A DNA stretch of 64,000 nt from Martelella mediterranea (lineage in GTDB: Bacteria; Pseudomonadota; Alphaproteobacteria; Rhizobiales; Rhizobiaceae). Below, in pieces: positions 1 through 64,000 of this stretch. Under the pieces are notes generated by a model that was not told where the DNA came from, searched no databases, and worked only from the letters and a program-made list of their open reading frames with translations. The stretch spans positions 1 to 64,000 of the forward strand of contig PVUG01000012.1 of the NCBI GenBank assembly GCA_003001975.1, in the 5' to 3' direction. Position 1 is the stretch's first letter, and each line of letters starts with the position of its first letter. Position numbers and translations under genes: made by a program.

Positions 1-145
1 CGGGTTGTCTTTCCTTGAGAAAGGCCCGGATGCCGCGGCGATTGTTGGGAATGGTCACGCAGGCGCCGCCGTCACTGACGACGAGATTGTCCTTGGCGAC
101 ATCAATGCCGAAGCATCGATGCGGTGCAGTGTGCAAAATGTCCAT
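1..145 (-). CDS. IS110-family transposase, N-terminal end only (cut by window edge)
   Basis: These are the first 48 codons of a minus-strand gene that runs off the left edge. Residues 11-21 read CFGIDVAKDNL, the opening of the RuvC-like DEDD domain of IS110-family transposases; D15 is the expected first catalytic Asp. It is followed by a short beta strand and the GIRAF stretch usual for the family. IS110 elements normally lack terminal inverted repeats, so the element boundary cannot be read directly. The ATG at 143-145 has AGGATAGCAGGAC just upstream on its strand. Whether the gene is intact is unknown because the rest lies outside the window. Confidence 0.85.
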   Translation of the reverse strand, partial: MDILHTAPHRCFGIDVAKDNLVVSDGGACVTIPNNRRGIRAFLKERQP

Positions 146-286
146 TGTCCTGCTATCCTTTGCGGGCTTAGGATTGTTTGCGGGCGTCTTATGCCCAATC
201 AACTCTCCAAGCGGTGAAGCAAAAGGCGGCAGGGAGCCTTGATGACCTGGGGTGCTGTCCCAATCCTCGGACGGTCGCCTGTCGCC

Positions 287-314
287 GGGACTGCGGGGGG
301 ATGCCCGCAGTCCC
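287..314. repeat. Inverted repeat with 11-bp arms
   Basis: GGGACTGCGGG at 287-297 is matched by CCCGCAGTCCC at 304-314, with a 6-nt loop. No T-run follows on either strand, so it is not a standard intrinsic terminator. It may belong to the IS110 end or to the palindromic repeats beside it. Confidence 0.5.
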
Positions 315-344
315 GCTCTAACAATAGACCGTTTTGAACAAACA

Positions 345-367
345 ATCCTCGGGCTTGACCCGAGGAT
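345..367. repeat. Dispersed palindromic repeat, copy 1
   Basis: ATCCTCGGG and CCCGAGGAT flank a five-base centre (CTTGA). The same unit occurs in the reverse orientation at 468-490 and again at 19185-19207. Short GC-rich palindromes of this kind are common between genes in rhizobial chromosomes; no function is assigned. Confidence 0.7.
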
Positions 368-467
368 CCGAGCACCTGGTCCTACGACTGGCGTCTGCGG
401 CTATCGTGAAGTCCTTGCAATGTCTTACTAAAAGTCCGCCATCGCCTCCCGCCACAAACGGGATTGG

Positions 468-490
468 ATCCTCGGGTCAAGCCCGAGGAT
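468..490. repeat. Dispersed palindromic repeat, copy 2
   Basis: This has the same arms as copy 1 with the centre TCAAG, so it is inverted relative to copy 1. GATGACGCC follows. The pair 345-367 and 468-490 could fold into a larger structure with about 100 bp between the units. Confidence 0.7.
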
Positions 491-608
491 GACGCCAGTA
501 GGGTGGGCCGAGGAAGCCAAAAAGCCAAGAAGGCAAAAAGAAAATCCTGACGGAAGGGGAGATAACGGGGCCTTCGGTGGCAATGAACTGATCGAAGACC
601 CCGCCCGC

Positions 609-2411
609 TCAAACCTTCTCGAACAGGTCGATCACCTTCATCTCCGGCACCAGAACCAGTCCCTTGTCGGTGATGCGGATTTCGGGGATGACGGAGAGCG
701 GGATGAGATTGAAGCCCATATAGGGGATGGAGCAGCCGGCTTCTTCCCATTCGAGCTTCAGCACCCGCACGGCGTCGGCGACATCGTCGATGCGTTTGTC
801 GGACAAAAGCCCGGCAATCGGCAGTTCGACCATGGCGCGGACCTTGCCTTCATCGACCACGCAGACGCCGCCCTGGCTTTCCTCGATGGCCCGAAGCGCC
901 ACCTGCATATCGGCCTCATTGGTGCCGGCGATGATGATGTTGTGACTGTCATGGCCGACGGAGGAGGCAACCGCGCCGCGTTTCAGCGAGAAATCGGAGA
1001 GCAGGCCGTGGGCGACATTGCCGTCGGACTTGCCGTGGCGCTCGATCACCGAGACGAAGCAGAGATTGTGCCGGTCGAAATGCTGCTGCCAGTCATTGGC
1101 ATGTTCCAGTTCAACCGTGTCATGGATCAGCGTGATGCCCGGCAGTTCGGTGCGGATGCAGTGGGCGAGGACCCGCTCGGTCGGCAGGTCCGGAGTCAGC
1201 TTGATCTCTTTCGGCAGTTTCACCGTGTGGTAGGCCGCGTCGGGATAGCGGTAGCGCTCGGAAAGCGTCTCGTCGAGCAGCGACGTCACCTTCTCGTCTT
1301 CCACCACAAGCTCGCCGCCATACCAGGTGTTGACCGGTTTCAGCGTGTCGTCGAGCAGCACGATGTCGGCGCGCCGCCCGCCGCCAAGCCCGCCGATCTC
1401 GTCACCCATGCCGAAGCGTGTCGCGCCGTGGAGCGAGCCCATCGACCAGGCCTGTTCCGGCTTCATGCCGGCCTTGACCGCCTGACGCGTCACCCAGTCC
1501 TGGCCGAACATCAGCAGATCGTCGGCGTCGCGGTCGTCGGTGCAGACCGCCACGCGCTTGTGCGAAGCGCCGAGTTCGGTCACGGCCTTGATCGCCTCAG
1601 GCAGCGAATGCCAGGCCGTGGTCGGCGGTCCGCCGCGCAGGAAAATCCACACGCCGGCTTCCAGAAGATCATTGGCGATCTCCCGGTCGATGGCCTCGTG
1701 CGTGTCGGTCACGCCGGCTGCCGCATAGGCGGCAACGAATTCGCGGCCGTAGACATGGCCGGAAACCGGGCGGCCGCGCTTCAGCGATTCGGCGATGATC
1801 GCATGCGAGCGTTCGTCGCTCATGGCCACGGGCACGAAGTCCATCTTTTCGCCAAGGGCGACAGCTTCCGGCCATTTGTCGAAGATCTTGGCGATCTTGT
1901 CCGGCGTCAGATCGCCCCCGGCCGTTTCCATTTCCGCGCTGGTGGCCGGCACCGTGCTCGGCACCGTCAGGAAGATCGACAGCGGCGCCTGGCGGGCATC
2001 TTCCAGCATCGCCTCGACGCCGGCCACATCCATGACATTGCCGATCTCGTGGCTGTCGCAGAAGATCGTCGTGGTGCCGTTCAAAAGCGCCGCCTCGGCA
2101 TAGGCGCAGGCCGTCACCATGCTTGATTCGATATGAAGATGCGGGTCGACAAGGCCGGGCGCGACAATGCCGCCTTTGGCATCATAAACGTCCGCCGCCT
2201 TGCCGCGATGGGCGCCGGCATGCTTCACCGCGGCGATGCGTCCGCCCGAAATCCACAGTTCCCGGTCATCCAGCATGCGTTCCGAATAGGTTGAAAGCAC
2301 CCGCGCGCCGGTGATGACGAGATCCGGATCGTTGCGGCCGGAAGCGACATCGGCAAGCTGCCGGGTCATGTCGGAAAGAGGAGAAACGGAAAAGCGTGTC
2401 AGCTTGTTCAT
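609..2411 (-). CDS. ade: Adenine deaminase
   Basis: This cytoplasmic amidohydrolase converts adenine to hypoxanthine and ammonia in purine salvage or nitrogen scavenging. At 600 residues it matches the AdeC family. Residues 85-97 read [13 protein letters not shown], with the metal-binding HxH at 91 and 93. A mid-protein [14 protein letters not shown] stretch and a C-terminal [14 protein letters not shown] stretch are typical of AdeC rather than of dihydroorotase or urease. The ATG at 2411 starts MNKLTRF; a second ATG 14 codons later (MTRQLA) is possible. It appears to be transcribed alone, 142 bp downstream of the dsbA-like gene on the same strand. Confidence 0.92.
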
Positions 2412-2518
2412 GATGGGCTTTCATACTGGTCAATGTGGCGTGCGGATCGGCCTGTCCATGCCGAAGAATCCGCCTGTGCCCGAAGCTAACGGCAGTGTGA
2501 AATGTGGTCCAGAGATTT

Positions 2519-2538
2519 CTTGAAAACGTCGTTTCAAG
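2519..2538. promoter_or_regulatory. Inverted repeat upstream of ade, possible operator
   Basis: CTTGAAA (2519-2525) and TTTCAAG (2532-2538) flank ACGTCG, about 108 bp before the ade start and just after the stop of the dsbA-like gene. No T-run follows, so an operator is as likely as an mRNA hairpin. The regulator is unknown. Confidence 0.3.
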
Positions 2539-2553
2539 GCAGTTTTGCTGCGT

Positions 2554-3168
2554 TCAGCCCGCCGACCGTGCCTGGGCGATTGCCGATTCCAGCATGATCC
2601 TGTCGAGAATGCCCGGATAAACCGTCCGGCCGATCACATAGGACGGCGTGCCGTTGAACTGGAAGGCCTCGGCCTGATGATAATTGCGGTCGAGCAGGTC
2701 GGAAATTTTCTTTTCGTTGTCCTTCACCGCCGCAGCAATGGCATCGAAATCAAGCCCCGCGTCGGTCAGCAGCGTTTCGACCCGTTCATGGGTCAGGCGG
2801 GCGCCTTTTGCCGTCATAAGCGTATCGAGCGCGGTTTCGTATTCACCAAGGGCGGCAGCGCCCTGAACGGCCTGCGCGGCATAAACGGAAACGTCGCCGA
2901 AAATCGGCCAGTCCTTCATCACCAGTTTGACATTGCCGTCCCTGGCAACGACATCGCGCACCATCGGATAGTCACGCTTGCAGTAGGTGCACTGGAAATC
3001 GAAATATTCGACAACGGTGACATCGCCGTCCGGATTGCCGAGGACGGGGGCATTCGGATCGGAAAACACGTTTTCCGGCGAGGGCTCATGGGCATATGCG
3101 CCGATCGGAAACAGCGCAAGGCCCGAGCCTGCGAGCATGCCTTTCAAAATGGTGCGGCGGTCCGTCAT
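2554..3168 (-). CDS. DsbA-family thiol:disulfide oxidoreductase, exported
   Basis: This 204-residue protein has an N-terminal signal carrying a twin Arg (DRRTILKG) and ending in AYA before HEP, so export, possibly by Tat, is likely. The thioredoxin-like domain begins near residue 45. The redox motif CTYC is at residues 60-63 (DFQCTYCKRDYP), and the cis-Pro region NGTPSYVIG lies near the end. It should form or shuffle disulfides in the periplasm, like the Com1/DsbA-type proteins of alphaproteobacteria. The ATG at 3168 was chosen over an upstream one at 3231 because AAGGAGACC sits just before it and the signal peptide then starts correctly. Confidence 0.85.
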   Translation of the reverse strand: MTDRRTILKGMLAGSGLALFPIGAYAHEPSPENVFSDPNAPVLGNPDGDVTVVEYFDFQCTYCKRDYPMVRDVVARDGNVKLVMKDWPIFGDVSVYAAQAVQGAAALGEYETALDTLMTAKGARLTHERVETLLTDAGLDFDAIAAAVKDNEKKISDLLDRNYHQAEAFQFNGTPSYVIGRTVYPGILDRIMLESAIAQARSAG

Positions 3169-3308
3169 GCCGGTCTCCTTGATTCTGATCCGGCTTAGTA
3201 TAGGGGACGGCGCCATCCTGCCACCCATCAATTTTGCGCGAGCGCGCCCTCCTCAAACGCGGGTGTGCCACCGGCCCCCAAAAGGGCCGGGGCGTTTTGC
3301 AAGGCCGT

Positions 3309-5630
3309 TCAGCCGCGCAGGGCTTTTGCGGCTTCGACCATATTGACCAGCGCCGGTTTGACCTCGGCCCAGCCGCGGGTCTTCAGGCCGCAATCGGGAT
3401 TGATCCAGATCTGGCGGTCATCGAGCCGCTTGCGGGCAAGCGACAGCAGCTCCGTCATCTCGCCTGTTGCTGGAATGCGGGGCGAGTGGATGTCATAAAC
3501 ACCGGGCCCGATTTCGCTTGGATACTCGAAGGCGGTGAAGACATCGAGCAGTTCCATCTTTGAGCGCGAGGTCTCGATGGAAATCACATCCGTATCCATC
3601 TCCGCAATCGCATCGATGATGTCGTTGAACTCCGAATAGCACATATGGGTGTGGATCTGGGTTTCATCCGCAACCCCCGAGGATGAAAGCCTGAAGGCGT
3701 CGATGGCCCAGTCGAGATAGGTCTTCCACTCCGATTTGCGCAGCGGCAGGCCTTCGCGCAGGGCGGCTTCGTCAATCTGGATGATCGCAGCGCCTGCCGT
3801 TTCCAGATCGACAACCTCGTCGCGGATGGCAAGCGCGATCTGGGCGCAGGTCTGCGAACGGGGGATATCGTCGCGCACGAACGACCAGTTGAGGATGGTG
3901 ACCGGCCCCGTCAGCATGCCCTTGACCGGCTTTTCGGTCTTCGACTGCGCAAACCGCCACCAGTCAACCGTCATCGGCGCGGGCCGGGAGACATCGCCGA
4001 AGATCACCGGCGGGCGGACATAGCGCGAGCCGTAGCTCTGCACCCAGCCATGCTTGGTAAAGGCGAAGCCGGAGAGCTTTTCGCCGAAATACTGGACCAT
4101 GTCATTGCGCTCGAATTCGCCATGAACCAGCACGTCGAGGCCGATGTCTTCCTGAAAGCGGATCGCCTTTTCCGTCTCGGTCTGAAGAAAGCCGTCATAG
4201 GCTGCCCGGTCGAGATCGCCGCGATTGAAGGCGGCGCGGGATTTGCGGACCTCGCTGGTCTGCGGGAAGGAGCCGATTGTCGTCGTCGGAAACAGCGGCA
4301 GTCCAAGCTTCTTGCGCTGAAGGGCAATGCGGTCGGAAAAGCGGCTCTTGCGGCGGCGGTCGTTTTCGCTGACGGCGGCAAGCCGGGCGGCAACCACATC
4401 ATTGTGGACGCGGGGCGAACGGCTGCGTGCGGCAAGGGCGTTGCCGGCAGCCGCAAGCGCCTCGTCAATCGCTTCGCCGCCAAGCCCGCGGGCCAGGGCG
4501 GAAAGCTCTTCGAGCTTCTGGATTGCGAAGGACAGCCAGCTTTTCAGCTCCGGATCGAGTTCGGTTTCCAGCGCGACATCGATCGGCACATGGAGAAGCG
4601 AGCAGGACGGGGCGATTTGAACCTTGTCCGCACCGCGCGCCTCGATCACCGGCCGCAGTTGCTCGAGAAGTGCGGGAAGGTCTGCCCGCCAGATGTTGCG
4701 TCCGTCGATGACGCCAAGCGAAAGCACCTGTTCGGGCGCGGCCTTTGCGAGAATGCCCTCCAGCGCATCAGGTGCACGTTTGAGATCGAAATGCAGACCG
4801 GCAACGGGCAGGTTCAGTGCCGTCTGCGCATTGTCGCCGAGATCGCCGAAATAGCTGGCGAGCATGAGCTTCAGCCCCGGCACGGCCCTGGTGAGGACGT
4901 CATAGGCGTTTTTAAAAGCAGCACGTTCATCGTTCGTCAGGTCGAGCACCAGCGCGGGTTCGTCGATCTGCACCCATTCTGCGCCTGCCTCATGGAGCCG
5001 GCTGAGCAGCTCGGTATAGACCGGCAGAAGACGCGACAGCAGCGTGACCGGCTCGAAATCGGATCCCCGCGCCTTGGCGAGCTTCAGGAAGGTGACGGGG
5101 CCGAGAATGACCGGACGCGTTTCGATGCCCAGCGCCTTGGCTTCAAGGTAGTGATCGACCGGCTTGGTCGAGGACAGCGCAAAGGTCTGATCTTCCGTCA
5201 GTTCGGGCACGAGATAGTGGTAGTTGGTGTCGAACCACTTGGTCATTTCCAGCGCGCGAACGTCGCGCCCGTGTCCGGCATGGCCGCAACCGGCATCGTC
5301 TGCGCTCGTCTGTGCGCCGCGCGCCATGGCAAAATAGGTTTCAAGCGAGACGTCACCGCCGGTCCAGCCATATTCCTGCGGAATTGCGCCGACCATGACC
5401 GCGGTGTCGAGAACGTGGTCGTAGAGCGAGAAATCATTCGACGGGATCACATCGATCCCTTTTTCCTGTTGCAGGCGCCAGTTCTTGCGGCGCAGATGTT
5501 CGGCCGTATCGAGAAGTTCGGCAGCGCCGGATTTGCCGGACCAGCAGGATTCCAGCGCGAATTTCAGTTCACGTCGTGCGCCGATGCGCGGAAAGCCGAG
5601 GCTTGCGACGGCAGGTTTCGTATTTGGCAT
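3309..5630 (-). CDS. metE: Cobalamin-independent methionine synthase
   Basis: This enzyme transfers the methyl group of 5-methyltetrahydropteroyl-polyglutamate to homocysteine to make methionine, using zinc and no B12. The start MPNTKPAVASLGFPRIG gives 773 residues, near the 750-770 usual for MetE. The C-terminal half holds the zinc-site stretches HTHMCYSEF and NPDCGLKTRGW, and TTTIGSFPQT opens the second domain. An in-frame ATG at 5723 lies inside the RNA leader and is rejected. The gene is preceded by a B12 riboswitch, which explains its control: it should be off when cobalamin supports MetH. Confidence 0.96.
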   Translation of the reverse strand: MPNTKPAVASLGFPRIGARRELKFALESCWSGKSGAAELLDTAEHLRRKNWRLQQEKGIDVIPSNDFSLYDHVLDTAVMVGAIPQEYGWTGGDVSLETYFAMARGAQTSADDAGCGHAGHGRDVRALEMTKWFDTNYHYLVPELTEDQTFALSSTKPVDHYLEAKALGIETRPVILGPVTFLKLAKARGSDFEPVTLLSRLLPVYTELLSRLHEAGAEWVQIDEPALVLDLTNDERAAFKNAYDVLTRAVPGLKLMLASYFGDLGDNAQTALNLPVAGLHFDLKRAPDALEGILAKAAPEQVLSLGVIDGRNIWRADLPALLEQLRPVIEARGADKVQIAPSCSLLHVPIDVALETELDPELKSWLSFAIQKLEELSALARGLGGEAIDEALAAAGNALAARSRSPRVHNDVVAARLAAVSENDRRRKSRFSDRIALQRKKLGLPLFPTTTIGSFPQTSEVRKSRAAFNRGDLDRAAYDGFLQTETEKAIRFQEDIGLDVLVHGEFERNDMVQYFGEKLSGFAFTKHGWVQSYGSRYVRPPVIFGDVSRPAPMTVDWWRFAQSKTEKPVKGMLTGPVTILNWSFVRDDIPRSQTCAQIALAIRDEVVDLETAGAAIIQIDEAALREGLPLRKSEWKTYLDWAIDAFRLSSSGVADETQIHTHMCYSEFNDIIDAIAEMDTDVISIETSRSKMELLDVFTAFEYPSEIGPGVYDIHSPRIPATGEMTELLSLARKRLDDRQIWINPDCGLKTRGWAEVKPALVNMVEAAKALRG

Positions 5631-5678
5631 TTCATACCCCAGACAAAGTTGGGGGCATGGGTTGGCGGAAAGCATGAG

Positions 5679-5704
5679 AAAACACCGCGGGAGCGACCTC
5701 CCAC
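5679..5704 (-). terminator. Hairpin between B12 aptamer and metE, possible expression platform
   Basis: On the minus strand GGGAG and CTCCC (within 5689-5702) form a short stem, followed a few bases later by TGTTTTC. It lies between the aptamer and the metE start, where an off-state terminator or a sequestering stem would sit. The stem is short and the T-run broken, so the mechanism is uncertain. Confidence 0.35.
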
Positions 5705-5751
5705 GCCGGTTTCGCAGCACCACCGGGACACCCCGCCCGTGGACAGTTACA

Positions 5752-5952
5752 AGGCTCTGGCAGGTCTCCTGGCTTGCGGGTCGGTGCGCCTTTCCGTCTT
5801 CCCGGTTTCCCAGTGACGATGTGGAAAGGCACTCTCCGCTTACAGTTGCGGGGGCAGCTCCGGAATTGCCGCTGACAATGATGTCGCACAGCGCACCGGA
5901 TTCCCTCTTGGCGCCGGGATGGGCATCAACCCATCACAGCGAACCAGAGCGG
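5752..5952 (-). ncRNA. Cobalamin (B12) riboswitch
   Basis: On the minus strand the segment carries the strongly conserved core CCCCCGCAACTGTAAGCGG (about 5836-5855), then GTCACTGGG, and near its 3' end the B12-box region GCCAGGAGACCTGCC (5759-5773). These elements occur in the order and spacing of AdoCbl-class riboswitches. It lies 120-320 nt before metE on the same strand. Binding of adenosylcobalamin should lower metE expression, the usual arrangement in bacteria that also possess B12-dependent MetH. Confidence 0.95.
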
Positions 5953-5957
5953 ATGCA

Positions 5958-5985
5958 GTGTTATCCGGCCGGTATCGATTGTCAA
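5958..5985 (-). promoter_or_regulatory. Candidate metE promoter
   Basis: On the minus strand TTGACA (5985-5980) is followed after 16 nt by TAACAC (5963-5958). Transcription would begin near 5950, right at the 5' edge of the riboswitch. The -35 box is perfect; the -10 box is weak. An AT-rich tract (5984-6020) lies upstream. Confidence 0.45.
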
Positions 5986-6223
5986 TTGATATAAAGATAT
6001 ATTTATATAATTAATTCATTATGTGTTGACGCGACTCTTCCGGGAGGTTTGAGCCTGACGCCAGTCGCCATTGCGCAAAACACCGATGAAAAGTTCACCC
6101 ATATTGCGGGTTAGGCGTTTCGCACGATGCCTGAAAAAGGCTAAAAGGCGAGCGGGAAGACGGTCGGTTTGTGCGTAATTCTCAGCGTGGGGCGACCGAG
6201 AGCAACAGGGAAGACGGAACATC

Positions 6224-8668
6224 ATGGCAAATGTCGCAGAAACGATCATTCTCAACGACGGCTGGACGGCGACGTGCGACGACGCAGACATCGCAGTCGA
6301 ACTGAACGTTCCGGGCGATGTTCATTCCGCCCTGCTTGCCGCAGGCAAGATCGAAGATCCCTACTGGCGCGACAATGAAACCCTGACGGACTGGGTGCAC
6401 CGTTCGGTCTGGACCGCAAAACGGTCGTTCAATCTGGAAAGCGTGGACAACGGGCACTTCACGCTGCGTTTCGAAAGTGTCGATTGCCTTGCCGAAGTGC
6501 GTATCAACGGCAAACCGGTCGGGCACTGCGAGAGCCAGTTCCTGCGCTATGACTTCGACGTCACCGGCTTTTTGCGCGAAGGCGAAAACCTCATCGAAGT
6601 GACATTCCTGTCCAATTCCCTGGAAGCTGCAAAAAGGGCGGAAAACTCCGATTTCCCGATGCCGTTTTCGACCAACAGCCGCATCGGTCACCTGAATTTC
6701 CTGCGCAAGACGCAGTGCCATGGCGGCTGGGACTGGGGGATCGCGCTGTGCCCGCTCGGTTTTTACGGCGATATCGCGCTTGTGCGCACCGGATCGGTCC
6801 GTCTCGATGATGTTGCCATCCGTCAGCGTCACGAAGATGGCGCCGTGGAACTGGATGTGACACTCCACGCCTTTGCCTTCGCGCCGGCGGTTGAAGACGC
6901 CATTGTGGAAATCGATGGCCACCGGGCAACTGCGACGCTGCATGCCTTTCCCGGTGAAAACCGTGTGACCGTGACGGCCCGGGTGGAAAACCCGCGACTG
7001 TGGTGGCCGGCCGGTCATGGCGAGCAGGCATTCTATGACCTGTCCGTTTCGCTTGGCGGCCAGACGAGGGATTTCCGCATCGGCTTGCGTGATGTCGCGT
7101 TGCTGACCGACGAAGACAAGATCGGCAACCGCTTTGCGTTCAAGGTCAACGGCCGCGAGATCTTCATGAAGGGCGCCAACTGGATCCCCGGCGATGCACT
7201 GCCCGAACGCGCCACGCCTGAACAGGTGCGCGACCTTTTGCAGTCGGCAGTCGACGCCAATATGAACATGATCCGCATCTGGGGCGGCGGGCAGTATGAG
7301 GCCGACTGGTTCTATGAACTGTGCGACGAACTCGGCCTGATGATCTGGCACGATTTCATGTTCGCCTGCAATCTCTACCCCGCTCATGAGCGGCACTGGC
7401 TCGATCTGGTGCGCAAGGAGGCGCGCCAGCAATTGCGCAGGCTTTCGCGTTTTGCGGCAATGGCACTGTGGTGCGGCGACAACGAGCTGGTCGGCGCCCT
7501 GACCTGGTACAAGGAGAGCCTCGAGAACCGCGACCGTTACCTGGCGATCTACGATCGGTTGAACCATGCGCTGGAAGAGGCGGTGGAGGATGAGGATATC
7601 GGTCTGCCGTTCCGTCCCTCATCGCCCTCCGTCGGTCGTCTCGATTTCGGCGATGGCTGGCATGTGGACACGTCCGGCGACATGCATTTCTGGGATGTCT
7701 GGCATTCGGCGAAGGATTTCGAGCACTACCGCACCGTCAGGCCGCGCTTCTGCTCGGAATTCGGTTTCCAGTCTTTCCCGTCCATGCGGGTGATCAGGAG
7801 CTTCACCGATGAGGAGGACCGGAACGTCTCCTCTGCCGTTCTGGATGTTCATCAGCGCAATGAGGGCGGCAATAGCCGGATTGTCGAGACCATCGCCCGC
7901 TATTTCCGCTTTCCCGACAGTTTCGAGGATATGGTTTACCTCAGCCAGCTCGGACAGGGGCTGGCGATGAAGACGGCGATCGAATTCTGGCGGGCCAACA
8001 GGCCGCGCACCATGGGCACGCTGTTCTGGCAGTTGAACGATACCTGGCCGGTGGCAAGCTGGTCGAGCCTTGAATATGGCGGCGGCTGGAAGACCACGCA
8101 GTATCTCGCCCGCCGGTTTTTTGCCGACCTGATGGTGACTGCCCAGCCGGACCCCGATACCGGCGCGATCACGCTGCTGGCCGTTTCCGACAGGACCGAG
8201 GATACGCCGGTCACGGTCCGGCTGCGCAGCGTCAATGCTACATCCGGCAAAGTCGCCGAGATCGGCGATTATCCGGTGACGGCGAAGGCTGCCGGTGTTG
8301 TCGAAGTGGCGCGCATCCGGCCGGAAACTCTGGAAGAAAGCGCCTTTCTGGTCTTTGACTGGCGCGATCAGTCCGGCAATGTGCTCGGCGAGAACGAATA
8401 TCTGCCGAAACGGCCGAAGGCCTATCGCTTCGTCGCGCCGCAAATCGAGACGGCGGTGGAGACAGCCGATAATGACGAACGTCGCGTCACGCTGACGAGC
8501 GATCGTCCCGCGCTCTACGTGACCTATGGCCACGGCGATGACGACATCTATTCCGACAATTGCTTCACGCTTTTGCCCGGCGAGCCGAAGGTGATCACCG
8601 TCACACGCAAGCGGCGCTCGCACCTGCCGGATGACGGCACGCCGATTGTCAGCTATCTTCGGGGTTAG
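6224..8668 (+). CDS. Beta-mannosidase, glycoside hydrolase family 2
   Basis: This 814-residue enzyme has the GH2 layout: sugar-binding jelly roll (about 1-170), immunoglobulin-like domain (about 180-285), TIM barrel (about 290-620) and C-terminal beta domains. The acid/base Glu is E421 in WCGDNELVG and the nucleophile is E512 in FCSEFGFQS. The GANWIPGDALP and MIRIWGGGQYE segments are typical of beta-mannosidases. No signal peptide is visible, so it likely acts in the cytoplasm on imported manno-oligosaccharides from mannan or N-glycans. GGAAG precedes the ATG. No mannan transporter lies beside it. Confidence 0.9.
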   Translation: MANVAETIILNDGWTATCDDADIAVELNVPGDVHSALLAAGKIEDPYWRDNETLTDWVHRSVWTAKRSFNLESVDNGHFTLRFESVDCLAEVRINGKPVGHCESQFLRYDFDVTGFLREGENLIEVTFLSNSLEAAKRAENSDFPMPFSTNSRIGHLNFLRKTQCHGGWDWGIALCPLGFYGDIALVRTGSVRLDDVAIRQRHEDGAVELDVTLHAFAFAPAVEDAIVEIDGHRATATLHAFPGENRVTVTARVENPRLWWPAGHGEQAFYDLSVSLGGQTRDFRIGLRDVALLTDEDKIGNRFAFKVNGREIFMKGANWIPGDALPERATPEQVRDLLQSAVDANMNMIRIWGGGQYEADWFYELCDELGLMIWHDFMFACNLYPAHERHWLDLVRKEARQQLRRLSRFAAMALWCGDNELVGALTWYKESLENRDRYLAIYDRLNHALEEAVEDEDIGLPFRPSSPSVGRLDFGDGWHVDTSGDMHFWDVWHSAKDFEHYRTVRPRFCSEFGFQSFPSMRVIRSFTDEEDRNVSSAVLDVHQRNEGGNSRIVETIARYFRFPDSFEDMVYLSQLGQGLAMKTAIEFWRANRPRTMGTLFWQLNDTWPVASWSSLEYGGGWKTTQYLARRFFADLMVTAQPDPDTGAITLLAVSDRTEDTPVTVRLRSVNATSGKVAEIGDYPVTAKAAGVVEVARIRPETLEESAFLVFDWRDQSGNVLGENEYLPKRPKAYRFVAPQIETAVETADNDERRVTLTSDRPALYVTYGHGDDDIYSDNCFTLLPGEPKVITVTRKRRSHLPDDGTPIVSYLRG

Positions 8669-8690
8669 AGCGTTTCAGTCTGAAACGCTC
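8668..8690. repeat. Perfect palindrome at the beta-mannosidase stop codon
   Basis: GAGCGTTTCAG and CTGAAACGCTC flank a single T. The first base is the last base of the TAG stop. It lacks a T-run but could still stop or stabilise the transcript. Its outer bases (TAGAGC...TTCAG) resemble the ends of the 273-bp element at 53252-53524, and its core resembles the palindrome at 57282-57310. Confidence 0.6.
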
Positions 8691-8850
8691 CAAGGCGGGA
8701 AACAGCATATTTTGGCCGTGAACAGGGCGCAGGAATAGCCTCAAACGAAGGCTTGCTCTTGCGGGCTGTTTGCCCTATTCCTCACGCGCCGAGGCCGGTC
8801 AGGGATAAAAAAACACCATCCCTGCGCAAAACGGAGGCCACGAAATCTAT

Positions 8851-10677
8851 ATGGAAATGCGGATCCCCATGCAGCTACCCAAGCCATTGTCCGGTTGGCT
8901 CGATGCGCTGGCAGCGCGGTTCCTTCCCAGAGCCAATCGCAGCCTGCTGTTTCGCCTTCTGTCTGAAAACCTGCGTGACCAGGCCCCCTGGTATGCGCTG
9001 GCCACGGTCGCGATGCTGATCGTGGCGGGCATGACCTCGCTCAGTGCCTGGATCATGAAGGACGTTGTCAACGAGACCGTGGTCTCCCAGAACATGAACC
9101 GCATGTTCATGCTGGCGGGCGGGGTTGCCGCGATTTTCATCGTCAAGGGGATCGCCACCTATTTTCAGATCGTGATCCTGAGCAAGGCCGGCAACAATAT
9201 CATCGCCAAGACGCAGAGCAGCATTTTCGGCCGCATCCTTCAGCAGGATCTGAATTTCTTCATCCGCTTCCCGTCTTCCGATCTGGTCATGCGCCTGACG
9301 AACAATGCTCAGGCGGCGCGCACGGCGATGGATCTGATCCTGACGTCGGCGGTGCGCGACCTGTTTTCGCTGATCGGGCTGGTTGTCGTGATGTTCATCC
9401 AGCAACCGGTTCTGTCACTTGTGGCTTTCATCATCGGTCCGCTCGCGTTTACCGGTGTTCGCTATCTGACGAAAAAAGTTCGTGACATCATGCGTCAGGA
9501 ACTGACCGCTTTTGCGAAAATCATCGAAAGTGTTCAGGAAGCATCGACCGGTGTGCGCATCATCAAGGCTTTCGGCCTCGAAGATCACATGCGCGCGCGC
9601 ATGGACCGGCAGGTCACTCAGGTGGAGCATCGGGCCAACAGCATTGCCCGTCTTTCGGCCGCGACCAGCCCGATCATGGAAACGCTTTCCGGCCTGGCCA
9701 TTGCCGGCGTCATCGCGCTCAGCGGCTTCTGGGTTGTCGGCGGCAGCCAGACGCCCGGCGAGCTGATGTCGTTCATCACGGCGTTGCTTCTGGCGTATGA
9801 ACCGGCCAAACGGCTCGCCCGCATGCGCGTCAATCTGGAATCCGCCATGGTCGGCGTCCGGATGATGTACGAGATCAAGGATCACCCGATCCTTCTGACG
9901 GAAGCGGAAAACCCGAAACCGATCCCCGCAGGCGGCGGCGAGATCGTGTTCGACAATGTGGGTTTCTCCTACGACCCGTCAAAACCGCTGTTCAAAAACC
10001 TCAACCTCGCATTTCCGTCGGGCAAGACCACGGCTTTGGTGGGCGCTTCGGGCGGTGGCAAGTCGACCATCATCAACCTCGTCATGCGCATGTTCGATCC
10101 CGATGAAGGCGTGATCACTGTGAACGGTCTCGATCTCAGGGAGGTGTCGTTCGAATCCCTGCGTGCGCACATGTCCTATGTCGGACAGGATACGTTCCTG
10201 TTCAACGGAACCGTGCGCGAAAACCTTCGGCTCGGCCGGCAGGGGGCAACGGATGAGGAGATCGTCGAGGCGGCAAAGTCGGCCCATGCGCATGACTTCA
10301 TCTTGAACATGAATGATGGTTATGACTCCCTTGTCGGTGAGAACGGCGGCAACCTGTCAGGCGGACAGAAACAGCGCCTGGCGATTGCACGTGCCATGCT
10401 GCGCAATGCCGACATCCTGATCCTTGATGAAGCCACGAGCGCACTCGATTCCTATGCGGAATCTCTGGTTCAGGATGCGCTGGCGCGGCTGACCAAGGAC
10501 CGCACGACAATCGTGATTGCGCACCGTCTGGCAACCATTACCTCGGCCGACAACATTGTCGTTCTTGAAAACGGCGCGATCCTTGAACAGGGGCCGCAGC
10601 GTGAACTGCTCAACCACGACGGCCCCTATCGCCGCCTGTATGAGCTGCAGATCCTGCCGCAACTCGAAGAAGCGTAA
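8851..10677 (+). CDS. ABC exporter, membrane and ATPase domains fused (MsbA-like)
   Basis: This 608-residue half-transporter has six membrane spans (about residues 45-320) followed by a nucleotide-binding domain. The Walker A motif GASGGGKST starts near residue 398, the signature LSGGQKQR near 502, Walker B ILILDEATSALDS near 520, and the switch His lies in IAHRLAT. The order fits type IV exporters of lipid A, phospholipid, drug or glycan. The substrate cannot be told from sequence. Three Met codons at the start (8851, 8857, 8869) leave the exact N-terminus open. It stands alone with its own terminator. Confidence 0.88.
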   Translation: MEMRIPMQLPKPLSGWLDALAARFLPRANRSLLFRLLSENLRDQAPWYALATVAMLIVAGMTSLSAWIMKDVVNETVVSQNMNRMFMLAGGVAAIFIVKGIATYFQIVILSKAGNNIIAKTQSSIFGRILQQDLNFFIRFPSSDLVMRLTNNAQAARTAMDLILTSAVRDLFSLIGLVVVMFIQQPVLSLVAFIIGPLAFTGVRYLTKKVRDIMRQELTAFAKIIESVQEASTGVRIIKAFGLEDHMRARMDRQVTQVEHRANSIARLSAATSPIMETLSGLAIAGVIALSGFWVVGGSQTPGELMSFITALLLAYEPAKRLARMRVNLESAMVGVRMMYEIKDHPILLTEAENPKPIPAGGGEIVFDNVGFSYDPSKPLFKNLNLAFPSGKTTALVGASGGGKSTIINLVMRMFDPDEGVITVNGLDLREVSFESLRAHMSYVGQDTFLFNGTVRENLRLGRQGATDEEIVEAAKSAHAHDFILNMNDGYDSLVGENGGNLSGGQKQRLAIARAMLRNADILILDEATSALDSYAESLVQDALARLTKDRTTIVIAHRLATITSADNIVVLENGAILEQGPQRELLNHDGPYRRLYELQILPQLEEA

Positions 10678-10717
10678 AACCTGTTTCGGGCGTTCGTTAG
10701 CGTCCGCACCGGTTTTC

Positions 10718-10751
10718 AAAAGCCTCGCCATTTAAACGGCGAGGCTTTTTT
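10718..10751 (+). terminator. Rho-independent terminator of the ABC exporter gene
   Basis: AAAAGCCTCGCC (10718-10729) pairs with GGCGAGGCTTTT (from 10738) around an AT-rich loop, and the stem runs into six T residues. It lies 40 bp after the stop codon. Confidence 0.88.
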
Positions 10752-11066
10752 GTTCATGTTGTCAGTACCTTGCAAATTGCAATTTCCGGCTGTTTCCCAC
10801 CGCTTTTCACCATTGTTTAAGGCGCGGGCATCCCCTGTTCCTCAGTCGCTTCAGACATATATCAGCCCGTGCAGGCCGCTTGGGGCGTACCTGTAAGGCG
10901 TGACAGGGATTGATTTGCGACGAGGTTTTGGCGATGCTAGCCGGAATATGGCATTTTCGTGTCCGGCTTTGTCGAGCCGTGCCGGCTCGCTGTATATGGC
11001 GGGTCAAAAGAGGAAGGAAATATGCGGGTCGGCAAACCCGCAAACGGACAAGGACCGTAATACAAG
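10752..11066. other. 315-bp gene-free stretch before the universal stress gene
   Basis: No coding frame with good codon use is seen. It must hold the promoter of the stress-protein and carrier pair, but no clear -35/-10 pair was recognised. Confidence 0.5.
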
Positions 11067-11483
11067 ATGTTCAATAAAATCATGGTGCCTGTCGATCTTG
11101 CGCATGTAGATAAGCTGACACGCGCACTCAAGACGACGGCTGATATCGCCAAACTCTATAATGCATCTGTCGTTTATGTCGGTGTGACCTCTTCGCTTCC
11201 CGGAGCGCTCGGCCACAATCCCAAGGAATTCGAGGCGAAGCTCAAGGCCTTTGCCGAGAAACAGTCCGCCAGCCACGGTGTGACGTCTGAGTGCCGGACC
11301 GTCATCAGCCATGATCCGTCCGTCGACCTCGACCGGTCGCTTGCCCGGACCGTCAGCGAACTGGGGTGTGATCTGGTGGTGATGGCCACGCATGTGCCGA
11401 ACCTGGCAGATCATTTCATGCATTCGCATGGCGGCCAGTTGGCCACCCATACCGACGTATCGGTGTTTCTGATCCGCGGCTGA
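11067..11483 (+). CDS. Universal stress protein (UspA family)
   Basis: This small 138-residue single-domain protein starts MFNKIMVPVDLAH, the usual opening beta strand with the ATP-site Asp. It ends with LVVMATHVPNLADHFMHSH...DVSVFLIR. The Gly-rich G-2x-G-9x-G-S/T loop of ATP-binding Usp proteins is only partly present, so nucleotide binding is uncertain. It lies 61 bp before a BCCT carrier on the same strand. A Usp protein (TeaD) regulates the TeaABC ectoine transporter of Halomonas, so a regulatory role on this carrier is a reasonable inference. Confidence 0.85.
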   Translation: MFNKIMVPVDLAHVDKLTRALKTTADIAKLYNASVVYVGVTSSLPGALGHNPKEFEAKLKAFAEKQSASHGVTSECRTVISHDPSVDLDRSLARTVSELGCDLVVMATHVPNLADHFMHSHGGQLATHTDVSVFLIRG

Positions 11484-11544
11484 GCATATATCGCCGTCCG
11501 CAAGCGGGCTGGCGCAAATGTATTGAAAAACAAGGAGATTATTC

Positions 11545-13158
<1,614 letters not shown>

Positions 13159-13183
13159 CGTGACACCTGTTTAACCTTGTCCG

Positions 13184-13213
13184 GCGGCGGCCTTTCGGGG
13201 CCGCCGCTTTTTT
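13184..13213 (+). terminator. Rho-independent terminator after the BCCT carrier
   Basis: GCGGCGGCC and GGCCGCCGC form a GC-rich stem with a TTTCGG-type loop, followed by six T residues. Confidence 0.9.
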
Positions 13214-13488
13214 GTGCCGGATTTGGCGCTCCGACGACAACGGTCTGGTTTTCGCATGCGCTTTCCCGGAGCGTTTGTCGTCGCCTGAAGAAAGGAAGGA
13301 TTTTTATCTCTCCGATTGAAATCGCCACATCCATGCAGCCGATCACATCGTATTGTAAGCATGCCTGAAATCCGGCGACGTGTGATGTTGAGCTCAACTT
13401 CGAATGCGGCTTCGCCGTGCAACATTTGCCGGGTATAGTACGGTTGGGCGAAAAACAGAATGACGCTAAACGACAGGGGAATGGATAT
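13214..13488. other. Gene-free stretch before the first TRAP operon
   Basis: These 275 bp lie between the terminator of the BCCT gene and the start of dctP. No gene is seen. The TRAP promoter must be here, but none was identified with confidence. Confidence 0.45.
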
Positions 13489-14469
13489 ATGGCGATCTTG
13501 TACAGACTGGCTCTTGCGGTTGCGACCTTGAGTGCCGGTACGGCGGCGGCACAGACCACACTGGATTTTTCGACGCCGTGGGGAGAAAACAATTTTCAGG
13601 CCAAGGCTGCGCGGGAATTTGCCAGATCTGTTGGCGAAGCCACTGACGGCAATGTGCAGATCAATGTCCTGAACGCTGGCGAGATTGGCGTGTCCGGGTC
13701 GCAAAGCATGGCTGCCGTGGAGACCGGGATCGTGCAGATGGCCGATTTCCTCCTGTTCCAGCAGGCCGGTGAAGAACGGCTGCTTGCGATCGATACGCTG
13801 CCCTATCTGATTCAGGGGCAGGAGGAGATGGCGGCATTTCTCGAAGTTGCATCACCGGTGTTCGACGAGATTGCCGCCCGCCACAACCAGAAAATCCTGT
13901 ACTATGTGCCCTGGCCGTCGCCGGGGCTTTTTTCGGAATTCGAGATATCAACCCCGGAAGATCTGCAAGGGCGCCGGATTCGCGCTTTCAATCCGGGCAG
14001 TTTTGAATTCCTGCGACGGCTTGGTGCCGCGCCGCTGGAAATGCCGTGGGGCGATGTCGTTCCGGCCCTTGCCGCCGGAACGATTGACGGCGTTGCAACC
14101 TCGACCTCGTCCGGCGTCATCGGCAAGCTTTGGGACATGACGCCCTATTTCAGCCCGCTGCAATGGTCGACGTCGACCGATGTGGTCACCGTCAATCTCG
14201 ATGCCTGGAATGCCCTGTCGGAGGATGACCGGGCCGCAATCGAAGGCGTTGCCGAAACGCTTGTCGCAAAATTCTGGGCGCAGAGCGCAGCCGAGGATGC
14301 CGCCAATACCGAAATCCTCATTGAAAACGGTATCACTGTCCTGACGCCGCAGGATTCCCTGAAAGCGGCGATGTACGAAGCGGGACGCGGGATGTGGGAC
14401 ACCTATATCGGGCGTATTCCGGCCGCCGAGCCGATTATCAGGGAATATGCCGCTGCGGTCGGAAAATAG
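13489..14469 (+). CDS. dctP: TRAP transporter substrate-binding protein, DctP family
   Basis: This 326-residue protein begins MAILYRLALAVATLSAGTAAAQT, a signal peptide cleaved near AAA. The mature part has the two-lobed DctP fold: GDVVPALAAGTIDGV, and GRRIRAFN with the Arg that in this family pairs with a substrate carboxylate. The binding lobe reads GVATSTSSG rather than the GAENNWP motif of the uronate TRAP protein elsewhere in this window, so the ligand differs. The start at 13489 was preferred over an upstream ATG because AGGGGAA precedes it and the signal peptide begins there. It is first in dctP-dctQ-dctM-gntR. Confidence 0.88.
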   Translation: MAILYRLALAVATLSAGTAAAQTTLDFSTPWGENNFQAKAAREFARSVGEATDGNVQINVLNAGEIGVSGSQSMAAVETGIVQMADFLLFQQAGEERLLAIDTLPYLIQGQEEMAAFLEVASPVFDEIAARHNQKILYYVPWPSPGLFSEFEISTPEDLQGRRIRAFNPGSFEFLRRLGAAPLEMPWGDVVPALAAGTIDGVATSTSSGVIGKLWDMTPYFSPLQWSTSTDVVTVNLDAWNALSEDDRAAIEGVAETLVAKFWAQSAAEDAANTEILIENGITVLTPQDSLKAAMYEAGRGMWDTYIGRIPAAEPIIREYAAAVGK

Positions 14470-14612
14470 GCAAGTGCCGTGCCGGCCCGTTTCATGATCG
14501 GCAGTCTGTATCACCTTTCGGCGGCGCGGCAGTGTGGTATATCGCTTCCGCCCTTTCTTAGAAAAAGCGCCTTGCGAGCAAGCCCGCAAGCCTCCCATGT
14601 GCAGGAAATGCA

Positions 14613-15128
14613 ATGGTTCGTGCCTTTCTCATCTTGACGGACTGGACCGCCAGAATTTCCCAGTTCGTTGCAATGCTCCTGCTTTATGGCTTTTGCGCCA
14701 TGATGCTGGCGGAGGTTTTCAGCCGCAGTTTTCTAAGCCGCAGCCTTGCCTTCTCATGGGAATATTCGGCCTTTGCGATGGGCGGGGTGTTTCTTCTGGG
14801 CCTTGGGCCCGCGCTTCAGCACGGAACGCAGGTGCGGGTCACGCTGCTGCTTTCGCGGGGCCCTCGTTTCCGCCGGATCGTCGATATTACCGCAACACTG
14901 GTCGGGCTTGTGCTTGCCTGTCTGCTGCTCAGGGCATTCTGGAACATTTTTCACACGTCGTTTTCAGGCGGGCTGCGTCAATCGAGCTATGTCAATACGC
15001 CGCTTGCCATTCCCCAGGCGGTTGCGGTTGTCGGTGCAGGTGAATTCGTGCTGGCGATGGCGGCAAGGCTTGTGCGGCTGGCGCTGAACATGGCGCCGGA
15101 AACCGGCAGGGAACACGTAGATGGTTGA
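14613..15128 (+). CDS. dctQ: TRAP transporter small membrane subunit, DctQ family
   Basis: This 171-residue protein has four predicted membrane spans (about residues 15-40, 50-70, 90-110 and 130-155). It carries the WEYSAFAMGGVFLLG stretch usual for DctQ and couples the binding protein to the large DctM channel. AGGAAA precedes the ATG. Its last 8 bp overlap the dctM start, a sign of translational coupling. A 143-bp gap separates it from dctP. Confidence 0.88.
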   Translation: MVRAFLILTDWTARISQFVAMLLLYGFCAMMLAEVFSRSFLSRSLAFSWEYSAFAMGGVFLLGLGPALQHGTQVRVTLLLSRGPRFRRIVDITATLVGLVLACLLLRAFWNIFHTSFSGGLRQSSYVNTPLAIPQAVAVVGAGEFVLAMAARLVRLALNMAPETGREHVDG

Positions 15129-16410
15129 AATCGGCGCGGTCACGTTGCTTCTCTTTGTTGTCCTGCTGCTCGGTTCCGTCTGGGTCGGCCTGTCGCTTTT
15201 CGGCGTTGGCTATATCCTGCTTGCGATCTACAAACCGAACATCCCGCTTGATGCCTATTCCGGCATGCTGATGTGGAAAGCCGGCACAGCCCCGGAACTG
15301 CTGGCGCTGCCGCTTTTTGTTCTCATGAGTGAGATCCTCGTCATCGCACGGCTCGGGCGTTCGCTGTTTTCCGGGCTTGCGCCATGGATGAGCCGGCTTC
15401 CCGGTGGTCTTGTTCATGTGAATGTTGCCGGTTCTGCACTGTTTGCCGCCGTTTCCGGGTCATCGGCGGCGACGACGGCGATTGTCGGGCAGGTCACGCT
15501 GCCGGAACTTCAGGCCCGCGGCTATGACCGGCGCCTGTCGATCGGATCGCTTGCCGGGGCGGGCACGCTTGGCTTTCTGATCCCGCCGTCGATCATCATG
15601 ATCATCTACGGCGTGGTGTCCGAACAAAGCATTCTGCGCCTGTTTCTTGCCGGCGTCGTGCCGGGCCTGCTGCTGGCATGTCTCTACAGTCTGTATATTG
15701 CCGTGACCCACACGGTTTCGGGCGAACGCAGGACGGCAGAGCGCTTTTCCTGGAGTGACCGGTGGCGCGGCCTTGCCGATATCGCGCCGCTGCTGGCACT
15801 GATTGCCGGCGTCATGGGGGCGCTTTATTCCGGTCTGGCCAGCCCCACGGAACTGGCTTCGGTCGGTGTTCTCGGTGCCCTGCTGCTGGCCGCCGCGAGG
15901 CGGGAACTGAGCCTTGCCAATCTCGCCAAGGCCGGCACCAGGGCGGTTCGCACGAGCGCGATGATAGGGCTGATCCTGATCGGTGCCGCGCTCCTGAATG
16001 CCGCACTCGGTTTCCTCGGTCTTCCGCGCGCTGTTGCCGGCTGGATTGCCGTGCTCGATCTTGCACCCTTTGCGCTGATTACCCTGCTGCTTTTGTTTTA
16101 TGTTGTGATCGGCATGTTTCTCGATGGCACCTCGATCATCGTGATGACATTGCCGATTACGTTGCCTATGGTTACATCCGCAGGTTTTGACCCGATTTGG
16201 TTTGGTGTTTTTGTTGTTGTTGCTGTAGAGATATCTCAGATAACGCCACCGGTCGGGTTTAACCTGTTTGTCATCCAGGCGCAGACCGGCGAAACGATGG
16301 GAAAACTCTTGCGTGCCGTGGCACCCTTTTTTCTCATTCTGGTCGCCTTCGCGTTATTGTTGGTGATTTTTCCACAGATTGTTCTATGGCTGCCGGGAAA
16401 GATGGAATGA
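15121..16410 (+). CDS. dctM: TRAP transporter large membrane subunit, DctM family
   Basis: This 429-residue transport channel has about 12 spans. It contains the DctM signatures AAVSGSSAATTAIVG and GFLIPPSIIMIIYG and the C-terminal GMFLDGTSIIVMTLP...QITPPVGFNLFV. It uses the sodium gradient to import the carboxylate handed over by DctP. It overlaps dctQ by 8 bp and its stop overlaps the ATG of the downstream regulator by 4 bp (ATGA), so all of dctQ, dctM and gntR are probably translated from one mRNA. Confidence 0.92.
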   Translation: MVEIGAVTLLLFVVLLLGSVWVGLSLFGVGYILLAIYKPNIPLDAYSGMLMWKAGTAPELLALPLFVLMSEILVIARLGRSLFSGLAPWMSRLPGGLVHVNVAGSALFAAVSGSSAATTAIVGQVTLPELQARGYDRRLSIGSLAGAGTLGFLIPPSIIMIIYGVVSEQSILRLFLAGVVPGLLLACLYSLYIAVTHTVSGERRTAERFSWSDRWRGLADIAPLLALIAGVMGALYSGLASPTELASVGVLGALLLAAARRELSLANLAKAGTRAVRTSAMIGLILIGAALLNAALGFLGLPRAVAGWIAVLDLAPFALITLLLLFYVVIGMFLDGTSIIVMTLPITLPMVTSAGFDPIWFGVFVVVAVEISQITPPVGFNLFVIQAQTGETMGKLLRAVAPFFLILVAFALLLVIFPQIVLWLPGKME

Positions 16411-17129
16411 GCGCACCGCGACACAAACAGTTAACTCTTTCTTTGCGTGAGGAAATCACTTCGGGGCGCTGGAAAATCGGAGAACGCCTGCCGCCGGAGG
16501 TCGACTTTGCCGTTGAATGCGGTGTCAGCCGTACGACATTGCGACGGGCTCTGAGCGAGCTGGAATCCGAAGGCCTTGTCGCACGCCGCAAACGTGTCGG
16601 CACGGTCATCGCCTCGCAGACACCACAGCAGCATTTTCGCATGGCGACGAACAGCCTGCCGGAATTGATGCGCGTTACGCGCGAAACGGTGCTTGAAGTC
16701 TGGACATCACGCCATGTGGCGAACCATTCCGATCCGGCGCTTGGCGGACGTGAAAGCGCGACCGGTTTCTGGCTCGAGGTAATCGCTGTGCGCCGCATAC
16801 CCGGAAGGCTCCGGCCGCTCAACTGGTCGCGCATGTTTGTTGCCGGGCCCTATGCCGGTGTCGAACCGTCGTTATCGCGTCACCGGCTCGGCTCGGTCTA
16901 TCGGCTCGTCGAGGAAATGTTCGACCGGCCGATTGTCCGGGTCAGCCAGACCACCAGCGCAATCGCCTGTCCCCAGGTGGCCGCCGATGCGATCGGCCTT
17001 TCGGAAGGGGCCCCGGCGCTCTGCATCGACGCCGATCTTTACAGCCACAATGGCGAACTGGTTGAAATCTCTCACGCCGTTTATGATCCGTCGCGTTTTC
17101 AGCTGCGCAATGATGTGCTGCTGAGATAA
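16407..17129 (+). CDS. GntR-family regulator, HutC subfamily
   Basis: This 240-residue protein has an N-terminal winged helix (about 10-70, with GERLPPEVDFAVECGVSRTTLRRAL) and a C-terminal UTRA ligand domain (about 90-235, ending EISHAVYDPSRFQL). HutC-type regulators sense small metabolites and usually repress nearby genes. The start at 16407 forms an ATGA overlap with dctM; an ATG 21 bp earlier is less likely. It probably controls the TRAP operon, and possibly pxpBC, which converge on it 13 bp downstream. Confidence 0.87.
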   Translation: MSAPRHKQLTLSLREEITSGRWKIGERLPPEVDFAVECGVSRTTLRRALSELESEGLVARRKRVGTVIASQTPQQHFRMATNSLPELMRVTRETVLEVWTSRHVANHSDPALGGRESATGFWLEVIAVRRIPGRLRPLNWSRMFVAGPYAGVEPSLSRHRLGSVYRLVEEMFDRPIVRVSQTTSAIACPQVAADAIGLSEGAPALCIDADLYSHNGELVEISHAVYDPSRFQLRNDVLLR

Positions 17130-17142
17130 GGGCCGCGCCGTC

Positions 17143-18078
17143 TCAGGGGCTTTCGATTTCCGTGATGATTGCTTTGACCGTCTCGCGGGCTTCAAGCAGA
17201 CAGGCTTCGGCTTCATCCTGTTCCACCAGCCTGAACCGGAAGGGCTGGCCGCCCGGCATCTGCGCGATGCGCGGCAGGTCAGCGGAAATCACGGTTGCGA
17301 TCTTGGGGTAGCCGCCGGTCGTCTGACGCTCTGCGGTCAGCACCGTCGCCGTGCCCGACCCCGGCACCTGGATCGAACCGGGCGGCGTGCCGTCTGAAAC
17401 GATATCGTGGCCGCGTGCTGCGTTGAGGGCAGGGCCGAACAGCAGGCTTGCCATCCGGTCGCGGCGTATCGAAACCGCAAACGGTTCATCCAGAAACAGC
17501 GACCATGCGCGCGCATCGAAATAATCGTCCTGCGGGCCAGCAATCACGCGGATCGGGCCCGAAGCCCGGCGGAAGATCGACGTCATCCTTCGCGGCCAGA
17601 GCGTTGCGGACGGGCCAAGCTCAAGCTGATCGCCGACTTCAAGCGGACGGCCCTTGAAGCCGCCCATTGCGTTCCTGACATGTGTGGCGCGCGAGCCCAG
17701 CAGAACGGGCACGTCAATACCGCCGGAAAAGGCGATATAGCCCCACATCGCGCCACGGATCGCACCGACATCGAGGCGTTGTCCCGGTTTCAGGAGATGG
17801 CTTTCCCAGCAGGGCACGGGCCGCCCGTCAATCGACACCTGGGCCGCACCGCCGGTGACGGCGACAAGTGTGGGCTCGGAAACATTATAGCTGCCGCCGA
17901 ACTGGGCGAATTCGAGCGCCGCAGCCTCAGTGTCATTGCCGACAAGGGTCTGCGCAATCTCAAAGGCGTCTTCATCCATCGGTCCCGACGGTGAAACGCC
18001 TGCGGCAAGGTAGCCGGTGCGCGGTCTTGCCTGCACCGTGACCATCAATCCGGCTTTTGCAACTTCGAGCATCACCAT
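17143..18078 (-). CDS. pxpC: 5-oxoprolinase subunit C
   Basis: This 311-residue protein belongs to the biotin-dependent carboxylase-like (KipA/PxpC) family. GYLAAGVSPSGPMD near the start and YIAFSGGIDVPVLLGSRAT in the middle are family hallmarks. With PxpA and PxpB it forms the prokaryotic ATP-dependent 5-oxoprolinase, which opens pyroglutamate to glutamate in the cytoplasm. It overlaps the end of pxpB by 7 bp. No pxpA (LamB/YcsF family) gene lies in this window, so that subunit must be elsewhere or the pair has another carboxylase- or amidolyase-like role. Confidence 0.87.
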   Translation of the reverse strand: MVMLEVAKAGLMVTVQARPRTGYLAAGVSPSGPMDEDAFEIAQTLVGNDTEAAALEFAQFGGSYNVSEPTLVAVTGGAAQVSIDGRPVPCWESHLLKPGQRLDVGAIRGAMWGYIAFSGGIDVPVLLGSRATHVRNAMGGFKGRPLEVGDQLELGPSATLWPRRMTSIFRRASGPIRVIAGPQDDYFDARAWSLFLDEPFAVSIRRDRMASLLFGPALNAARGHDIVSDGTPPGSIQVPGSGTATVLTAERQTTGGYPKIATVISADLPRIAQMPGGQPFRFRLVEQDEAEACLLEARETVKAIITEIESP

Positions 18079-18833
18079 GGCTGTTCACACTCCACGATGG
18101 GGTCACCGGCGGCAACGCGCCGGTCGAGCGCGGCGACTGCATCTGGCGAAACCGCACGGAAACGAATGAAATCGCCGGCCCGGAAAAATGCCGGATCGTT
18201 CCGTTCGGGGTCGAACAGTTTCACCGGGGTCCGGCCGATATAGCGCCAGCCGCTCGGCCCGGCGACGGAGTTGATCGCGGCCTGTGCTCCGCCGATACCG
18301 ACGGCGCCGGCCGGCACTTTCTGGCGCGGTTCCGTCAGCCGCGGCGTATGAAGCGCCTCCGGCAGACCGCCGAGATAGGTGAAACCCGGGGCAAAGCCGA
18401 TCATGAAGACACGGTATGTCGCGCCGGTATGAAGCGCGATCACCTCCTGCTGGCTCAAGCCTCTGGCTGCCGAGAGTTCGGCAAGATCGAGCGCATCGAT
18501 GCCTTGATAGCAGACCGGAATGGTGAAATGGCGCGCCTGCGTCTCGTCGGGCTCGGCGCTGGCGTCCACGCGGTCTTTAAGCGTCGCCATCAGGGTGCGG
18601 CCCGGCAAGATGGCGGGGTCGAAAAATACCAGCAAAGAGCGGTAGGTCGGCACGGTTTCGGTGATGCCTGCAACCGGATCGGCCTTCAGGTCGCGGTCGA
18701 GCGCAATCACGCGCGCGCTGACGGTTTCGTCGATCACATCTGCAAATTCTACTGTTACGGCCTGATCGCCGGCCGGTTTGATCTTCACCAACAGACTGTC
18801 CCGGATTGTACATTGTCCGCACGGCGAAGCCAT
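18072..18833 (-). CDS. pxpB: 5-oxoprolinase subunit B
   Basis: This 253-residue KipI/PxpB-family protein contains MIGFAPGFTYLGGL, the ligand-site signature, and TEPRQKVPAGAVGIGGAQAAIN. It is the partner of PxpC and upstream of it in one operon. The start is uncertain. The ATG at 18833 has no clear ribosome site. A TTG or GTG at 18791/18788 follows GGGACAG and would begin nearer to KIKPAGDQAV, where most family members begin. Confidence 0.86.
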   Translation of the reverse strand: MASPCGQCTIRDSLLVKIKPAGDQAVTVEFADVIDETVSARVIALDRDLKADPVAGITETVPTYRSLLVFFDPAILPGRTLMATLKDRVDASAEPDETQARHFTIPVCYQGIDALDLAELSAARGLSQQEVIALHTGATYRVFMIGFAPGFTYLGGLPEALHTPRLTEPRQKVPAGAVGIGGAQAAINSVAGPSGWRYIGRTPVKLFDPERNDPAFFRAGDFIRFRAVSPDAVAALDRRVAAGDPIVECEQPW

Positions 18834-19009
18834 TCGGCCCGCCGCTGCGATCTATGACTATCAGGTCCCGACGGTCTTGCGAAAGGCCTCAATTGCCTTA
18901 CAGGCGACTTCCAACAGCGAAATGGGGTTTTATGACAGCAGGTGTTCCCCAACAGCGTGGCGTTGAGGCCATCCACCGCAATGTCGCTTTCCCATGCAGG
19001 GCGGAAACG

Positions 19010-19033
19010 AAAAAGGGCGGCCCGAAGCCGCCC
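19010..19033 (-). terminator. Rho-independent terminator, distal copy downstream of typA
   Basis: On the minus strand GGGCGGC, a TTCGG loop and GCCGCCC are followed by five T residues. It is nearly the same as the hairpin at 19246-19264, which is closer to typA, and it is the better terminator of the two. Confidence 0.8.
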
Positions 19034-19099
19034 CTCAAACTGCTGACAAACCCGAAGACGTGCGGGTTGTCGCCTCCCTCAGCCGTCCCCACAGGTGTC

Positions 19100-19122
19100 A
19101 TGCTCGGACGTGATCCGAGCAT
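19100..19122. repeat. Palindromic repeat, variant form
   Basis: ATGCTCGGA and TCCGAGCAT flank CGTGA. The design matches the ATCCTCGGG...CCCGAGGAT repeats (9-bp arms, 5-bp centre) but the arm sequence is different. It lies 85 bp from one of them. Confidence 0.6.
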
Positions 19123-19184
19123 CCATTCTGCTTAACCCTTTGATAAGAAAGGGTTTCACGCAAAAACACATCGTGTAGCCCTGG

Positions 19185-19207
19185 ATCCTCGGGTCAAGCC
19201 CGAGGAT
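19185..19207. repeat. Dispersed palindromic repeat, copy 3
   Basis: It is identical over the 23 bp to the copy at 468-490 and, like that copy, is followed by GATGAC. Three copies in 64 kb fit a dispersed family. Confidence 0.7.
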
Positions 19208-19245
19208 GACCCGGAGGGAGGAGGCAGCTTTGTCAACAAACCGAA

Positions 19246-19264
19246 GGGCAGCCCGAAGCCGCCC
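19246..19264 (-). terminator. Terminator hairpin just after typA, proximal copy
   Basis: On the minus strand GGGCGGC pairs with GCTGCCC through one G-U pair around TTCGG, followed by TTCGGTTT. It begins 14 bp after the typA stop. Confidence 0.6.
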
Positions 19265-19278
19265 CTGGTTCCTGATGA

Positions 19279-21102
19279 TCAGCCCGCCGCGCGGGTCTTT
19301 TCGAAGCGCTTGCGCTCGTTGGAATCGAGGTAGATTTTCCGAAGGCGGATCGATTTCGGGGTGACTTCCATCAGCTCGTCGTCCTGGATCCATGACAGCG
19401 CCCGGTCGAGCGTCATCTTGATCGGCGGCGTCAACTTGACGGCTTCGTCCTTGCCGGCGGAGCGGATATTGGTCAGCTGCTTGCCCTTCAGGACGTTGAC
19501 CTCGAGATCGTTTTCGCGGGTATGGATGCCGACGATCATGCCGGCATAGACCTTGTCGCCCGGCTCGATGATCATCGGGCCGCGATCCTCGAGGTTGAAC
19601 ATCGCGTAGGCGACGGCCTCACCGGCCTGGTTGGAGAGCAGAACACCCTGATTGCGACCGCCGATCTCGCCCTTGAAGGGCTGGTAGTCGTGGAACAGGC
19701 GGTTCATGATCGCCGTGCCGCGGGTATCGGTCAGAAGCTCCGACTGGTAGCCGATCAGGCCGCGCGTCGGGGCGAAGAATACGAGGCGAACGCGATCGCC
19801 GCCGGACGGGCGAAGCTCGACCATCTCGCCCTTGCGCTCGGCCATCTTCTGCACGACGATGCCGGAATGCTCCTCATCGACGTCGATGACGACTTCCTCG
19901 AAGGGTTCCATCAGCTGGCCGGTTTCCGCGTCATTGTGCATGACGACGCGCGGACGCGAAACGGCGATCTCGAAACCCTCGCGGCGCATGGTCTCGATCA
20001 GCACGGCAAGCTGAAGCTCGCCACGACCGGAGACGTAGAAACTATCCTTGCCTTCGGCTTCTTCGATCTTCAGCGCCACATTGCCTTCGGCTTCCTTCAT
20101 CAGGCGGTCGCGAATGACGCGGCTTGTGACCTTGTCGCCCTCGGTGCCGGCCAGCGGTGAGTCATTGACGATGAACGACATGGTGACCGTCGGCGGGTCG
20201 ATCGGCTGGGCCTGAAGCGGTTCGGTCACGGCCGGGTCGCAGAAGGTGTCGGCAACTGTGCCCTTGGAAAGACCGGCAATGGCGATGATGTCGCCGGCCT
20301 GCGCTTCCTCGATCGGCTGGCGCTCGATGCCGCGGAAGGCGAGGATCTTGGAGACGCGGCCGGTCTCGACCGTCTTGCCATCCTGGGAGAGAACCTTGAC
20401 CGGCTGGTTCGGCTTGATCGAACCCGAGAATACGCGACCGGTGATGATGCGGCCGAGATAGGGATTGGCTTCCAGAAGCGTACCGATCATTTTGAACGGA
20501 CCTTCGGCGACCTTCGGCGCTGGCACATGATCGACCACGAGGTCGAGAAGCGGGCCAAGGCCCTCATCCTGCGGGCCCTCGGGCGATGTGTTCATCCAGC
20601 CGGCGCGGCCTGAGCCATACAGAATGTGGAAGTCGAGCTGTTCGTCGGTGGCGTCGAGTGCGGCAAACAGGTCGAAGACCTCGTTGACGACTTCTTCGGC
20701 GCGGGCGTCCGGGCGGTCGATCTTGTTGATCGCGACGATCGGCTTGAGGCCGACCTTCAGCGCCTTGCCGACCACGAACTTGGTCTGCGGCATCGGGCCT
20801 TCGGCGGCATCGACCAGAACGATCGCGCCGTCCACCATGGAGAGGATACGCTCGACCTCGCCGCCGAAATCGGCGTGGCCGGGGGTGTCGACGATGTTGA
20901 TGCGGGTGTCTTTCCACACGACCGAGGTCGCCTTGGCGAGAATGGTGATGCCGCGCTCTTTTTCGAGGTCGTTACTGTCCATCACGCGCTCGTCGACGCG
21001 CTGGTTTTCGCGGAATGCGCCGGACTGTTTCAGAAGTTCGTCGACAAGGGTCGTCTTGCCATGGTCAACGTGCGCGATGATCGCGATGTTGCGAAGTGCC
21101 AT
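19279..21102 (-). CDS. typA: Translational GTPase TypA/BipA
   Basis: This 607-residue ribosome-associated GTPase of the EF-G superfamily helps large-subunit assembly and translation under stress and cold. The G1 motif is AHVDHGKTT (about 10-18), G2 contains KERGITI, G3 is DTPGHADFGG and G4 is NKIDRPDAR. The C-terminal TypA-specific part includes ENDLEVNVLKGKQLTN and the SIRLRKIYLD ending. Length and domain order (G, II, EF-G-like III and V, then CTD) are complete. It is transcribed alone, with a hairpin in its presumed leader (21147-21174). Confidence 0.97.
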   Translation of the reverse strand: MALRNIAIIAHVDHGKTTLVDELLKQSGAFRENQRVDERVMDSNDLEKERGITILAKATSVVWKDTRINIVDTPGHADFGGEVERILSMVDGAIVLVDAAEGPMPQTKFVVGKALKVGLKPIVAINKIDRPDARAEEVVNEVFDLFAALDATDEQLDFHILYGSGRAGWMNTSPEGPQDEGLGPLLDLVVDHVPAPKVAEGPFKMIGTLLEANPYLGRIITGRVFSGSIKPNQPVKVLSQDGKTVETGRVSKILAFRGIERQPIEEAQAGDIIAIAGLSKGTVADTFCDPAVTEPLQAQPIDPPTVTMSFIVNDSPLAGTEGDKVTSRVIRDRLMKEAEGNVALKIEEAEGKDSFYVSGRGELQLAVLIETMRREGFEIAVSRPRVVMHNDAETGQLMEPFEEVVIDVDEEHSGIVVQKMAERKGEMVELRPSGGDRVRLVFFAPTRGLIGYQSELLTDTRGTAIMNRLFHDYQPFKGEIGGRNQGVLLSNQAGEAVAYAMFNLEDRGPMIIEPGDKVYAGMIVGIHTRENDLEVNVLKGKQLTNIRSAGKDEAVKLTPPIKMTLDRALSWIQDDELMEVTPKSIRLRKIYLDSNERKRFEKTRAAG

Positions 21103-21146
21103 ATCTTAAATCTCTGGGGCTGGGGCGCAGTCAAAGGTTTTGGGAG

Positions 21147-21174
21147 GAGCGCCCTGTAACTCTTGAGGGCGCTC
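21147..21174. promoter_or_regulatory. Strong inverted repeat upstream of typA
   Basis: GAGCGCCCT (21147-21155) and AGGGCGCTC (21166-21174) are perfect 9-bp arms around a 10-nt loop, 45-72 bp before the typA ATG. No T-run follows on the minus strand. It could end the iron operon transcript, structure the typA leader or be an operator. Confidence 0.45.
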
Positions 21175-21263
21175 TTACACATTTTTTGACGAAAACGAAA
21201 GAGAATGTTTTGTGGCGGGGTTTGCGGGGTGTTGTCCGCCCTGTCGCAACGGAGCCGAATCCG

Positions 21264-21890
21264 TCAGCCTGACAGGCCCGGCTGGCAGGCATCGAGACGG
21301 TGTGTCAGCAGGTCGTAGAGCGCGCCACCGGTCTGGGGGCGGCCATTGCGGGACTTGAACGGCGCGCGGATCTTGTCTTCCGGCTTGAACACCGGCAGGT
21401 GGCCCTTGGGCGCGTCGTCGGGGGAAAACGACATCGCGTCATAGGTCAGCCATTCGCCATCCCTGCGCCAGCCGACGGCCTCACCGAAGGCGACCAGCGT
21501 TTCCGGGGCCGATGACAGCAGCACGCCATCCGGGGTGGTTTCCAGCAGGGCGTCCAGCACCTCGCGCTGGGCGGAAAGCCCGAACTTGCCGCCGGAGGCT
21601 TCGGCAAACAGCCGGTCCATATAGATGATGTCGGCGCAGGGCAGGTTTTCGACGTCGTCCTTGCCGAGCCAGCCCTCATTGGTGCGGTTGGCGAGTACCA
21701 GTGTGATTTCCGAGGCCTCGGTGTTGGCGGCCCGGAAATCGCCGTTGGCGAGGTCGGCGCGTAGTTGTTCGTAGCGGTGCGCGGGATTATAGGCCGCCCG
21801 GCCCTGAAGGAAGGTGAGCGCGGAGATGACGACAATCGCGATAACGCCGCAGACGGCAACAAGGGTCTTGTTTTCAAGAAGTTTTTTCAT
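21264..21890 (-). CDS. Membrane-anchored GUN4-domain protein
   Basis: This 208-residue protein has one membrane helix (about 9-28), then a GUN4 domain (about 38-170). Family landmarks are visible in order: ANGDFRAANTEA, EGWLGKDDVENLPCADI, MDRLF..ASGGKFGLSAQ, AVGWRRDGEWLTY and DDAPKGHLP. In cyanobacteria and plants GUN4 binds protoporphyrin and Mg-protoporphyrin and stimulates Mg-chelatase. No chelatase or photosynthesis gene is seen here. The gene begins 12 bp after feoB on the same strand, behind feoA and ftnA, so a role linked to iron or haem status at the membrane is inferred. The domain call is firm; the function is open. Confidence 0.8.
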   Translation of the reverse strand: MKKLLENKTLVAVCGVIAIVVISALTFLQGRAAYNPAHRYEQLRADLANGDFRAANTEASEITLVLANRTNEGWLGKDDVENLPCADIIYMDRLFAEASGGKFGLSAQREVLDALLETTPDGVLLSSAPETLVAFGEAVGWRRDGEWLTYDAMSFSPDDAPKGHLPVFKPEDKIRAPFKSRNGRPQTGGALYDLLTHRLDACQPGLSG

Positions 21891-21902
21891 CTGTTCTCTC
21901 CC

Positions 21903-23741
21903 TCACTCAAAGCCCAGCAGAAGGGCGCCCTGATAGAAGGCGAAGGCGATCAGCCACGCATAGAGGAGAGACACGACCAGCGAGAAGATCATGAAGCCCC
22001 ATGACCGGCTTTCCGCCTTCACGGTGGCGACCGTGGTCAGGCAGGGGGTGTAGAGCAGACAGAACAGACAGAAGGAATAGGCCGCAGCCGGCGATACGGT
22101 CGTCGCGATCTGATGGGCGACGAGGCCGGACGACATTGCGTAGATGGTCGACAGCGAGCCGATCACCACTTCCTTGGCGATGAAGCCGAAGATCAGCGCC
22201 AGCGTCAGATAGGCGTTGATGCCGATCGGGGCCATGACTGGCTGCAGCAGTTCGCCGAGCTGACCGCCCCAGGTGTCGAGGCCCGTGGCGTTGGTCGGGA
22301 AATTGGTGAGGAACCACACGGCGACGGTGCCGATGATGATGAAGTTGGTGGCGCGATGCAGGAATTCCCTAAGTTCGCCAAAGCCGCGCAGCCACACCTG
22401 TCTCAGCGTCGGCACCCGATAGGGCGGCAGTTCCAGCACGAAAGGCTCGGTGTTCTTGAACTGTTTGGAGCGGGAGAAGATGGCCGCCGCCAGAAACGCC
22501 GCCGCGAAGGAAATGACGTAGAAGGAAAACAGCACGAACGGGCCTTGTGCGGGCGGGAAGACGGCGGCGATGATGAACACGAACACCGCCAGCCGCGCCG
22601 AACAGAGCGAAAACGGGATGATCAGCATCGACAGCAGGCGCAAAGGCTGCGAGCGCATCACCCGCGTGCCCATCAGCGCCGGCACGTTGCAGCCGAAACC
22701 CATCATTTGCATCACGAAGGAGCGGCCGTCCAGACCGATGCGGCGCATCCAGGTATCCATCAGATAGGCCGCGCGCGACAGATAACCGCTGTCCTCCACC
22801 GCCGCCATGCAGAAGAAGAACAGCATGATCAGCGGCACGAAGGAGGCGACGGTGGCCACGCCAAGCCAGATGCCGTTGATGACGAAATTCTGCAGCCAGC
22901 TCGGGCCGAGGCTCAGCACGGGTTCGAGAATCCGGTTCTGGATCCAGTCGGTGATAATGCCGACCCAGTCCTGCGAGGGCAGGCCGATGGTCCAGACGAC
23001 ATAGAACACGAACAGCATGACCGCGAAAAACAGCGGCAGGCCGAACACCGGGTGCAGCAGGAAGCGGTCGAGCTTCTGGGTGATTGTCTGCGGCGGCACG
23101 TCGGGATAGACAACCGCGCCGGAAAGCGTTTCGGCCAGCGTTTCCTCGGTCATCAGCGTTTCGCGCAGCGCGTCGTAGTCGGCATAGGCCGGCGGGGTGT
23201 TTTCCCGTACGGACAGCATCTCGTCGACGCTGGAGATCGCCTCGGGATAGCCCTCGCCATATTTGGCGCTGATCAGGTGGACCGGCATGCCGAGCCGGGC
23301 CGAAAGCGCTTCCGTGTCGATTTCGATGCCGTTCTTGCGGGCCTCGTCGACCATGTTCAGCATCACCACGGCGGGCAGGCCCAGCTGCCTGATCTGTAGA
23401 GGCATCAGGATCTGCCGGTCGATCTGGCTGGCATTCATGACGACGATCACGAGGTCGACCGGATAGGTTTTCAGAAAGTCGGCGACGACGGTTTCGTCTT
23501 CGGAAAAACCTTCCAGATCGTAGATGCCGGGCAGGTCGACGAATTCGACCTCGCGGCCGGAAAGCGTCACCCGTGCATTGGAGAGCGACACCGTGATTCC
23601 CGGCCAGTTGCCGACATAGGCGCCGGCGCCGGTAATCCGGTTATAGAGCATCGACTTGCCGGTATTCGGCTGGCCGAGCATGGCAATGCGGGGGACGTCG
23701 TTGGCTTCAAGATTGGCCTGGGCGGGCGAACAGTGGCTCAT
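21903..23741 (-). CDS. feoB: Ferrous iron transporter FeoB
   Basis: This 612-residue protein has an N-terminal G domain followed by about 8 or more membrane spans. It imports Fe(II) across the inner membrane. G motifs are visible: GQPNTGKS (G1), WPGITV (G2), DLPGIYDL (G3), LNMVDEA (G4) and ISAKYGEG (G5). The two gate regions contain SLCSARLAVF and LLYTPCLTTVATVKAE with conserved Cys. It is shorter than the roughly 770-residue E. coli protein but complete in domains. The ATG at 23741 follows GGAAG; an upstream ATG at 23774 is less likely. feoA lies upstream and a GUN4 gene 12 bp downstream. Confidence 0.95.
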   Translation of the reverse strand: MSHCSPAQANLEANDVPRIAMLGQPNTGKSMLYNRITGAGAYVGNWPGITVSLSNARVTLSGREVEFVDLPGIYDLEGFSEDETVVADFLKTYPVDLVIVVMNASQIDRQILMPLQIRQLGLPAVVMLNMVDEARKNGIEIDTEALSARLGMPVHLISAKYGEGYPEAISSVDEMLSVRENTPPAYADYDALRETLMTEETLAETLSGAVVYPDVPPQTITQKLDRFLLHPVFGLPLFFAVMLFVFYVVWTIGLPSQDWVGIITDWIQNRILEPVLSLGPSWLQNFVINGIWLGVATVASFVPLIMLFFFCMAAVEDSGYLSRAAYLMDTWMRRIGLDGRSFVMQMMGFGCNVPALMGTRVMRSQPLRLLSMLIIPFSLCSARLAVFVFIIAAVFPPAQGPFVLFSFYVISFAAAFLAAAIFSRSKQFKNTEPFVLELPPYRVPTLRQVWLRGFGELREFLHRATNFIIIGTVAVWFLTNFPTNATGLDTWGGQLGELLQPVMAPIGINAYLTLALIFGFIAKEVVIGSLSTIYAMSSGLVAHQIATTVSPAAAYSFCLFCLLYTPCLTTVATVKAESRSWGFMIFSLVVSLLYAWLIAFAFYQGALLLGFE

Positions 23742-23890
23742 AGCGGCTTCCAGATAGCTGACCGGACACGGCAATATCGCAGCCTGACCGGAGTGTTCGT
23801 CTTTGGACGCACCGGAAAGGAAATCTCCGGCGGCGTATATTCAGCGTCTGACCCTGTGTGCCCTTTGGACATCTTTGATATATCGCTGGC

Positions 23891-23910
23891 CTGCGCCCTT
23901 CAGGGCGCAG
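23891..23910. repeat. Hairpin between feoA and feoB
   Basis: CTGCGCCCT and AGGGCGCAG form a perfect 9-bp stem with a 2-nt centre, about 20 bp after the feoA stop. It has no T-run. It may set the relative amounts of FeoA and FeoB by mRNA processing or partial termination. Confidence 0.45.
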
Positions 23911-23931
23911 ACCGGGTGCTGAACTCCGTTT

Positions 23932-24213
23932 TCAGAGCTTGCGAACCTTGACGAGTGCGGCTTCCGCGCGGCGGATGGCGATTTCGGTCGCCTTTCCGGC
24001 GCGCACGACCAGTGGCCCGCCAAACCAGGCGCGCCGGACCATGGAAACCTGGTGGGTGCTGGAAAGGCCAAGGGCCCTCAGCCGCACCGAAAGTCCGTTT
24101 TCGAAATCGCCGGCCTCGACGATTTCGACGATGCCGCTTTCGCCGGGCTGAAGACTTTCAAGCGAGACGATCCGGCCTTCGCGCAGCGTCTCCATGGTCG
24201 GGTCGTTGCTCAT
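23932..24213 (-). CDS. feoA: Ferrous iron transport accessory protein FeoA
   Basis: This 93-residue cytoplasmic protein has an SH3-like FeoA domain: LESLQPGESGIVEIVEA, then VRLRALGLSSTHQVSMVRRAWFGGPLVV. FeoA binds or regulates FeoB in Fe(II) uptake. Its ATG overlaps the ftnA stop by 4 bp (ATGA), so both are translated from one mRNA. feoB follows after 190 bp, unusually far for a feoAB pair, with a hairpin between. No feoC is seen. Confidence 0.9.
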   Translation of the reverse strand: MSNDPTMETLREGRIVSLESLQPGESGIVEIVEAGDFENGLSVRLRALGLSSTHQVSMVRRAWFGGPLVVRAGKATEIAIRRAEAALVKVRKL

Positions 24214-24713
24214 TCGTGTCCCATGCCCGCGATTTCGCGATCGATGTAGTAATTGGCATGCGGGCCATCACCGATCAGGTCAATCTTGTCGAGGATATCG
24301 CCGAAAAGGGTTTCTTCCTCCCGCTGTTCGCGCACGAACCACTGCAGGAATTCGAAGGTGGCGTGGTCGCCTTCCTCTTCGGCGCGGGTGGTGGCCGCAT
24401 AGATGTTGCGGGTGACCTGTTTTTCGGTCTCCAGAATGGCGGCGAACAGGTCCCGCGGCGTTTCCGCCTTGATTTCGGGCGCTTCCATGCCGTCAATCTT
24501 TACGGCGAAGTCGAGGTCGAACAGATAGGCCAGGAAGCGGCGCATATGATCGAGTTCCTCATTGGCATGGCCGAGAAGGAAGGTCTGGCAGCCGGACATG
24601 TTGCGCTGGTTGCACCATGCGGCAGCCTGAAAATAAAACCGTGCGGCTTCCATTTCGCCGTTCAGGAGCTCATTGAGCTGCGGTGCCATGGCACCGGCAT
24701 TGGTTACGGTCAT
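24210..24713 (-). CDS. ftnA: Non-haem ferritin, FtnA type
   Basis: This 167-residue iron-storage protein forms a 24-mer shell that oxidises Fe(II) and stores it as a mineral. Ferroxidase residues are in place: E in LNGEMEAARFYF, EELDH in the second helix, E in ETEKQVT and the REQREEETLF stretch. FEFLQWFVREQREEE closely matches the E. coli FtnA motif, and no haem-ligand Met of bacterioferritin is evident. The ATG at 24713 was chosen because GGAAAGGAAATGCA precedes it; the one at 24734 lies before this site. It is first gene of the ftnA-feoA-feoB-gun4 cluster. Confidence 0.9.
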   Translation of the reverse strand: MTVTNAGAMAPQLNELLNGEMEAARFYFQAAAWCNQRNMSGCQTFLLGHANEELDHMRRFLAYLFDLDFAVKIDGMEAPEIKAETPRDLFAAILETEKQVTRNIYAATTRAEEEGDHATFEFLQWFVREQREEETLFGDILDKIDLIGDGPHANYYIDREIAGMGHE

Positions 24714-24776
24714 TGCATTTCCTTTCCTGTCCATCCGCTATTTCTATGACACGCGGCATAATTGCGTGCAAGATAC

Positions 24777-24803
24777 TTAACTAAAATGGACAACATTTAT
24801 TAA
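24777..24803. promoter_or_regulatory. AT-rich imperfect inverted repeat upstream of ftnA
   Basis: TTAACTAAAATG (24777-24788) and CATTTATTAA (24794-24803) flank GACAA, 64-90 bp before the ftnA start, in the promoter zone. An AT-rich dyad fits an iron-responsive operator (Fur, Irr or RirA class), but it does not clearly match the consensus of any one of them. Confidence 0.35.
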
Positions 24804-24953
24804 AGTGCTGTAATCGCGTCTGAAAACGGATATTCACTTGATATGTGAGTTTTCATGAACGTTAGCTGAACATGACCTATGTCAATTCCGGCTTTTGTGC
24901 ATGTGTTGCCATCCGGCAGACGCAGGAACCGGCTATCGTCCTCAAAAACGGAC

Positions 24954-24989
24954 GAAAAAAGGCCGGACGCTGTTTCGCGTCCGGCCTTT
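24954..24989 (-). terminator. Rho-independent terminator of the uronate operon
   Basis: On the minus strand GGCCGGACGC and GCGTCCGGCC form a 10-bp stem around GAAACA, followed by six T residues. It lies about 30 bp after the uxaA stop and separates the uronate operon from ftnA. Confidence 0.92.
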
Positions 24990-25016
24990 GTATGCTTCTC
25001 GGGTTGATGCGGGGAA

Positions 25017-26543
25017 CTACATCACCGCGCCGACCTGCCAGGGAACGAACTCATTGTCGCCCAGACCCATTTCCTCCGACTTGGTTTTTTCGCCGGAGGC
25101 GGCCTTCAGAACATAGTCGAGGATTTCCTCGCCCTTGTCCTGAATACTGATGCCATCGGAGAGAATGTCGCCGCAGTTGAGGTCCATATCGTCGGGCATG
25201 GCGGCAAACAGCGCGGAATTGGTGGCCACCTTGATCGTCGGCGTCGGCTTGGAGCCGAAGGCGGAGCCGCGGCCGGTGGTAAACACCAGCATCTGCGCGC
25301 CGCCGGCAATCTGCCCGGTTGCGGAGACCGGGTCGTAGCCGGGCGTGTCCATGAACAGAAGGCCCTTTTCGCGGATCTGTTCGCCGTATTCGAGAACATC
25401 CATCAGCGGCGTACTGCCGGCCTTGGCGACAGCGCCGAGCGATTTTTCAAGAATGGTGGTCAGCCCGCCCTGCTTGTTGCCGGGCGAGGGGTTGTTGTCC
25501 ATCGAACCGTGATTGGCATCGGTGTATTCCTCCCACCACTTGATGCGGGTTAGCAGTTTCTGCGCCACGTCATCGCTGGCTGCACGGCGCAGCAAAAGCT
25601 GTTCTGCGCCATAGATTTCCGGGGTTTCGGAGAGAATGACCGTGCCGCCCATGCCGATCAGGCGGTCGGAGGCGATGCCGAGCGCCGGGTTGGCGGTGAT
25701 ACCGGAAAATCCGTCGGAGCCGCCGCACTGAAGCGCAAGCTTCAGTTCCGAAGCAGGAATTTCGGTGCGGGTCACATCATTGACCTGCGGCAGCAATTCC
25801 TTGATGTGGTCGACAATCTTGTCGATCGAGTGTTTCGTGCCACCGTTTTCCTGAATGGTCATCTGGAAGAACCGGCTTTCATCCATTTCGCCATGGATTT
25901 CACGCATGCGGGCCAGCTGCATCTGTTCGCAGCCGAGGCCGACGAACAGCGCCGCACCGGTATTGGGGTGTGTTGCATAGCCCCAGAGCACGCGCTGGAG
26001 ATTGTCGAAACCGGGGCCGGAAGAGGCCATGCCGCATCCCGTGCCATGGGCAAAGGCGGCAACGCCGTCGACATTCGGATAATTGTCGAGAATACCGGAA
26101 TGATTGATGATGTCGGCGGCCTTGCGGATGACCGTTGCCGAACAGTTCACCGTTCCGCAAATGGCAATATAATTACGGGTTCCGGCAGAGCCGTCCTGAC
26201 GGCGATAGCCCATGAAGGTGCGGGGCTTGACCGCGGGAATGGCAGCTTTCGCGGCTTCAAGGTCCGCGCCGATTTCGTAGTCGCGGCCGTGATCGCCGAA
26301 CGTGCAGTTATGCACATGGACATGTTCGCCGGCCTTGATGTCGCGGGCGGCATAACCGATGAGCTGGCCGAACTTGTAGATCGCGCCGCCTTCGGGAATA
26401 TCGGTATTGGCAATCTTGTGGCCGCGGGTGACCGGGGCTTCAAGCGGCACGCCGAAACCGAGCGGCGTATCGCCCTTGTCGGCGCGCACGGCCAGAATGG
26501 ACACCGTGTCCTTGGGGTGGAGTTTGAGACAGTGGTCAGCCAC
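25017..26543 (-). CDS. uxaA: Altronate dehydratase
   Basis: This 508-residue cytoplasmic iron-dependent enzyme converts D-altronate to 2-keto-3-deoxygluconate (KDG). It has the N-terminal SAF domain (about 10-100, GHKIANTDIPEGGAIYKFG) and the GarD/UxaA body with DGSAGTRNYIAI, FAHGTGCGMAS and LQCGGSDGFSG. Galactarate dehydratase (GarD) shares this fold, but the surrounding uxa and kdu genes favour altronate. It is last in the operon, 84 bp after the reductase gene and directly before a terminator. Confidence 0.92.
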   Translation of the reverse strand: MADHCLKLHPKDTVSILAVRADKGDTPLGFGVPLEAPVTRGHKIANTDIPEGGAIYKFGQLIGYAARDIKAGEHVHVHNCTFGDHGRDYEIGADLEAAKAAIPAVKPRTFMGYRRQDGSAGTRNYIAICGTVNCSATVIRKAADIINHSGILDNYPNVDGVAAFAHGTGCGMASSGPGFDNLQRVLWGYATHPNTGAALFVGLGCEQMQLARMREIHGEMDESRFFQMTIQENGGTKHSIDKIVDHIKELLPQVNDVTRTEIPASELKLALQCGGSDGFSGITANPALGIASDRLIGMGGTVILSETPEIYGAEQLLLRRAASDDVAQKLLTRIKWWEEYTDANHGSMDNNPSPGNKQGGLTTILEKSLGAVAKAGSTPLMDVLEYGEQIREKGLLFMDTPGYDPVSATGQIAGGAQMLVFTTGRGSAFGSKPTPTIKVATNSALFAAMPDDMDLNCGDILSDGISIQDKGEEILDYVLKAASGEKTKSEEMGLGDNEFVPWQVGAVM

Positions 26544-26627
26544 GATAGATACCTCCGCACCGGATGAGCCCGGTTGAATTTCATGCAGGCAGGCGCCGCG
26601 CTGGCCGCGACGCCTGTGCTCTCTGGT

Positions 26628-28103
26628 TTATTGCACGACAGCTTCAGCCATCGCGCGTGCGCCCTTTTCGACAAGGCCTTCATAGGCGGCAACGAGGCCT
26701 TCCACGAAGTCCCTGTTGTCCTGCAGCGCCTTGGGGAAAACGTCGGAAACGCCAACCAGCGCTTCGACCTTTTCGCGCGGCGTTGCGCCGGCGTCGGAAA
26801 GCGCCTTGAGCTTGCCGGCGAGCGGGTCGCGCACATCGATCGGGTTGCCGCGCTCGTCAACGCCGCCGACGTAACGCATCCATGCGGCAATCGCGAGCGA
26901 CAGGCCCGGGACCGGACGTCCGGCCTCGAGGTTTTCCTGCACCGTTTCGAGAATGCGCTGCGGCAGTTTCTGCGAACCGTCCATGGCGATCTGCCAGGTC
27001 AGGTGGCGGATCGACGGGTTGGAATAGCGCTCGAACAGGGCGGCGGTGTATTCCTCGAGGCTGACGCCGGGCGGCGCATCGACGGCCGGAATGATTTCCT
27101 GTTCCCAGAGGAACTTGCAGTAGGCCGCAAACACCGTGTCGGACACCGTGTCGTAGATGGTTTCCTTGCCGGCCAGATAACCGAGATAGGAAATCGAGGA
27201 ATGCGTGCCGTTGAGGCAGCGAAGCTTCATATGCTCGAACGGGGTCACGTCCTCGACAAGCTGGGCGCCGACCGCGCCGATATCCGGGCGCTGGCCATCG
27301 ACGAACTTGTCTTCGACAACCCATTGCCGGAAGGGCTCGTGCATCACCGGAACCGGATCGTAAACACCGGTCAGCTCGGCCACGCGCTCGATGTCTTCCG
27401 GCTTGGTGGCCGGCACGATGCGGTCGATCATGGTGCAGGGGAAGGTGACTTCCTTCTCGATCCAGGCGGCAAGCTCGGGATCGATCATGCCGGCCAGTTC
27501 GACAACGACGGCGTGGACGACATGGCCGTTGTTCGGCAGGTTGTCGGAGCTCATCATCGTGAACGGGCGGATGCCGGCCTTGCGGCGGCGGTCGAGCGCG
27601 CGGACGATGTAACCGATGGCCGATTTCGGCTTGTTCGGATCTTTCAGGTCTTCAACGATGAACGGGTGTTCGCGGTTGAGCTTGCCCGTTGACGGGAAGT
27701 GGCAATAGCCCTTTTCCGTGACCGTCGAGGTGACGATCCTGATCTTCGGATCGGCCATCAGGGCGAGAACGGCTTCCGGGTCTTCCGGCGCATCGAGCAC
27801 GTCGTTGAGCACGGGAATGACCTGCGGCTCGATCCCGTTGGGCGCGAGCGACACGGCGGTATAGGCAAAGCCCTGCGGCTCGAAGATTTCGCGCTGCCTG
27901 GGCGGCGTCATCAGATTGACGCCGACAATGCCCCAGTCACCACCGGATTTTTGCATTGCTTCATAAATATAGATTGCGCCATGGGAGCGATAAAACGCTC
28001 CCAGGCCCAGATGCACAATCCCCGAGCCCGGACGCGGTGCGTCCGGGCGTTTCAACCGGGGAAGGTTTTCGGCTTTAGCGGGCAAGCCACCCTCCATCGA
28101 CAT
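26628..28103 (-). CDS. uxuB: Hexuronate (fructuronate/tagaturonate) reductase, UxuB-like
   Basis: This 491-residue NAD(H)-dependent enzyme belongs to the polyol-specific long-chain dehydrogenase family. IVHLGLGAFYRSHGA near the start is the nucleotide-binding motif. CTMIDRIVPATKPEDI, EPFRQWVVEDKF and KLRCLNGTHSSISYLGYL are catalytic-region hallmarks close to E. coli UxuB (fructuronate reductase). The neighbours, however, are uxaC and altronate dehydratase uxaA, which would need a tagaturonate reductase. The enzyme may act on tagaturonate, or uxuA may lie elsewhere. The chosen ATG overlaps the end of kduD by 29 bp; longer frames upstream run inside kduD. Confidence 0.85.
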   Translation of the reverse strand: MSMEGGLPAKAENLPRLKRPDAPRPGSGIVHLGLGAFYRSHGAIYIYEAMQKSGGDWGIVGVNLMTPPRQREIFEPQGFAYTAVSLAPNGIEPQVIPVLNDVLDAPEDPEAVLALMADPKIRIVTSTVTEKGYCHFPSTGKLNREHPFIVEDLKDPNKPKSAIGYIVRALDRRRKAGIRPFTMMSSDNLPNNGHVVHAVVVELAGMIDPELAAWIEKEVTFPCTMIDRIVPATKPEDIERVAELTGVYDPVPVMHEPFRQWVVEDKFVDGQRPDIGAVGAQLVEDVTPFEHMKLRCLNGTHSSISYLGYLAGKETIYDTVSDTVFAAYCKFLWEQEIIPAVDAPPGVSLEEYTAALFERYSNPSIRHLTWQIAMDGSQKLPQRILETVQENLEAGRPVPGLSLAIAAWMRYVGGVDERGNPIDVRDPLAGKLKALSDAGATPREKVEALVGVSDVFPKALQDNRDFVEGLVAAYEGLVEKGARAMAEAVVQ

Positions 28104-28824
28104 TAAGGATCGCCCCGTTGATGTAGTCGGACGCGGGCGAAGCAAGAAAGACGGCAGTGCCGCCCAGGTCTGCCGGGTCGCCCCAGCGATTGGCCGGAAT
28201 CCGGCCAAGAATTTCCGCAGAGCGCTTTTCGTCGGCGCGCAGTGCGGCAGTGTTGTTGGTGGCGATATAGCCCGGCGCAATTGCGTTCGCATTGATGCCC
28301 TTGGCCGCCCACTCATTGCACATCAGCTTGGTGATGCCGGCCACACCGCTTTTCGAGGCGGTGTAGGAGGGAATGCGAATGCCGCCCTGGAATGACAGCA
28401 TCGAGGCGATGTTGATGATCTTGCCGGTGCCGCCGCGCTCAAGAACCTTCTTGGCGAAGCCCTGGCAGGCAAAGAACACCGCCTTGACGTTCATGTCCAT
28501 GACATCGTCCCAATCCTTCTCGGAGAAGTCGACGGCGTCTTCGCGGCGGATGAGACCCGCATTGTTGACCAGAATATCGATCGGCTTGTCATAGGCCTCG
28601 ATAAATTTCTTGCCATTCATCGGGTCGGAAAGATCGAGGATTTCGCTGACGGCCTTGCCGCCGGCATCCCTGATGATCTTCACCGTCTCATCGCTGTCCT
28701 GATGGCTGGTGCACAGAACTTCCGCACCGGCTGCGCCAAGGGCAATTGCAATGCCCTGGCCGATACCGGTGTTGGCGCCTGTCACCAGCGCGCGCTTGCC
28801 TTCAAGAGAGAAAGAAATAGCCAT
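28075..28824 (-). CDS. kduD: 2-dehydro-3-deoxy-D-gluconate 5-dehydrogenase
   Basis: This 249-residue short-chain dehydrogenase has GANTGIGQGIA as its cofactor loop (NAD(H) expected), the NNAG motif and the catalytic S..Y...K in ASMLSFQGGIRIPSYTASKSG, a stretch characteristic of KduD. It reduces 2,5-diketo-3-deoxygluconate made by KduI to KDG in pectin breakdown. Its ATG shares one base with the kduI stop (TAATG), so translation is coupled. An apparent frame extending upstream lies within kduI. Confidence 0.93.
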   Translation of the reverse strand: MAISFSLEGKRALVTGANTGIGQGIAIALGAAGAEVLCTSHQDSDETVKIIRDAGGKAVSEILDLSDPMNGKKFIEAYDKPIDILVNNAGLIRREDAVDFSEKDWDDVMDMNVKAVFFACQGFAKKVLERGGTGKIINIASMLSFQGGIRIPSYTASKSGVAGITKLMCNEWAAKGINANAIAPGYIATNNTAALRADEKRSAEILGRIPANRWGDPADLGGTAVFLASPASDYINGAILNVDGGWLAR

Positions 28825-29645
28825 TATTTCAGCGTCTCCATGGATACCATTTCGACATCCTTGTAGTTGACGTTGTCGCCGGCCATGGCCCAGATGAAGG
28901 TGTAGTTGGAGGTGCCGGCACCGCAATGGATCGACCAGGGCGGTGAGATTGCGCCTTCCTCGTTCTTGAGAACCAGGTGGCGGGTCTCATCCGGCTCGCC
29001 CATCATGTGGAACACGCGGGCTTCTTCATCGAGGTCGATGTAGAGATAGGCTTCCATGCGGCGGTCGTGGACGTGGGCCGGCATGGTGTTCCAGATCGAG
29101 CCCTTCTGCAGCTTGGTCATGCCGACAACGAGCTGGCAGGACTTCATCACATCGGGATGGACGAACTGGTAGATGGTGCGCTCGTTGCAGTTTTCGGCCG
29201 CGCCCAGCGTGACGTTTGCCGCCTCGGCAATCTTGATGAGGCGCGACGGGTAGGTCTGGTGCGCCGGTGCTGAGAGAATGTAGAAACGGCCTTCACCGGA
29301 AAACGTGATCTTGCCCGCACCCATGCCGAGATAGAGCATGTCGCCGTGGACCATGTCATATTCGGCATCGCAGGTGACCTTGCCCGGACCGCCGAGCTTC
29401 ACGATGGTCATTTCACGGCGGTCGAGGACCGAATCCGTGCCGCAGGGCGCGACGTGGTCAAGTTCCAGCGGGCCGTTTGCCGGGCAGGCGCCGCCGACGA
29501 TCATGCGGTCGTAATGGGTGTAGATCAGGTTGATTTCGCCGGGGACGAACAGATTGCTGGTCTGAAAGTGCTCGCGCAGTTCGCTTGTATCGAACGTACT
29601 CGCCGTGACCGGATCGATCGCATGGCGAATTTCAATATTCAGCAT
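28824..29645 (-). CDS. kduI: 5-dehydro-4-deoxy-D-glucuronate isomerase
   Basis: This 273-residue cupin-type zinc isomerase converts 5-keto-4-deoxyuronate, the unsaturated uronate released from oligogalacturonides, into 2,5-diketo-3-deoxygluconate. The metal-site stretch HVHDRRMEAYLYIDL and the EEGAISPPWSIHCGAGTSNY ending are typical. The ATG at 29645 follows GAAGGAGAAAACA and gives MLNIEIRHAID; an ATG 15 bp upstream lies before the ribosome site. A 171-bp gap to dctM contains a small CAAGGC/GCCTTG hairpin, perhaps an mRNA processing point. Confidence 0.95.
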   Translation of the reverse strand: MLNIEIRHAIDPVTASTFDTSELREHFQTSNLFVPGEINLIYTHYDRMIVGGACPANGPLELDHVAPCGTDSVLDRREMTIVKLGGPGKVTCDAEYDMVHGDMLYLGMGAGKITFSGEGRFYILSAPAHQTYPSRLIKIAEAANVTLGAAENCNERTIYQFVHPDVMKSCQLVVGMTKLQKGSIWNTMPAHVHDRRMEAYLYIDLDEEARVFHMMGEPDETRHLVLKNEEGAISPPWSIHCGAGTSNYTFIWAMAGDNVNYKDVEMVSMETLK

Positions 29646-29816
29646 TGTTTTCTCCTTCACTTATTAAAAATGCTTCACGCTTGGGACGTGAATGCGTCGG
29701 TCATCGTGCCCTTTTGAATGCCTCTCTCGGGCTCAAGGCCTTGGCCTTGCGATGACACCCCCGCCGGTTGCGGCGAGGGCGGATTTCAGGACCGTTTTGC
29801 CGGTCAGCCTTTGCTC

Positions 29817-31097
29817 CTAGTGGAACAGAGACGGCAGGAAGAGGGTAAGCGCCGGAATGTAGGTGACCAGCAACAGGGTGAACACGGCCGCAAAATAGAA
29901 CGGCCAGATGGTTCTGATGGCCTGGGTCACCGGTATCTTGCCGACCGCGCAGCCGACGAACAGAACCGATCCCACCGGTGGTGTGCATAGCCCGATCCCC
30001 AGATTCAGGATCATGATGACGCCGAACTGAACCGGATCGACCCCGAATGCGGTGGCAACCGGCAGGAAGATCGGCGTGGTGATCACGATCAACGGCGACA
30101 TGTCCATGAAGGTTCCAAGGATCAAAAGCGCCACATTGATCAGCAGCATGATGATGATCGGGTTTTCCGAAACCGTCTGCATGAAGGCGACGATATTGGC
30201 CGGAACCCTCAGATAGGCGAGCAACCAGCCGAAGCAGGCGGCAGAGCCGATGACCAGCAGCACCATGGCCGTGGTCTTGACCGCTCCGACGGTGACATCG
30301 ACGAAGGTCTTGAAGTCCATCGTCTTGTAGAGGAACACCGTGCAGGCCAACGCGTAGACGACGGCGATATCCGAGCTTTCCGAAGCGGTGAAGATGCCCG
30401 AACGGACACCGCCGAAGATGATCGCAATCAGGATCAGCCCGGGAATGGCGTCGACAAACAGGGCGCCGGCGATTTTCGCACCGGGGAATTTCTCCGTCGG
30501 ATAGCCGCGCCGTTTGGCAACGAACCAGGCCGCCGCCATCAGCGAGAGCGCCAGAACGATGCCGGGGATGATGCCGGCGGTGAACAGATCGGCAATCGAG
30601 ATACGGCCGCCGCCGGAAATCGAATAGATGATCAGGTTGTGCGACGGCGGCAGCATCAGGGCGATCATGGCGGCCGTCACGGTGATGTTCACCGCATAGT
30701 CGGCGTCATAGCCGCGTTCCTTCATCTGCGGCACCATCAGGCCGCCAATGGCCGACGCGTCTGCCGCAGCCGAGCCGGAAATCCCGCCGAACAACACGGA
30801 AGCGGCGATATTGACCTGACCGAGTCCGCCGCGGAAATGGCCGACGGCCGCGCCTGCAAGCGCCACGAGGCGTCTGGCAATGCCGCCGCGCACCATGATT
30901 TCACCGGCATAGATGAAGAACGGGATTGCCATCAGCGCAAACACCGATACGCCGGAATTCAGGCGCTGGAAGACGATCAGCGGCGGCAGGCCGAGATAGA
31001 TGATTGTGGCAAAGGATGAGATGCCAAGGCAAAAGGCAACCGGGGTCCCGATGAAGAGCAGGACAGCGAAGGTGCCGAAAAGGACGACGAGTTCCAT
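29817..31097 (-). CDS. dctM: TRAP transporter large membrane subunit, uronate type
   Basis: This 426-residue sodium-coupled channel has about 12 spans, with GGISGSAAADASAIGGLMVP, LMLPPSHNLIIYS and the C-terminal DMSPLIVITTPIFLP...LCTPPVGSVLFVG. GAGGAG precedes the ATG and the dctQ stop is 5 bp before it. With the adjacent DctP and DctQ it should import galacturonate, glucuronate or related monomers, since it sits between uxaC and the kdu genes. Confidence 0.92.
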   Translation of the reverse strand: MELVVLFGTFAVLLFIGTPVAFCLGISSFATIIYLGLPPLIVFQRLNSGVSVFALMAIPFFIYAGEIMVRGGIARRLVALAGAAVGHFRGGLGQVNIAASVLFGGISGSAAADASAIGGLMVPQMKERGYDADYAVNITVTAAMIALMLPPSHNLIIYSISGGGRISIADLFTAGIIPGIVLALSLMAAAWFVAKRRGYPTEKFPGAKIAGALFVDAIPGLILIAIIFGGVRSGIFTASESSDIAVVYALACTVFLYKTMDFKTFVDVTVGAVKTTAMVLLVIGSAACFGWLLAYLRVPANIVAFMQTVSENPIIIMLLINVALLILGTFMDMSPLIVITTPIFLPVATAFGVDPVQFGVIMILNLGIGLCTPPVGSVLFVGCAVGKIPVTQAIRTIWPFYFAAVFTLLLVTYIPALTLFLPSLFH

Positions 31098-31102
31098 GGT
31101 TC

Positions 31103-31630
31103 CTACTCCTCCTCAAACAGGTCTGTTTCGCCGAAGCGGGCCGTGGGAAGGCCGGCCGCGCGGCGCGCGATGCGTTCAAGCGAGAAGACGATCATCAGAA
31201 AACCGCCGGACACCAGCGACAGGAAGGCGACGCCATCCGGAATGCCGAGCGAGGGCATCGTTGCCTCCCAGGTGCCTTCGACAAGCTGCCAGCCATAAAC
31301 GACCATGCCGACCGAAAACCCGACGACGCAGATGTCCGAAATGGTGAAAAAAATCAGCTTCAGCCAGCGCGGGATGACATGGATCAGAATATCGAAACTT
31401 AAGTGATAACCTTCGCGAATGCCGACGGCAGCGCCGAGAAAGATGAACCAGCCCATCAGCAGGATCGATGTCTGCTCGGTCCAGATCGGTGTTGAATTGA
31501 GAACGTAGCGGCCAAAAACCTGCCAGGCGATAAAAGCCGTCATCAGGGCAAGCCCGACGGCAGCCCCCCAAAGCGCGATCCGGGCAATGACACCCAGGCC
31601 CAGCGCTATCGATTTCATTATGTCTTGCAC
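31103..31630 (-). CDS. dctQ: TRAP transporter small membrane subunit, uronate type
   Basis: This 175-residue protein has four membrane spans, including RYVLNSTPIWTEQTSILLMGWFIFLGA, the usual DctQ second-helix region. A GTG start at 31630 is preferred because GGGGGAG lies 8 nt before it; an ATG four codons later has no ribosome site. It lies between dctP and dctM in the uronate operon. Confidence 0.88.
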   Translation of the reverse strand: MQDIMKSIALGLGVIARIALWGAAVGLALMTAFIAWQVFGRYVLNSTPIWTEQTSILLMGWFIFLGAAVGIREGYHLSFDILIHVIPRWLKLIFFTISDICVVGFSVGMVVYGWQLVEGTWEATMPSLGIPDGVAFLSLVSGGFLMIVFSLERIARRAAGLPTARFGETDLFEEE

Positions 31631-31691
31631 TGTTTCAACTCCCCCAAGGAGAAGAACGCGGCGGCGAAATGCCGCCGCATCCGTAATGTGC

Positions 31692-32681
31692 TTACTGAAC
31701 GGCCTGTACCCGTTTCACCATGTCCTTCAGCTTTTCGCTGGTGACATGCTTTTCGTAGACGGGGCCCATCGCTTCAATGAACGGCGTCTTGTCGATGTCG
31801 GTGATGACCTCGACGCCTGCCTCGCGCACGATCTTTTCGGATTCGGCTTCGCGTTCAGCCCATTTCTCACGCTGATATTCGACCGATGCCTTGGCCGTGT
31901 CGCGGACGCATTGCTGGTCCTCGGGCGTCAGCTTGTCCCAGGTCGCTTTCGACATCACCAGCACTTCCGGCACGATCAGGTGCTGGTCGAGCGTGTAATA
32001 GGGGGCGACATCGTAGTGGCTGGAGCTTTCGAATGACGGCCAGTTGTTTTCCGCACCGTCGATAACGCCGGTCTGGATCGAGGAATAGACTTCGCCATAG
32101 GGCATCGGCGTGGCATTGGCGCCGAGCGCGTTGACCATGTCGACAAAGATGTCGGACTGCATCACGCGGAACTTCATGCCGTCGAGATCGTCGATCGAGG
32201 TGATCGGTTTTTCGCGATTGTAGAAGGAGCGCGAACCGCCGTCGTAGAAGGCCAGCCCAACGAGGCCGTAGGGTTCGAAGGCGGCCAGGATTTCATCGCC
32301 GATCTCGCCGTCCATCACATGATGCATGTGGTCGGTGGAGCGGAAGATGTAGGGCAGCGACGGGATCTGGGTTTCCTCGATCAGGCCGTTGAACGGCCCG
32401 AGGCTCACCCGCAGCATATCGATCACGCCGAAACGGGTCTGTTCGATCGTGTCCTTTTCCTCGCCAAGCTGGGCACTGTCATAGACTTCGATGCCGATCT
32501 TGCCGTCCGTGCACTCTTCGAGCTGCTCTCCCATGTACTGGACGGCAACCACCGTCGGATAGCCGGCCGGATGCGTATCCGACGAGCGCAATGTCATTTC
32601 GGCAGCCTGTGCCGATACAGCGCCTGTCGCGATGATCGCGACAGTTGCAATTCCCATTCCCAGTTCTTTCAAGCTTTTCAT
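31692..32681 (-). CDS. dctP: TRAP transporter uronate-binding protein, DctP family
   Basis: This 329-residue periplasmic binding protein has a signal peptide ending [18 protein letters not shown] carries the conserved carboxylate-binding Arg, and the [13 protein letters not shown] stretch is found in hexuronate-binding TRAP proteins. That motif and the position between uxaC and kduI point to galacturonate or glucuronate as the ligand. GGGAGAGGACC precedes the ATG. It is the second gene of the operon after uxaC. Confidence 0.9.
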
Positions 32682-32713
32682 AAGGTCCTCTCCCTGCTTG
32701 AAAATGGCTGTAG

Positions 32714-34117
32714 CTACAGCCTGTATGCGCGCTTGACCAGATTGTAGGTCAAGTCACGCGCGACTTCGGGCGCCTCGTCTTCATCGAGGCGACCAGTGGC
32801 GACGAGGGTCGCCAGAAATGCGCAGTCGACGCGGCGGGCGACATCGTGACGTGCGGGAATCGAGCAGAATGCCCGCGTGTCGTCGTTGAAGCCGACCGTG
32901 TTGTAGAAGCCCGCCGTTTCCGTGACCATTTCACGGTAGCGGCGCATGCCCTCGGGGCTGTCGTGGAACCACCATGCGGGGCCAAGCCTCAGTGCCGGAT
33001 AAACGCCGGCAAGCGGAGCCAGTTCGCGCGAATAGGCGGTTTCGTCGAGGGTGAACAGAACGATGGTCAGGTCCGGTTCCATGCCGACGGCATTCAGGAG
33101 CGGACGCAGCGCCTCGACATAATTGGTCTGCGAGGGGATGTCGAAGCCCTTGTCGCGGCCGTGACGGGCCATGACTTCGGCCGAATGGTTGCGGGTCGAA
33201 CCCGGATGGATCTGCAGCACCAGCCCGTCCTCGACGCTCATGCGGCCCATTTCCGTCAGCATATGGCCGCGGAAGGCATCGGCTTCCTCGGCCGTGCATT
33301 CGCCCTTCAGCGCCTTGGCGAACAGGGCTTCGGCTTCCGCCTTCGGCAGGTCCTCGGTGCGGGCCGTGGGGTGGCCATGGTCGGTCGAGGTCGCGCCATA
33401 CTGTTTGAAGAAGGCGCGGCGCACGCGGTGGGCTTCGAGATAGTTGTCGTAATTGGTGGTGTCGAGACCGGTGATTTCACCGAACTTTGCGACGTTTTCG
33501 GCAAAGCCCTCGAAATCGGGGTCGACAACCGGGTCGGGGCGGTAGGCGGTGACGACCTTGCCGCCGGTCCAGCCGGAATCGCGGATCATCGCGTGCCATT
33601 TCAGGTCATCGAGCGGGCTTTCCGTGGTCGCGATCACTTCGATGTTGAAGCGTTCGAACAGCGCGCGCGGCCGGAATTCCGGCTTTTGCAGGCATTCGTC
33701 GATATGGTCGTAGAATTCATCTGCGGTGTCGGGGCCGAAACGCTTGGTCAGACCGAAGACGTGCTCGAAGGAGTGTTCCAGCCAGCCGCGGCTCGGTGTG
33801 CCGCGCAACAGGTAGAAGTTTTCGGCAAACAGGCGCCAGATCTTGCGGCTGTCGGTTTCCGTCTCGCCGCCGTCAACGCGCGGAACACCCAGATCGGTCA
33901 GCTTGACGCCCTGCGAGCAGAGCATGCGAAAGACATAATGATCGGGAACCACGAACAGCTTGGCCGGGTCCGGGAAAGGTTCGTTTTCCGCATACCAGCG
34001 CGGATCGGTGTGGCCGTGGGGGCTGACGATGGGAAGCGTGCTGATTTCGTTGTAGAGTGCGCGGGCGAGATCCCGCGTCTTCGGTTCTGTCGGAAAGAGC
34101 CGGTCCTTGTTGAGCAT
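32714..34117 (-). CDS. uxaC: Uronate isomerase
   Basis: This 467-residue cytoplasmic amidohydrolase-fold enzyme interconverts galacturonate with tagaturonate, or glucuronate with fructuronate. [12 protein letters not shown] carries the metal-site HxH, and [24 protein letters not shown] and [16 protein letters not shown] are strong family stretches. E. coli UxaC has 470 residues. The ATG at 34117 follows GCGGGAGGC; an in-frame ATG 54 bp upstream is rejected. It is first in the long minus-strand uronate operon, whose promoter lies in the intergenic region shared with the GntR gene. Confidence 0.96.
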
Positions 34118-34182
34118 GTCGTAGCCTCCCGCTCGCATTCTGAAATGTCGGTAGAAAATGCGCGATTGCATTTCTCTCGAAA

Positions 34183-34196
34183 ACTAATATGTTAGT
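34183..34196. promoter_or_regulatory. Palindrome, candidate operator of the FCD-GntR regulator
   Basis: ACTAA (34183-34187) and TTAGT (34192-34196) flank TATG. The site covers the -10 box of the uxaC promoter and lies 28 bp before the GntR start codon, where a regulator controlling both directions would bind. It was found by eye and binding is inferred. Confidence 0.5.
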
Positions 34197-34212
34197 ATGC
34201 GAAACCTGTCAA
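34184..34212 (-). promoter_or_regulatory. Promoter of the uxaC operon
   Basis: On the minus strand a perfect TTGACA (34212-34207) is followed after 17 nt by TATTAG (34189-34184). Transcription would begin near 34177, giving a leader of about 60 nt to uxaC. The -10 box lies inside the palindrome at 34183-34196, which suits repression. Confidence 0.65.
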
Positions 34213-34223
34213 TGGAGGAATGG

Positions 34224-34925
34224 ATGGTCGGAAAATTAGATATCGGTACGTTGGAGCAGGCGCGCCAGCCCACCGTGACCGACCTGGTTTATGATCACCT
34301 TTACCGGCAGGTTATCGAGAATGAATTGCCGCCGGGGTCGAAACTATCAGAAGTCGAGGTCGCCCGCATCCTCGGAGTGTCGCGTCAGCCCGTACGTGAT
34401 GCTTTTTACAGGCTGTCGCAGCAGGGATTTCTGCTCGTGCGGCCGCAACGAGCGACGCTTGTGACCCATATTTCCAAACGCGCCGTCATGCAGGCTCACT
34501 TTATTCGCAGCGCTCTTGAACTTGCAACAGTCAGGGCGGCGGCGGCCGGTTGCAGCAAGGATGATACCGCCGCACTCCGCGCCAGCCTGGCCAAGCAGGA
34601 GGCCGCCATCAGCGATGGAGACAAGACCGGTTTCCACGTTCTCGATGACGCCTTCCACAAGCAGATTTGCGAGCTTTCCGGCCATGGTGACGCCTGGTCA
34701 TTGATCCGCGACCACAAGGCGCATATGGACCGTGTACGGTATCTCAGTCTGTCGTTTGGCGCGGAAAGCGCGCTGAATGAACATACCGTGATACTGGATG
34801 CAATCGAGGCGCATGATGAGGACGCGGCCGTTGAGGCCATGCGAAGCCATCTGGCGCAGATTGCCAAGATCGTCGAGCGTATCAACGTCTCGCATCCGGC
34901 CTTTTTCGAAATGGAAGACGAATGA
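34224..34925 (+). CDS. GntR-family regulator, FadR/FCD subfamily (uronate regulator)
   Basis: This 233-residue protein has an N-terminal winged helix (about 15-85, GSKLSEVEVARILGVSRQPVRDAFYRLSQQG) and an all-helical FCD ligand domain whose D..FH and H..H pattern (LDDAFHKQI, NEHTVILDAIEAHD, MRSHL) fits a metal-assisted carboxylate site. UxuR and ExuR are in this subfamily. GGAGG lies 6 nt before the ATG at 34224; two earlier ATGs at 34197 and 34212 lack one. It is divergent from the uronate operon and overlaps kdgK by 4 bp (ATGA). Confidence 0.88.
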   Translation: MVGKLDIGTLEQARQPTVTDLVYDHLYRQVIENELPPGSKLSEVEVARILGVSRQPVRDAFYRLSQQGFLLVRPQRATLVTHISKRAVMQAHFIRSALELATVRAAAAGCSKDDTAALRASLAKQEAAISDGDKTGFHVLDDAFHKQICELSGHGDAWSLIRDHKAHMDRVRYLSLSFGAESALNEHTVILDAIEAHDEDAAVEAMRSHLAQIAKIVERINVSHPAFFEMEDE

Positions 34926-35830
34926 AAAACCTGCCCAGAAAAATCCTGTGTGTCGGCGAGTGCATGGTCGAAATGGCCCCGCGCGAAGACGGCGCCTATA
35001 CGCGCGGCTTTGCCGGCGATACGTTCAACTCCGCCTGGTATCTCGCCCGCCAGCTGCCAGATGACTTTGCGGTCGACTATTTTACCGGCGCGGGCACCGA
35101 TACGGTTTCCGACGAGATGCTGGCCTTCATGAACGAGGCGGGCGTGGGAACCGCCTCCATTCGCCGGATCGAAGAGCGCACCGTCGGGCTTTACATGATT
35201 GCGCTGAAGAACGGCGAGCGCAGCTTTTCCTACTGGCGCGGCCAGTCGGCGGCAAAGCTTCTGGCCGAGGACCCCGAGGCGCTCGCACAAGCGCTGGCGG
35301 GCAGGGGGCTTGTGCTGTTTTCCGGCATTACCATGGCGGTGGTCAATGAAGAGCATCGCGCAACGCTTCTGAAAAAGCTTGCCGAAGCACGCGCCGCCGG
35401 CACCGTCATCGCCTTCGATCCGAACATGCGCGCCCGGCTCTGGCCCTCGCGCGATGTCATGGCTGAAACCATCATGCAGGCCGCTGCCGTCAGCGATATC
35501 GTTCTGCCGTCCTTTGACGAGGACGGTGCGGTGTTCGGCGACGAAAACCCGCAGGCAACGATTGCGCGCTACCGCACCGCGGGCGTGAAAACGGTGATTG
35601 TGAAGAGCGGCCCCGACACGATCTTTGCCGAGGATGAAGATGAAGGCCCGGTGACCTTCAAGCCGACGCCTTCGGACAATGTCGTGGACACCACCGCTGC
35701 CGGTGACAGTTTCAACGCCGGCCTGATTTCCGCACTGATGACCGGCGCGCCGCTGGTCGAGGCGCTTGCCAAAGGCTCGGCCCTTTCCGCCCGCGTCATC
35801 GGCGCGCGCGGTGCGCTTGTCGACGTCTGA
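34922..35830 (+). CDS. kdgK: 2-dehydro-3-deoxygluconokinase
   Basis: This 302-residue PfkB-family sugar kinase phosphorylates KDG to KDPG with ATP. It has the N-terminal substrate motif GECMVEMAPRE and GFAGDTFNSAWYLAR and the C-terminal PfkB signature DTTAAGDSFNAG with the catalytic Asp. It is the point where both branches of the pathway encoded here meet. It is translationally coupled to the GntR regulator and convergent with the AraC gene, 6 bp away. The KDPG aldolase gene (eda) is not in the window. Confidence 0.94.
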   Translation: MKNLPRKILCVGECMVEMAPREDGAYTRGFAGDTFNSAWYLARQLPDDFAVDYFTGAGTDTVSDEMLAFMNEAGVGTASIRRIEERTVGLYMIALKNGERSFSYWRGQSAAKLLAEDPEALAQALAGRGLVLFSGITMAVVNEEHRATLLKKLAEARAAGTVIAFDPNMRARLWPSRDVMAETIMQAAAVSDIVLPSFDEDGAVFGDENPQATIARYRTAGVKTVIVKSGPDTIFAEDEDEGPVTFKPTPSDNVVDTTAAGDSFNAGLISALMTGAPLVEALAKGSALSARVIGARGALVDV

Positions 35831-35836
35831 TCCGCT

Positions 35837-36754
35837 CTACTCCTGCGGACTGAGCAACGGGAAGACGGCCATGCCGTCTTCCTCGCCGCGCGGATAGGCG
35901 CCTTCCTGGTGGCGTTTGTTCAGCAGTTTGTAGCCGGCCGGGCTGACGCCAATATAGCGTTTGAACATCCGTGAGAAATAATAGCTGTCGTCGTAACCGA
36001 CAAAGGCGGAGGCCTGTTTGACGGTCTGGCCGCTGGCGAGCACCGCCATGGCGCGCTCCATCCGCTTGAACTCCTGATATTTCGGCGGCGTGAGGCCGAC
36101 CTGTTTCTTGAATTCGCGCCGGAAATAATCCTGATTGTAGGGGATCGAGCCGAGCACCCGGTCAACCGTGTCCGGGCTCAGCGGATCGGCCGCAATCTGC
36201 GAGGCGGCAACCATCACAGAAAGCGAGAGACTGTCGGGGTTGTTGACCGCGACATCCTGTTGCGGGCGCCAGCGGATAAAGGCCGCCTCGATGAACTCGA
36301 TCAGCAGCACCATGAACAGATGATGCTGGGCGAAGGTGGTCGAGGACAGCGGTGCGGTTTCGCGGTAGTGGCGGGCCAGCGGCGCAATCATCTCCCAGCG
36401 CGGCAGATCGACCCACAGCCGGCAATCCATCTGTTCGAACAGGTCCATCCGCGCGAAGACCTCGGCACGGAAATGCTGCGCCACGCCGGTATAAAGCTCT
36501 TCGGAGGTGGAACGCCCGATGAAGCGCTCGCCGGCGGGAATCAGCAGGGCGCGGCCCGGTTTCATCGCAAAGGTTTCGCCGGCAACCTCGTATTCGGCCT
36601 GTCCGGTCAGACAGATGACGAGGTCGTGCACCTTGTTGACCTTGTCTGCCGTCCATGTCGATGTGTGCAACATTCTGATGGTCGAGCGGGTCAATGTCAG
36701 ATTGAGCGCATTCACCGCAAGGCCGTCCAGAACTCCACCTTCGATTTTCTCCAT
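35837..36754 (-). CDS. AraC-family transcriptional regulator
   Basis: This 305-residue protein has an N-terminal cupin-like sensing domain (about 25-110, with HDLVICLTGQAEYEVAGE) and a C-terminal double helix-turn-helix (about 190-285) ending in SYYFSRMFKRYIGVSPAGYK, the AraC signature. It is divergent from the oligogalacturonide ABC operon, so it probably activates that operon on sensing a pectin breakdown sugar. It is transcribed towards kdgK. Confidence 0.88.
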   Translation of the reverse strand: MEKIEGGVLDGLAVNALNLTLTRSTIRMLHTSTWTADKVNKVHDLVICLTGQAEYEVAGETFAMKPGRALLIPAGERFIGRSTSEELYTGVAQHFRAEVFARMDLFEQMDCRLWVDLPRWEMIAPLARHYRETAPLSSTTFAQHHLFMVLLIEFIEAAFIRWRPQQDVAVNNPDSLSLSVMVAASQIAADPLSPDTVDRVLGSIPYNQDYFRREFKKQVGLTPPKYQEFKRMERAMAVLASGQTVKQASAFVGYDDSYYFSRMFKRYIGVSPAGYKLLNKRHQEGAYPRGEEDGMAVFPLLSPQE

Positions 36755-37071
36755 CCTTTTGTCCGAAACCCTCTATTCCAAATCAGCTTGCAACCATGAT
36801 TATGAACACTGGAAACGCTGAAATAAAGGCGTATTACTTTAAAAACCATCTGGGAGGATGTCGCTCGTATGGGAAAAGTCGAAACCCGACTGGGTTGATC
36901 CCTCGCGCTGCGCACTAGCGCCATGCACAATTCAGAACACAATAACATCCGTGCGGCCCTTCGGGGGCAGCGCCTTTTGCGTTTGCCGCATGTTGCCTGC
37001 CCGTCTTTCGGGCAAGGCCGTGCCGACACGCCTTTGACGGGCTGCCGGAAACAACAAACGGGAATGCGGTC
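36755..37071. other. 317-bp divergent promoter region between araC-type gene and togM
   Basis: No gene is seen. It should carry both promoters and the AraC-type binding sites. An AT-rich tract at about 36822-36845 is a candidate promoter area. A bulged hairpin sits at 36995-37018 in the presumed togM leader. Confidence 0.5.
36995..37018 (+). other. Hairpin in the presumed togM leader
   Basis: GCCTGCCCG and CGGGCAAGGC pair with one bulged A around a TCTTT loop, about 53 bp before togM. It lacks a T-run. It may stabilise the mRNA or limit translation. Confidence 0.35.
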
Positions 37072-37956
37072 ATGAGCGGTGAAAATCGTTTCATGGGGCT
37101 CGCCTATCTGTCCCCATACATCATCGGCCTGCTGCTGTTTACGGCAGTGCCTTTTCTTGCCTCTTTCGTGCTGTCGTTTACCGACTATTCGCTGATGAGT
37201 TCGCCCCATTTCGTCGGGTTGAAGAACTATATCCGGCTGTTCACGCATGACCGCACGTTCAACAAGTCGCTCAGCGTGACGTTGATCTACGTGTTCTCGA
37301 CCGTGCCGCTGAAGCTGGCCTTCGCGCTGTTCATCGCGGTGATCCTGAACTACAAGCTGAAGTTCATCAATTTCTTCCGCACGGCCTTCTATGTGCCGTC
37401 GATCCTCGGCGGGTCCGTCGCGATCGCGGTGCTGTGGCGCTATCTGTTTGCCGATGTCGGCCTGATCAACATGATGCTGGAAGGCCTCGGCCTGCCGGAG
37501 GTCAACTGGTTCGGCGATCCCACCAACGCGCTGTTCACCATCACCCTGTTGCGGTTGTGGCAGTTCGGCTCGGCGATGGTGATCTTCCTGGCAGCCCTTC
37601 AGAGCGTCGACAATTCGCTTTACGAGGCCGCCGCCATCGACGGGGCCGGCAAGTGGAAGACCTTCTTCTTCATCACCCTGCCGCTGATCACGCCGGTGAT
37701 CTTCTTCAACCTCATCATGCAGACGGTTCAGGCGTTCCAGGAGTTCAACGGTCCCTACATCATTACCGGTGGCGGTCCGCTGAAATCCACCTACCTGCTG
37801 CCGCTCTACATTTATGACGAAGCGTTCAAGAACTTCCGCATGGGCTATGCCTCGGCCATTGCCTGGGTCATGTTCGCCATCATCATGGTCCTGACGCTGA
37901 TTGCCTTCTGGTCGTCACGTCACTGGGTCTACTACGCCGGCGACAAGAGGAGCTGA
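37072..37956 (+). CDS. togM: Oligogalacturonide ABC transporter permease (TogM-like)
   Basis: This 294-residue MalF-type permease has six membrane spans, with the ATPase-coupling EAA loop reading YEAAAIDGAGKWKTFFFITLPLI. It is first of four genes in the order permease, permease, ATPase, binding protein, the TogMNAB order known from Dickeya. The assignment to oligogalacturonides rests on this order, on the TogB-like binding protein and on the pectin enzyme gene that follows. GGGAA precedes the ATG. togN starts 2 bp after its stop. Confidence 0.75.
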   Translation: MSGENRFMGLAYLSPYIIGLLLFTAVPFLASFVLSFTDYSLMSSPHFVGLKNYIRLFTHDRTFNKSLSVTLIYVFSTVPLKLAFALFIAVILNYKLKFINFFRTAFYVPSILGGSVAIAVLWRYLFADVGLINMMLEGLGLPEVNWFGDPTNALFTITLLRLWQFGSAMVIFLAALQSVDNSLYEAAAIDGAGKWKTFFFITLPLITPVIFFNLIMQTVQAFQEFNGPYIITGGGPLKSTYLLPLYIYDEAFKNFRMGYASAIAWVMFAIIMVLTLIAFWSSRHWVYYAGDKRS

Positions 37957-37958
37957 TC

Positions 37959-38870
37959 ATGACCGAGCAAACCTTGTCCAGCATGCTGTCCGCCCGCGAC
38001 CTGGAAGCCATCCGCGCCCGCAAACGCGAACAGCGCAAAGTCGCGATCTCGTCGTTCATCCGCTATGTGGTCCTGCTTGTGGTCGGGCTGATCATGCTCT
38101 ACCCGCTGATCTGGCTGATCGGCGCGTCGTTCAAGACCAACGCCGAAATGTTCACGAGCGCCGGCTTCTGGCCGACCCATCCGACCGTCAGCGGTTATAT
38201 CGAAGGCTGGAAAACCTCGACGCCCTATACGTTCGGTCGGTTCTTCCTCAACACCTTCCTGATCCTGATTCCGAAAATGATCGGAACCGCGATCTCGGCC
38301 ACCGCCGTTGCCTATGGCTTCGCCCGGTTCGAGTTTCCCGGCAAGAAGATCCTGTTTTCCTCGCTGATCGCGATCCTGCTTCTGCCCAACGTCGTCACCC
38401 GTATTCCGCAATACCTGCTGTTTCGGGAATTCGGCTGGCTCGACAGTTTCCTGCCGCTGTGGGTGCCGTCTGCCCTTGCCGGTGATGCGTTCTTCGTCTT
38501 CATGCTGGTCCAGTTCCTGCGCGCCATCCCGCGTGACATGGAAGAGGCCGCACGCGTTGACGGCGCCTCGAGCTGGCAGGCCCTTCTCTTCATCGTCGTA
38601 CCGCTGCTCACACCGGCCCTGATTTCGGTCTGCCTGTTCCAGTTCATGTGGACGATGAACGACTTCCTCGGGCCGTTGATCTACCTGTCCTCGGTCGACA
38701 AATACCCGGTCTCGCTGGCCCTCAAACTGTCGATCGACACCACTGAAGCATTCGCCTGGAACAAGATTCTCTCCATGTCGGTGCTTGCGATCACGCCCGC
38801 TCTCGTCGTGTTCTTCATGGCACAGAAATATTTCATCGAAGGTATCTCCGCTGGCGGAGTCAAAGGATAA
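37959..38870 (+). CDS. togN: Oligogalacturonide ABC transporter permease (TogN-like)
   Basis: This 303-residue MalG-type permease has a cytoplasmic N-terminus of about 35 residues followed by six spans. The coupling loop reads MEEAARVDGASSWQALLFIVVPLL. It pairs with TogM to form the channel. GGAGC precedes the ATG and the gene is 2 bp from togM, so the two are co-translated. Confidence 0.75.
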   Translation: MTEQTLSSMLSARDLEAIRARKREQRKVAISSFIRYVVLLVVGLIMLYPLIWLIGASFKTNAEMFTSAGFWPTHPTVSGYIEGWKTSTPYTFGRFFLNTFLILIPKMIGTAISATAVAYGFARFEFPGKKILFSSLIAILLLPNVVTRIPQYLLFREFGWLDSFLPLWVPSALAGDAFFVFMLVQFLRAIPRDMEEAARVDGASSWQALLFIVVPLLTPALISVCLFQFMWTMNDFLGPLIYLSSVDKYPVSLALKLSIDTTEAFAWNKILSMSVLAITPALVVFFMAQKYFIEGISAGGVKG

Positions 38871-38875
38871 CAACC

Positions 38876-39988
38876 ATGGCCAGAGTTCAGCTGAAAAATC
38901 TCGAAAAAGTCTACGGCAAGTTCAAGGCCGTTCACGGCATCGATCTGGAAATCGAGGATGGCGAGTTCATGGTGCTGGTCGGCCCGTCCGGCTGCGCCAA
39001 GTCGACGACGCTGCGCATGATCGCCGGTCTCGAACGCATCTCCGGCGGCGAAATCCGCATCGGCGACGATCTCGTCAACGACAAGGCCCCGGGCCAGCGC
39101 GGCATCGCCATGGTGTTCCAGAACTATGCGCTTTACCCGCATATGAAGGTGAAGAACAACCTCTCCTTCGGTCTTCGCCTGAAGCATGCACCGAAGGACG
39201 AGATTGCCGCGTCCACCGACGAGGTCTCCCACATTCTGGAGATCGAGGAATATCTGGAACGCCTGCCGAAGCAGCTTTCCGGCGGTCAGGCCCAGCGTGT
39301 GGCGCTCGGCCGTGCCCTGATCAAGAAGCCGCAGGTATTCCTGTTCGACGAACCGCTGTCGAACCTCGATGCGAAACTGCGCGCCTCGATGCGGGTGCGC
39401 ATCACCGACCTGCACAAGCAGCTTCTGGCGGACGGCATGCATTCGACCGTCGTCTACGTCACCCATGACCAGACCGAAGCGATGACCATGGGCAATCGTA
39501 TCTGCGTTATGAAGGAAGGCCGGATCATGCAGGTCGCCGATCCCTTCACGCTGTACCAGAGGCCGGCCAACGCCTTTGTCGCGGGCTTCATCGGTTCGCC
39601 GGAAATGAATATCGGCGATGCCACCCTCGTTGACGGTGGAAAGCTGAAGATCGGCACGCAGGTCATCACCATCGATGAAAAGGCGCGCGCGCGCATCGAC
39701 AAGGATGCCCCGACGGAGGTGACCTTCGGCGTGCGTCCCCAGCACTTCCACATTGTCGACCAGAACGCGGAAGAAGGGCTGCTCGGCCGCGTCTCCCATG
39801 TCGAGTTCATGGGCCACGAGGTCTACCTCTACATCATGGTGGAGGGGCATTCCTTCATCGTCGTCGTTCCGGCCACGGGGCTGGAGCGGCAGAACCTGCG
39901 GGATGAGCAGATCCGCATCATGCCGCAGGAAGACGCCCTGCATATCTTTCACCGCCGCACCGGCGAGAACATCTCGCTGTCGGCATGA
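38876..39988 (+). CDS. togA: Oligogalacturonide ABC transporter ATPase (TogA-like)
   Basis: This 370-residue MalK/UgpC-type ATPase has Walker A GPSGCAKST, signature LSGGQAQR, Walker B VFLFDEPLSNLD and switch His in YVTHDQTEAM, followed by a C-terminal TOBE/OB domain (about 240-370). The Walker A motif has Ala where most members have the third Gly (GCGKST); the Lys and Ser/Thr that bind ATP are kept, so activity is likely. The stop lies 35 bp before the togB start. Confidence 0.8.
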   Translation: MARVQLKNLEKVYGKFKAVHGIDLEIEDGEFMVLVGPSGCAKSTTLRMIAGLERISGGEIRIGDDLVNDKAPGQRGIAMVFQNYALYPHMKVKNNLSFGLRLKHAPKDEIAASTDEVSHILEIEEYLERLPKQLSGGQAQRVALGRALIKKPQVFLFDEPLSNLDAKLRASMRVRITDLHKQLLADGMHSTVVYVTHDQTEAMTMGNRICVMKEGRIMQVADPFTLYQRPANAFVAGFIGSPEMNIGDATLVDGGKLKIGTQVITIDEKARARIDKDAPTEVTFGVRPQHFHIVDQNAEEGLLGRVSHVEFMGHEVYLYIMVEGHSFIVVVPATGLERQNLRDEQIRIMPQEDALHIFHRRTGENISLSA

Positions 39989-40023
39989 GTTTCGTAAACC
40001 GTCTTTTTCAAAGGGAGGAAAAT

Positions 40024-41304
40024 ATGACCATGAAACTGACAATCCTGGCCGGCCTGATGGCTGCCACATCGCTGACGGCAGCCAATGCCGCCGATCTCCG
40101 CATGTCCTGGTGGGGCGGCGACAGCCGTCACCTGGCCACCCAGGAAGCGCTGAAATATTGCGGCGACAAGCTCGGCCACACCGTCTCTCCGGAATTCACC
40201 GGCTGGACCGGCCATCAGGAAAAGATCACCACGCAGCTGGCCGGCGGTACCGAAGCCGACATCATGCAGATCAACTGGCCCTGGCTGCCGCTGTTCACGC
40301 CGACCGGTGAAGGTTTCGCCGATCTCAACGACTTCTCCGATATCATCGATCTGTCGCAGTGGACCGATGCGGAGCTTGCCACCTCGACCGTCAATGGTCA
40401 TCTGCAGGGCCTGCCGCTGTCGATCACCGGTCGTGTACCGTTCTTCAACCAGACGACCTTCGAAAAGGCCGGTCTGGAACTGCCGAAGACCTGGGACGAC
40501 ATGGACAAGGCCGGCATCACCTTCAAGGAAAAGCTCGGCGAAGATTATTTCCCCTATGAAGCCTCGAGCCCGACCCAGAGTGGTCTCGACATTCGTCTTC
40601 TGATCACCGCCTATCTGACGCAGAAGACCGGCAAGACCATGATCGAGCCCGATACGCTCGAATTCAATTACAGCAAGGAAGAGCTGGTCGACGGGCTGAA
40701 CCTCTACAAGAAGTTCGTCGAAGACGGCGTCGTCATCCCCTGGCCGAAGGTCGCTGCCGGCGGCAATCTGGTGCTCAATGAAAATCCGGAATGGGCCAAC
40801 GGCCACATTGCCGGCACCTATGCCTGGGATTCGACCTATTTCAAGATTGGCGACGTGCTTGAGGAAGGTCAGGTGCTGACGGCTTCGACCATTCCGCTTG
40901 CCGAAGGCGCCACCAATGACGGCGTTTATCGCAAGCCTTCGATGCTGTTCTCGATCTCGAAGAATTCGGACAACCAGGACGCCGCGGCCGAAGTGGTCAA
41001 TTGCCTCCTGAATGATGAGGGCGCGATTGATATCCTCGGCACGACCCGCGGCATTCCGGCCTCGAAAAAGGCTCTCGAACAGCTGGAAGCGGGCGACCAG
41101 ATCGCGCCTGAGCAGATGAAGGCTCACCAGATCATTCTGGCTGCGACCGGTCCGACGATTTCGCCGTATTTCGAACATCCGCAGATCTCGCAGGCGATCG
41201 GCGATCCGCTCGAAGAGTTCGCCTATGACCAGATCGACGCCGAAACGGCCGCCGATGACATTCTTTACAATGTCGAGGACGTTCTGGACCGTATCCGCAA
41301 CTAG
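40024..41304 (+). CDS. togB: Oligogalacturonide-binding protein (TogB-like)
   Basis: This 426-residue periplasmic protein has a signal peptide ending ANAAD. The mature protein opens LRMSWWGGDSRHLATQEAL, which strongly resembles TogB and related pectin-oligomer binding proteins, followed by GWTGHQEKITTQLAGGTEADIMQINWPWLP. It delivers di- and tri-galacturonides to TogMNA. GGGAGG precedes the ATG at 40024; an earlier in-frame start at 39985 overlaps togA and has no ribosome site. It lies 58 bp before the GH28-GH105 gene. Confidence 0.8.
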   Translation: MTMKLTILAGLMAATSLTAANAADLRMSWWGGDSRHLATQEALKYCGDKLGHTVSPEFTGWTGHQEKITTQLAGGTEADIMQINWPWLPLFTPTGEGFADLNDFSDIIDLSQWTDAELATSTVNGHLQGLPLSITGRVPFFNQTTFEKAGLELPKTWDDMDKAGITFKEKLGEDYFPYEASSPTQSGLDIRLLITAYLTQKTGKTMIEPDTLEFNYSKEELVDGLNLYKKFVEDGVVIPWPKVAAGGNLVLNENPEWANGHIAGTYAWDSTYFKIGDVLEEGQVLTASTIPLAEGATNDGVYRKPSMLFSISKNSDNQDAAAEVVNCLLNDEGAIDILGTTRGIPASKKALEQLEAGDQIAPEQMKAHQIILAATGPTISPYFEHPQISQAIGDPLEEFAYDQIDAETAADDILYNVEDVLDRIRN

Positions 41305-41362
41305 ACCTTGCCGGGGGCGGCAATAGCCGCCCCCAATACTTTCGTATCCTGCTTGGACGACC

Positions 41363-43966
41363 ATGATGACTGCCATTGAGTTGCTCGCCGTTTCGGCGAG
41401 GACGGTGACCTTTGCCGTCTTTTCCGGCGAGAATAAATACTTCCTGAAGGCCCCGGTGTCCTGGCGGCTTGCGACGGAGAACACCGGTGAGACGGTGGCA
41501 GAAGGCGTGAGCGAGCGCACTGTATTCTCGATCAATGGCCTTGAGCCGCACACGGCCTATCGTCTGGTCATCGGCAGCGAGGCGCTTGATTTCGTCACCG
41601 CGCCGGAAACCGAATTCGCCGATGTTGCTGATTTCGGCGCCAGCCTTCAGTCGGAAAACAATGCGGTTGCGATCCAGAAGGCGATCGACGGTCTGCCCGA
41701 AGGTGCGACGCTCTATTTCGGCCCGGGCGTGTGGAAAAGCGGCCCGCTTTTCCTGAAATCCGGTCTGACGCTGATGCTGGACCCCGAAGCCGTGCTTTAC
41801 GGCATTGCAGACCGCGATCAATACCCGATCCTGCCCGCCCGCGACGAAAACGGGCGTGTGCTCGGCACCTGGGAAGGTGTTGCCGAGCCCTGCTATGCGA
41901 GCCTGCTGACGGCAATCGATGCGTCCGACATCGCCATTGTCGGCGGCGGTGTCATCGATGCCGGCGGCGATCGCGGCGACTGGTGGCAATGGGCCAAGGA
42001 AACCCGCAATGGCGCGCGGCGGCCGCGCAGCCTGTTCTTCAACCGCTGCAGCAATGTCACTGTCACAGGTGTCACGGTGCGCAATTCACCGTCCTGGATG
42101 GTGCATCCGGTGTTCACCAGAGATATGCTGGTGGCCGATGTGAAGATCGAGAGCGATCCGGGTTCCCCCAATACGGACGGGTTCGATCCGGAATGCTGCG
42201 AAAATGTCCGCATGCGCGGCATTCATTTTTCGGTCGGCGATGACTGCGTCGCCATCAAGGCCGGCAAGCGCGATCCCAAGGGCGGGCTCGACGGGCCGAC
42301 CCGTAATATCCGCATCGAAAACTGCTTCATGGAACGCGGTCATGGCGGCGTCGTCATCGGCTCGGAAATGAGCGGCACGGTCTCCGGCGTCACGGTGGCG
42401 CGCTGCGAAATGCGCGACACGGATCGCGGCCTGCGTGTGAAGACGCGGCGCGGACGCGGCGGTTTCGTTTCCCGCATTCTGGTCGAGGACTGCGACATGG
42501 ACAATGTCGCAAGCCCGTTCGTGATGAACGCATTCTATTTCTGCGATGCCGACGGCAAGTCGGATTACGTACAGTCGCGCGCCGCGCTGCCGGTTGATGA
42601 CCGCACGCCGCGCATGTCGGAGATTACCTTCCGCCGCATCGTCGCACGCAATGTGCACACTTCGGCTGCCGCCTTTTACGGCCTGCCGGAAATGCCGATC
42701 GAGAATGTGACGATCGAGGACTATACCGTCTCCTACGCGCCGGACGCAGAAGCGCAGCCGCCGGTCATGGCCTGCGGGATCGATCCCGTGCGCCATGGCG
42801 GCGTCATCGCCGAAAACGCTTCCGTCACGGCCCGCAATGTCATTTTCGGCAACGAAGGCGCCGAAGAACCCTATTACCGTCAGGCGCTGCTGCGCTACTG
42901 CGACGAATACGCCGCGGATTACCGCGCCTACAAGGGCGGTTCGCTCTGCTATGAGGACGGCTGCCTTTATCGCGGTCTGATTGCGCTTTACGAGACGACC
43001 GGGGAAACACGCTGGTTCGATCACCTCGTCCGCCATGTCAACGCGCAGGTTGACGAAGATGGCGTGATGAATGGTTATGTGGCCGAAGACTTCAACATCG
43101 ATAACATTCTTTCCGGCCGCGCGCTGATCTGGCTGGCGCGGCGCTCCAACGATCCGCGCTATCGCAAGGCCGCCGACCAGCTTGTTGCCCAGTTGGCCGA
43201 GCATCCGCGCGTCAAGGAAGGCCCGCACTGGCACAAACACCGCTATCCCGAACAGGTCTGGCTTGACGGGCTCTATATGGGCCTGCCCTTCAAGGCTGAA
43301 TATGGCCTCGCATTCGACCGGCCGGATCTCGTGACCGAGGCGGCCAATGAATTGCTGACCGGGCTTGAACTGACCTATGACGCCGAAAGCAGGCTTTATC
43401 GCCATGCCTATGATTCCGCCAGGGCGCAGCCCTGGGCGGACAAGGATACCGGACAGTCTCCGGCCCACTGGTCGCGTGCGATTGGCTGGGCGGCGATGGC
43501 GATGGTCGATCTCGTCGAATACCTGCCGGAGGACGAGCAGCGCTCGCAGATCATTGCGCGTTGGGCTGCGCTTGCCGAAAGGTTGGCAGCGCTTGCGACC
43601 ACCGACGGCCGCTGGCTGCAGGTGCCCGACCGGCCGGAGCTTGGCGGCAATTATGCGGAAAGCTCGGCAACGGCCATGTTTGCCTACGCCTTTTTGAAAG
43701 CGGATCGTCTCGGTCTTGGCGCAACCGCCGGCACCGGCCGGAAAGCCTTTGAATCGCTTTACAGGAACGCGTTCAAAATCGACGGCAATGGCCGGCGCGT
43801 GCTGGGCGCCATCGTCTGGGTTGCCGGTCTCGGCGGTTTCAATGGCCAGTATCGTGATGGCACGCCCGGCTACTATCTGACCGAGACGCTCAATCCCGAC
43901 GATATCAAGGGCGTCGGCCCGTTCATGATGGGATTTGCCGAGCTGCTTGCCCGCTCACAATCATAA
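41363..43966 (+). CDS. Cytosolic GH28-GH105 fusion: polygalacturonase plus unsaturated uronyl hydrolase
   Basis: This 867-residue two-enzyme protein has a short N-terminal beta domain (about 1-80), then a GH28 beta-helix (about 85-490) with NTDG at 270-273, DD at 293-294, GHG at 326-328 and RVK at 358-360, the four GH28 catalytic motifs. A GH105 alpha/alpha barrel (about 500-865) follows, with WLDG at 633-636 holding the expected catalytic Asp D635 and HWSRAIGWAAMAM near 702. No signal peptide is seen. It should cut imported oligogalacturonides to galacturonate and release the unsaturated end sugar that feeds KduI. The second Met at 41366 is an alternative start. Confidence 0.9.
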   Translation: MMTAIELLAVSARTVTFAVFSGENKYFLKAPVSWRLATENTGETVAEGVSERTVFSINGLEPHTAYRLVIGSEALDFVTAPETEFADVADFGASLQSENNAVAIQKAIDGLPEGATLYFGPGVWKSGPLFLKSGLTLMLDPEAVLYGIADRDQYPILPARDENGRVLGTWEGVAEPCYASLLTAIDASDIAIVGGGVIDAGGDRGDWWQWAKETRNGARRPRSLFFNRCSNVTVTGVTVRNSPSWMVHPVFTRDMLVADVKIESDPGSPNTDGFDPECCENVRMRGIHFSVGDDCVAIKAGKRDPKGGLDGPTRNIRIENCFMERGHGGVVIGSEMSGTVSGVTVARCEMRDTDRGLRVKTRRGRGGFVSRILVEDCDMDNVASPFVMNAFYFCDADGKSDYVQSRAALPVDDRTPRMSEITFRRIVARNVHTSAAAFYGLPEMPIENVTIEDYTVSYAPDAEAQPPVMACGIDPVRHGGVIAENASVTARNVIFGNEGAEEPYYRQALLRYCDEYAADYRAYKGGSLCYEDGCLYRGLIALYETTGETRWFDHLVRHVNAQVDEDGVMNGYVAEDFNIDNILSGRALIWLARRSNDPRYRKAADQLVAQLAEHPRVKEGPHWHKHRYPEQVWLDGLYMGLPFKAEYGLAFDRPDLVTEAANELLTGLELTYDAESRLYRHAYDSARAQPWADKDTGQSPAHWSRAIGWAAMAMVDLVEYLPEDEQRSQIIARWAALAERLAALATTDGRWLQVPDRPELGGNYAESSATAMFAYAFLKADRLGLGATAGTGRKAFESLYRNAFKIDGNGRRVLGAIVWVAGLGGFNGQYRDGTPGYYLTETLNPDDIKGVGPFMMGFAELLARSQS

Positions 43967-43986
43967 AAAAGCTTCCTCCCGAAGCT
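43966..43986 (-). terminator. Terminator of the minus-strand TrpX-type ABC operon
   Basis: On the minus strand AGCTTC and GAAGCT flank GGGAG and are followed by six T residues. It lies about 45 bp after the stop of the minus-strand ABC ATPase gene and directly abuts the stop of the pectin enzyme gene. Confidence 0.75.
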
Positions 43987-44018
43987 GGCGGCTGGCCGAA
44001 AGGTCAGCCGCCTTTTTT
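43987..44018 (+). terminator. Terminator of the togMNAB-GH28/GH105 operon
   Basis: GGCGGCTG and CAGCCGCC form an 8-bp stem followed by six T residues on the plus strand. It stands back to back with the minus-strand terminator at 43966-43986. Confidence 0.88.
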
Positions 44019-44030
44019 GTGGCTCCACAG

Positions 44031-44828
44031 CTAGGCCAGCACGAGCTGGTCGTCGTCGATATCGGTGCCGGCGGCGCGGCCGAAACGTTCCAGCAGGTCG
44101 GAGACCTGAAGTCTGGAGCGTTCCTCGCCCTTGATGTCGAGGACGATCCGGCCGGCATTCATCATCAGCGTGCGGGTGCCATAGGCCAGCGCGTCGCGCA
44201 TCGAGTGGGTCACCATCAGCGTGGTCAGCTTGCGCTCCTTGGCGATCTCGTCCGACAGGGTCAGCACCTTGTGGGCGGCGGATGGATCGAGCGCTGCCGT
44301 ATGTTCGTCCAGCACCAGGATCTTCATCGGCAGCAGCGTTGCCATCAACAGGCTGACAGCCTGCCGCTGGCCGCCCGACAGCGCCCCGATCGGCGTGCCC
44401 ATGCGATGCTCGAGCCCGAGGCCAAGCTTTTCCAGATGCTCGGCGAACATCGCCTTCTGGTTCTTTTTGCCAAGTGCAAGACCAAGACCGCGCTTCTTGC
44501 CGCGGGCAGCGGCAAGCGCCAGATTCTCCTCGATGGAAAGTGAGGAACAGGTGCCCAGTCGCGGTTCCTGAAACACGCGGCCGACATAGCGTGCGCGCTT
44601 GGCCGCGGGCCAGTCGGTCACATCCAGCCCGTCGAGCTTGACGGAGCCGCTGTCGGGTTTGACGGTGCCGACCACGGATGACAGCAGCGTCGACTTGCCG
44701 GCGCCGTTCGAGCCGATCACGGTGACGAATTCGCCTTCTTCGATCGCCATGGAAACGCCGCGCAGGGCCTTGACTTCCGTTGCGGTGCCCGGATTGAAGG
44801 TGAGGCGGATGTCGGAAAGGGAAAGCAT
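44031..44828 (-). CDS. ABC transporter ATPase (TrpX-type system)
   Basis: This 265-residue ATPase has Walker A GSNGAGKST, signature ALSGGQRQAVSL and Walker B KILVLDEHTAALDP. The His-carrying DEHTAAL is usual for ATPases that work with ABC_sub_bind proteins. It energises uptake by the permease and binding protein upstream. Its ATG shares one base with the permease stop (TGATG). Confidence 0.88.
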   Translation of the reverse strand: MLSLSDIRLTFNPGTATEVKALRGVSMAIEEGEFVTVIGSNGAGKSTLLSSVVGTVKPDSGSVKLDGLDVTDWPAAKRARYVGRVFQEPRLGTCSSLSIEENLALAAARGKKRGLGLALGKKNQKAMFAEHLEKLGLGLEHRMGTPIGALSGGQRQAVSLLMATLLPMKILVLDEHTAALDPSAAHKVLTLSDEIAKERKLTTLMVTHSMRDALAYGTRTLMMNAGRIVLDIKGEERSRLQVSDLLERFGRAAGTDIDDDQLVLA

Positions 44829-45766
44829 CAGTCCTGTCCCTCATCTGGCTGCTGCGCGCCGCGCACCAGCTTGAAATTGAAAAGGCTCTTGCGTCCGCGC
44901 TTGCCCCGGTTCTGCGAGAGAACCACCGCGACGGCCACGACGATGGCGGTGATCAGGTTGAGGTCCTGCGGGCGGATGCCGATGAAACCGGCCGAAAGCG
45001 CAAATGCAATGAAAAGCCGGTAGACGATAGCGCCTATGACGCAGCCGAGCGTTGCCAGAAACACGGTGCGACGGCCGAGAATGGCTTCGCCGATGATCAG
45101 CGCTGCAAGCCCGGTCACGATCGTGCCGACACCCATGGTCACATCGGCAACGCCCTGCATCTGGGCAAACAGCGACCCGCCGAGCGCGCAGAGCGCATTG
45201 GCAATCGACATGCCGAGCAGCGTCATCGCGCCGTTGCGAATGCCCTGGGCTTCGGCCATGGCCGGGTTCTCGCCCGAGGCCCTGAGGCCGAGACCGATCT
45301 CGGTCTTCAGGAACCAGTCGACAATCAGCTTGGCGCCGATGGCGATGATCAAAAGCAGGATCGTATTGCTCCACAGCCCCGCATCGACAGCGCTTTCAAA
45401 ACGTGAAAACACCGTGTCATGGCCGTAGACCGGCAGGTTTGGCCGTCCCATGATCCGAAGGTTGACGGAAAACAGCGCGACCATCGACAGGATGCCCGCC
45501 AGAAGGTTCATGATCCCGAAGCGCACGTTCAACAGGCCGGTCACGAAACCGGCGGCGGCACCTGCGAGCATGCCGAAAAACGTTGCGAGGAAAGGGTCGA
45601 CGCCGTTGATGATGCTGGCGGCCGAAACCGCCGCGCCGAGGGGAAAACTTCCGTCCACCGTCAGATCGGGAAAGTCGAGAACCCGAAATGACATAAAAAT
45701 GCTCAACGCCACGAGGGCGAAGAGCAAGCCGGTCTCAAAGGCCCCGGCGAGTGCGAAAAGCGTCAT
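44828..45766 (-). CDS. ABC transporter permease (TrpX-type system)
   Basis: This 312-residue branched-chain-type permease has about 8-9 spans, with FPDLTVDGSFPLGAAVSA, SGENPAMAEAQGIRNGAMTLLGM and GLAALIIGEAILGR, all hallmarks of the family that works with ABC_sub_bind proteins. A single permease probably forms a homodimer. It lies between the binding-protein gene, 1 bp upstream, and the ATPase gene, with which it overlaps. Confidence 0.88.
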   Translation of the reverse strand: MTLFALAGAFETGLLFALVALSIFMSFRVLDFPDLTVDGSFPLGAAVSAASIINGVDPFLATFFGMLAGAAAGFVTGLLNVRFGIMNLLAGILSMVALFSVNLRIMGRPNLPVYGHDTVFSRFESAVDAGLWSNTILLLIIAIGAKLIVDWFLKTEIGLGLRASGENPAMAEAQGIRNGAMTLLGMSIANALCALGGSLFAQMQGVADVTMGVGTIVTGLAALIIGEAILGRRTVFLATLGCVIGAIVYRLFIAFALSAGFIGIRPQDLNLITAIVVAVAVVLSQNRGKRGRKSLFNFKLVRGAQQPDEGQD

Positions 45767-45767
45767 A

Positions 45768-46748
45768 TTATTCGATGACCTTCTTGGCGCTGTTCTTGAT
45801 GTCGTCAGGCACCGTGATGCCCATGGCTTCCGCCGCCTTCATGTTGAGGAACAGGTCCTGATTGCCGGGCACGACAACGGCGATTTCCGATGGCGTCTTG
45901 CCGGCCAGGATTTCGGCAACCATGTCGCCGGTGACCTTGCCCATTTCGGCATAGTTGAAGCCAAGCGCTGCAATCGCGCCGCGCTCGACGGAATCGGTGT
46001 CGGTGGTGAAGACCGGCAACTGCGCGCGCTCACCGACGGTGACGATGGCCTCAAGCACCGAGATGACCGAATTGTCGGTCGGCAGCAGGATGGCATCCGC
46101 CTTGCCGACGAGATTGCGGGCGGCGTCCGGCACCATGCTCGACTGTGCGGCGGGGCTTTCAACGACCTCAAGGCCGAGTTCTGCGGCGCCTGCCTTGATG
46201 TCTTCAACCTGTACGACCGAATTGGCTTCGCCGGGATTGTAGATCACGCCGATGGTCTTGACGTCGGGCACCAGTTTCTGGATCAGCTCCAGTGCGGGTT
46301 TGGGCGGCTGCTTGTCGGAGGTGCCGGTAATGTTGGCTTCCGGATGCTCGGGGTTTTCGACAAGACCGGCAGCCACCGGATCGGTGACGGCGGCGAAGAT
46401 GACCGGCGCATCGCCCATGGAATTCTTCAGGGCCTGGGCCGACGGCGTGGAAATGCCAACCGCGACATCGGGCTTGAGACCTGCAAATTCCGAGGCAATC
46501 TGCGTCTGGGTGGTCATGTTGTTCTGCGCGGAACGGGCAACCACCGTCAGGTTGTCGCCTTCGGTATAGCCCTTTTCGGCGAGGCTTTCGATAATGCCCT
46601 CGCGCACGGCATCAAGGGCGGGATGTTCGACGATATAGGTAATGGCGACGGTTTTCTCGTCGCTGTCCTGCGCCAATGCCGGCGCGGCAAAACCCGCCAT
46701 CGCGGCCACGGCGGCGGTGGCCAGCACCGCTGTCTTCAGATTGAGCAT
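45768..46748 (-). CDS. ABC transporter substrate-binding protein, ABC_sub_bind (TrpX) family
   Basis: This 326-residue protein has a signal peptide ending APALAQD and the TrpX fold: IVEHPALDAVREGIIESLAEKGYTEG, ATPSAQA-type VGISTPSAQALKNS, and IGVIYNPGEANSV. Family members in Gram-positive bacteria are tied to tryptophan or tyrosine uptake, but in proteobacteria the ligand is mostly unknown. It is first in a three-gene operon with its own terminator. No amino-acid biosynthesis gene or T-box lies beside it. Confidence 0.88.
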   Translation of the reverse strand: MLNLKTAVLATAAVAAMAGFAAPALAQDSDEKTVAITYIVEHPALDAVREGIIESLAEKGYTEGDNLTVVARSAQNNMTTQTQIASEFAGLKPDVAVGISTPSAQALKNSMGDAPVIFAAVTDPVAAGLVENPEHPEANITGTSDKQPPKPALELIQKLVPDVKTIGVIYNPGEANSVVQVEDIKAGAAELGLEVVESPAAQSSMVPDAARNLVGKADAILLPTDNSVISVLEAIVTVGERAQLPVFTTDTDSVERGAIAALGFNYAEMGKVTGDMVAEILAGKTPSEIAVVVPGNQDLFLNMKAAEAMGITVPDDIKNSAKKVIE

Positions 46749-46947
46749 ATTGAACCCCCTGTCAGGATTATTCTTGCGCGGCGTCGCGCGGCGTAATCAC
46801 GCCCGGCAGTTTGGCCTGCCGCATGGCGGCGGTCAACGCCGGAACATCGCCCTTGACGACTTTATTTTGTTGACGACAGGCAAGCAGACACCGCGCGCCA
46901 CAGGGGCTGCGCCGTCGGGCGTCGCATTGGGTGCGGCCGGTCCGGCC

Positions 46948-47319
46948 TCAGGTGATCTGCAGCGAGCCTTCCGCGTTCATCAGAAGATCGATCACGTCGG
47001 GGGCGGCGATGATCTCGAAATCGGGGTCCATGTCTTCCGCGCTGAAGCCGTTATGCTTCATGCAGGCGCCGCAAATGGCAATATTGCCCCCGGTCTCGCG
47101 GAATTTCGCCAGAAGGTCGGGTACGGGGTCAAAGGGCGCGCCGATCGCCATTCCGTCGGCGGCCCCCGGCCTTCCGAGCTCGACGGCCTCCGCCATCAGG
47201 ATCAAGGTGGCGCTGTGTCCCTTGGCAAGGGCATTGACCGCCATGGTGAAGGCGACCGTGACCTTGTTCGGGTTGGATTTTCCGTCGAAAAGCGTCGATA
47301 CGAAAGCTGTGGGCTGCAT
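46948..47319 (-). CDS. DsrE-family sulfur-relay-like protein
   Basis: This 123-residue cytoplasmic protein has the DsrE/DsrF fold: VTVAFTMAVNALAKGHSATLILMAEAVEL and AICGACMKHNGF. The second Cys (GACMKHNG) is at the position of the persulfide-carrying Cys in DsrE-like proteins. No dsrFH, tusA or rhodanese gene lies near, so the partner is unknown. AAAGGAGGATCAACC before the ATG at 47319 settles the start over an upstream frame. It is divergent from ung. The 199 bp downstream of it hold no gene. Confidence 0.82.
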   Translation of the reverse strand: MQPTAFVSTLFDGKSNPNKVTVAFTMAVNALAKGHSATLILMAEAVELGRPGAADGMAIGAPFDPVPDLLAKFRETGGNIAICGACMKHNGFSAEDMDPDFEIIAAPDVIDLLMNAEGSLQIT

Positions 47320-47450
47320 GGTTGATCCTCCTTTTCCCGTCACACATCTAATACGCGACAGGGCGCGCACAAGTGTGACATTTTCGCAGGCAATTGCATC
47401 GCCGCGGCGGCGGCGATAACAAGGAGAGCGTCTGACAAGGGATAGGGTGT

Positions 47451-48155
47451 GTGATGGCAGAAAGCGACATCAGGCTTGAGGAACGCTGGCGGCAGAAACT
47501 CAAACCGGAATTCGAGAGCGCCTATATGGCCGCGCTCCGTTCCTTTCTGGTGGAAGAAAAGCGCGCCGGGCAGACCGTTTTTCCCAAGGGAAACGAATAT
47601 TTCCGCGCGCTCGACCTGACCCCGCTTGAAAGCGTCAGGGTCGTCATTCTCGGGCAGGACCCCTATCACGGCCCGGGCCAGGCCCACGGGCTCTGCTTTT
47701 CGGTGCAGCCGGGCGTGCGTGTGCCGCCATCGCTAGTCAACATCTACAAGGAACTGGCCACCGATGTCGGTTTCCAGAAGGTCAATCACGGCTTTCTTGA
47801 GCATTGGGCGAAGCAGGGCGTGCTGCTGCTGAACTCCGTTCTGACCGTGCGGCAGGCCGCTGCGGCCTCTCATCGTGGCAAGGGCTGGGAGAATTTCACC
47901 GATGCCGTCATCCGCGTTGTCAATGACGAGTGCCCCCATGTCGTCTTCATGCTCTGGGGCGCCTATGCGCAGAAAAAGGCGTCGTTTGTCGACACATCCC
48001 GTCATCTGGTGCTGAAATCGCCCCATCCATCGCCGCTTTCCGCCCATAACGGTTTTTTCGGTTGCCGGCATTTTTCCAAAGCCAACCAGTTTCTTCTGGA
48101 GCAGGGGATGGAGCCGGTGGACTGGCAGTTGCCGGAAGATCCCGAAGACAGCTGA
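47451..48155 (+). CDS. ung: Uracil-DNA glycosylase, family 1
   Basis: This 234-residue repair enzyme removes uracil from DNA. It has the water-activating [13 protein letters not shown] motif, [11 protein letters not shown] and the [19 protein letters not shown] loop that inserts into DNA. The start is GTG at 47451 or ATG at 47454; both fit an AGGG-type ribosome site. Length and motifs are complete. Confidence 0.96.
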
Positions 48156-48171
48156 CGGCGTGCGCCGTTCA

Positions 48172-48208
48172 AGACAGGCGGCGTCTGCGATTTCGCTGCC
48201 GCCTGTCT
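48172..48208. terminator. Stem-loop after ung, terminator-like without T-run
   Basis: AGACAGGCGGC (48172-48182) and GCCGCCTGTCT (48198-48208) are perfect 11-bp arms around a 15-nt loop, 17 bp after the ung stop. It lacks T residues. It also lies within the leader region of the next gene. Confidence 0.5.
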
Positions 48209-48248
48209 ATGTTACATCAAGGCTTGAAAACAATCAGAGGAGGGGCGG

Positions 48249-49676
48249 ATGTCGCACCATTCGAATTTCTTTATCGACGGCAAATGGGTCAATCCCGACC
48301 GGTCGGAGACGATCGATGTCATCAATCCCGCGACCGAAGAGGCCATTGCCACCATTGCCCTTGGCGGCGCAAGCGATGTGGACAAGGCCGTGATGGCGGC
48401 GCGCAAGGCCTTTGACAGTTTTTCACGCACCACGCGCGAAGAAAGGATGCAGCTTCTGGAGCGTGTCCTGCAGTGCTACATGGCGCGCACGGATGACCTT
48501 GTGGCGGCCGTCAGCAGCGAAATGGGTGCGCCGCTGGCCTTGGCGAAGGGCGCGCAGGTGCCGGTCGGCGCCGCGCATATTCGCTCGACGCTGGAGGCGC
48601 TCGGCACGTTCAGCTTTTCCGAGGTGCGCAATCGTGGCCTGATCGTGCGCGAACCGATCGGGGTCTGTGCGCTGATCACACCGTGGAACTGGCCGCTGAA
48701 CCAGATCGCGGCAAAGGTGGCGCCGGCGCTTGCGACCGGCTGCACCATGGTGCTGAAACCGTCCGAAATCGCGCCGCTGACGGGGATCATCTTTGCCGAA
48801 ATCCTCGAGGAGGCGGGCGTTCCCGCCGGTGTGTTCAACCTTGTCAACGGAACCGGCCCGGATGTCGGGCAGGTGATGGCCGAACACCCGGAAGTCGATA
48901 TGGTGTCGTTTACCGGTTCGACGCGCGCAGGCATCATCGTTGCCAAGGCGGCGGCCGATACCGTCAAGCGGGTGTGCCAGGAGCTCGGCGGCAAATCGCC
49001 CAATATCGTGCTGGATGATGCCGATCTCGAAGATGCGGTCTCGCGTGGCGTGCGGGATTGTTTCCAGAACAGCGGGCAATCCTGTGATGCGCCGACGCGC
49101 ATGCTGGTGCCGGCAGCAAAACATGATGCGGCCGTCGACATCGCTCGGCGGACGGCCAAAACCCTGAAGGTCGGCGATCCTGGGTCCGAAGATACCGATC
49201 TTGGCCCGCTCGTCAGCGACCGGCAATATGAAAAGGTTCAGGGCCTGATCGAGACGGCGATTGCGGAAGGCGCGACGCTGGCGGTCGGCGGACCGGGCCG
49301 TCCCGACGGGATCAATCGCGGCTATTTTGCGCAGCCGACCGTGTTCGCCAATGTCGACAACAACATGACCATCGCCCGTCAGGAAGTGTTCGGTCCGGTC
49401 TTGTCGATCCTGCCCTACGGCAGCGAGCAGGAGGCAATCGACATTGCCAACGACACCGAATACGGGCTCGCCGCCTATGTTCAGTCGGGCGATATGGACC
49501 ATACGCGCGCCGTGGCGATGCAGCTTCGCGCCGGCAACGTTTCGCTCAACGACAGCGACTGGGATACATCGATCCCCTTCGGCGGCTACAAACAGTCCGG
49601 CAATGGTCGCGAATTTGCCGATTGGGGCATGGAGGATTTTCTCGAAATCAAGGGGATACGCGGCTACAAGGCTTAA
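48249..49676 (+). CDS. NAD(P)-dependent aldehyde dehydrogenase
   Basis: This 475-residue cytosolic enzyme has PWNWPLNQIAAKVAPALATGCTMVLKPSE cofactor-side stretches, general base Glu in CQELGGKSPNIV, nucleophile Cys in NSGQSCDAPTRM, and FGPVLSI..Y near the end. It oxidises an aldehyde to an acid; the substrate cannot be fixed. GGAGGGGC precedes the ATG. A RidA-family gene follows after 103 bp on the same strand, but a shared role is not evident. Confidence 0.92.
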   Translation: MSHHSNFFIDGKWVNPDRSETIDVINPATEEAIATIALGGASDVDKAVMAARKAFDSFSRTTREERMQLLERVLQCYMARTDDLVAAVSSEMGAPLALAKGAQVPVGAAHIRSTLEALGTFSFSEVRNRGLIVREPIGVCALITPWNWPLNQIAAKVAPALATGCTMVLKPSEIAPLTGIIFAEILEEAGVPAGVFNLVNGTGPDVGQVMAEHPEVDMVSFTGSTRAGIIVAKAAADTVKRVCQELGGKSPNIVLDDADLEDAVSRGVRDCFQNSGQSCDAPTRMLVPAAKHDAAVDIARRTAKTLKVGDPGSEDTDLGPLVSDRQYEKVQGLIETAIAEGATLAVGGPGRPDGINRGYFAQPTVFANVDNNMTIARQEVFGPVLSILPYGSEQEAIDIANDTEYGLAAYVQSGDMDHTRAVAMQLRAGNVSLNDSDWDTSIPFGGYKQSGNGREFADWGMEDFLEIKGIRGYKA

Positions 49677-49779
49677 AATTCCCGCAGAAGACGCTACATT
49701 GTGGCCGGACCCGCTTGGCCGTTGCAGCCGGGTCCGGCTGCGGTCAGGCGGTAAGACAGGTTTTCAGAGGCGGTTTCAC

Positions 49780-50169
49780 ATGAAGAAAAGCATCAATCCG
49801 GCCGGCGTTCGCAAGCCTTTCGGCAACTACAGCCACGGCCTTTATGTGCCGCCGGGCGCCGGGCTGCTTGTGACATCCGGTCAGCTCGGCATCGGTGCGG
49901 ACGACGTGATCCCGCGCTCCGTCAGCGCGCAGGCGGAACTGTGTTTCGAGGCCATCGGCAAGATCCTCGCTGAAGCCGATATGGGGTTTGAGGACGTGAT
50001 CCGTATCAATGGCTATGTCACGACCCGCGAGGATTTTCCCGCCTATATGGATGTCCGCGACCGCTTCGTCACGGACCCGAAGCCGGTTTCCACGCTGCTG
50101 ATCGTCAGCGGTTTCACCCGCGCCGAGTTTCTGGTCGAAGTCGAGGTGACGGCCGCCAAACTGCCGTGA
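49780..50169 (+). CDS. RidA/YjgF-family protein
   Basis: This 129-residue protein of the YjgF/YER057c/UK114 fold has LLVTSGQLGIGADD near the start, a GFEDVIRINGYVTTREDFPAYMDVRD core and an EVEVTAAKLP end. RidA members destroy reactive enamines and imines. The catalytic Arg usually found about 105 residues in (as R in CARVE) is replaced by FLVEVEV, so it belongs to a non-archetypal subgroup of uncertain substrate. The start is MKKSINPAG at 49780. Confidence 0.85.
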   Translation: MKKSINPAGVRKPFGNYSHGLYVPPGAGLLVTSGQLGIGADDVIPRSVSAQAELCFEAIGKILAEADMGFEDVIRINGYVTTREDFPAYMDVRDRFVTDPKPVSTLLIVSGFTRAEFLVEVEVTAAKLP

Positions 50170-50468
50170 CGCCGGTTTTCACGCATCTGGCCGGAGGTCA
50201 GCGGGCAGGCTCTGGCACAGGGCAGGCGGCGATTATGGGCTTGGAAACAGTGAAAATCGCCCTAAATCGGTAATACTATGGCGGTCGGTGCGCACAGCTT
50301 GCCGTGAATGCTTTCAGCGTCTTGCTTGCCGCCGGTTGACACCGCTTCTATAAGCGAAAGGGACAAGGCTGGTGCGGGACGCTGTGAACCGCCCCCTTGC
50401 GCACCGCAACACTGAGACAGAGCGCGTTTGTTTTCAAAGCAGGCACGCGTCACCCGGAGATCAGGCCG
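50170..50468. other. Gene-free stretch before ubiG
   Basis: These 299 bp contain no supported gene. They should hold the ubiG promoter. A TTGACA and a TATAAG are present near 50336-50355 but only 7 bp apart, too close for one promoter. Confidence 0.4.
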
Positions 50469-51218
50469 ATGAATAACGCCGCCAAGACGACAATCGACGA
50501 CAGCCAGGTCGAGTGGTTCACGAAAATGGCGGCCGAATGGTGGGATCCGACCGGCAATTTCAAGCCGCTGCACAAGTTCAATCCGGTGCGGATTTCCTAT
50601 GTCCGGGAAAAGGCGTGCAAGCATTTTGGCCGTGATGAGAAATCGGCGCGCCCGCTCACGGGCCTGAAGATCCTTGATGTCGGCTGCGGCGGCGGGCTTC
50701 TGGCGGAGCCGCTGACACGCATGGGCGCCAGCGTTACCGGCATCGATCCGGCCGAAAAGAATATCGGCATTGCCACCACCCACGCCGCTGAATCGGGGCT
50801 GGAGATCGATTATCGCGCGACAACCGCCGAAGCGCTGGCCGAAGCGGGCGAGACCTTCGATATCGTGCTCAACATGGAGGTGGTCGAGCATGTTTCGGAT
50901 GTCGACTTCTTCCTGAAGACAAGCGCTTCTCTGGTAAGGCCCGGCGGCATGATGCTGGTGGCGACCATCAATCGCACGCTGAAGGCCCGGGCATTGGCGA
51001 TCTTTGCGGCCGAGCGGGTGCTGCGCTGGCTGCCGCCGGGCACCCACCAGTATGAAAAGCTGGTGCGGCCCGAGGAAATCGAAAAGCCGCTGAAAGCCGT
51101 CGGCATGGAGATCGTGGAACGCCAGGGCGTGTTCTATAGCGTGTTGACCGACAGCTGGAACCGTTCGACGGACACCGATGTCAACTACATGGTGCTGACG
51201 ACCAAGCCGGAGGCCTGA
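50469..51218 (+). CDS. ubiG: Ubiquinone biosynthesis O-methyltransferase
   Basis: This 249-residue SAM-dependent enzyme performs both O-methylations of ubiquinone synthesis. It has [15 protein letters not shown] (SAM motif I), [24 protein letters not shown] and the membrane-binding [16 protein letters not shown] segment specific to UbiG. The ATG at 50469 follows GGAGATCAGGCCG. It is convergent with the SH3-protein gene, 6 bp away. Confidence 0.95.
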
Positions 51219-51224
51219 AGCGGT

Positions 51225-51767
51225 CTACCGGAAAACTTCGTTGGGATAGACGCCCCAGAGATCGTTCTGGTGCATGTAGCCGGAAACGCCCTTGACCTCG
51301 AGTTCGCACCAGGTGCCGTCGCATTCTTCCAGATGGACGATCACGCCGGGTTCGATGCTGGCAGCATTGCGGGCTGAATCATTGGCGCTGGCCTTCACAG
51401 CGAGATAATTGTCCTCTTCCGCACTGTTGCCGCGCAGCCATGGCGCGACCATCGCGTTGCGCACCGAAGACAGTACCGACACATGCATCCAGCCTTCCGT
51501 GCCGTCGGCATCGCGGACCTGGCGCCAGACGGCGTATTCCTCGATGATCTCGACGGGCAAGCCGGGACGCTGGTAGATCCATTTGGTGGCGTAGTTGAAA
51601 CCCGGGCCGACGCGCATGCGGGCACGATCCGGCTTGATGATGGCAAAGCGGGGAAGCGGCGCACCGGAGGCTCCGCGCCGTTCGCTCTGTGCCTGAACCG
51701 GCGACACAGGCGAGACAACGGCGAAGACGAAAAGCGCACACAGGAACAGACTGACGATACGACGCAT
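51225..51767 (-). CDS. Secreted SH3-domain protein
   Basis: This 180-residue protein has a signal peptide (MRRIVSLFLCALFVFAVVSPV...VQAQ) and two bacterial SH3-like units: one about residues 42-98 (RMRVGPGFNYATKW...EEYAVWRQVRDADGTEGWMH) and a second about 130-175 (LEECDGTWCELEVKGVSGYMHQNDLWG). Such proteins act in the periplasm and often bind peptidoglycan; no catalytic domain is present. The start at 51767 is set by AAAGGG and the signal peptide. It is divergent from the 2-hydroxyacid dehydrogenase gene, with 173 bp between them. Confidence 0.85.
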   Translation of the reverse strand: MRRIVSLFLCALFVFAVVSPVSPVQAQSERRGASGAPLPRFAIIKPDRARMRVGPGFNYATKWIYQRPGLPVEIIEEYAVWRQVRDADGTEGWMHVSVLSSVRNAMVAPWLRGNSAEEDNYLAVKASANDSARNAASIEPGVIVHLEECDGTWCELEVKGVSGYMHQNDLWGVYPNEVFR

Positions 51768-51940
51768 GGCAACCCTTTGATAGTCCGCCCGGTTTGAGGG
51801 CTTGCATGGCGTGATTTCGGCACGGAAACGGCTTTGGCGCTGCGACAGCAATGTTTTCGCGCCGCGGCGTTCCGCTTCCGGTGGAAATGCGCCTGCAATA
51901 TGTGCATTATCGCCAAACATGTTTAATGAGCTGTTAACCG

Positions 51941-52948
51941 ATGACCCACCCGAAGAAACCCGATGTCTTTGTCACGCGAAAACTGCCCGCGCCGGTCGAG
52001 GCGCGTATGCAGGAACTGTTTTCGGTTACGCTGAACCGCGACGACCGTCCGCTGTCGCGTGACGAACTGGCCGATGCCATGGGCCGGGCCGATGTTCTGG
52101 TGCCAACCCTGACGGACCGGATCGATGCGGAACTGATCGAAAAGGCCGGGCCGCGGCTGAAGCTGATCGCAAGCTTTTCCAACGGCGTCGACAATGTCGA
52201 TGTCAACGCCGCCGCCAAAAAGGGCATCACCGTTACCAATACGCCGAACGTGCTGACGGAAGACACCGCCGACATGACCATGGCGCTGGTGCTTGCCGTG
52301 CCGCGCAGGCTTGCCGAGGGCGCGCGTTTCCTGTCGCGCGCCGAACCCGGCGAGTGGCAGGGCTGGAACCCGACATGGATGCTCGGCCGGCGCATCTGGG
52401 GCAAGCGTATCGGCATTGTCGGCATGGGCCGCATCGGCACCGCGGTCGGGCGCAGGGCCAAGGCCTTCGGGCTTTCGGTGAACTACCACAATCGTGGCCG
52501 TATCAGCCCGGAAACCGAGGCCGAGCTTGAGGCGACGTACTGGGACAGCCTCGACCAGATGCTGGCCCGCGTCGATATCGTGTCGGTCAACTGCCCGTCG
52601 ACGCCGGCGACCTATCACCTGATTTCCGCCCGCCGCCTGCAGCTGATGCGGCCGGAAGCCTATATCGTCAACACCTCGCGCGGCGATGTCATCGATGAAG
52701 AGGCGATGATCAGATGCCTCGAGGAAGACAGGATTGCCGGTGCAGGTCTCGATGTTTTCGAAAACGAACCGGATATCAATCCGCGCCTGCTCGAACTGGC
52801 GAAGAACGGCAAGGCCGTGCTGCTGCCGCATATGGGCTCGGCAACGCTCGAAAGCCGGGTTGATATGGGTGACAAGGTGATCATCAACATCCGCACGTTT
52901 TTCGATGGCCACCGCCCGCCGAACCGGGTTTTGCCGGGGCGGGATTGA
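51941..52948 (+). CDS. D-2-hydroxyacid dehydrogenase (glyoxylate/hydroxypyruvate reductase type)
   Basis: This 335-residue NAD(P)-dependent enzyme has the Rossmann motif GIVGMGRIGTAVG and the catalytic triad positions Arg in NTSRGDVIDEEA, Glu in DVFENEP and His in LPHMGSAT. The overall sequence is closest in character to GyaR-type glyoxylate reductases, but the substrate is inferred only. It is followed 15 bp later by a small Excalibur-domain gene on the same strand. Confidence 0.9.
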   Translation: MTHPKKPDVFVTRKLPAPVEARMQELFSVTLNRDDRPLSRDELADAMGRADVLVPTLTDRIDAELIEKAGPRLKLIASFSNGVDNVDVNAAAKKGITVTNTPNVLTEDTADMTMALVLAVPRRLAEGARFLSRAEPGEWQGWNPTWMLGRRIWGKRIGIVGMGRIGTAVGRRAKAFGLSVNYHNRGRISPETEAELEATYWDSLDQMLARVDIVSVNCPSTPATYHLISARRLQLMRPEAYIVNTSRGDVIDEEAMIRCLEEDRIAGAGLDVFENEPDINPRLLELAKNGKAVLLPHMGSATLESRVDMGDKVIINIRTFFDGHRPPNRVLPGRD

Positions 52949-52963
52949 AGCGGAGCGAAGTCG

Positions 52964-53254
52964 ATGCGCCGTTTGCACAGCCTTGTGTTCTTCACCTTGC
53001 TGATCGTCGCCGGTGGGCCGGTCGCGGTTGAATCGCGCATGCCCGCACCGATGTCGCCGGCGGTTTTGCCGGTCGTGCCAGTCGTGCCGGTGGCCGGCTG
53101 GACCTGCGGGCAGGCATCCAGCTGCGCAGAGGCGGTGCAGCACTGGTGCGGCGGCTATCGCCGGGCCGACGGCGACAGTGACGGCATCCCTTGCGAAAAC
53201 GTCTGCAAATCACGGATCGAGGTTAATCGCATCCGCAGCCGGATCGGCTGCTAG
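52964..53254 (+). CDS. Small secreted Excalibur-domain protein
   Basis: This 96-residue protein has a signal peptide (MRRLHSLVFFTLLIVAGGPV), a Pro/Val linker and a C-terminal Excalibur motif, DGDSDGIPCENVC, a calcium-binding loop related to EF-hands, with paired Cys upstream (WTCGQASSCAEAVQHWC). It is likely periplasmic or surface-located. Its TAG stop lies exactly at the left end of the 273-bp repeat element: the TA is the presumed target site and the G the first base of the element. Without the element the next in-frame codon would be TAA, so the protein is probably not shortened. Confidence 0.8.
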   Translation: MRRLHSLVFFTLLIVAGGPVAVESRMPAPMSPAVLPVVPVVPVAGWTCGQASSCAEAVQHWCGGYRRADGDSDGIPCENVCKSRIEVNRIRSRIGC

Positions 53255-53524
53255 AGCCCTTCAGTTTTATATGGAAACAGTTCTGTTTGCCCAAACCGGT
53301 CATTCCACGCGAAGAAGCCCGCGCGGCATAGCCATAGCTATGGCGAAGGGTTTCGACAAAGTGGAGGGCCGGTTTCGGCAAACCCTGAAGGGCGGCATGA
53401 ATTTGCGCCATTACCAGCGGTCTTCGGCTTGGACATAGCTTCGGCTATGCCCTGCGCCAAAGCCCTTGGTCCTGGCGCAAATTCCTTGCCGCAGAACGCT
53501 TCCATATAAAACTGAAGGGCTCTA
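53252..53524. mobile_element. MITE-like palindromic element with 25-bp inverted ends
   Basis: The first 25 bp (53252-53276) and last 25 bp (53500-53524) are perfect inverted repeats; both ends read TAGAGCCCTTCAGTTTTATA inward. TA at each outer edge suits insertion at a TA dinucleotide. The interior is full of further dyads, such as GCCATAGCTATGGC near 53330, CATAGC/GCTATG near 53434, and AATTTGCGCCA (53400-53410) matching TGGCGCAAATT (53473-53483). No real gene lies inside. It fits a non-autonomous element mobilised by a transposase elsewhere, between two convergent genes. Confidence 0.75.
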
Positions 53525-53529
53525 ACGCG

Positions 53530-54363
53530 TTACCCCAATGCAGCAAAAATCCCGTCGGCGTCATTGGTGGTGATCTGGTCGGCTTTTAGCGCCAGAAGCC
53601 GCTCGACGCGCGCAAGGTCTTCCGCGCTGCTGCCCCTGATCGTCCATGCATCAACAGTCTTTCCGGCGGCATGGAAAGCGGCGATCATGTCGAAACCGGC
53701 GTTTTCTGCGGCGAAGATCAGTTCGAAATGGAGGTAGAACATCTCTGCTTCGGGCGCGGTTGTCAGGGCATCGGCGACAAACGCGGCGTAGCGGCCGTTT
53801 GCCATCACCTTCTCCATCGCGCCGTCCAGGCAGGGATCATGTCCCGTCAAAAGACCGGGTGCGGCTTGCGAAAGCCGCCTGACGGCGTCCGCATGCCCGC
53901 CGGACAGGATCATGTGGCGGGCGACCGGGCGGACGGCTTCGGCAAAGCGGGCAATGCTGTCCGGTGAAAAGGCGGACAGCGGCTCCTTGAGATCGAGCTG
54001 CAGAATGGCGGTCTCGTCGACGCTGCTTGTTGCCACCAATGCGGCCAGATCATCGAAAAGCATCACGTTTTCGCCGCTATCCCGCCCCGCAGGATCGAGA
54101 AGACGGGCAGCGCGGACCTCATCGGCGCTTGCCATGGCGACCGGTCCGGTGCCGGTGGTCGATTGTTCCAGCCGTTCGTCATGCAGCACCGCCAGGGCGC
54201 CGTCAGCAGTCAACTGCAGATCGATTTCGCTGCTCGCGCCGGCTTGCAGGCCCTCGGCGATGCGGGCTCTCGAAAAGGGCGTATCGGCGGGAAAGCGCTT
54301 TCCGCGATGCCATTTCAAAAGCGTGCGGTGGCCTTTCCGGATAATGGCGACGGGCGCTGTCAC
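53530..54363 (-). CDS. Glycerophosphodiester phosphodiesterase-like protein
   Basis: This 277-residue TIM-barrel protein of the GDPD family has an HR pair at 19-20, SSEIDLQL with E46 and D48, and LHDE with H61, the first catalytic cluster. Two features differ from typical members: PENT is replaced by PADT, and the metal-ligand Glu of the ExK stretch is Asp in LQLDLKEP. It may be active on glycerophosphodiesters or have drifted. The start is GTG at 54363, 2 bp after the ispA stop, and a longer frame upstream lies within ispA. It is translated with ispA. Confidence 0.8.
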   Translation of the reverse strand: MTAPVAIIRKGHRTLLKWHRGKRFPADTPFSRARIAEGLQAGASSEIDLQLTADGALAVLHDERLEQSTTGTGPVAMASADEVRAARLLDPAGRDSGENVMLFDDLAALVATSSVDETAILQLDLKEPLSAFSPDSIARFAEAVRPVARHMILSGGHADAVRRLSQAAPGLLTGHDPCLDGAMEKVMANGRYAAFVADALTTAPEAEMFYLHFELIFAAENAGFDMIAAFHAAGKTVDAWTIRGSSAEDLARVERLLALKADQITTNDADGIFAALG

Positions 54364-54365
54364 GC

Positions 54366-55274
54366 TCAGTTCTTTCGTTGGGCGACGAAACCGGCCGCCT
54401 CGACCAGGGTTTCGGCTTTTGCACCGAAGGGCGACAGCAATGTTGAGGCCTCGTCCACCAGTTCGCCAAGGCGGTTTTCCGCCCATTCGATCCCGTGAAG
54501 GGCAACCAACGTGCCCTTGCCGCGTCCGGCATCCTTGCCGGTTGCCTTGCCCATGGTTTCGCTATCGGCCGTCAGGTCGAGCAGGTCATCGGTAAGCTGG
54601 AAGGCAAGGCCGACCACGGCGCCGTAGCGATGAAGCCGCGCGCGTTCGTCCTCGCTGGCGCCGGCAATGATCGCGCCCGCTTCGGCTGCAAACCGGATCA
54701 GCGCGCCGGTCTTCATGGCCTGGAGCGTGACGATGCCGGCTTCGTCGGGCGGTGATTTTTCCGCCGCCAGATCCAGCGCCTGACCGCCCACCATGCCGCC
54801 AACCCCGGCCGCCCGCGCGAGCGCCGAGACGAGCTTCAGCCGTGCCGTAGGCTCAAGCCCGGTGGCGTCATCGGCAATGATGTCGAAGGCAAGTGTCAGC
54901 AGGCTGTCGCCCGCCAGAATGGCGCCGGCCTCGTCAAAGGCTTTGTGCACCGTCGGCCGGCCGCGCCTGAGGTCGTCATCGTCCATGGCCGGCAGATCGT
55001 CGTGGATCAGCGAATAGCAGTGAACGCATTCCAGTGCGGCGGCCACCCTGAGCGCGGCCTCCTGCGGACCGTCGAAAAGCCGGGTGCTTTCGATTACGAG
55101 AAACGGTCGGAAGCGCTTGCCGCCGTTTAGGACGCCATGGCGGATTGCCGCCATCAGCGTTGGCGGACGGGCGGTTTCGCCGGCAAGGGGGGCGGGGCCG
55201 AGAAGTGCGTCGAGGCGGGCTTCCACCTGCTGGCGGGCATCGTCAAGACGGGCGGTGAAGGTCTGATCTGTCAT
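54366..55274 (-). CDS. ispA: Polyprenyl (farnesyl/geranylgeranyl) diphosphate synthase
   Basis: This 302-residue enzyme condenses isopentenyl and allylic diphosphates. It has LIHDDLPAMDDDDLRRGRPT with the first Asp-rich motif (DDLPAMD) and LTDDLLD as the second. The two-residue insertion in the first motif is typical of bacterial farnesyl diphosphate synthases. GGKRFRPFLV is the substrate-side motif. The start MTDQTFTARL at 55274 follows AAGAGAAG. It is divergent from mtgA, with 130 bp between them. Confidence 0.94.
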   Translation of the reverse strand: MTDQTFTARLDDARQQVEARLDALLGPAPLAGETARPPTLMAAIRHGVLNGGKRFRPFLVIESTRLFDGPQEAALRVAAALECVHCYSLIHDDLPAMDDDDLRRGRPTVHKAFDEAGAILAGDSLLTLAFDIIADDATGLEPTARLKLVSALARAAGVGGMVGGQALDLAAEKSPPDEAGIVTLQAMKTGALIRFAAEAGAIIAGASEDERARLHRYGAVVGLAFQLTDDLLDLTADSETMGKATGKDAGRGKGTLVALHGIEWAENRLGELVDEASTLLSPFGAKAETLVEAAGFVAQRKN

Positions 55275-55404
55275 GCGCTTCTCTTGGCATGGCGCAGGGC
55301 GCCGTTCAAGCCGGAATGACCGGCGCATATTGCCGCTGCCTTCTTTTCAAACAGGCCGTTTTCGGGCTAAGGAGAAGGCGGTTTTTATGAGGATCGGTTG
55401 ATAT

Positions 55405-56124
55405 ATGGGCGAAACGCCGGAGTTTGATGAGGATGAAGCCCCGCGGCGGAGCTTTTTCCGGCGCTGGTTCCGTATCGTCGCGCTTGTGCTGCTTGTTGCG
55501 GTTCTTCTGCCTTATTTGCTGCTGCCGCTTTACCGTCCGGCCTTCGTGCATCCTGTTTCGATGCCGATGCTATCGCGGATTTTTACCGGCTATGACCGGG
55601 AGTGGGTCGCCTTCGACGATATCGCGCCGGTTCTGGTGCAATCGGTGCTGATGTCGGAAGACGGGCAATTCTGCAATCACTACGGCATCGACTGGCGCGA
55701 ATACAAAGCCGTGGTCAAGGACGCGCTGGCCGGTGAAGAGACGCGCGGGGCCAGCACCATCCCCATGCAGACGGTCAAGAACCTGTTTTTGTGGAACAGC
55801 CGCTCTTATCTGCGCAAGGTTCTGGAGCTGCCGCTGGCGGTTGCCGCCGATGCTTTCTGGCCGAAGAAACGGATCATGGAGGTCTATCTCAACATCGCCC
55901 AATGGGGGCCGGAGACCTTCGGCATCGAGGCTGCGGCACAGGAGCAGTTCGGGGTTTCCGCTGCCGATCTTTCCCGCCGTCAGGCCGCCCTGCTGGCCGT
56001 GTCCCTGCCGAACCCCACCGGCAGGCAGGCCGCCGCACCGAGCGCCCATATGAACCGCCTTGCAAACCGGGTGGAGCGGCTTGCTGCACGCTCCGGCGCA
56101 TACATTCACTGCCTTTATGACTGA
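55405..56124 (+). CDS. mtgA: Monofunctional peptidoglycan glycosyltransferase
   Basis: This 239-residue inner-membrane enzyme has one N-terminal membrane helix (about 22-44) and a GT51 domain. The catalytic Glu lies in SEDGQFCNHYGIDW, and GASTIPMQTVKNLFL and KKRIMEVYLNIAQWGPETFGIEAAAQ are the other GT51 motifs. It polymerises lipid II into glycan chains and has no transpeptidase domain. Its position next to ispA and near rpmF is usual in Rhizobiales. Confidence 0.95.
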   Translation: MGETPEFDEDEAPRRSFFRRWFRIVALVLLVAVLLPYLLLPLYRPAFVHPVSMPMLSRIFTGYDREWVAFDDIAPVLVQSVLMSEDGQFCNHYGIDWREYKAVVKDALAGEETRGASTIPMQTVKNLFLWNSRSYLRKVLELPLAVAADAFWPKKRIMEVYLNIAQWGPETFGIEAAAQEQFGVSAADLSRRQAALLAVSLPNPTGRQAAAPSAHMNRLANRVERLAARSGAYIHCLYD

Positions 56125-56206
56125 TATCCGATAAATCCATTGGTGTGCCGGCAGCGTTTCAGGGTAATTCCCGCTGAAGAGTTATGAACGGAAAGGACAC
56201 CGCCCC

Positions 56207-56854
56207 ATGCGTGATCTGACGCTTTATATCGGCAACAAGCGCTATTCTTCCTGGTCGCTGAGGCCATGGCTTGCCATGGAGGCATCGGGCATTCCGTTCA
56301 AGGAAGTGCTGATTCCGTTCGACTTTCCGGCCGGCAACCCGCGTTTTCGAGAACTTTCGCCGGTCGGCCTCGTGCCGGTGCTGCATCACGGCAAGGTCCG
56401 GATCTGGGAATCGCTGGCGATCATCGAATATGTCGCGGAGCTTTACCCCGAAGCCCAGCTCTGGCCCGATGACAGGGTCGAGCGCGCCACCGCCCGCACG
56501 CTTTCTGCGGAAATTCACGCGGGTTTGCGGGCGCTGCGCGGCGCCTGCCCGATGAATTTCGGCCGCAAACCGTCGCCGCTGGCGGTTGATGATGCCGTAA
56601 AGGCCGATGTCACGCGTATCAAGACCATGTGGCGCGATGCGCTTGAAGCCTCGGGCGGGCCTTTCCTGTTCGGCCATTTTTCTGCTGCCGACGCCATGTA
56701 TGCGCCCGTCGTCAACCGTCTGGAGATCTACGAACTGGCCGATGACAGCGTGACGCTTGCCTATATGAATGCGGTCAAAAGCCTGCCCGCTTTCCAGCGC
56801 TGGCGTGACGGCGCATTGGCCGAAAGCTGGATTATCCCGGAAGAAGAGATCTGA
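56207..56854 (+). CDS. Glutathione S-transferase family protein
   Basis: This 215-residue cytosolic protein has an N-terminal thioredoxin-like domain (about 1-80, LYIGNKRYSSWSLRPWLAMEASG and VPVLHHGKVRIWESLAIIEYV) and an all-helical C-terminal domain (FSAADAMYAPVVNRLEIYEL). SSWS in place of the Ser/Cys helix and the ES.AI glutathione site are readable. The specific substrate is unknown. It is inserted between mtgA and rpmF. Confidence 0.9.
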   Translation: MRDLTLYIGNKRYSSWSLRPWLAMEASGIPFKEVLIPFDFPAGNPRFRELSPVGLVPVLHHGKVRIWESLAIIEYVAELYPEAQLWPDDRVERATARTLSAEIHAGLRALRGACPMNFGRKPSPLAVDDAVKADVTRIKTMWRDALEASGGPFLFGHFSAADAMYAPVVNRLEIYELADDSVTLAYMNAVKSLPAFQRWRDGALAESWIIPEEEI

Positions 56855-57017
56855 GGCCGAATGGCTGCTTTCCGGTATGAGTCAAAAAAATGCCGGAGGG
56901 ACTGGTCAAACGGGCACAAGACCTGTATAAGCGCGCCAAATTTCATGAATTTCAAGGACGAACTTGCGGTGGTTATGCCCGCCGCGGATCAGGCCTTGCC
57001 GAAACTGGAGTAGTCCA

Positions 57018-57200
57018 ATGGCTGTACCGAAAAGAAAAACGACCCCGTCCAAGCGCGGTATGCGCCGTGCTGCAGACGCTCTCAAGGCTCCGGCATATGT
57101 CGAAGACAAGAATTCCGGCGAACTGCGCCGTCCGCACCATGTCGATCTGAAGACCGGCATGTATCGCGGCCGTCAGGTTCTGACGCCGAAGGAAGCCTGA
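57018..57200 (+). CDS. rpmF: Large ribosomal subunit protein bL32
   Basis: This 60-residue basic protein starts [20 protein letters not shown], the typical bL32 opening, and ends with [14 protein letters not shown]. It lacks the zinc-binding CxxC pairs of some bL32 forms, which is normal for alphaproteobacteria. CTGGAG precedes the ATG. It is followed by a terminator. Confidence 0.97.
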
Positions 57201-57230
57201 TCGAAAGATCGGTTTACCGAAAAGCATTTG

Positions 57231-57255
57231 AAAAGCCGTCCCTCGGGGCGGTTTT
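57231..57255 (+). terminator. Rho-independent terminator after rpmF
   Basis: CCGTCCC and GGGGCGG form the stem (57236-57251), preceded by AAAA and followed by five T residues, about 35 bp after the rpmF stop. Confidence 0.8.
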
Positions 57256-57281
57256 TCTGTTTTCAGGGCCCGGCGAAATGG

Positions 57282-57310
57282 ATGGCGTCTGAAACCGTTT
57301 CAGACGCCAT
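57282..57310. repeat. Perfect 29-bp palindrome between rpmF and phaR
   Basis: ATGGCGTCTGAAAC and GTTTCAGACGCCAT are 14-bp arms with a single central base. It lies 6 bp from the phaR stop and probably ends the phaR mRNA, though no T-run follows. The CTGAAAC/GTTTCAG core is shared, turned outside in, with the palindrome at 8668-8690. Confidence 0.6.
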
Positions 57311-57315
57311 GCGCT

Positions 57316-57876
57316 TTAAAGATTGTCGATCCGGTCCTGCAGAACCCGCAACTGGTTGCGCAGGTCGTCGAGGTCTCCGGTCACTGCATGAACCGCCGGT
57401 TCCTCTGCATCGCTGTCGTCGGCTGCGGCTTTGGTGCGATAGCTGCTGGCGCCAAGGCCGGAGCGGCGCGCCGCCTCTTCCTTGCGGTAATATTCCCGCT
57501 TGAGCGGGTTTTCATAAAGCGCCTTGTCCATCTGCTCGCGCATATGGGCCTGCTGTTCGGAAAACGCCTTCATGGCATTGTCGAGAAAGCCGGGCAGCAT
57601 GGCCTGCATCTGGTCGCCGTAATAGCCGATGATTTCCCTCAGGAAGGAGACCGGCAGAACGCCCTGTCCGGATTTCGCTTCCTGTTCGAAGATGATCTGG
57701 GTCAGCACCGTGTGGGTGATGTCGTCGCCCGACTTGGCATCCTGAACGGTGAATTCCTCTCCCTGTTTCACCATGTCCGCCAGATCTTCGAGCGTCACGT
57801 AGCTGCTGGTGCCGGTATTGTAGAGCCGGCGATTGGCATATTTCTTGATCGCAGTCGGTCCGTCGCGTACGGGCAT
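57316..57876 (-). CDS. phaR: Polyhydroxyalkanoate synthesis repressor
   Basis: This 186-residue DNA-binding protein has the N-terminal PHB_acc_N domain (about 8-70, IKKYANRRLYNTGTSSYVTLEDLADMVKQGEEFTVQDAKSG in three parts) and a helical PHB-binding C-terminal region with FLREIIGYYGDQMQAMLPGFLDNAM. It represses phasin and its own gene until PHB granules titrate it. The start at 57876 follows GGGGAGGAGAGACAA. The phaAB genes often found beside it are absent; an unrelated SDR is divergent instead. Confidence 0.93.
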   Translation of the reverse strand: MPVRDGPTAIKKYANRRLYNTGTSSYVTLEDLADMVKQGEEFTVQDAKSGDDITHTVLTQIIFEQEAKSGQGVLPVSFLREIIGYYGDQMQAMLPGFLDNAMKAFSEQQAHMREQMDKALYENPLKREYYRKEEAARRSGLGASSYRTKAAADDSDAEEPAVHAVTGDLDDLRNQLRVLQDRIDNL

Positions 57877-58318
57877 TTGTCTCTCCTCCCCGCGTTTGTC
57901 GTTTCCTCTTCCCACCCCAGATGTAACCTCAAAAAACGTGGCGTTACAATCGTTTTATCGCAATGCAGCGACAACGGTCCGTCCTGCAGCGGCCGGCTTG
58001 TCATCGCCGGTGCGGGGCCAAGACGGTGTTTTGCGGGCCGTTTGGAACCCCGGATTTGTGACGGAAAGACCGAGGCCGCAAACCGGACATGGCTTTGCGC
58101 AGGGCCGATATCGCAAGTGCAGCACCTGCGTCGTTCGGCTTTGTCGGGCCGTGTGTTGTCACCGGCTTTTCCACAGGCCTCATGCCTCTCGTCTTTTCGG
58201 GCCGGCGGCCGCAAACGCTATCGGGGCAGGGCATCTGGAAACCATGTGTCGCAGACATCACATCATATGTGCCTGACTTCGAACGAAGCTGCAGGCTGTC
58301 GAAACGGGAGGAAAAATC
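57877..58318. other. 442-bp gene-free divergent region between phaR and SDR gene
   Basis: No coding frame is convincing in it. It should hold both promoters. GCAATGCAGC near 57959 is TGC-rich like PhaR sites reported in other bacteria, but it is too short to call. Confidence 0.45.
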
Positions 58319-59065
58319 ATGGGCATTGAAAAGGTTGACGATCTTAAGGTGATCGTCAGTGGCGGAACCGGCGGTATCGGCGCGGCAACCGTGCGCTTGC
58401 TTGCCGCAGGCGGTGCGAAGGTCATGATCGGCGATCTTGCTGACGACGCCGGTGAAAAACTTGCCGGGGAACTGGGTGAAAACGTGCGTTTCCACCGGCT
58501 TGACGTCAGCCGGCCGGAAGACTGGGAGGCCATTGTTGCGGCTGCGGAAGAGGCTTTCGGCGGCGTCAATGCGCTGTTCAACAATGCCGGCATCGTGCAG
58601 TTTTCCGGTGTGAAGGACTGCACGCCCGAAGATTTCCGCAAGATCATGGACATCAACGCCAATGGCGTCTTCTACGGGATGCATTTTGCCGCACCGGCAA
58701 TCATCAGGGCAGGCGGCGGCGTGATCGTGAATACCTCGTCCACCGCCGGCCTTTACGGGGTCGCATCCGTATTCGGCTACGCGGCCTCGAAATGGGCGGT
58801 GCGCGGCATGACAAAGGCGGCCGCGCTCGATCTGGCGCGCGACAATGTGCGGGTCTGCTCCATTCACCCCGGGCCGATTGCCACACCGATGACGGCGGAT
58901 CTCGGGGATGACCTTGTCGCCAGCCAGCCGATAGCGCGCTACGGACAGCCGGAAGAAGTCGCGCGCCTCGTCAGGTTTCTGCTGGTCGAGGCGAGCTATT
59001 CCACCGGTGCGGAATTCATCATCGATGGCGGTGCAACTACCGGCTCGCTCGAACCGGTCAAATAA
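58319..59065 (+). CDS. Short-chain dehydrogenase/reductase
   Basis: This 248-residue NAD(P)-dependent oxidoreductase has cofactor motif SGGTGGIGAAT, NNAG in LFNNAGIVQ, catalytic S..Y...K in NTSSTAGLYGVASVFGYAASKWAV, and HPGPIATPM after the active site, as in 3-alpha/20-beta-hydroxysteroid or glucose-1-dehydrogenase-like SDRs. It is not PhaB by its motifs. An Asp in IGDLADDAG after the second strand favours NAD. The substrate is unknown. GGAGGAAAAATC precedes the ATG. Confidence 0.87.
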   Translation: MGIEKVDDLKVIVSGGTGGIGAATVRLLAAGGAKVMIGDLADDAGEKLAGELGENVRFHRLDVSRPEDWEAIVAAAEEAFGGVNALFNNAGIVQFSGVKDCTPEDFRKIMDINANGVFYGMHFAAPAIIRAGGGVIVNTSSTAGLYGVASVFGYAASKWAVRGMTKAAALDLARDNVRVCSIHPGPIATPMTADLGDDLVASQPIARYGQPEEVARLVRFLLVEASYSTGAEFIIDGGATTGSLEPVK

Positions 59066-59084
59066 ACTGCCGCCGTAAAGGCTA

Positions 59085-59116
59085 CAAAAAAGAGGCGGTC
59101 CGTCGAGACCGCCTCT
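59085..59116 (-). terminator. Terminator between SDR and L,D-transpeptidase-like genes
   Basis: On the minus strand AGAGGCGGTC and GACCGCCTCT form a 10-bp stem followed by six T residues, so it serves the minus-strand gene at 59151. It may also stop the plus-strand SDR transcript. Confidence 0.85.
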
Positions 59117-59150
59117 GTCTGATGCTCTGCAGTTTAACGTGTGAACGTCT

Positions 59151-60272
59151 TCAGCTCGTGCGGCTTGCCAGCTGGACGCTCAGGCCTTCCTTGAGGCTTG
59201 GCACGGCGACGATGTAATCGACCTTGTTGGCCTTATAGGCCTTCAGGAACTTGTAGTAATCCTTGAAGACAAGGCACCCGTGTGAATCGCCCGGTGTCCG
59301 CAGCATGTAGGTGTGGGCCAACAGCCCGGTCCGGCCGAGAGGATGGGTGCCGTCAACCGACGTCATCCGCAGGGCCGGCACGCCATGGAAAAGCGACTCG
59401 CGCATGGTCAGCTTGTAGGTTGCCGCGGGCACGGCGCCGGCCATCTTCACATGGGTATAGTCCGGGTTGTCGCGGTATTTACCCTTGCCGGAATGCGCCT
59501 CCATGACCTCGCCGTCGGGCATGTAGACCTTGCCGGCAGCGATATCGTAAACGGCCACCTTGGATGTGCGTTCCGGCACTTCGCCGAAAATGCCGTCGAG
59601 GCCGTCATGGCCGAAATCGGCATAGGCAAGGGTGAGGGCGGCCGGGCGTTTTTCCGGTGTGGGGATCTCGCCCGGCGCAAGCCGGGAATCGTCAGCGCCC
59701 TGCAAGACCAGCTTGAAGGCGTCGTCCGCGCCGTCTGCCGGGTGATCCTTGGGCGAGACGCTGGCGAGCGCGGTGCTTGCAGGAATGGTTTGCGGCGTTT
59801 TGGTTGCGGCCGGTGTTGCCGGGGTCAGCTCCGGCGGCAGGCCAGCAAGGGCAACATTGGCATCGGCATTTTCAGCGATCTGCTTGCCGACCAGCTTGCG
59901 CTGCCGGTCCGTCAGGGCGGAGTGGCCGCTGCGTTCAAGCTTCGGCTTGAGATAGGAGAGGCGCACATCCTCGGGCTTCAGCGTCTGTGCCCGTCCCTGT
60001 CCTTCCCGCGCGGCCAGAAGACGCGACGCCTTGACGCTTTGGGCGCGTTCCGGTGACCGGAAGGCCGGGTTTACCGTCAGAAGCGCGCTGCCCGAAGCGG
60101 CAAGATGCGGCCTGGAGACTGTCGCCGAAATGATGGGCGATGATGCAATCGTGGCGATCGCGCCCCCTGTGACAAGCAGGACGGCGGATGCTGCCACCAA
60201 TCGGAACAAACGGCTTTTATGGCCGCCACGAATGGACGAATGTCTGGTTTTTCTCGACGTCACGAGCCACAC
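59151..60272 (-). CDS. DUF2778 L,D-transpeptidase-like protein, membrane-anchored
   Basis: This 373-residue protein has a membrane anchor (about 22-48), a long Ala/Pro-rich linker (about 50-230) and a C-terminal DUF2778 domain (about 230-365). The catalytic stretch HTYMLRTPGDSHGCLVFKDY has the His and Cys of L,D-transpeptidases (HxxxxxxSHGC). DUF2778 includes Tlde1, a type VI secretion effector that attacks peptidoglycan, but rhizobia carry chromosomal anchored versions without secretion genes, as here. A cell-wall crosslinking or editing role in the periplasm is inferred. A later start at 60212 (MKSR-like region) is not supported. Confidence 0.82.
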   Translation of the reverse strand: MWLVTSRKTRHSSIRGGHKSRLFRLVAASAVLLVTGGAIATIASSPIISATVSRPHLAASGSALLTVNPAFRSPERAQSVKASRLLAAREGQGRAQTLKPEDVRLSYLKPKLERSGHSALTDRQRKLVGKQIAENADANVALAGLPPELTPATPAATKTPQTIPASTALASVSPKDHPADGADDAFKLVLQGADDSRLAPGEIPTPEKRPAALTLAYADFGHDGLDGIFGEVPERTSKVAVYDIAAGKVYMPDGEVMEAHSGKGKYRDNPDYTHVKMAGAVPAATYKLTMRESLFHGVPALRMTSVDGTHPLGRTGLLAHTYMLRTPGDSHGCLVFKDYYKFLKAYKANKVDYIVAVPSLKEGLSVQLASRTS

Positions 60273-60833
60273 TTCCTACGCAATACTCAAAGATGGTGTG
60301 TCTGTTTTCAGCCGGCAAATTAATGCACTCAGGGTAAATTTTTCATTACCCCGGCTTTCGCAGGCGTGTTTTTTTGTCAGAGCAGGTTTTTCACAGAAAC
60401 ACCGGGGAACTTTGAAACCAGATTTTGCGTTAGGGCGTTCGGTTGAAGTGTGTGGCAAAAGAGCCGCGAGAAATGCCGCTGTCATGCAAATGCCTTTCGT
60501 GTGCTGAACGGCCCCCGAAAGGACCTTGACGTTCGCGTAAATTTTTCGTCTGAATTTGCCGGTATTGGCAAAAAGCGGACAAAATGCGGCCGGAAGAAAA
60601 AAGGCCTGGCGCGCAGCGCGTCGCGGGAAACATGCGGCATGAAACAACAACATTCCACCCGCTGCGAGGCTTGCGAAGGTCTCTGTTTCCGTTCAATATC
60701 CGCCCGACCGGTCCTGGTGCCGGTCAATTTCAGATTGCCAATTTCATAGCAAGCTGCGGACCGGTTTGACAAGTTTGGCCTGCTTTTCTCCGGTTGGCCC
60801 GCATTGATCGGTTTTCGGCCATGAGGCCTCGAC
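60273..60833. other. 561-bp gene-free stretch before the SLC13-type permease
   Basis: This is the longest gap without a gene in the window. Open frames here have poor codon use and no family features. It contains an inverted repeat at 60555-60572 and an AT-rich tract near 60536-60556. It should hold both divergent promoters and could hide a small RNA. Confidence 0.5.
60555..60572. promoter_or_regulatory. Inverted repeat in the permease upstream region
   Basis: TTTGCC and GGCAAA flank GGTATT. It is a symmetric 18-bp site of operator size. No regulator gene is adjacent. Confidence 0.3.
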
Positions 60834-62660
60834 TTGGTTGAGAATTTTCATCTCTACGCCACGCTGGCAATTATCGCCGGAACGATTATCTTCTATGCAC
60901 TCGACCGCTTTCCTGTCGAGAGCATAGCACTTGCCTCGATCTCGCTGCTGCTGGTGCTGTTCGGCACGTTTCCCTATCAGACGGAAACCGGCAGCGCGGT
61001 TTCGATTGAAGCCCTGCTTTCCGGCTTCGCCTCGCCGGCACTGGTGACCGTTCTGGCGCTGCTGATCGTTGGCAAGGGGCTGTTTGCCACCGATGCGCTT
61101 GAAGGCCTCACCAACCGGATCGGCAGGATGTATGGCGGCAATCCGCGGCTCTCCATTGCCATCATACTTGTCGTCGCGGGCGTGACGTCGGCGTTTTTGA
61201 ACAATACGCCGGTGGTTGTCATCTTCATTCCGGTGCTGACGTCGCTTGCGGCCCGTTTCCGCCTTCCGGCCTATCAGATCTTCATGCCGCTTTCCTTCAT
61301 CACCATTTTCGGCGGCATGACGACGATGATCGGCTCGTCCACCAACCTGATTGCCGCCGGCATGGCGGCGCGGGAGGGGTTGGATATCGGTTTCTTCGAT
61401 ATTACCGGCATGGGGCTGATACTGGCGGGGATCGGCTATCTCTATGTTCTGTTCATTCTGCCCCGGATTCTCGACAGCGAACGTTCGGAGGAAAAATCCG
61501 GTCTTCAAAGTTCAGGCACGCAGTTTCTGGGCGAGATCGTCCTGCAGTCGTCCAGCCGTTTTGCCGGCGACAGTGCGCGCTCGGGGTTCTTTCCCAACCT
61601 CACCCCCATGTCGCTGCACGCGCTGATCCGCAATGGCCGGGTTCTGTTGCCGCCCTATGATGACGGGCTCACCCTTGAGCCGGGCGACCGGCTGCAGATG
61701 ACCGGCACGCGCAAGGCTTTCATGGACATGCTTGCCAAGGGCGAGATCAGCCTTTCCGAGCCGCCGGATGGCACCGTGCCGGCGCGTGAGCGCAAGGTCG
61801 GGCCGCACTATCACCTTGCCGAGGCCGTGATTGCGCCCGGTTCGCTGTTCGAGGGCCGAACGGTGCGGTTCAGCGGCATTCAGCAGCGCTTTCACGTCAC
61901 GATCTTCGGGGTCAGGCGCAAAAGCCGGATGGCGCGCACGCCGCTTTCGCAGCTGCGGTTCGAGGCTGGTGATACGCTTCTGATCGGCGGCAATGAAGAT
62001 GACGTCATGTCGATGCGGGGCAATCATGATCTTCTGCTGCTCGAACATTCGGCCGAAAGCGTGCCGCCGCGCGACAAGTCGCTGATTGCCAGCGTCATTT
62101 TCGGAGGCATCGTGGCGCTGTCGGCAACGGGGCTTTCGCCGATGGTGGTCAATTCGGTGGTCGGCGCGCTGCTGATGATCGTTTTTGGCTGCCTGACCTT
62201 TCAGCAGGCCGCCCGCGCCTTCGACCGCCAGATTTTCCTGCTTGTCGGCGCTTCCATTGCCATGGCCACTGCGCTGGAGGCGACCGGCGGCGCGCGCCTG
62301 ATTGCCGAGGGTATCGTGGGGCTGGGCGGCGGCTCGTCGGCGCCGGTGGTTCTGGCCCTGCTGTTCATTGCGGTGGCGCTGTTGACCAACCTTTTGTCGA
62401 ACAATGCGACATCGGCGCTGTTCATTCCGATTTCACTGGACATGGCGCGCCGGATCGGGGCGCCGCCGGAGGTGTTTGCCGCTGCCGTCATCTACGCCGC
62501 CAACTGCTCGTTTGCGACGCCGATTGCCTATCAGACCAACCTCATGGTCATGGGGCCGGGGCATTACGGCTTTCGCGACTTCCTGCGCGCCGGTCTGCCG
62601 CTGATCGCGCTCATTACCATCGTCTTTTCGCTGCTGGCGCCGTGGTATTACAATCTCTGA
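60834..62660 (+). CDS. SLC13/DASS-type permease with two TrkA-C domains
   Basis: This 608-residue inner-membrane carrier has about 5 spans (residues 5-215), two soluble TrkA-C (RCK_C) domains (about 220-300 and 305-395: TLEPGDRLQMTGTRKAFMDML and FEAGDTLLIGGNEDDVM) and further spans (about 415-608). AFLNNTPVVVIFIPVL and LLSNNATSALFIPISLDM are the paired substrate/sodium motifs (SNT-like). Members carry sulfate or dicarboxylates with sodium. The start is TTG at 60834 after GAGG; no ATG fits the frame near it. Substrate unresolved. Confidence 0.87.
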   Translation: MVENFHLYATLAIIAGTIIFYALDRFPVESIALASISLLLVLFGTFPYQTETGSAVSIEALLSGFASPALVTVLALLIVGKGLFATDALEGLTNRIGRMYGGNPRLSIAIILVVAGVTSAFLNNTPVVVIFIPVLTSLAARFRLPAYQIFMPLSFITIFGGMTTMIGSSTNLIAAGMAAREGLDIGFFDITGMGLILAGIGYLYVLFILPRILDSERSEEKSGLQSSGTQFLGEIVLQSSSRFAGDSARSGFFPNLTPMSLHALIRNGRVLLPPYDDGLTLEPGDRLQMTGTRKAFMDMLAKGEISLSEPPDGTVPARERKVGPHYHLAEAVIAPGSLFEGRTVRFSGIQQRFHVTIFGVRRKSRMARTPLSQLRFEAGDTLLIGGNEDDVMSMRGNHDLLLLEHSAESVPPRDKSLIASVIFGGIVALSATGLSPMVVNSVVGALLMIVFGCLTFQQAARAFDRQIFLLVGASIAMATALEATGGARLIAEGIVGLGGGSSAPVVLALLFIAVALLTNLLSNNATSALFIPISLDMARRIGAPPEVFAAAVIYAANCSFATPIAYQTNLMVMGPGHYGFRDFLRAGLPLIALITIVFSLLAPWYYNL

Positions 62661-62669
62661 TGCGCCGGT

Positions 62670-63524
62670 TCAGCCGGTGGCGTCGCGATAGTCGAGGCCA
62701 ATGTCGAGAACCGGGGCGGAATGTGTCAGCCAGCCGATGGAGATCAGATCGACACCGGCTTTTGCGACGTCACCTGCCGTTTCCGGTGTGATCCCGCCGG
62801 AGGCTTCGGTGGTGGCACGGCCGGCAACAATTTCAACGGCGCGGCGCAGCGTCTCGGGGGACATATTGTCAAGGAGGACCGCATCGACGCCTTCGGCCAT
62901 GGCTTCTTCGAGTTGGGCGAGCGTATCGACTTCGACCTCGATCTTCACCATATGGCCGGCGTTCTCCTTCGCGCGGCGGATCGCGGTGGCAATGCTGCCG
63001 GCAATGGCGATGTGATTGTCCTTGATGAGCACGGCATCGGCGAGCGAGAAACGATGATTGCCGCCACCGCCGGCCCGCACGGCATATTTCTCCAGCGCCC
63101 TGAGCCCCGGCGTCGTCTTGCGGGTGCAGACAATGGCAGCGCCCGTGCCGGCAACCGCCTTGACCACGCCTGCCGTGACCGTGGCGATGCCGGAGAAATG
63201 GCCGAGAAAATTGAGCGCGGTGCGCTCGCCGGTCAATAATGCACGCGACGGACCGGTCACGGTCGCGATGATATCGCCGGCCGCAATGGCGCTGCCGTCT
63301 TCCGCGTGCCGGGTCAGGCGGATCGATGGATCGACGAGCGTGAAAGCGAGTTCTGCGGCATCGAGCCCGGCGACCACGCCCGGCTTTCTGGCAGCCATGA
63401 CCACCGAGGAATGGTGATCCGGTGGAATGACTGCATCGGCGGTGATGTCGCCGGCAAGGCCGAGGTCTTCTTCAAGCGCACGGCGGACGGCAGGTTCGAT
63501 GACGAGGCGGGGCAGGGATTGCAT
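62670..63524 (-). CDS. nadC: Nicotinate-nucleotide pyrophosphorylase (quinolinate phosphoribosyltransferase)
   Basis: This 284-residue enzyme makes nicotinate mononucleotide from quinolinate and PRPP in NAD synthesis. TRKTTPGLRALEKYAVRAGGG and NHRFSLADAVLIKDNH hold the substrate-binding Arg, Lys and His residues, and EASGGI is the C-terminal phosphate loop. The ATG at 63524 is 1 bp after the nadB stop, so nadB-nadC is an operon. It is convergent with the permease gene, 9 bp away. Confidence 0.96.
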   Translation of the reverse strand: MQSLPRLVIEPAVRRALEEDLGLAGDITADAVIPPDHHSSVVMAARKPGVVAGLDAAELAFTLVDPSIRLTRHAEDGSAIAAGDIIATVTGPSRALLTGERTALNFLGHFSGIATVTAGVVKAVAGTGAAIVCTRKTTPGLRALEKYAVRAGGGGNHRFSLADAVLIKDNHIAIAGSIATAIRRAKENAGHMVKIEVEVDTLAQLEEAMAEGVDAVLLDNMSPETLRRAVEIVAGRATTEASGGITPETAGDVAKAGVDLISIGWLTHSAPVLDIGLDYRDATG

Positions 63525-63525
63525 G

Positions 63526-64000
63526 TCAGGCGCTCCGGGCGAGTGAATGGCGGATCGGGTGTGCGCCGGAAATGGTCCCGGCGGCCGTGAAAATGTCATC
63601 GAGGGTCATGGTCTGCCGGCGCGGATGCGCGGTTTTTTCCGGAAAATCGCTGCGGGCATGGGCACCGCGCGATTCCGTGCGCAAGGTCGCGAAAACGGCG
63701 ATTGAAAGCGCCACCACGGCCGGATCGGCGTCTGGGCCGGTGCTTTGCGCGAGCGGCAGAAGTGCAGTGACGGCCGTTGCAAGCGCGGGGCCGTTGCGGA
63801 TCACCCCCAGATGGCGGGAGACGATCGAACGCACCCGGTCCGTTTGGGCTGCCGGCGGCACGGCCGTGGCAATCGAATGGCTGGTGGCAATGCCGGGGCG
63901 GGCGGCGATATCCCGTGCTGCGGCCAGACCTGCCGCTGCGGCTTCCAGCAGCGAATTGCTGGCAAGCCGGTTGGCGCCATGCAGGCCCGTGGCTGCGCAT
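63526..64000 (-). CDS. nadB: L-aspartate oxidase, C-terminal part (cut by window edge)
   Basis: These are the last 157 or so codons of an FAD enzyme that oxidises aspartate to iminoaspartate. The reading frame at the edge gives CAATGLHGANRLASNSLLE, the conserved FAD-site stretch of NadB, and further on LRTESRGAHARSDFPE, the usual substrate-end motif. The N-terminal two thirds and probably nadA lie beyond the right edge. The N-terminal part cannot be judged. Confidence 0.93.
   Translation of the reverse strand, partial: CAATGLHGANRLASNSLLEAAAAGLAAARDIAARPGIATSHSIATAVPPAAQTDRVRSIVSRHLGVIRNGPALATAVTALLPLAQSTGPDADPAVVALSIAVFATLRTESRGAHARSDFPEKTAHPRRQTMTLDDIFTAAGTISGAHPIRHSLARSA

Follow-up and report, generated by a model that had tools for sequence, protein, structure and literature searches.

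A GUN4-like protein encoded behind feoB in a ferritin-led iron gene series of Martelella

A gene for a membrane-anchored GUN4-like protein stands fourth in a ferritin–feoA–feoB–GUN4 series, all on the reverse strand, in the window (the whole stretch of 64,000 nucleotides of Martelella mediterranea analysed here; Table 1). The same gene order, with GUN4 behind feoB, recurs in all six GUN4-positive Martelella species, and the gene is under constraint (median dN/dS 0.30 across 15 species pairs); its place here is therefore more than chance. Within the genomes sampled, the GUN4–Feo linkage is confined to this one genus. Our preferred reading, to which we assign a probability of roughly 0.4, is that the GUN4-like protein is a ferritin-linked accessory of FeoB, such that ferritin and GUN4 form an optional pair around FeoAB.

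Table 1. Features of the iron gene series in the window.
Feature	Coordinates	Strand	Details
GUN4-like protein gene	21264..21890	-	208 aa, ATG start
Parts of the GUN4-like protein (residues)			hydrophobic anchor core 10-28; GUN4 match 38-168; highly conserved stretch 159-195 (C-terminal segment); Cys202
feoB, ferrous iron transporter	21903..23774	-	TIGR00437 550.3 bits (cut-off 315.65); PF02421, PF07670, PF07664
feoA	23932..24213	-	PF04023 47.3 bits (cut-off 23)
FtnA-like ferritin	24210..24734	-	PF00210 113.6 bits (cut-off 24.5)
Upstream region of series	24735..24850	-	contains TTTTAGTTAAGTATCTTGC; partly kept in several sister species

The protein and its gene series

The GUN4 domain claimed in a preliminary description of this locus was confirmed by a profile search: Pfam PF05419 matches residues 38–168 at 92.5 bits (cut-off 29.2; E 3.5e-26), all six GUN4 matches in the genus exceed the cut-off, and among 14 control genomes the profile matched one, Synechococcus elongatus. 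The landmarks named in that description (NLPCADI, DRLF, GKFGLSAQ, GWRRDGEWL and APKGHLP) are all present in the translation, and its single N-terminal helix corresponds to the one hydrophobic segment near the N-terminus (residues 10–28). A phmmer search with the protein returned the GUN4 structures 4ykb, 1z3x and 1z3y (E 1.3e-7 to 6.5e-6), and a profile built from 11 relatives returned five distinct GUN4 sequences (E 1.9e-25 to 6.8e-19) and nothing else at E 0.001. A fold model built from 2 sequences is of low confidence (mean pLDDT 55.5); with it, Foldseek placed GUN4 chains at ranks 1–14 (best E 1.4e-3, TM-scores 0.33–0.48), while VIA gave Z 5.1–6.1 for GUN4 versus 4.4 for the next row, scores under ~13 that, by the tool's own warning, may reflect an arrangement common in helical proteins. 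The VIA rows ranked under the GUN4 entries are other proteins, mostly helical.

The placement of the gene 12 bp behind feoB, in line with feoA and the ferritin gene, likewise agrees in gap and strand with what we find in the window; across the six positive species this spacing is 9–12 bp. The feoA start and the ferritin stop share 4 bases, and the four genes are probably co-transcribed. FeoB (623 aa) passes the TIGR00437 equivalog cut-off; its listed TTG start may lie too early, and a downstream ATG (MSHCSPA...) corresponds to the M. mediterranea ORF start. The first gene had been called ftnA: its ferritin family assignment stands (PF00210), but it scores under the cut-off of the NCBIfam equivalog NF007638 (non-heme ferritin; 114.5 vs 178 bits), so that 'FtnA-like ferritin' is the safer name. 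Upstream of the series, where we compared the sequences of 12 species by eye, TTTTAGTTAAGTATCTTGC is a possible candidate promoter; a sigma-70 consensus scan of this region gave no match.

Distribution of GUN4, feoB and ferritin

Profile searches found GUN4 in 6 of 13 Martelella genomes, and the only genome with a match in the family (1/199), order (1/347), class (1/385) and phylum (1/398) samples was the window's own. The scan of named genomes had a short reach, as it recovered one GUN4 locus although six genomes of the genus hold the gene. The repeated linkage to feoB that the preliminary description had proposed to look for in Hyphomicrobiales is thus seen in all six GUN4-bearing Martelella but is not spread through the samples of the order; because it recurs in six species, it is not a peculiarity of this strain.

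Within the genus, the presence of GUN4 appears to track ferritin rather than feoB, a suggestive pattern. A full-length feoB is found in 12 of the 13 genomes, and feoA and feoB are together kept in six of the seven that lack GUN4, so that sister species carry FeoAB without ferritin and GUN4; co-occurrence with feoB was rejected as the main signal, since six of seven GUN4-negative species have it at full length. The ferritin orthologue of the series, by contrast, occurs in all six GUN4-positive genomes and in none of the seven negative ones. The neighbouring uxaA lies at the locus in 3/6 positives and 6/7 negatives, without the GUN4/ferritin pattern. Matches to the series ferritin occur in 3 of 199 family genomes, the window's own included, and around each of the two others (48% and 43%) feoA, feoB and GUN4 were unmatched within 15 kb; ferritin–feo operons may nevertheless exist outside Martelella. 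Rows for several ferritin-superfamily loci in which the reading frame looked improbable and antisense were set aside. Other ferritin-superfamily genes are present in all 13 genus genomes, and the series ferritin is therefore not the sole iron store.

Gain, loss and exchange of the locus

The GUN4-positive species do not form one clade (AU p 5.8e-4 with rpoB and typA, 1.3e-101 with rpoB), and the joint GUN4/ferritin pattern needs three changes on the tree. The independent changes number two or three, all concordant (sign test p 0.25–0.5), and the tie between GUN4 and ferritin is therefore suggestive and not significant. So few independent changes also suit an explanation by descent or exchange, in which locus types were swapped whole between species and the joint pattern says little on function. 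In the feoB tree, the gene of genome G200 branches outside those of the positives (77/95), in conflict with the place of its rpoB beside G203, G204 and G208 (98–99%), so the double absence in G200 may reflect a swap of the whole locus. Yet the feoB genes of the GUN4-negative G201 and G202 group with that of GUN4-positive G205 at 100/100, and G201 retains a deletion scar in place, a 38-codon in-frame ferritin remnant ahead of feoA, a mark of loss and not of exchange. We regard wholesale exchange as somewhat improbable; it is compatible with any of the functional readings considered below.

A decayed GUN4 in the negative species was rejected, as was the reading of G200 feoB as a pseudogene. Between feoB and typA no GUN4 remnant was found in any of the seven (best E 0.09, in G200), profile searches found none genome-wide, and the TAG in G200 is located just ahead of the feoB start codon. 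The scars in G201, G202 and G206 do not show whether GUN4 or ferritin was lost first. Among the six positives, the ferritin and feoA trees join G000 to G205 (99–100%), whereas the GUN4 tree places it nearer G203, G204 and G208 at weak support (51/17); GUN4 and ferritin therefore need not share their whole history.

Membrane topology and ligand residues

The positive-inside rule for membrane anchors is the basis on which flanking charges can be read. These charges favour an N-in/C-out anchor in 6/6 orthologues, with a small margin in the window protein (+2 before the anchor vs +1 after), and all six keep Cys85 and a C-terminal Cys without variation; together, the charge counts and the two cysteines suggest a periplasmic GUN4 domain. 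Cys85 is common to four of the five cyanobacterial paralogues aligned and therefore did not evolve to form a disulfide in this protein. The most conserved part of the protein is segment 159–195, where 29 of 37 positions are invariant across the six orthologues vs 69 of 139 elsewhere in residues 33–208 (p 0.0013, for a region picked after the alignment was seen).

Judged on its sequence, the protein is not a Mg-chelatase GUN4, because the genus has no BchH match, the LxNxLR motif is absent and an Asp occupies the place of a tested porphyrin-binding Arg. The BchH/ChlH partner (TIGR02025) was found in 0/13 genus genomes; the same model matched 5 of 14 control genomes (three over cut-off), Synechococcus elongatus among the five. 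LxNxLR is given as the bilin motif of GUN4 by Rockwell and Lagarias 2023 (PMC10156173), who take GUN4 to be restricted to oxygenic phototrophs; here LLNQLR of 1y6i aligns with VFKPED, a stretch that is VFKP(E/K/R)D across the six orthologues. Arabidopsis F191 and R211, residues tested for porphyrin binding in another study (PMC8967248), align with Met153 and Asp172 (in an uncertain loop alignment, numbered by hand from motif spacing), and Synechocystis R214, at the position of Arabidopsis R211, also falls on the invariant Asp172. With these residues replaced, tetrapyrrole binding cannot be assumed, even though some pocket positions are still aromatic or basic (Synechocystis W192, W198 and R217 align with Y150, F155 and R175, numbered by hand).

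These observations bear on the earlier proposal that the protein senses porphyrin or haem at the inner membrane, binding it in the canonical way, and either tunes FeoB to haem synthesis or feeds ferrochelatase. Membership of the GUN4 family, the feo gene series and the retained pocket positions speak for such a sensor, and of that proposal the anchor, the GUN4-family domain and the place in a Feo series are borne out. The gene, however, follows ferritin and not feoB, LxNxLR is missing, Met153 and Asp172 sit at the tested residues, which fits canonical porphyrin sensing poorly, and the predicted periplasmic side sits badly with cytoplasmic sensing or delivery to ferrochelatase; we therefore consider this sensor unlikely. 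A periplasmic haem or porphyrin binder, acting as scavenger or photoprotectant under the same conditions with no FeoB contact, would suit the GUN4 match and the predicted side of the membrane, but by itself leaves the tie to ferritin unexplained, and seems to us a distinctly unlikely account.

A docking domain, in which the GUN4 fold has lost tetrapyrrole binding and partners FeoB structurally, would be consistent with the replacement of the canonical ligand residues and with the strong conservation of the stretch at the corresponding position. A tetrapyrrole pocket of altered make-up would suit these data too, however, and since a periplasmic domain cannot reach cytoplasmic ferritin directly, the protein could be tied to ferritin only indirectly; we rate docking as rather unlikely. 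The ferritin-linked accessory that we prefer would leave both modes of contact available. Fe2+ would be imported by FeoB and stored by ferritin, and the GUN4-like protein, anchored in the inner membrane with its domain most likely on the periplasmic side, would, we infer, act on FeoB so as to fit import to ferritin storage. Such action may run through the conserved, re-made segment 159–195, which would bind a tetrapyrrole (e.g. haem) or touch a partner protein.

Haem control and significance

A more far-reaching idea is that haem control of Fe2+ uptake moved from DNA to membrane, with an anchored tetrapyrrole-binding domain gating FeoB and coupling import to ferritin filling. We found an Irr-box-like palindrome (3 mismatches to the Irr-box consensus) ahead of feoA in three of six GUN4-negative species with feoA (G081, G161 and G207, two of them sister species), and a match of the same quality also in one of six GUN4-positive species (G208); the boxes thus lend the idea weak support. 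We think it highly improbable that such a shift took place; if true, membrane haem gating would be the first role of the GUN4 fold beyond oxygenic phototrophs. Our literature searches found nothing joining GUN4 to Martelella or to Rhizobiales, and only a Synechocystis review for GUN4 together with FeoB.

Martelella is apparently non-photosynthetic, and a constrained GUN4-like gene in a genus with no BchH match offers a small system for the GUN4 fold without chlorophyll synthesis. The case raises the question of whether FeoB has more membrane accessory proteins, and natural species pairs with and without GUN4 make it directly testable.

Origin and comparison with known systems

All 32 plasmid records holding a GUN4 relative are cyanobacterial, the relatives including a trypsin–GUN4 protein from a Cylindrospermopsis plasmid with 40% identity over residues 36–168. 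The gene is probably of cyanobacterial origin, a view that rests on relatives taken from plasmid records. A viral or phage origin was rejected: phage records and viral_contigs gave no match and PHROGs one weak match (E 0.028). The PADLOC anti-phage model PD-T4-6 was matched at 75.3 bits over model positions 308–448 of 450 only, not whole.

Among known systems, feoAB operons share with this series a small gene that follows feoA and feoB, but FeoC is a small protein of the winged-helix type, unlike GUN4, and the Martelella series is led by a ferritin gene. The cyanobacterial and plastid GUN4 that serves as Mg-chelatase cofactor belongs to the same family (PF05419), and its solved chains are matched by sequence and come first in the low-confidence fold searches; the Martelella protein differs in its N-terminal anchor, its replaced porphyrin residues, its lack of LxNxLR and its occurrence in a genus with no BchH match. 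By sequence, the GUN4 part resembles instead the paralogues of cyanobacteria in which a GUN4 domain is linked to a protease, a kinase or an effector-associated domain; these are the closest relatives found, and their settings are described as sensor or conflict systems (PMC7159879, PMC8195603). The PC of the 'NFPC/NLPC' segment is common to four of the five paralogues aligned, and the match to a Microcystis paralogue extends on to residue 199. The paralogues examined are mostly longer, multidomain proteins, whereas that of Martelella is a lone anchored domain encoded in an iron gene series.

Ferritin and GUN4 around a mostly stable feoAB

The most likely reading of the GUN4-like protein is that it is a membrane accessory of FeoB linked to ferritin, its domain lying outside the cytoplasm. 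In all six genus genomes that carry it (hereafter positives), the gene begins 9-12 bp beyond the feoB stop codon, and a scan of the window found no terminator-like site between the two genes.

Genes of the ferritin-feo series in the window
Gene	Coordinates	Strand	Position in series
ferritin	24734-24210	-	first
feoA	24213-23932	-	second
feoB	23774-21903	-	third
GUN4-like gene (208 aa)	21890-21264	-	fourth; typA comes after

GUN4 is present in 6 of the 13 species genomes of the genus, and whole-genome searches recovered full ferritin orthologues from the same six. At the feoB locus, compared across 12 of our genomes and a Martelella mediterranea record (which is G204 again), ferritin lies ahead of feoA in 6/6 positives, the window included, and is absent there in 7/7 genomes lacking GUN4 (negatives). 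feoB itself has its full length in 12 of the 13 genomes; G206, the exception, retains only its end. Thus ferritin and GUN4, which flank feoAB, come and go jointly, while feoAB mostly stays. The upstream neighbour uxaA, found at the locus in three of six positives and six of seven negatives, does not follow the GUN4 pattern. Remaining ferritin matches are distant ones (25%) in negatives G201, G202 and G206, together with a 25-residue remnant in G201, where 20 N-terminal and 18 C-terminal codons persist in frame directly ahead of feoA, indicating that ferritin was formerly present and then lost. In L049, the feoB-locus stretch of G206, about residues 547-623 of feoB are left (8024-8254), 58 bp behind a uxaA match; feoA, most of feoB and ferritin (if once there) are missing.

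A single clade of positives is rejected (AU p 1.3e-101 for rpoB, 5.8e-4 for rpoB+typA), and the presence/absence pattern needs three changes on the tree. In the two trees, G201, G202 and G206 group with positive G205 (bootstrap 91 and 97%), and G200 groups with G203, G204 and G208, also positives (98 and 99%). Independent contrasts number just 2-3, every one concordant, too few to reach significance. As the feoB tree places G200 outside the positives (77/95), its locus may possibly have been swapped. Among positives, the window's own genome is placed differently in the GUN4 tree than in the ferritin and feoA trees, with weak support (51/17).

Irr-box-like palindromes with three mismatches to an Irr-box consensus lie 188-302 bp ahead of feoA in negatives G081, G207 and G161 (stretches L045, L047, L048), equalled by 1 to 7 of 300 shuffles; positive G208 has a different three-mismatch match ahead of ferritin (7 of 300 shuffles as good). 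The window's genome also encodes a second, distant FeoB (G000:C9:155829-157616; 858-aa open frame, 34-42% identical in pieces), with something similar only in G202 and G206 among the 13 genus genomes. Ferritin-superfamily genes besides that of the series occur in 13/13; one (G000:C12:146512-146916) resembles bacterioferritin by eye. Ahead of typA, window 21150-21225 (ACAAAACATTCTCTTTCGTTTTCGTCAAAA) is strongly conserved in 8/9 aligned species, diverged in G161, and is perhaps the typA promoter region.

Family, fold and origin

The gene is a GUN4-family member, not a GUN4 orthologue. Pfam PF05419 matches residues 38-168 at 92.5 bits, and in a 14-genome control hit Synechococcus elongatus alone. 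PDB sequence searches at E 0.001 returned GUN4 structures only, whether the query was the protein alone (3 sequences) or a profile built from 11 relatives (5 sequences). A poor predicted structure, built from two sequences (mean pLDDT 55.5), retrieved GUN4 chains in Foldseek rows 1-14 (E 1.4e-3 or weaker, TM-scores 0.33-0.48) and in VIA rows 1-8 (Z 5.1-6.1, then 4.4). A GUN4 fold is regarded as likely. PADLOC model PDLC04062 (PD-T4-6) contains a GUN4-like stretch at about positions 307-448, and GUN4-domain proteins may therefore be mis-called as PD-T4-6.

Among 84,980 named species genomes, a scan that took the single protein as query, and so reached close relatives only, found one locus, in Martelella mediterranea, 79% identical and alike in gene order. 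In overlapping family, order, class and phylum samples GUN4 occurred in 1/199, 1/347, 1/385 and 1/398, each time in the window's own genome only. Phage records and viral contigs gave no match to the protein. Plasmid records matching at E 0.01 numbered 32, all cyanobacterial by genus name (taxonomy lines were read for 5). A trypsin-GUN4 protein encoded on a Cylindrospermopsis plasmid is the closest relative retrieved (40% over residues 36-168); further plasmid matches include proteins annotated as kinases and one with an effector-associated domain, a setting described for cyanobacterial conflict systems (PMC7159879, PMC8195603). These plasmid matches fit a putative origin in which the genus acquired a cyanobacterial paralogue by transfer.

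Constraint, topology and the putative binding site

Median dN/dS over 15 species pairs was 0.30 for GUN4, 0.08 for ferritin, 0.09 for feoA, 0.11 for feoB and 0.07 for typA; GUN4 is under constraint, but less tightly than the other four. A single strong hydrophobic segment (residues 10-28) is present in every orthologue. Net charge is +2 to +3 on its N-terminal side and -2 to +2 across the 15 residues that follow it; the N-side is always the more positive, by one charge in the window protein. Because the more positive flank stays on the cytoplasmic side (the positive-inside rule), the GUN4 domain would lie in the periplasm. All six orthologues keep Cys85 and a C-terminal Cys (Cys202 in the window protein), and 4/5 aligned cyanobacterial paralogues share Cys85.

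In a profile alignment to Synechocystis GUN4 (1y6i), whose residue numbers were counted by hand from the range given and whose loop is uncertain, W189, W192, F196 and W198 correspond to W147, Y150, M153 and F155, and L209, N211, L213, R214 and R217 to V167, K169, E171, D172 and R175. The bilin motif of GUN4, LxNxLR (PMC10156173), is accordingly missing at V167/K169/E171/D172. Met and Asp occupy, with the same loop uncertainty, the sites matching Arabidopsis F191 and R211, at which changes weaken porphyrin binding (PMC8967248). The preliminary description proposed a porphyrin or haem sensor at the inner membrane that tunes FeoB; a sensor is possible, but the partner to consider is ferritin, and it would be unsafe to assume canonical porphyrin binding. 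Segment 159-195, which lies at this putative binding site, is the most conserved part of the family (29/37 invariant vs 69/139 elsewhere in 33-208; p 0.0013, for a region picked after viewing the alignment). None of the 13 genus genomes gave a match to a BchH-type subunit. The surface at 159-195 is retained, though perhaps for a role other than canonical GUN4 duty.
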